From positions 1-7,869 of the forward strand of contig MHDQ01000062.1 in assembly GCA_001803565.1 (NCBI GenBank): a stretch of DNA of 7,869 nt. Reading direction: 5' to 3'. This DNA is from Nitrospinae bacterium RIFCSPLOWO2_12_FULL_45_22. GTDB taxonomy: Bacteria; 2-12-FULL-45-22. The position numbers and the translations under genes were made by a program. Under the pieces are notes generated by a model. It made no database searches. It saw nothing but the letters and a program-made list of their open reading frames with translations, and had not been told where the DNA came from. Shown here piece after piece: positions 1 through 7,869 of this stretch (within the stretch, counting starts at the first letter, position 1; each line of letters opens with the position of its first letter).

Positions 1-58
1 GATTTAGGCTTTTGATATTGTTTAGGGTTTAGTGCTTGGGATTTAGAGTTTGTTAAGC
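1..58. repeat. Degenerate TTTAG-rich non-coding stretch
   Basis: The pentamer TTTAG occurs at 3-7, 21-25, 28-32 and 42-46, separated by T/G-rich filler. There is no credible reading frame here. The pattern is loosely repetitive, not a clean tandem array, so it may be the edge of a dispersed non-coding repeat that continues to the left of the window. The remainder of the gap up to the lptFG start holds a short TGACA-A-TGTCA palindrome (79-89) and the larger palindrome described separately; no convincing promoter was seen. Confidence 0.3.
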
Positions 59-110
59 CGGGTTGCTCTCAGTAAATGTGACAATGTCAAGTTAATCATA
101 AGGTTAAATC

Positions 111-149
111 CAAAGTTCAAAATTCAGATGCCCAAATATTTGAACTTTG
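111..149. repeat. Palindromic element upstream of lptFG
   Basis: An 11-bp perfect inverted repeat, CAAAGTTCAAA at 111-121 and TTTGAACTTTG at 139-149, encloses a 17-nt loop. A partial extra copy of the right arm (GCTTTGACATTTG) follows at 151-163. The AT-rich arms and absence of a trailing T-run argue against a strong terminator. It looks like a small dispersed palindromic repeat sitting just before the lptFG start. Its role, if any, in lptFG expression cannot be judged from sequence. Confidence 0.5.
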
Positions 150-175
150 AGCTTTGACATTTGTGGCTTTTATTT

Positions 176-2593
176 ATGAAGATTATTTATCGTTCCATCC
201 TCAAAGAGTTAATTTCCTTTTTCTTATTAGGTTTAGTGATCTTTTCTTTCATCCTGCTTTTAGAAAGGATCATTTACCTCATTGACCTAAGCTTTAAGCA
301 GGGAGTTCCGTTCTTAATTACCCTTAAACTTTTAATATATATTTTCCCGACCTTCGCTATATTTACTATCCCTGTTTCGCTGCTGGTAGCGAGTGTTACC
401 GTCTTTAGTCGCTTATCGAGTGATGGTGAGATTGTGGCTTTAAAGGCTTCGGGCTTTAGTCTATATCGGTTGTTAATTCCCGGGGTCATTCTTTCTCTTT
501 TTGTGGCGCTAGTTAATGCCTTTTTTATCCTCTGGGGCCAACCCTGGGGTAATCAGGCCTTTAAGAAAGCCCTATTTCAGTTAGTAGAATCCCAGGCAAA
601 TCTAAACCTCAAAGAAGGGGTGTTTAACGATTATCCTGGAGGATTAGTTATCTATGTGAGAGAGATACCATTAGGTGAGGCCCGCTTAAAGAGAGTAGTG
701 ATTTCAGATACCAGGGATCAGGAATCTTCCCAGATAATCTTTGGTGAGGAAGGTGTTCTGGTTTCTAATCCTGGTGGAGCAAACCCAGTATTGGCATTAA
801 AAAATGGCTCTATCCACAAAATCTTTGGGGATAAAGGTAAGTATGAGTTGTTGAATTTCTCCTCTTACCAGCTCTCTTTAGGGGGCTATAATATGTGGGA
901 CCAGGAAGAAGGTTCTAAGAAGTCTAGCAAGGAGATGACCTTTAAGGAGATCAGAGAAAAGCTGAATGAGTGGGTTCAATCCAAGCCCAGGGACTATCGG
1001 GAAAGCAGATATTATTATAAAGTATTGACCGAATTCCACCGGAAATTTTCTTTGCCCTATGCCTGTCTTGTCCTGGGATTATTGGGCATACCTCTCGGGA
1101 TAAAAAACCAGCGGAGCGGTCGCTCCGGGGGTTTTGCCATCAGTATTGTGGTCCTAACAATCTATAACATGCTCTCGGTAACTAGTGAAGGACTGGCAGA
1201 AGGAGGAGGAATCCATCCTTTATTAGCCTTGTGGATCCCTAACCTTATCTTAACCCTGGTGACTGTTTATGTGATATATAAAGTAGGACAGGAACTACCT
1301 TTTAAGGGCTTAGAGAGGCTCGTGGAGTGGGTAGAGGAATGGCTGGACAAGTTGATAAAGGGCTTAGAAAGGCCCCTGGGGTGGGGAAAGAGATGGCGGG
1401 ATAAGTGGAAGAAAAAGAAGGGGTCGGAACCCTTCAGAGGAGTCTCGCAAGGCAAGAATATAACCCCACCAAAACAGGGGTTATATTCTGGGCTATTGGT
1501 CCAACCCCGGCTTAAAATCCTGAACCGCTATCTAGCCCGAGAGTATGGGAAGATACTTTTTTTTGGGTTAGGAGCCTTTGTGAGTATATATTTTTTAGTG
1601 GAGTTCATCGGCCGCCTTGAAGATATGGCCCACCATGGGACCGAGCTATACTATCTGTTCCTTTATTTTGTTTATAAATTACCGGCTATTATCTACCAGG
1701 TATTACCCTTTGCTATCCTATTATCATCTATTGTTACTATAACTCTTCTGGGCCGTAATAATGAGCTGACTGCTATAAAATCTTGTGGCATCAGCCTCTA
1801 TCGCTTATCCGTACCGCTGCTCATACTAGGACTATTATTCAGTTTTTTCTCCTTCCTGGGCAATGAGTTCCTCCTGCCTTATACCAACCACCAGGCTGAT
1901 CAGATGTTACGGGTAAAGATCAAGAAGAGGATACCCAGGGGTGTCTTTAAGAATACAAAGATTTGGTATCGTGGAGAAGATAATACCATCTGGCATATTC
2001 AACTCTTATCTCCGGCTGGGAAAGTCATGCGGGGTGTTACGCTCTTGAAGTTTGATGAGCAGGAGTGGCTGAAAGAGAGAGTGGATGCCGATAGGGTTGA
2101 ATGGAAGGACAAAAGATTTATGTTTCTTTCTGGCTATGCCAGAAATTTTAGCCCAGATGGTTCTATGCAGAGCCACTATTTTTCCCAGAGAGAGGTTTAT
2201 TCTACTGAACAGATAGAGGATTTCCGAATAGTACAGAAAACGCCGGAACAGATGAGTTTTAGGGAATTATATGGCTTTGTTCAGAAACTGAGGATTAATG
2301 GGTTTGATGCCACGGCATATACCGTAGATATGCATTCCAAGCTTTCTCTACCCATGGCGTGCCTCATTATGGTCATTGTGGGGATTCCTTTTTCGCTCCG
2401 TTCTTCCCGGAGTGGAGGGTTGCCTTTGGGGATAATCTTTAGCCTCTTCCTGGGATTTGCCTATTGGTTGCTTTATTTTATTGGTATCTCCTTAGGCCAT
2501 GCTGGCCGCCTTCCTCCCTTGGTAGCGGCATGGAGTACTGATATCCTCTTTTTGGCAGTAGCGATCTATCTTATTCTGAGCGATAGACAATAA
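176..2593 (+). CDS. lptFG: Fused LptF-LptG lipopolysaccharide export permease
   Basis: This encodes both transmembrane halves of the LPS-export ABC transporter (LptB2FG), which extracts LPS from the inner membrane and passes it to LptC/LptA. Residues 1-376 are LptF-like: an N-terminal hydrophobic block (about 11-120), a soluble periplasmic beta domain (about 125-285) and C-terminal membrane helices (about 291-370). Residues 446-805 repeat this plan as LptG-like. Each half has the cytoplasmic coupling-helix pattern for LptB contact (EIVALKASGFSLYRL at 85-99; ELTAIKSCGISLYRL at 530-544) and a matching motif after the beta domain (FSLPYACL...GIPLG; LSLPMACL...GIPFS). LptF and LptG are normally separate proteins of about 350-400 residues encoded side by side, so 805 residues fits a two-gene fusion. 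The linker (about 377-445) would lie in the cytoplasm. I chose ATG 176 over TTG 161 because LptF proteins usually begin with an MKI-like stretch; no strong ribosome binding site precedes either. No LptB, LptC or LptA gene is in the window. Confidence 0.9.
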   Translation: MKIIYRSILKELISFFLLGLVIFSFILLLERIIYLIDLSFKQGVPFLITLKLLIYIFPTFAIFTIPVSLLVASVTVFSRLSSDGEIVALKASGFSLYRLLIPGVILSLFVALVNAFFILWGQPWGNQAFKKALFQLVESQANLNLKEGVFNDYPGGLVIYVREIPLGEARLKRVVISDTRDQESSQIIFGEEGVLVSNPGGANPVLALKNGSIHKIFGDKGKYELLNFSSYQLSLGGYNMWDQEEGSKKSSKEMTFKEIREKLNEWVQSKPRDYRESRYYYKVLTEFHRKFSLPYACLVLGLLGIPLGIKNQRSGRSGGFAISIVVLTIYNMLSVTSEGLAEGGGIHPLLALWIPNLILTLVTVYVIYKVGQELPFKGLERLVEWVEEWLDKLIKGLERPLGWGKRWRDKWKKKKGSEPFRGVSQGKNITPPKQGLYSGLLVQPRLKILNRYLAREYGKILFFGLGAFVSIYFLVEFIGRLEDMAHHGTELYYLFLYFVYKLPAIIYQVLPFAILLSSIVTITLLGRNNELTAIKSCGISLYRLSVPLLILGLLFSFFSFLGNEFLLPYTNHQADQMLRVKIKKRIPRGVFKNTKIWYRGEDNTIWHIQLLSPAGKVMRGVTLLKFDEQEWLKERVDADRVEWKDKRFMFLSGYARNFSPDGSMQSHYFSQREVYSTEQIEDFRIVQKTPEQMSFRELYGFVQKLRINGFDATAYTVDMHSKLSLPMACLIMVIVGIPFSLRSSRSGGLPLGIIFSLFLGFAYWLLYFIGISLGHAGRLPPLVAAWSTDILFLAVAIYLILSDRQ
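1304..1411 (+). repeat. Tandem 54-bp duplication in the LptFG linker
   Basis: Two adjacent 54-bp units (1304-1357 and 1358-1411) align without gaps and lie in frame inside lptFG. They encode 18-residue units KGLERLVEWVEEWLDKLI and KGLERPLGWGKRWRDKWK (residues 377-394 and 395-412). KGLER and the two tryptophans at unit positions 9 and 13 are kept. Eighteen residues equal five alpha-helical turns, so the first unit could form an amphipathic helix; Pro and Gly in the second make it less regular. The first unit is net acidic and the second strongly basic. Confidence 0.8.
1455..1489. repeat. Perfect 13-bp inverted repeat inside lptFG
   Basis: AGAATATAACCCC at 1455-1467 is exactly complementary to GGGGTTATATTCT at 1477-1489, with a 9-nt loop. 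It is translated in frame as about KNITPPKQGLYS (residues 427-438), at the end of the linker and just before the LptG-like domain. No T-run follows, so it is unlikely to be an intrinsic terminator. It may be a relic of a former lptF-lptG intergenic palindrome or a small palindromic insertion that became coding. Confidence 0.75.
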
Positions 2594-2597
2594 CAGG

Positions 2598-2653
2598 CGT
2601 GTCCGTGATGCGTGCCATCGTGTCCGGAAACGGACACGGATTACGGCCACGGT
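2598..2653. repeat. Hairpin between convergent lptFG and ligase genes
   Basis: CGTGTCCG (2619-2626), a GAAA loop and CGGACACG (2631-2638) form a perfect 8-bp stem. A further direct copy of CGTGTCCG lies at 2598-2605, so two alternative stems can compete for the same right arm. Weaker complementarity extends the palindrome outward to about 2653. It fills nearly the whole gap between the two convergent stop codons and could terminate transcription from both sides, but no T-run follows on either strand, so a canonical intrinsic terminator is not supported. Confidence 0.6.
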
Positions 2654-2659
2654 TTACGC

Positions 2660-4165
2660 TTAGTAGAGGCTGGCCCGGGCTATTTTCCCGGTGCCGGTCT
2701 TGGGGAGATACTCCCTAAATTCAATCAGGTCGGGGATCTTAAAATCAGCCAGGTGTTCTCGACAGTAAGATTGGATGTCCTTTTTCGAGAGCTTGTGTCC
2801 AGGTCTGGGTACTATGATTGCCTTGACCCGTTCTCCGCGCATGAAATCTGGCACCCCAATGACGGCTACCTCTCCTATCCCTGGGTGCTTCAATAGGCAT
2901 TCTTCTATCTCTGCGGGATAGACATTCAATCCTCCGGTGATAATCATATCCTTTCCCCGGCCTACAATATAGAGATAATTGTCCTGGTCAAACCTCCCTA
3001 GATCGCCACTATAAAACCAGCCATCTCTAATCACCTGGGCAGTGGCCTCAGGGTTATTATAATAGCCTTTCATGACCTGTGGTCCCTTGATAATAACCTC
3101 TCCTACCTCACCCGGTGGCAGGACGTTGCCTTTTTCATCCACTACTCGTATTTCTACCCGAGGGACGGGTTTACCGGCACTACCCAGCTTCTTTTCCCAG
3201 TCTTCCAACGATACTAAAGTTACTATAGGAGAAGTTTCAGTCAATCCGTATCCCTGTAACACCTTTACTCCGGGATATCTATCCTTAAACTCCTCCATGA
3301 GGACCAGGGGTACTGGTGCACCCATCATGGCAATAAAGCGTAAACTGCTGGTATCATAATGCCGTTCCCGGCTTACTTTTAACAGGGCCTGGAAGATGGG
3401 GGGCACGCCATGAAACCAGCTTATCCTGTGCCTTTCTATTGCTTCCAGTATAGTTTCGGGCCGGATGGTATCCAGGATAACCAGGGTACTACCTAGCAGG
3501 ATCAGTTGGTTGATAAGGATCGGGCCAGAGATATGGGACATGGGTAGCAAGATGGCATTGATGTCGTCTTCTGTTACCCCAAGCGGTGCCATAGTCTCCG
3601 GGAAGCAGTCTAGATGATCAAAGGTTAAGACCACCCCTTTGGGGCGGCCAGTAGTGCCTGAAGTATATAGGATTAAGGCATCATCACTCCCCTTAACTTT
3701 TATATCCCAGTTTATTTCCGCAGGGTATTGGATAAGCTCTTCATAACCAAGGGTATTGCCATCCCATTTCTGGTTAGTCCCCACCCCAATTACTTTCAGG
3801 AAATCCTTTAACTCTTTCTCTAGCTCCCTGACTAAGCCCAAGGAAGAATGGTGGGCTATCAGGGTAGAGACTCCCCAATCCCTGATGATAGAGCTGATCT
3901 CTTCTTTAGTCAATCGTATATCTAATGGGATTGCTACGCTCCCCATCTGCACAACCGCCAGATAAGCAACAGCAAACTCTGGACAGTTGGGCAGCAATAA
4001 GGCCACTTTATTTTTCTGGCTAACCCCGTGTTCTCTTAAAGCCCTGGAAAGAGAAGCGGCTTCGGTTTTGATCTGTTCAAAACTTAGTCTCTGATTCCGA
4101 TAAATTATAGCGGTCTTGTGGGGCAGCCGGCTGGCAGTCTCTTCCAAGGTCTTCCGTATATCCAT
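2660..4165 (-). CDS. AMP-forming acyl-CoA ligase (FadD/AcsA superfamily)
   Basis: A 501-residue member of the ANL adenylating superfamily, which activates a carboxylic acid with ATP to an acyl-AMP and then transfers it to CoA. The core motifs are present: P-loop YTSGTTGRPKGV (167-178), GYGLTET (305-311), YSGDLG (385-390), hinge GRGKDMIITGG (402-412) and PKTGTGKI (488-495), with the presumed catalytic Lys494. It therefore looks active. Length is near the low end for the family; the protein stops seven residues after Lys494, so the C-terminal tail is short. GGAGGG (4174-4179) lies 8 nt before the ATG and supports this start. It is the last gene of the cluster, 83 bp after the MoaD-like gene. 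The neighbouring aldehyde oxidoreductase suggests its substrate is the acid made by that enzyme, but chain length or aromatic preference cannot be read from the sequence. Confidence 0.92.
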   Translation of the reverse strand: MDIRKTLEETASRLPHKTAIIYRNQRLSFEQIKTEAASLSRALREHGVSQKNKVALLLPNCPEFAVAYLAVVQMGSVAIPLDIRLTKEEISSIIRDWGVSTLIAHHSSLGLVRELEKELKDFLKVIGVGTNQKWDGNTLGYEELIQYPAEINWDIKVKGSDDALILYTSGTTGRPKGVVLTFDHLDCFPETMAPLGVTEDDINAILLPMSHISGPILINQLILLGSTLVILDTIRPETILEAIERHRISWFHGVPPIFQALLKVSRERHYDTSSLRFIAMMGAPVPLVLMEEFKDRYPGVKVLQGYGLTETSPIVTLVSLEDWEKKLGSAGKPVPRVEIRVVDEKGNVLPPGEVGEVIIKGPQVMKGYYNNPEATAQVIRDGWFYSGDLGRFDQDNYLYIVGRGKDMIITGGLNVYPAEIEECLLKHPGIGEVAVIGVPDFMRGERVKAIIVPRPGHKLSKKDIQSYCREHLADFKIPDLIEFREYLPKTGTGKIARASLY

Positions 4166-4248
4166 GGGTCTTTCCCTCCGTTAGCTAAATATCTTATTCC
4201 CCTCAGCCCGCCAATATAAAACTGGTTACTGTTGGCAAAGAAGGTTAA

Positions 4249-4530
4249 CTAGCCGCCTCCCAATGCGGAGAGGACAGATAGCTGATCCTGGTGCTTAAGG
4301 ACAGTGGTGCTATCTGAGAAGTAATTTATTCTATCCCCGTTAAGTAAAATTACCCAGCCCGCAGGGAATTCGTCTTTGACTTTAGCAAAGAGTTTTATCT
4401 TTAGCTTTTTGTCAATGAGGCGAAAGATTTCGGCCAGAGGAGTCTCCTTTTGGATCTCCAGCGAGAAGCTCTCCTTGAGAAATTTTTGGGCGAAGATGCC
4501 CCGGATATTGACTTCTATTTCGTGGGACAT
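4249..4530 (-). CDS. MoaD/ThiS-family ubiquitin-like sulfur carrier
   Basis: A 93-residue protein with the size and layout of a beta-grasp sulfur carrier. It starts with an MSHEIEVNIRG strand, has VILLNGDRINYF in the middle (typical MoaD/ThiS V-x-x-NG pattern) and ends in LSALGGG. The terminal Gly-Gly is the residue pair that family members have adenylated by MoeB/ThiF-like enzymes and converted to a thiocarboxylate. It begins 13 bp after the aldehyde oxidoreductase stop, so the two are very likely co-transcribed. That position suggests it donates dithiolene sulfur during pterin cofactor synthesis for this tungsten/molybdenum enzyme, a recurring arrangement for AOR-family genes. Its ribosome binding site is weak (a GTGA overlapping the upstream stop), so translational coupling is possible. 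A ThiS or other sulfur-transfer role is not excluded. No MoeB, MoaE or MoaA gene is in the window. Confidence 0.82.
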   Translation of the reverse strand: MSHEIEVNIRGIFAQKFLKESFSLEIQKETPLAEIFRLIDKKLKIKLFAKVKDEFPAGWVILLNGDRINYFSDSTTVLKHQDQLSVLSALGGG

Positions 4531-4543
4531 GGGTATATTCGTA

Positions 4544-6547
4544 TCACTTTACGGCTACCATATCGCCTACCAATTCCTTCAAGTCTAGTTCCTGTAATGC
4601 TTCTTCTGAAGGTATGCCACTTATAGGGTCCCAGCCCTTCTCTAAATAAAAATTCTTTGTCAAGGTGTTTACATCAACAGTGATCCCCTTTATAGAGCCT
4701 GCTGTCAGAGGAGGAACCCCAGCAGCGCGGGGTGGCAACTGAAAATCCTTTGGTAGTAGCCCTTCTCGCAGGTTAAAGCAGTGGCGTAAAGTATGGATTC
4801 GATTACCGATCTTTAATGCATCATCAAAGGTGAGATTCCATCCGGTTACGGCATTGATCATTTCTACTAACGGAAGGTCTTGATACATAAGGGGATAGAA
4901 CAGACACATACCAGCACAGTTTATGACATGCATATAGTTACTTTGTAGTGTATGGAGCTTCCCCTTGTTTTCATAGTCATAGCGTTTGATTTCGGGGATA
5001 TTATAGCGGGCATAAAAGTCTGGCTTAAGGAAACCCATCTCGAAGAAGGCTGCCCCTCCTTGAGTATGGCGGGCGGGGGTAGGGTCGGCACAATAAGTGG
5101 TAGCAAAGCTGGGGCTGAGGCGAGGGTCGTGCATAGGTAGTTCCTGGCCGGCTACATGGATGGCATACTGTTCTGATCCCTTACCGATCTTTTGGGCAGC
5201 TACCCGCACCCCATCGGCAAAGATATCCCCGATGCCATCTCGTTCGCCCATTCTTTTTAGTAACTGTATAACTGCCTCATGGTTGCCCCACGTCAGCTCC
5301 AGGCCATCAGCTTGAGCCTTTGAGAGAGCCCCCTTCTCAAAGCATTCTATGGCAAAGGCAACCGTTACTCCAGCAGAAATGGTATCAAAACCGTATCGGT
5401 TGCATAAATCATTGGCCATAATGATAGATTCCACATTATCATTCAGGCACATAGCACCGAAAGAGGCCAGGGTTTCATATTCTGGCTTATGGCCATGAGG
5501 CAAGGCATACCTGCCCTCTTTTACTTCCATAATACCACCACAGGCCACGATGCAGTTGGCGCAGGCAAATTTTTTTACCTGATACTTAATTACATTATCA
5601 TCGCTGATCTTAGAGGATTTCTTGGCCATAGAAAAATCCTGATAGGCAACCCCTAGCCAGTTCTTTAATGGGGCATCCTGCATCTCACACGAAACAGCAG
5701 TTAGGCCAGCAGTGCCATAGTCGTGAAACAATTGATTTACCGCCTTAACATCAGGTGGAGGCAGAGGGACCTTTAGACGGATCATGAGGGGCAAAAGGGG
5801 TTTTAATATCTTGGCCAAAAAGTCTTGAAACTTAGTAGGCCTAAGGGCCAATTGTTCCCGGATCATCTTGTTTAGCTCTTTCAGTCTGCCTTCATCGGCA
5901 ATAGCGGTCTTCTCCTTTCCTCTAACAGCCAGGGCCTTAAGATTTTTGGAACCCATAACTGCGCCTAAACCCGAGCGGGCCGCTGCCCTCCCTTTGTCAT
6001 TGATTATACAGGAGATAAGGGATAGCTTTTCTCCGGCAGGGCCGATACTGGCTATTTTTAACTGGTTGTCTCCTAATTCCTGGCAGATTTGGTCTTCGGT
6101 CTCATTAGTATCTTTACCCCATAGATGGCCAGCATCTCTTAGTTCCTTGGAACCATTACCCAGGTAGAGATAAACCGGTTTAGGAGATTTACCCGTAAAG
6201 AATATGGCATCGTAGCCAGTGCTTTTCAAAGCCGGTGCTAGATAGCCACCAGAATTGGCATCTCCCCAGGTGCCGGTTAGGGGAGATTTAGCTACGACAG
6301 TGTATCTGCCACAGCCCAGGGCACCGGTATGATTTAATGGTCCGGTAGTAAAACCCAGGATATTATCTGGTCCCAAAGGGTCTACACCAGGTTTCAACCG
6401 TTCATAAAGATATTTTACCCCTAAGCCATATCCTCCTAGAAACTTTTGGTATAACTCAGTGGGGACCTCTTCTTCCCTCAGTTCCCTGGTGGTCAAATCT
6501 ACCCAAAGAATCTTACCTGTATATCCTTTCAATCTTTCCTGTGCCAT
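4544..6547 (-). CDS. aor: Tungsten-type aldehyde:ferredoxin oxidoreductase (AOR family)
   Basis: A 667-residue full-length member of the AOR family, cytoplasmic enzymes with a tungsten (sometimes molybdenum) bis-pterin and one [4Fe-4S] cluster that oxidise aldehydes to acids, usually with ferredoxin. Recognisable segments are GKILWVDLTT (11-20), GGYGLGVKYLYE (38-49), ARSGLGAVMGSKNLKAL (190-206), the cluster motif Cys329-x2-Cys332-x3-Cys336, PEYETLASFG (355-364), DTISAG (388-393) and NCAGMC (543-548), whose Cys548 is the likely fourth cluster ligand. The usual DxxGxC motif reads NxxGMC here. Residues about 236-268 form a hydrophobic, Pro-rich insert relative to the short AOR enzymes. AGGAGGGG (6553-6560) is well placed before the ATG. 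It is the first gene of the cluster with the MoaD-like carrier and acyl-CoA ligase. Other reactions of the family, including benzoyl-CoA reductase subunit BamB, glyceraldehyde-3-phosphate or formaldehyde oxidation, cannot be ruled out; no BamC-I partners are visible. Confidence 0.93.
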   Translation of the reverse strand: MAQERLKGYTGKILWVDLTTRELREEEVPTELYQKFLGGYGLGVKYLYERLKPGVDPLGPDNILGFTTGPLNHTGALGCGRYTVVAKSPLTGTWGDANSGGYLAPALKSTGYDAIFFTGKSPKPVYLYLGNGSKELRDAGHLWGKDTNETEDQICQELGDNQLKIASIGPAGEKLSLISCIINDKGRAAARSGLGAVMGSKNLKALAVRGKEKTAIADEGRLKELNKMIREQLALRPTKFQDFLAKILKPLLPLMIRLKVPLPPPDVKAVNQLFHDYGTAGLTAVSCEMQDAPLKNWLGVAYQDFSMAKKSSKISDDNVIKYQVKKFACANCIVACGGIMEVKEGRYALPHGHKPEYETLASFGAMCLNDNVESIIMANDLCNRYGFDTISAGVTVAFAIECFEKGALSKAQADGLELTWGNHEAVIQLLKRMGERDGIGDIFADGVRVAAQKIGKGSEQYAIHVAGQELPMHDPRLSPSFATTYCADPTPARHTQGGAAFFEMGFLKPDFYARYNIPEIKRYDYENKGKLHTLQSNYMHVINCAGMCLFYPLMYQDLPLVEMINAVTGWNLTFDDALKIGNRIHTLRHCFNLREGLLPKDFQLPPRAAGVPPLTAGSIKGITVDVNTLTKNFYLEKGWDPISGIPSEEALQELDLKELVGDMVAVK

Positions 6548-6580
6548 GGCTTCCCCTCCTAAAGTAACCTACTAAACCCC

Positions 6581-6648
6581 AGTATACCCGTTTCCGCTCG
6601 GGACTTAAAAATTGCCCCCAGCTTAACTAAGGTTAATAAATAAGTCAA
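6581..6648 (-). promoter_or_regulatory. Possible promoter elements upstream of aor cluster
   Basis: On the minus strand, TATACT (6581-6586) resembles a -10 box, with a poor TTTAAG 17 nt upstream (6604-6609). Separately, TTGACT (6643-6648) is a good -35 box, but the hexamer 17 nt downstream (TAAGCT, 6620-6625) is weak. Neither pair is complete. The position, in the 320-bp gap before the first cluster gene, is reasonable for a promoter. The rest of the gap from 6649 to 6722 shows nothing I recognise. Confidence 0.25.
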
Positions 6649-6722
6649 GGATATTTTGTTCGGGAGGTTGCCCAAAAATTTATTCCTGGGGATAATTGTG
6701 ACGTTAGCGAAGGAAGGAGCTA

Positions 6723-6852
6723 ACCGCAGAGTACGCAAAAAGCCGTCAGGCGTTAGTAGTAAGGCGTAAGGCGATAACTCCTCACCCCCTTACGCCTCAC
6801 TTCTTACTCCTTACGCTGTACGTATCTTTGTGTGCTCTGCGCCCTCTGCGGT
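6723..6852. repeat. Nested palindromic repeat element (MITE-like) between mreB and aor
   Basis: Two inverted repeats are nested. The outer arms are ACCGCAGAG (6723-6731) and CTCTGCGGT (6844-6852); the right side carries a second CTCTGCG just inside, at 6835-6841. The inner arms, AGTAAGGCGTAAGG (6758-6771) and CCTTACGCCTCACT (6788-6801), match at 13 of 14 positions around a 16-nt loop. CCTTACGC recurs at 6809-6816. No open reading frame is present. The structure resembles non-autonomous palindromic elements dispersed in many environmental bacterial genomes, but copy number and target-site duplication cannot be tested here. It begins 15 bp after the mreB stop. Confidence 0.7.
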
Positions 6853-6867
6853 GCATAATCTCAGGAG

Positions 6868-7869
6868 TTAATTGAGGCAAACATTAGCAAATATTAACGG
6901 ATTTTCTAAGACCATCCCTGACCCGTTAACCACGGCCCTTAACGGATCTTCTGCTACAATAAAGGTACGACCAGTCTCCTGGGAGAGGTAGGTGTCCAAC
7001 CCCCTCAGGAGAGAACCGCCACCAGCCAGCATGATACTATCTTGTTGGATATCTGCGGCTAGGGCCGCGGGGATGTGCTCTAAAGCCCTGATAATCAACT
7101 CAGCAATGGCCTTTAGCGGCCTCTTGAGCCCCGCTCTTATCAGTTCATTGTCTATGGTAACCGATTTAGGCAAATCTGTTACCATATCCTTTCCCCTTAC
7201 TGTGGTCTCTAGTTTTTCTGGTAAGGAAATGGCCGAGCCTATTTCTTTTTTTATTCTCTCTGCCTCAAGGAGGCTGATAACAAGGTTGCATTTTTGCCGG
7301 ATATGCTGTTGGATAGCCTCATCCATCTCGTCACCGGCTATTTTTATGGCCTCCCAATGGGCTATCTCAGATGAGGCTATGACCGCTACTTCCGTAGTCC
7401 CACCACCAATATCAACGATCATATGGGCGGTTGCTTCCTGAACCGGTATCTTTGCCCCTATAGCGGCTGCCATGGGTTCAGGGAGAAAATAGACTTTTCT
7501 GGCCTTACAATGCTGCGCTATCTCCCGGATAACCCTCCTCTCATACTGAGTAATGGCCGAGTGGACACAGATGAGCAGCCTGGGTTTTAGGAAGGCCTTC
7601 TTTTTTATGACCTGCTTCATGAAGGATGAGACCATCTGCTCTGTGCTGTCATAATCGGCTATACTTCCATCTTGCAGTGGCCTTATAGTCTTTATATAAT
7701 CTGGGGTCTTCCCAAACATATCCCTGGCTTCTTTACCCACTGCCCTAATAGAGGAATCCCTTTCTGATATTGCTACCACGGAAGGCTCATCCAAGACCAC
7801 CCCCTTTCCCTTAATATAGATGAGGGTATTGGCAGTACCAAGGTCTAGTGCTAAATCATCGTAAAAGAT
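6868..7869 (-). CDS. mreB: MreB cell-shape actin homologue, 5' end beyond window
   Basis: A bacterial actin that forms membrane-associated filaments and guides sidewall peptidoglycan synthesis in rod-shaped cells. The visible frame has 333 codons and is open to the right edge, so the start lies outside; the GTG at 7800 is internal, because the 23 codons before it encode the MreB N-terminal phosphate-1 signature DLALDLGTANT. Also present, numbered from the window edge, are EPMAAAIGA (131-139), phosphate-2 DIGGGTTEVAV (153-163) and the adenosine motif LAGGGSLLRGLD (282-293). The usual MreB stretch ICVPSGIT reads ICVHSAIT. Family length is about 340-350, so only about 5-15 residues are missing. 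The C-terminus ends FANVCLN. No mreC or mreD follows; the next gene downstream is aor, 320 bp away. A paralogue such as Mbl is possible. Confidence 0.93.
   Translation of the reverse strand: MFYDDLALDLGTANTLIYIKGKGVVLDEPSVVAISERDSSIRAVGKEARDMFGKTPDYIKTIRPLQDGSIADYDSTEQMVSSFMKQVIKKKAFLKPRLLICVHSAITQYERRVIREIAQHCKARKVYFLPEPMAAAIGAKIPVQEATAHMIVDIGGGTTEVAVIASSEIAHWEAIKIAGDEMDEAIQQHIRQKCNLVISLLEAERIKKEIGSAISLPEKLETTVRGKDMVTDLPKSVTIDNELIRAGLKRPLKAIAELIIRALEHIPAALAADIQQDSIMLAGGGSLLRGLDTYLSQETGRTFIVAEDPLRAVVNGSGMVLENPLIFANVCLN

Follow-up and report, generated by a model that had tools for sequence, protein, structure and literature searches.

The asymmetry of the LptFG pair is central to LPS extraction, and also to new antibiotics acting on LptB2FG. 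The closest described system is LptB2FG(C), a type VI ABC transporter with solved structures (PDB 6MIT, 6MJP, 6S8G and 8FRL), and in all of the solved LptB2FG structures matched in this work LptF and LptG are separate chains. In a classification of ABC transporters, type VI comprises heterodimers only, whereas type V includes a single chain (PMC8386196). Diderm Firmicutes carry a single LptF/G homologue, which is a different reduction (PMC5007114). Searches of the open-licence literature turned up no paper describing a natural fusion of LptF and LptG. Proteins with two PF03739 domains are very likely already present in protein databases.

One open frame with an LptF half and an LptG half

The window analysed here, 7,869 nucleotides in length, is an entire contig of the 3.67 Mb genome of Nitrospinae bacterium RIFCSPLOWO2_12_FULL_45_22, which is 85% complete and assembled in 321 contigs. 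The first-pass annotation claimed that one frame in this window contains both complete LptF and complete LptG, and the features that bear on this claim are as follows.

176..2593, plus strand: lptF-lptG fusion gene, 805 aa, ~92 kDa, stop-free frame with two full PF03739 domains
176..1291, plus strand: LptF half, residues 1-372, with TM1-3, beta domain and TM4-6; matches TIGR04407 and solved LptF chains
428..430, plus strand: LptF coupling-helix glutamate E85, aligned with LptF E84 of solved structures
1514..2590, plus strand: LptG half, residues 447-805, with TM1-3, beta domain and TM4-6; matches TIGR04408 and solved LptG chains
1763..1765, plus strand: LptG coupling-helix glutamate E530, aligned with LptG E88 of solved structures

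Translation showed that the frame starts with ATG at 176 and ends with a stop codon at 2593, without any stop in between. PF03739 was matched twice at full length, by residues 6-369 in the N half and residues 451-801 of the fusion, with bit scores of 268 and 295 in the whole-genome profile search. When each half was searched against the family profiles, the N half reached 249.9 bits with LptF TIGR04407 (residues 3-368; equivalog cut-off 230), and the C half reached 305.9 bits with LptG TIGR04408 (equivalog cut-off 240), giving the order F then G. Each half stayed below the NCBIfam cut-off of the other family, and therefore the protein is LptF-LptG and a tandem duplicate of LptF or of LptG alone was ruled out. 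The PDB searches gave the same assignment, LptF chains for the LptF half and LptG chains for the LptG half. Both memberships in the TMD families thus stand, although F and G are here not two separate chains but one open frame. These results bore out the first-pass claim, and judged from its sequence the gene product is a single-chain variant of the LptB2FG(C) transporter.

The annotation also gave each half its own coupling helix, beta domain and C-terminal helices, and the evidence agreed with this. Hydropathy analysis showed twelve hydrophobic segments arranged as 6+6, none of them within the linker between the halves, and the positions of E85 and E530 were invariant in seven aligned fusions. 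An AlphaFold model of the fusion, which was built from only five sequences and is weak (mean pLDDT 59, pTM 0.45, too low for judging whether the halves pack around an LPS cavity with a lateral gate), showed in each half a beta domain flanked on either side by three helices. Its best structural matches were LptG and LptF chains, a fold match that applies to each half only. The window protein therefore shares with LptB2FG(C) the same TMD families, the 6+6 helices, the beta domains and the glutamates, and matching LptB and LptC genes are found in the same genome.

As for these partner genes, one LptB match passed the equivalog cut-off with 354 bits, LptC (79 bits) was located in the same cluster, and between the LptB and LptC genes lies a gene with the size and position of LptA, which it likely is. 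LptD and LpxC genes are present elsewhere in the genome. The profile search of this 85% complete genome revealed no further PF03739 protein, and the fusion is the only LptF/LptG copy found. From its gene content, this is the genome of an LPS-type outer-membrane bacterium with one LptFG permease. That the fusion handles a substrate other than LPS, for example another lipid or a glycan, would have a precedent of a kind in Borrelia burgdorferi, which is said to lack LPS and has LptF/G-like permeases (PMC10353723), but the equivalog-level LptF and LptG stand here together with LpxC, LptD, LptC and LptB in one genome, and we consider such a substrate very improbable.

The rest of the window carries genes on the minus strand. 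The first three listed below apparently form one operon, running from the aldehyde ferredoxin oxidoreductase family gene through the ThiS/MoaD-like gene to the acyl-CoA ligase gene (2660-6547).

4544-6547, minus strand: aldehyde ferredoxin oxidoreductase family protein
4249-4530, minus strand: ThiS/MoaD-like protein, score just below the Pfam cut-off
2660-4165, minus strand: acyl-CoA ligase
6868-7869, minus strand: MreB gene, truncated where the contig stops

The linker and the two-gene layout of the nearest relatives

The two halves are joined by a translated linker, whose bounds are our own definition and lie near the 1290-1515 of the first-pass annotation.

1292..1513, plus strand: linker, residues 373-446, hydrophilic, 17 K/R of 74 residues, outside both Pfam domains
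1304..1409, plus strand: tandem duplication of two 52-nt copies, repeating every 54 nt with 79% identity and encoding 18-residue amphipathic repeats KGLERLVEWVEEWLDKLI / KGLERPLGWGKRWRDKWK
1455..1489, plus strand: perfect 13-bp inverted repeat with a 9-nt loop, within the translated linker
1511..1513, plus strand: CTT codon (L446), at the position of the TTG start of the separate lptG in the nearest relative

The linker thus contains the two tandem amphipathic repeats, a basic stretch and a hairpin, and the hairpin was more stable than shuffled sequences (z -3.2). Two properties of the linker count against the single-chain reading: its GC content of 51% departs from the 42-44% of the two halves, and no homologue of its sequence was found. 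The window gave no match to an Rfam family or a tRNA. The hairpin was also considered as a dispersed repeat and rejected as such, since other parts of the genome gave only partial matches of 14-19 nt that do not form a hairpin of this kind. The earlier placement of the linker on the cytoplasmic side is compatible with the even number of helices and with its content of lysine and arginine, from which we infer a cytoplasmic location.

In the nearest relative (locus L045, genome G215), which is 47% identical to the window over 718 columns, lptF and lptG are separate and adjacent, about 14 nt apart, in contrast to the one frame of the window. Its LptF tail stops about 30 residues past the last helix, and much of the linker in the window is therefore extra sequence. 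Its lptG starts at the residue matching L446 and begins TTG AAA ATT, while the window reads CTT AAA ATC at the same place. Among the relatives that were read, lptF and lptG usually lie next to each other as two genes.

Such a layout raises the alternative that lptF and lptG are two adjacent genes in this organism too, and that an indel or a misjoin in the linker, by assembly or sequencing error, lost the stop. The assembly is fragmented and incomplete, this fusion is represented by a single sequence, the nearest relatives have separate genes, and both the duplication and the hairpin in the linker are error-prone spots for assembly. Against an error, the linker frame is open for 74 codons while both other frames contain stops, and its GC content at third positions is 0.61, above positions 1 and 2. 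Moreover, the position of the ancestral lptG start is now CTT, and no ATG occurs in frame from the end of the LptF domain up to nt 1625. We therefore regard an error as unlikely.

No close relative with split genes and identical flanks, which the first-pass annotation named as evidence against a fusion, was found: the split relatives are 47% identical and belong to other families, and the one with an identified downstream neighbour has no flanking gene in common with the window. Since they are distant and the flank is not shared, their two genes likely represent the ancestral state and not a missed stop; on sequence comparison, separate adjacent genes are likely ancestral. The phylum is represented by two genomes in the collection, and the other one, 68% complete, gave no PF03739 match; a contig scan with the window protein as query found no relative.

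The frame could also be genuine and still yield two chains, either by cleavage of the chain in the linker or by a restart of LptG at TTG 1496, the only late candidate start, past the hairpin. The linker is basic and of low confidence in the AlphaFold model, TTG 1496 is a possible start, and the strong hairpin just upstream of it could affect translation. However, no Shine-Dalgarno-like sequence was found upstream of TTG 1496 (none was found before the LptF start at 176 either), linkers differ from one fusion to another, and no common cleavage site is apparent. A two-chain LptFG arising in this way seems slightly less probable still than an assembly error.

LptF-LptG fusions in other lineages

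The search for fused or separate genes sampled 386 genomes from across the domain and was extended by a follow-up, with candidates checked by translation. In addition to the split pairs of the nearest kin, it confirmed LptF-LptG fusions in at least eight more genera of four other lineages, these counts being lower bounds among the matches listed.

L064, L065 and L096: confirmed fusions, candidate division CSSED10-310
L073, L068 and L094: confirmed fusions, family f36
L070 and L067: confirmed fusions

In CSSED10-310 three genomes have a complete gene, and each of the three is a fusion (56-68% identity), a fourth gene being cut by a contig end. In family f36 the gene was found in three genomes, again always as a fusion (59-63% identity). 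Fusions of CSSED10-310 (JAFGLW010000025.1, JAFGEQ010000017.1 and JAFGMN010000310.1; L099-L101) have F then G in one frame with a linker, like the window, but are only about 30-33% identical to it, with an unalignable linker and a place elsewhere on the tree. The fusions of family f36, L070 and L067 are likewise single frames with LptF then LptG, but show about 27-28% identity to the window (those aligned), unalignable linkers and other positions on the tree. An alignment of seven fusions was very diverse, too diverse to serve as a search query. In two of these lineages, several genera have kept fusions of this layout, which indicates that the state is real elsewhere and further argues against an assembly error in the window.

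Automated frame lengths merged two genes split by a single stop, for example in G023, G385 and G149. These three genomes and G138 were rejected as fusions, with two genes in each by translation. The first-pass statement that LptF and LptG are nearly always separate proved broadly right as a description of the family, but such fusions have come up repeatedly outside the lineage of the window.

For a phylogeny, 50 pairs of LptF and LptG were concatenated with the linker excluded. The fused state required at least four changes on this tree, three of them forced by well-supported branches; the window was placed among five split pairs with 99% SH-aLRT support, and the AU test rejected a single fused clade (p 6e-63). 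A single origin of the fusion is thus not supported, and the tree points to several independent origins, whose exact number is uncertain because it is a quick tree with long branches. Together with the split genes of the nearest kin, this result indicates recurrent fusion of neighbouring genes.

The survey gave two further observations on PF03739 proteins. Some families, f17 and f114 among others, have one such protein per genome among the matches listed, which suggests homodimeric permeases. In another phylum, all 61 sampled genomes had an LptF/G-type permease matching the query, and most had it in one long frame of about 1,100-1,470 codons (automated lengths, translation-checked in three loci only).

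L107:1067-5347, minus strand: protein of 1426 aa carrying a single LptF/G permease domain (residues 6-351); grouped with L109 and L110

In the L107 protein, the permease domain is followed by a hydrophobic, signal-like helix and then by about 1,000 residues related to LptD. A profile of this part from the three loci matched the solved LptD 8h1r with an E value of 2.7e-5, while the match to the LptD family was weak. The sequences suggest a candidate chain in which an inner-membrane permease is joined to the outer-membrane LptD, and such an LptF/G::LptD chain may be more surprising than the LptF-LptG fusion.

Proposed function, origin and meaning of the single chain

Taking the evidence together, the gene very probably specifies the complete transmembrane part of LptB2FG(C) in a single chain, which would work as an LPS extractor. 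Its sequence makes it most likely an LptB2FG(C) transporter of the usual kind, in which F and G are joined covalently. The two halves would fold next to each other in the membrane like LptF and LptG, with the positively charged linker in the cytoplasm, and the LptB homodimer would dock on the two unlike coupling helices. LptC would join, and ATP-driven squeezing would hand LPS to LptC, LptA and then LptD, as in E. coli; the covalent tie probably leaves the mechanism of transport as it is.

Because adjacent split lptF-lptG pairs are usual among relatives, the likely origin of the fusion is that the lptF stop and the adjacent lptG start were replaced by an in-frame linker. The likely gain would be that F and G are always produced together and in a constant ratio, and it is reasonable to expect, as the first-pass annotation did, that a covalent pair fixes the 1:1 stoichiometry. 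A broader view would take single-chain type VI ABC permeases as a recurrent natural design with at least three origins, in which the tie was selected and the linker aids transport or assembly and is not a passive tether; we hold this view only tentatively and consider it rather doubtful.

For the family, natural single chains mean that the pair tolerates a link from the C-terminus of F to the N-terminus of G. The single-chain form also fixes which half is which, and could be used directly as a construct for making asymmetric mutants and solving structures. Finally, that fusion has occurred repeatedly across distinct lineages independently supports the view that LptF and LptG act as an obligate 1:1 pair.
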